Positions 1 through 6,100 of a stretch of 6,100 bases of DNA are shown piece after piece. Both the position numbers and the translations under genes were made by a program. Position 1 is the first letter of the stretch; each line of letters opens with the position of its first letter. This stretch comes from Candidatus Delongbacteria bacterium. Its GTDB lineage: Bacteria > Delongbacteria > UBA4055. The notes beneath the pieces were generated by a model. The model was not told the origin of the DNA. It saw only the letters and a list, made by a program, of their open reading frames with translations, and made no database searches. The DNA lies in contig JAQICF010000104.1 of assembly GCA_027858795.1 (NCBI GenBank), forward strand, positions 1-6,100, written 5' to 3'.

Positions 1-3
1 ATT

Positions 4-25
4 ACAAGGGGTTGAAACCCCTTGT
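4..25. repeat. Perfect 10-bp inverted repeat; possible terminator after the permease gene
   Basis: ACAAGGGGTT at 4-13 is exactly complementary to AACCCCTTGT at 16-25, giving a stable hairpin with a very short loop. It lies about 120 nt beyond the permease stop. On the minus strand the stem is followed only by AAT before the window ends, so a U-tract cannot be judged. It could be a terminator of the operon or another member of the dispersed palindromes that fill this gap. Confidence 0.5.
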
Positions 26-32
26 TCACAAT

Positions 33-65
33 GTCATCCTGAATTTATTTCAGGATCTCTCTTTT
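33..65. repeat. Dispersed short palindrome, copy A (CCTGAA...TTCAGG)
   Basis: An 8-bp stem, ATCCTGAA at 36-43 with TTCAGGAT at 49-56, encloses a 5-nt loop. The whole 33-65 stretch matches 3900-3932 with one mismatch (C59 against T3926), in the same orientation. It looks like a REP-type dispersed repeat. Read as protein such elements give HPEFISGS-like peptides, which I recall as common in spurious ORFs of repeat-bearing genomes. Confidence 0.8.
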
Positions 66-84
66 ATCTTTGTTAATCGTTTTT

Positions 85-109
85 GGGACGACTGTTAGGC
101 GTCCCCTAC
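85..109. repeat. GGGACG/CGTCCC hairpin, copy A
   Basis: GGGACG at 85-90 pairs with CGTCCC at 100-105 around a 9-nt loop, followed by CCTAC. The same arms, at the same 21-nt span, occur at 3944-3964, but the nine inner bases differ. On the minus strand it lies 39 nt past the permease stop and is followed by A-rich rather than T-rich sequence, so it is a poor terminator. Confidence 0.7.
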
Positions 110-111
110 GA

Positions 112-164
112 ACTTACAATTTACAACTTACAACTTATCACTTACAACTAATCACTGACCACTG
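112..164. repeat. Heptamer tandem array overlapping the permease stop codon
   Basis: Seven consecutive 7-nt units start at 112, 119, 126, 133, 140, 147 and 154: ACTTACA, ATTTACA, ACTTACA, ACTTATC, ACTTACA, ACTAATC, ACTGACC, then a partial ACTG at 161. It resembles short tandemly repeated heptamers known from cyanobacteria and some other bacteria. The TAG stop of the permease (148-150) and its last four codons are inside the array. Confidence 0.8.
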
Positions 165-3100
165 TTTTCTTCTCTTTTTTCAATGTTTCAAACATTACTG
201 GTAAAATTATAAGAATCAACATTGTCGCAGCAGATAATCCAAATATCACCGTAACAGCTAAAGGTTTTCGTATCTCTGAAGATCCACCCCATCCTATTGC
301 CATCGGGATCATACCAAATACAGTTGATACCGTTGTCATTAGTATTGGTCTTAACCTTTTCTTACTTGCTTCAATGATTGCATCTCTGATAGATAAACCT
401 GCTTTCACTCCGTTCTCAATAAAGTCAATTTTAACAATAGCATCATTCACTACAATTCCGATCAGCATTATCATGCCTATTCCTGAAAGAATGTTAAATG
501 ACTGCCCTGTTAAGAACAATCCTATTGTTACTCCGATAAAAGCAAAAGGAACACTAAATACTATTATGAACGGACTGAGTAATGATTCGAACTGTGATGC
601 CAGTACCATATAAACCAATACGAAAGATAATAAGAACATGAAGATGATCTGCTGCATTGATTCCTGCATTTCACTGTTCTGACCACCGATCACCAGCCTC
701 ATTCCCTTATAAAGCTGAATTTCTGAGAGTTTCTTCTCTACGTCAGCTATTACCTTATCAAATCTACCCTCAACTATATTGGAAGTGATCGTAAATACTC
801 TATTTTGGCTTTCATGCTTGATCGCCTCAGGACCATTTACATAATTTATCGTTACTAACCTATCAAGGGGTATTACTAGATCGTTCTTATTGTATACTGT
901 TTTTAGAACATTCTTTATATTCTGTCCAAGTTCATCATTCGTACCCACAATAATATCAACTGGTTTATTATTTTCTGTTATCTGAACTGCCATTTCTCCT
1001 TTTATTATGGTCTTGATAAAATCAGAAATTTCCTGCTTTGACAAATTATAATCTTCAAGCAACTTGGTGTTGAATTCTATCTGTATCTGAGGTTTGTTTC
1101 CTGAAAAGTCCGATTTAACTTCACTTAAATTATCCAGATTTTTTAATTCCTGCATAACATTTTCAGAGATCTCTATCAGGTTTTCAAGATTGTTACCTGA
1201 TATCTTCACACTTATATCACCTTGCTCAGGTTTTATCATTTCACCGAGTATAGATACATCAGTATTTATATTCAACTTGATATCAGAGTCCATACTTGAG
1301 TTGTAGCTGGACAAATTTGGTCTAAGTTTATTAATGAATTTCTTTGTCGAAATATTATTTTCCAGCTTTACTTGAATATCGCCCTTATATACTGTTGCAC
1401 CCGTAAGTAACGATTTTTCATCATAGATACCACCGGTTGAGAACAATGAAACAACTCCATCCATATTCTCGATCATATTTTCATAGTCGGTTATAATTTT
1501 CTCTGTTCTGAAAATACTTGTTCCAGGATTCAGTTCAATAGATAGTATAAATTCATGACTGTCAACATCAGGCATCATTCGTTTTTCAATACCCAATGAT
1601 ATCAATAGAGAAACTACGAGAATTCCAAATGCAAGTGTTAAGGTAATCATCTTATTGTCCAATGCTTTTAGAAGTACAATATGATATTTTTCTTCGAACC
1701 AAGCATAAGACTTATCGAATGCAACCAGTATAGGTTTTGAAATAAAAAGAACAAATTTGACAAATATTTTGCCCCAGAAGACAAATAATCCTATAAAAAT
1801 TCCAACTGAGCCAAAGGTCACTACTTTTAAGAATTTTCTTATCCTTGTTAAATAGAATACTTTCTTAATCAGTTCTTTGTCAGCTTTGTAGAATTTTGCA
1901 GGATTAAATAGACCAAACAGGTTTATTACAAATACTATTCCACCAAGTATATACGCATAAAGCATGAATCCATTTGTGCTTAATTCTTCCTCATAAGGTT
2001 GAAGTAGATCATTTATGAATGTTGAAATATCATATAGGAAATTATCCACTGTATCTATTAGGAAAGATATATCTGTCAAGGATATCAACTGATGCAATGG
2101 TTCAAAATAATCTATCTTGGTTATAAATGCTGCAGGTATGCTGAGCAATATAATTACTATCATCCAAATAAAATTTATTAAATAGAAATTCACCTTTGTT
2201 TTTATATTCAGATCCTTGTTCTTACCAATAAAAAATTCAATCGATTTCAATATTGGATCCGTCATCAGTGCTAAAAATAATACATATACAAGTGCATGCT
2301 CATCAATAGGAATCTTGCTTATCTTCACTATGATGAAGAATATTGCTATCATTATAGCCCAATATATTCCCGTTTTGAACACAACGCCGTTGTCACTTAT
2401 TACACTTTTATCTTCTGTAGTGATTTCCTTTTTTTCCATTGAGAATTTTGAATAAAGTACTGGAACTAATGTCAGAGATACGAACAATGAGCTTATCAAA
2501 GCAAATGCAACGGATATCGATTGATCCTTGAAAAGAACTCCTGCTGCACCAGAAACAAATATTACCGGCATGAATACGATTATTGTCGTAAATGTAGATG
2601 CAGAAACTGGTAGGATAACCTCTTTTACACCGTCGTAACAGGCATCAAATATTTTCTTTCCAAGATTCCGATGCCGGGTAATATTTTCTAACACGACGAT
2701 GGAATTATCCACCAGCATACCTATTCCGAGAGCAAATCCTGACAATGACATTAGATTCAATGATATTTTAGAAAAATATAATAATGAGAATGTTGCAAAT
2801 ATACTTATAGGCATCGCCAGTGATATATTCAATGGTGACTTAAAATCTCTGAGGAATAAGAACAAAGTTAAGAATGATAGAATTCCACCGAGCAATATAG
2901 CTGTCACAACATTATTGATAGACTCTGAAATAAAATCTGACTGATCGTAAACAATATTAAGTTTTACATCAAGGGTTTCTTTAAATTCTTCCATTACTTC
3001 CTTAACTAATCCTGATACTATCACAGCATTTGCATCTCCATCCTTACGGATCAGAATACCTGTCGAATTTTCTCCATTGTATCGGGTGAAAGATTTTTTC

Positions 3101-3885
3101 TCTTTGTCTGAGTAACCAACTTCTGCTACATCCTTAATGTATATATTTCTCTTATTTGAAAGCTGTTTTACTAAAGTATTTTCAATGTCTGATAGGTTCG
3201 TGATCTCCGATGAAATCACAAGATCATAGATATATACGTCATCCTTTACAGTACCGCCTGATGAATTTGTATTGGCACTTTTCACAGCATTTGTCAGAGT
3301 AGTAAATGATATCCCGAACGAGTTGAGTTTGTCAATATCTGCTTCAACTCTGATCTCAACTTCTTCCCCGCCTATCACATCTGCCATCGCAACACCGTCT
3401 ATCTGCTCAATTCTCTTCTTGATAATATGCTCAGAAACATCCCTTGCAGCTTTTGTGTCTTTTCCGGTCACGGATAGGATCATTATCGGCTTTTTACCTG
3501 GGTCAATACGGAGTATATTCGGTCTTTCTGCTGTTTCGGGTAAAGCTGCAGCATCAAGTTTCTCTCTGAGGTATAGAACAGTAAAATCCATATCCGTTCC
3601 CCAAATAAAATCTATGGTTATAAGACTTATATCTTCCTTTGATTCAGATTTTATACTCTTAATACCTTTTAAACCTGCAATTGAGGCTTCCAATGGTTCG
3701 GTGAGAAGTCTTTCTATCTCTTCAGGGCTACTTCCTTCCATCTCTGTCCAAACGGTTACAGATGGGTATTTTATGTCTGGTAATAGATTTACTGGTAATT
3801 TATTATACGATATGATACCGAACACTGTCACAGCAGTGAATATCATTATTATCGTTATAGGTCTTAGAAGTATATTTTTAAGCAT
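148..3885 (-). CDS. RND efflux permease (AcrB/HAE1-like) with an extra multi-helix membrane insertion
   Basis: This is the inner-membrane proton-driven pump subunit of a tripartite efflux system, and its substrate cannot be told from sequence. The 1245 residues exceed the usual 1030-1050. In order: TM1 about 9-29; first periplasmic porter loop about 30-320; TM2-TM6 about 326-478; an extra hydrophobic block about 482-722; TM7 about 746-766; second periplasmic loop about 767-1075; TM8-TM12 about 1077-1232. The first loop has the family wording KLPVNLLPDI, SPEEIERLLTEPLE and GxxxI. TM4 carries GMLVDNSIVVLEN, with the proton-relay Asp at 393 and Asn at 394 where AcrB has a second Asp. TM10 has GIVVNDAIVKIDF (about 1143-1155). 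The start is supported by a GAGG Shine-Dalgarno 8 nt upstream. The last four residues (VVSD) and the TAG stop lie in a heptamer repeat array. The RND family call is secure; the specific subfamily is uncertain. Confidence 0.96.
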   Translation of the reverse strand: MLKNILLRPITIIMIFTAVTVFGIISYNKLPVNLLPDIKYPSVTVWTEMEGSSPEEIERLLTEPLEASIAGLKGIKSIKSESKEDISLITIDFIWGTDMDFTVLYLREKLDAAALPETAERPNILRIDPGKKPIMILSVTGKDTKAARDVSEHIIKKRIEQIDGVAMADVIGGEEVEIRVEADIDKLNSFGISFTTLTNAVKSANTNSSGGTVKDDVYIYDLVISSEITNLSDIENTLVKQLSNKRNIYIKDVAEVGYSDKEKKSFTRYNGENSTGILIRKDGDANAVIVSGLVKEVMEEFKETLDVKLNIVYDQSDFISESINNVVTAILLGGILSFLTLFLFLRDFKSPLNISLAMPISIFATFSLLYFSKISLNLMSLSGFALGIGMLVDNSIVVLENITRHRNLGKKIFDACYDGVKEVILPVSASTFTTIIVFMPVIFVSGAAGVLFKDQSISVAFALISSLFVSLTLVPVLYSKFSMEKKEITTEDKSVISDNGVVFKTGIYWAIMIAIFFIIVKISKIPIDEHALVYVLFLALMTDPILKSIEFFIGKNKDLNIKTKVNFYLINFIWMIVIILLSIPAAFITKIDYFEPLHQLISLTDISFLIDTVDNFLYDISTFINDLLQPYEEELSTNGFMLYAYILGGIVFVINLFGLFNPAKFYKADKELIKKVFYLTRIRKFLKVVTFGSVGIFIGLFVFWGKIFVKFVLFISKPILVAFDKSYAWFEEKYHIVLLKALDNKMITLTLAFGILVVSLLISLGIEKRMMPDVDSHEFILSIELNPGTSIFRTEKIITDYENMIENMDGVVSLFSTGGIYDEKSLLTGATVYKGDIQVKLENNISTKKFINKLRPNLSSYNSSMDSDIKLNINTDVSILGEMIKPEQGDISVKISGNNLENLIEISENVMQELKNLDNLSEVKSDFSGNKPQIQIEFNTKLLEDYNLSKQEISDFIKTIIKGEMAVQITENNKPVDIIVGTNDELGQNIKNVLKTVYNKNDLVIPLDRLVTINYVNGPEAIKHESQNRVFTITSNIVEGRFDKVIADVEKKLSEIQLYKGMRLVIGGQNSEMQESMQQIIFMFLLSFVLVYMVLASQFESLLSPFIIVFSVPFAFIGVTIGLFLTGQSFNILSGIGMIMLIGIVVNDAIVKIDFIENGVKAGLSIRDAIIEASKKRLRPILMTTVSTVFGMIPMAIGWGGSSEIRKPLAVTVIFGLSAATMLILIILPVMFETLKKEKKTVVSD
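1720..2442 (-). other. Extra membrane domain inserted between TM6 and TM7 of the RND permease
   Basis: Residues about 482-722 separate the end of TM6 (LVPVLYSKF) from the FDKSYAWFEEKY segment that normally shortly precedes TM7. In ordinary RND permeases this cytoplasmic connection is only some tens of residues. Here it holds hydrophobic stretches at about 503-521, 529-547, 566-588, 639-660, 686-704 and 708-724. The linkers at 553-565 and 662-688 are rich in Lys and Arg, while 591-640 has ten acidic residues and no Lys or Arg. By the positive-inside rule this fits six helices that leave and re-enter the cytoplasm, preserving the topology of the second RND half. The reading frame is intact and both RND halves are complete. 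The domain has no recognised identity, and the helix count is estimated by eye. Confidence 0.75.
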
Positions 3886-3892
3886 GTTTTTT

Positions 3893-3898
3893 TCCTCT
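3893..3898 (-). promoter_or_regulatory. Ribosome binding site of the RND permease gene
   Basis: The minus strand reads AGAGGA, then a run of seven A and a C before ATG, so GAGG sits 8 nt from the start codon. This is a strong Shine-Dalgarno and fixes the start at 3885. The base of the copy B palindrome (3903) is only 5 nt upstream of it, so the hairpin could influence ribosome access. Confidence 0.75.
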
Positions 3899-3899
3899 C

Positions 3900-3932
3900 G
3901 TCATCCTGAATTTATTTCAGGATCTTTCTTTT
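3900..3932. repeat. Dispersed short palindrome, copy B (CCTGAA...TTCAGG)
   Basis: This is the second copy of the 33-65 element in the same orientation, 3867 nt away, with 32 of 33 bases identical. The stem arms are 3903-3910 and 3916-3923. It lies in the leader of the permease gene, immediately next to its ribosome binding site. Confidence 0.8.
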
Positions 3933-3942
3933 TTTTTAAAGA

Positions 3943-3965
3943 GGGGACGGTAAGAAACCGTCCCC
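3943..3965 (-). terminator. GGGGACGGT/ACCGTCCCC hairpin, copy B; possible terminator after the methyltransferase-like gene
   Basis: A perfect 9-bp GC-rich stem (3943-3951 with 3957-3965) with a 5-nt loop lies 14 nt past the stop of the methyltransferase-like gene. On the minus strand it is followed by TCTTT and then a run of A, so the U-tract is weak. Its outer arms match the 85-105 hairpin exactly in spacing, so it is also a repeat copy. It may attenuate rather than end transcription into the permease gene. Confidence 0.45.
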
Positions 3966-3979
3966 TACATTTTGATTTT

Positions 3980-5170
3980 TTACTTAAACATTTGCATAAT
4001 TACTTGAAAACCTCCCGGGATACATAACAAACAGTATAGTATTAAAAATATCCCTACGCACACTCTCTTAACATGTGCGACATTGTCTTCCACAAAAACA
4101 TATCCTGCCAAAATTGCTAAACCGAAGAATCCGCCGACTATAAAGACCGGCCAACCAATTAAGTAATGAATAGCTTCCATCCACGCACCATAATTGGGAT
4201 TTGTCCCTACTAATACAATCCAACTACCCCAGAATAGGCACGATCCAAAGAATAATATATAAAGCATATATTCAATTCGATTCTTATTTTCCTTATTCTC
4301 ACTAATCTTGCTACCAAAATTATCAATTTTTTTCTTCAATATTTCAGGAACTAGGAACAAATATTTATATATCATTGATTTAACTAAACTTTTCTTACTC
4401 GATCTAAAATGTTCATTAATTGCTTCATCGACCAGATCATTATAATTCTGTATAACAGGTGCAGGATCTTTATAACCAAGATAGAATTTATACTTGTCAT
4501 ACACTGTTTCATGAGGAATATCTTCTAATCCTAATTCAAAATCATATTCAAGGACATCTAAACCGTTATCATTGAGAACTTTCACATAATCCTTACCGAA
4601 TTTTCTGTAATTTCCAAGTATTCCATATAATTTAAATCTATCCTTATATGAAGTAAGTGGCATTTCAAGTGTTTTATCTATATTCTCATCAATATTTGCC
4701 TGTAATATTATAAAACCATCTGAAGTAATTATCCTGTTTAACTCTTTGATCACCATTTTGTAAGACGGTAATTTTTCCAGAACATAATTGCAGATTATTA
4801 CGTCAAAATGATCGTCAGGATATTTATCTCTCAGTTCTTCATCTCTGATAGAAAAATCACCTGTAACATTAAATATCTTAACTTCAGTATTTGGAAAATT
4901 CTTAAAATATTCAGTAATTTCATTCTTTTCACTGATGACTAGAATTTTCAACTCACCTTTTAAAAGCTCTGTCCTTGATTGAAGAAATAAAAGAAGTGTC
5001 CGCTCTTCCTTAGAAGATGCACAGATAGGGCAGTAATTACTTTTACCCCCGAATTTCCCGTAGGAATCCATCCTATAAAATTTTCCACAGAACGGGCAGT
5101 ATAATTCATTTCCTGCGAAATAATTCGATTTATACAATTCGTAATTTTCTTTTATTTTCTCAAATGCCAT
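3980..5170 (-). CDS. Zinc-ribbon, class I methyltransferase-like protein with C-terminal membrane helices
   Basis: The 396 residues divide into three parts. Residues 25-50 form a probable zinc ribbon, with CPFC at 25-28 and CPIC at 47-50. Residues about 72-215 resemble a class I SAM-dependent methyltransferase of the kind that follows a CPxC ribbon: a first strand at 74-80 (LKILVIS), the FDVIICNYVLEKLP strand at 122-135, a helix with ELNRII, the DGFIILQ strand at 151-157, and a later FGKDYVKVLNDNGLDV segment at 191-206. Residues about 301-322, 338-360 and 369-389 are hydrophobic and look like three membrane helices, preceded by a basic helix at 255-290. The glycine-rich SAM loop is absent and expected His residues appear replaced, so activity is doubtful. 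The start has AAGG 6 nt upstream. It lies between the adaptor and permease genes of an efflux locus. Substrate is unknown. Confidence 0.8.
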   Translation of the reverse strand: MAFEKIKENYELYKSNYFAGNELYCPFCGKFYRMDSYGKFGGKSNYCPICASSKEERTLLLFLQSRTELLKGELKILVISEKNEITEYFKNFPNTEVKIFNVTGDFSIRDEELRDKYPDDHFDVIICNYVLEKLPSYKMVIKELNRIITSDGFIILQANIDENIDKTLEMPLTSYKDRFKLYGILGNYRKFGKDYVKVLNDNGLDVLEYDFELGLEDIPHETVYDKYKFYLGYKDPAPVIQNYNDLVDEAINEHFRSSKKSLVKSMIYKYLFLVPEILKKKIDNFGSKISENKENKNRIEYMLYILFFGSCLFWGSWIVLVGTNPNYGAWMEAIHYLIGWPVFIVGGFFGLAILAGYVFVEDNVAHVKRVCVGIFLILYCLLCIPGGFQVIMQMFK

Positions 5171-5176
5171 ATTTAA

Positions 5177-5180
5177 CCTT
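5177..5180 (-). promoter_or_regulatory. Ribosome binding site of the methyltransferase-like gene
   Basis: The minus strand reads AACAAGGTTAAAT and then ATG, which puts AAGG 6 nt from the start codon at 5170. It is a moderate Shine-Dalgarno that supports the chosen start. Confidence 0.55.
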
Positions 5181-5192
5181 GTTCCGCAACAT

Positions 5193-5275
5193 TTCGATAC
5201 AATTTTCTCCGAAAATCACTCAATGTACGGTTTACACCGGTCTTCGAGTGATTACACAGTAATAGTATCGAGAAG
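5193..5275. repeat. Inverted pair of REP-like units filling the adaptor-methyltransferase gap
   Basis: Two copies of one unit lie head to head. Each begins GAGTGATT, contains a small hairpin and ends GTATCGA. Unit 1 is on the minus strand (5221-5193), with an inner stem ATTTTC/GAAAAT. Unit 2 is on the plus strand (5246-5275), with an inner stem ATTAC/GTAAT. Together they pair over 5194-5200 with 5265-5271 and 5214-5221 with 5246-5253, with a small CGGT/ACCG stem (5228-5239) at the tip. A competing stem is 5236-5245 with 5272-5280. The unit resembles palindromes I recall from Flavobacteria-type genomes. No promoter was recognised in this gap. Confidence 0.75.
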
Positions 5276-5281
5276 CCGGTT

Positions 5282-6100
5282 TTAATTAATTACCTTTACA
5301 TCCGCGTCATGCGCTAACGTGTAATTATTCGTAATTACAACATCATCTCCAAGCTTCAACTTAGGATCTTTCTCGTCAAGGATTATTTCAGTAAAATTAA
5401 AATTCGAAAGTCCTGTATTAACATATACCCATTTAGCCTTCTCATCTTGAACTATGAATACCAATTTTCTATTATCTCTGGTAAGAATAGCTTCATTTGG
5501 TACAATTATTTTGTCGAAATAAATCTTACTTTCAATTTTAACATTTCCACGCATACCAGATTTGATCCTTAGATCACCATTAGGAATGTTAACTAATACT
5601 TTACAAGTACCTGTATTCTCATCAATTATCGGAGAAATAGTTTCAATAATTCCATTGAAAACGACATCTTTCAGAGCTTCGAACTTTACTTCGACCTTTC
5701 TATCATCAGTAAGATCACCAACTTCACTTTCTAAAACAGGTATCTCCATTTCGATCATCTTATAATCAACAATGGTCATTGCTTTATTCCCTGTATTGAA
5801 ATGCTGTCCTTTTACAATACTTAGATCTGCAATGTATCCTGACGAAGGTGCTCTAACTGTTGCATATTCATAATCAAGTTTAGCTTTTTTGTAGCTTATC
5901 ATAGCTTGAGTTAAACCAGTTGAAGATTTTAATACTTCAACGCTTCCACCCTGATTGAAAATAAGATCAACTTCAAGTTCGAGCTTTTGATCTTCATATT
6001 CCTTTTCACTAATATTTCCGATTCTTCTCTGTTCTTTCAATTTATTTAATTCTTCATTGAATTTTTTATCATTGGCTGCTGTACTTTGATCTTTTATCTC
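5282..6100 (-). CDS. Periplasmic adaptor (membrane fusion protein, HlyD/AcrA family), 5' end outside the window
   Basis: The frame is open to the right edge, so only the C-terminal 272 residues are seen; the true start, any signal peptide and the first half of the lipoyl domain lie outside. Visible residues 1-75 are charged and helical, as expected for the coiled-coil hairpin that contacts the outer-membrane channel (KLKEQRRIGNISEKEYEDQ). Residues about 76-113 are the second lipoyl half, with YATVRAPSSGYIADLSIVKG, the family signature. Residues 114-190 fit the beta-barrel (SGMRGNVKIE near its end). Residues 195-272 fit the membrane-proximal domain, with IVPNEAILTRDN. The protein would link the RND permease to a TolC-like channel. 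A TTG at 6038-6040 could be read as a start, but the upstream codons continue the coiled coil without a stop, so it is internal. It ends 111 nt before the methyltransferase-like gene. Confidence 0.93.
   Translation of the reverse strand, partial: EIKDQSTAANDKKFNEELNKLKEQRRIGNISEKEYEDQKLELEVDLIFNQGGSVEVLKSSTGLTQAMISYKKAKLDYEYATVRAPSSGYIADLSIVKGQHFNTGNKAMTIVDYKMIEMEIPVLESEVGDLTDDRKVEVKFEALKDVVFNGIIETISPIIDENTGTCKVLVNIPNGDLRIKSGMRGNVKIESKIYFDKIIVPNEAILTRDNRKLVFIVQDEKAKWVYVNTGLSNFNFTEIILDEKDPKLKLGDDVVITNNYTLAHDADVKVIN

Follow-up and report, generated by a model that had tools for sequence, protein, structure and literature searches.

The 12-helix architecture of RND pumps is commonly regarded as fixed. 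In AcrB, as described in passages of one structural account, helix I-alpha sits between TM6 and TM7, and the halves of the RND membrane part make a rocking movement relative to one another (PMC8277102). In passages of a study of MdtB and MdtC the two permeases are given unequal roles, with the proton relay falling mainly to MdtB and the substrate to MdtC (PMC4338810), and in passages of another report AcrZ attaches to AcrB in its membrane part and, in combination with cardiolipin, changes how drugs enter and are bound (PMC7267776). Can such a design be enlarged from within, and at what place? The permease described here is of a known RND kind with an added membrane domain, one that is matched by none of the libraries tried. 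Its source, Delongbacteria, is a little-known bacterial phylum, in which, as judged from sequence, one of the two permeases of a paired efflux pump appears to be enlarged by a conserved domain.

The RND1 permease and its gene neighbourhood

The window, that is, the whole stretch of 6,100 nucleotides of Candidatus Delongbacteria DNA that was analysed, carries on its minus strand an open frame at 148-3885 that encodes an intact RND permease (RND1) of 1245 aa with 0 internal stops. Pfam ACR_tran (PF00873) matched RND1 in two stretches, in both halves, at 747.3 bits against a cut-off of 28, and phmmer aligned residues 5-482 with 16-499 of the chain of solved MdtB and residues 734-1232 with 525-1019. 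The first half (residues 1-482; 2440-3885, minus strand; ACR_tran match 2-487) comprises TM1-TM6 and the first porter part, and the second (residues 741-1245 plus the stop; 148-1665, minus strand) comprises TM7-TM12; like those of the HAE1-type permeases AcrB and MdtB, both RND halves of RND1 are complete and include porter domains. Unlike MdtB, which has 25 residues between the matched halves, RND1 has 251. An earlier note had described two complete halves in one frame, parted between TM6 and TM7 by about 240 residues rich in hydrophobic stretches, and this observation of a large insertion between the RND halves is confirmed. HAE1-type permeases have 12 TM helices and a short TM6-TM7 link with helix I-alpha, an arrangement from which RND1 departs, being nevertheless matched over both RND halves despite at least four added hydrophobic helices. 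By the curated NCBIfam cut-offs RND1 passed for none of the 19 families listed, and its best score was that of NF033617, at 623.6 bits against a cut-off of 1250.

RND1 has D393 in TM4 and R1179 in TM11, which would correspond to AcrB D407 and R971 on the basis of motif and the MdtB alignment rather than of a computed AcrB alignment. Unlike AcrB, which has D407-D408 and K940 at these TM4 and TM10 places in passages of the structural account (PMC8277102), RND1 reads VDN in TM4 and, among its relatives with the insertion, VND or VNN in TM10. Across 25 such carriers the proton-relay places read VDN, VND (22 of 25) or VNN (3 of 25), and R in 24 of 25, the one other sequence being cut there. These places read much alike in four insert-free relatives and two copies of the neighbouring permease described below, so the carriers are not set apart by them.

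Upstream of RND1 lies the gene for an RND periplasmic adaptor (5282-6100, minus strand, its 5' end cut by the window), which was recognised by TIGR01730 RND_mfp at 120.1 bits against a cut-off of 94.9 and by HlyD_D23. In the loci compared with L002 the adaptor likewise precedes RND1, and a second, ordinary RND permease (RND2) follows directly. All 10 Delongbacteria loci that extend past RND1 have RND2 directly after it, with a gap of -8 to +109 nt; the window, L001 and L030 stop short of that position, so that RND2 falls outside the window. The linker between TM6 and TM7 measured 19-20 residues in two copies of RND2. Eight of the 10 longer loci (L028 and L029 excepted) have a TolC-like gene nearby, and thus, as in HAE1-type systems, an adaptor and usually a TolC-like gene lie near RND1. 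Like MdtABC-type pumps, the locus combines a single adaptor gene with two neighbouring RND genes differing in sequence, an arrangement seen in 10 of the 10 loci extending past RND1; unlike in those pumps, only RND1 is enlarged. From gene order alone we infer an MdtBC-like mixed trimer of RND1 and RND2. In Stygiobacter (L003) the order is RND1, adaptor, RND2, and the block is missing.

Between the adaptor and RND1 the window has a methyltransferase-like gene (3980-5170, minus strand; Methyltransf_11, 26.7 bits against a cut-off of 21.2). It holds this position in four loci only, namely the window, L001, L002 and L021, and stands farther upstream in L023 and L025; because the gene is limited to close relatives, its product is probably not a core pump part. 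By eye, the protein has C-terminal hydrophobic segments and N-terminal cysteine pairs that look like a zinc ribbon. Of the 10 longer loci, 8 have a propeller-like gene close to the pump genes, with a lipoprotein-like start containing Cys (L002 2150-3304, L021-L027); in L022-L026 it is followed by genes that by eye resemble those of glycosyltransferases. The window also has a palindrome-bearing intergenic repeat (GTCATCCTGAATTTATTTCAGGATC...) at 33-70 and 3900-3937, the copies 92% alike, the first 26 bases of which recur in L001, L002 and L021; it looks like a REP-type element. The same terminal inverted repeat (AAGGGGTTTCAACCCCTT) occurs in window 1-147 and in L001 (JAQIDB010000075.1), just before the expected RND2.

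Extent and predicted structure of the insertion

Averaged over 18 sequences, the block has hydropathy peaks at residues 502-520, 531-549, 567-585, 642-660 and 685-703, all of at least 1.67, and weak peaks at 599-617 (1.19) and 705-723 (1.10). The five strong peaks are not in themselves remarkable, since 181 of 2000 shuffles reach five and composition alone could explain the count; the case for the insert is therefore carried by conservation, charge pattern and structure prediction. With regard to charge, residues 591-640 of the window protein contain 0 K/R and 10 D/E, although a strict lack of K/R in this stretch is seen in just 4 of the 25 carriers, a few such residues being found in the others. 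This is the segment described as basic-free in the earlier note. In 25 of 25 carriers K+R residues are denser in the loops presumed to be cytoplasmic than in the periplasmic loops.

The insert was modelled with AlphaFold over residues 478-738 from an alignment of 20 sequences, giving an all-helical prediction with pLDDT 76.5 and pTM 0.56, in which helices are placed at 501-522, 529-553, 561-589, 595-604, 607-656, 662-666, 670-676 and 678-737, and the tether at 478-499 scores a pLDDT under 50. A near-full AlphaFold model of residues 36-1235, which leaves out TM1, repeats the elements of the insert model closely, with helices including 607-660 and one at 680-743, and is too poor for placing the module (pLDDT 59.9, pTM 0.43).

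When these lines are combined, a succession of segments can be proposed, all on the minus strand. Added TM a (residues 501-522; 2320-2385), supported by the model helix and the peak at 502-520, has the invariant residues G506, Y508 and W509; added TM b (529-553; 2227-2301) has invariant D543 and added TM c (561-589; 2119-2205) invariant P584, both likewise supported by hydropathy, model helices and the invariant residues. There follows an acidic, presumably periplasmic helical segment (590-640; 1966-2118), delimited by charge and by the model helices 595-604 and 607-656, within which F594-E595-P596 and E632-E633-x3-T637 are invariant in the 25 carriers. Added TM d (about 640-660; 1906-1968) is placed by the peak at 642-660, the model helix starting already at 607. 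A long linker helix (678-740; 1666-1854) then leads into TM7.

This last element bears on how many helices have been added. The stretch 676-725 was compared with the linkers of insert-free relatives, of which 18 of 84 outscore every shuffled control and 66 do not, the best real linker scoring 26.6 bits and the best shuffled control 8.6 bits (420 shuffles made, 406 scored). Residues 678-740, a single helix in both models, look like an inherited linker helix, and from sequence likeness and prediction this would occupy a place equivalent to I-alpha of AcrB. Since this part is predicted as one long helix and resembles insert-free linkers, the new part is likelier to be residues about 483-675 (1861-2439, minus strand), with four clear TM helices and the acidic, presumably periplasmic segment, and a total of 16 TM helices is likelier than 18; the same limits agree with linkers of at most 127 residues in 94 non-carriers and with conservation in 25 carriers. 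The earlier figure of about six added helices and 18 in total is not upheld and is probably two too many, as four are clear. For the higher figure to be correct, with six TM helices in 483-740, residues 685-723 would have to form a hairpin instead of one helix. The peaks at 685-703 (1.75) and 705-723 (1.10) are in its favour, and the number of crossings must be even, which six fits as does four. Against it, both AlphaFold models, the second of them poor, show one helix of at least 60 residues (678-737; 680-743), and the stretch resembles insert-free linkers, some of which themselves show 1-3 peaks, so that a hairpin is unlikely.

No known domain was recognised in the insert. Pfam searches of 13 insert members gave weak matches to EXPERA, M56, DUF3817 and pre-PUA, the two for which scores are given lying below cut-off. 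The EXPERA/EBP four-helix membrane domain was considered and rejected, with 4 of 13 members matched at E<=1, a best E-value of 0.0069 and 16.6 bits against 25.7 for member 1. A sequence profile of the insert found no PDB match at E<=10, and a Foldseek search of the PDB with the insert model, like a second look with VIA, returned generic helical bundles only, nothing significant. As in the earlier note, the domain was not recognised in these searches of Pfam and of the PDB by sequence and by fold, which is not enough to call its fold new. The insert of the window was also not found in 72,556 plasmid records. Among the solved relatives listed (60 of 83 and 60 of 82 PDB matches) no chain exceeds 1069 residues, and therefore RND proteins with such extra helices are absent among them. 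In the titles and abstract openings of the papers listed, no account was found of extra helices between TM6 and TM7 in RND pumps. MFS pumps of 14 helices, QacA among them, were considered as a parallel and then dropped, the literature passages mentioning no such place of insertion.

Occurrence, inheritance and conservation

A protein search with residues 480-735 gave 18 proteins among 1346 candidates, at 41-100% identity and full coverage, one of them identical to the query over the searched region; the four that bear an organism name are all Candidatus Delongbacteria. From a distant member of the block, two proteins were recovered among 3048 candidates, the query itself and one more. When residues 300-500 were used instead, 7999 candidates were scored, and among the best 120 of 5767 matches there are at least four further carriers (P0025, P0026, P0028 and P0071) together with many insert-free relatives; P0025 is Delongbacteria by name, and the other three have no organism label. 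The block is carried by 13 of 13 Candidatus Delongbacteria genomes examined, with 28-90% identity over the block, and in the alignment of homologues it is kept as a unit in all 25 carriers. These comparisons suggest, and do not prove, that the block is confined to Delongbacteria.

Each of the 13 genomes has one copy, inside an RND1-sized or contig-cut frame, and the module is found in RND1 only. A profile built from 13 copies detected no second or free-standing copy in these genomes at E<=1; its matches there are largely by construction, copies from 12 of the same genomes having gone into the profile, and it is the absence of second copies that is informative. An extra match in G004 (L018, E 0.007), which reads as a TrkH-like potassium transporter and is missing from the profile search, was rejected as a relative of the module. 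With at most six candidates scored per genome, so that absence there is only tentative, the profile gave two weak partial matches in the Stygiobacter phylum (395 genomes) and two in another phylum (398 genomes). All four were judged to be linker helix or noise: L019 covers profile positions 152-251 only, in a 1114-aa frame; L020 covers only 34 positions, where the listed ORFs look unlike an RND; L060 covers positions 199-251 only, in a 1126-aa frame; and the listed ORFs of the L059 region look unlike an RND.

How often was the module acquired? A FastTree phylogeny of 121 sequences, calculated from 962 core columns without the linker and rooted by two RND2 proteins, unites all 25 sequences with a linker of at least 200 residues in a single clade (support 1.0) that includes nothing else, and the 94 non-carrier relatives (RND2 apart) have linkers of 11-127 residues. 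On this tree the module is shown to have been inherited once among the compared sequences. The branch next to the carrier clade is RND1 of Stygiobacter, with a linker of 70 and support of 0.737, which suggests a sister relationship weakly.

In three of the five pairs tried, those with a measurable dS in the block (490-675), its dN/dS is 0.090, 0.058 and 0.074, that of 678-740 is 0.166, 0.057 and 0.039, and that of the TM2-6, TM8-12 and porter regions is 0 to 0.047, values that are rough as dS is about 1 in two of the three pairs. They indicate a block that is clearly constrained by purifying selection and evolves faster than the pump core. Likewise, in P0019 and P0006 identity is 43-55% in the module and 80-87% in the RND membrane core. 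Seventeen residues of 483-737 are invariant in the 25 carriers, 14 of them in 483-675, and they are kept even in carriers that are only about 29% identical to the window in 483-675; some of them are polar and lie outside the helix cores of the module. The added membrane domain put forward in the earlier note, if not its number of helices, thus gains from a conserved unit, monophyletic carriers, purifying selection, an all-helical model and the lack of a recognised domain.

Possible roles of the module

What might such a module do? The reading that we favour, if tentatively, is that RND1 is one of two unequal permeases sharing an adaptor and that the module is a built-in accessory subunit, AcrZ-like in role. 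The unequal roles of MdtB and MdtC, the effect of AcrZ and the rocking of the halves together make a built-in accessory domain the best way to read it. In mechanistic terms, a four-helix membrane module with an acidic, presumably periplasmic helical piece would join the two halves of RND1, packing on the outside of its membrane part and being tethered to TM6 via a loose cytoplasmic stretch and to TM7 via the long linker helix. Fixed where the halves rock against each other, the module would be placed to modulate their motion, the lipid surroundings and the entry of substrate from the membrane, acting much as the separate AcrZ does for AcrB, and would mark RND1 as the non-equivalent subunit of the mixed trimer. 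The likeness to AcrZ is one of proposed role only, that of accessory membrane helices modulating an RND pump, and is not derived from sequence comparison; AcrZ is a small protein of its own, whereas the module is part of RND1, with about four helices and a periplasmic piece. The faster evolution of the module relative to the core would also suit a loosely held domain of minor role.

Extra helices at the TM6-TM7 junction are not confined to RND1. An ACR_tran search of the 13 genomes gave 4-13 matched stretches in each, with the insert-bearing RND1 counted as two, and two further permeases have about 120 residues between TM6 and TM7, with four hydrophobic peaks in L031 (286-4029, minus strand, G005:C124, 1247 aa) and three in L032. 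L031 is closest to CusA/CzcA, its best NCBIfam score being 684.8 bits for TIGR00914, just under the cut-off of 701.45. Among the 395 genomes from the Stygiobacter phylum, 76 gave matches to a query of its 120 insert residues and the 81 that follow; in eight of the 76 only the last 26-31 query residues, beyond the insertion, were covered. In 20 CusA/CzcA-like copies (L036-L055) the linker is 75-145 residues long, mostly 122-125, with 1-3 peaks; the insertion-bearing frames are mostly of 1243-1328 aa, and matches also occur in 5 plasmid records. Like RND1, these proteins have extra hydrophobic helices between TM6 and TM7; unlike RND1, they belong to another branch, and their insertion has no profile similarity to the module (hhalign probability 0.3 over one aligned column, the window profile being shallow with Neff 2.6). 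A different insertion is thus present in CusA-like RNDs of the same phylum and of another. It is possible, if doubtful, that the junction is a recurrent port for unrelated membrane modules, used at least twice independently, in HAE1-like RND1 and in the CusA-like branch, to give 16-helix permeases, and that the Delongbacteria module is a new domain family giving one subunit its own task, for instance taking lipid-like substrates out of the membrane.

The module might alternatively be the place where a separate membrane partner docks, perhaps the neighbouring methyltransferase-like protein or an envelope-building enzyme, which would bring the pump to the source of its substrate. The methyltransferase-like gene, with its hydrophobic C-terminus, between adaptor and RND1 in four loci and upstream in L023 and L025 is in keeping with this, as are the invariant polar residues kept outside the helix cores of the module. 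However, all 13 genomes have the module, and that gene appears in only 6 of the 13 Delongbacteria sources compared, some of them short, and docking seems rather unlikely. It is more improbable still that the module is no more than an assembly device, keeping RND1 and RND2 joined in the proper proportion, with no role in transport. Although its presence in RND1 only, in the 13 genomes, and the adjacency of RND1 and RND2 in 10 of 10 loci extending past RND1 would fit, the Stygiobacter pair (L003) lacks the module, so that pairing of the permeases does not need it, and in passages of the structural account the membrane contact between AcrB protomers is TM1/TM8, not the TM6/TM7 junction (PMC8277102). 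That the insertion is a neutral hydrophobic spacer tolerated at a permissive junction is very unlikely, for although a different insertion at the same place in CusA-like RNDs, the permissiveness implied by linkers of 11-127 residues among 94 non-carriers and a hydrophobic-peak count not beyond composition would suit it, this reading is already weakened by the 14 invariant residues of 483-675 in 25 carriers, some about 29% identical to the window, by dN/dS of 0.058-0.090 and by the module being missing from none of the 13 genomes.

With a built-in accessory domain as the favoured reading, the locus would be a natural setting in which to examine how RND pumps are tuned by accessory membrane parts, as AcrB is by AcrZ. 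A spliced-in membrane domain in 13 of 13 genomes examined of a phylum implies that the RND design is extendable at the hinge between its moving halves, and this may explain the oversized RND proteins, 1240-1330 residues long, which are named simply AcrB or efflux permease. The recurrence in CusA-like pumps makes the case less unique, yet of wider general interest.

Lengthened linkers of lesser extent were also observed. Eight insert-free proteins (P0029, P0031, P0035, P0036, P0039, P0042, P0054, which is candidate division KSB1 by name, and P0056) have linkers of 110-129 residues with 1-3 hydrophobic peaks, which by eye are rich in aromatic residues and of an intermediate type. Two HAE1-like permeases, L034 (G004:C91, 1097 aa) and L035 (G005:C195, 1089 aa), have a lengthened TM6-TM7 linker with one hydrophobic peak.
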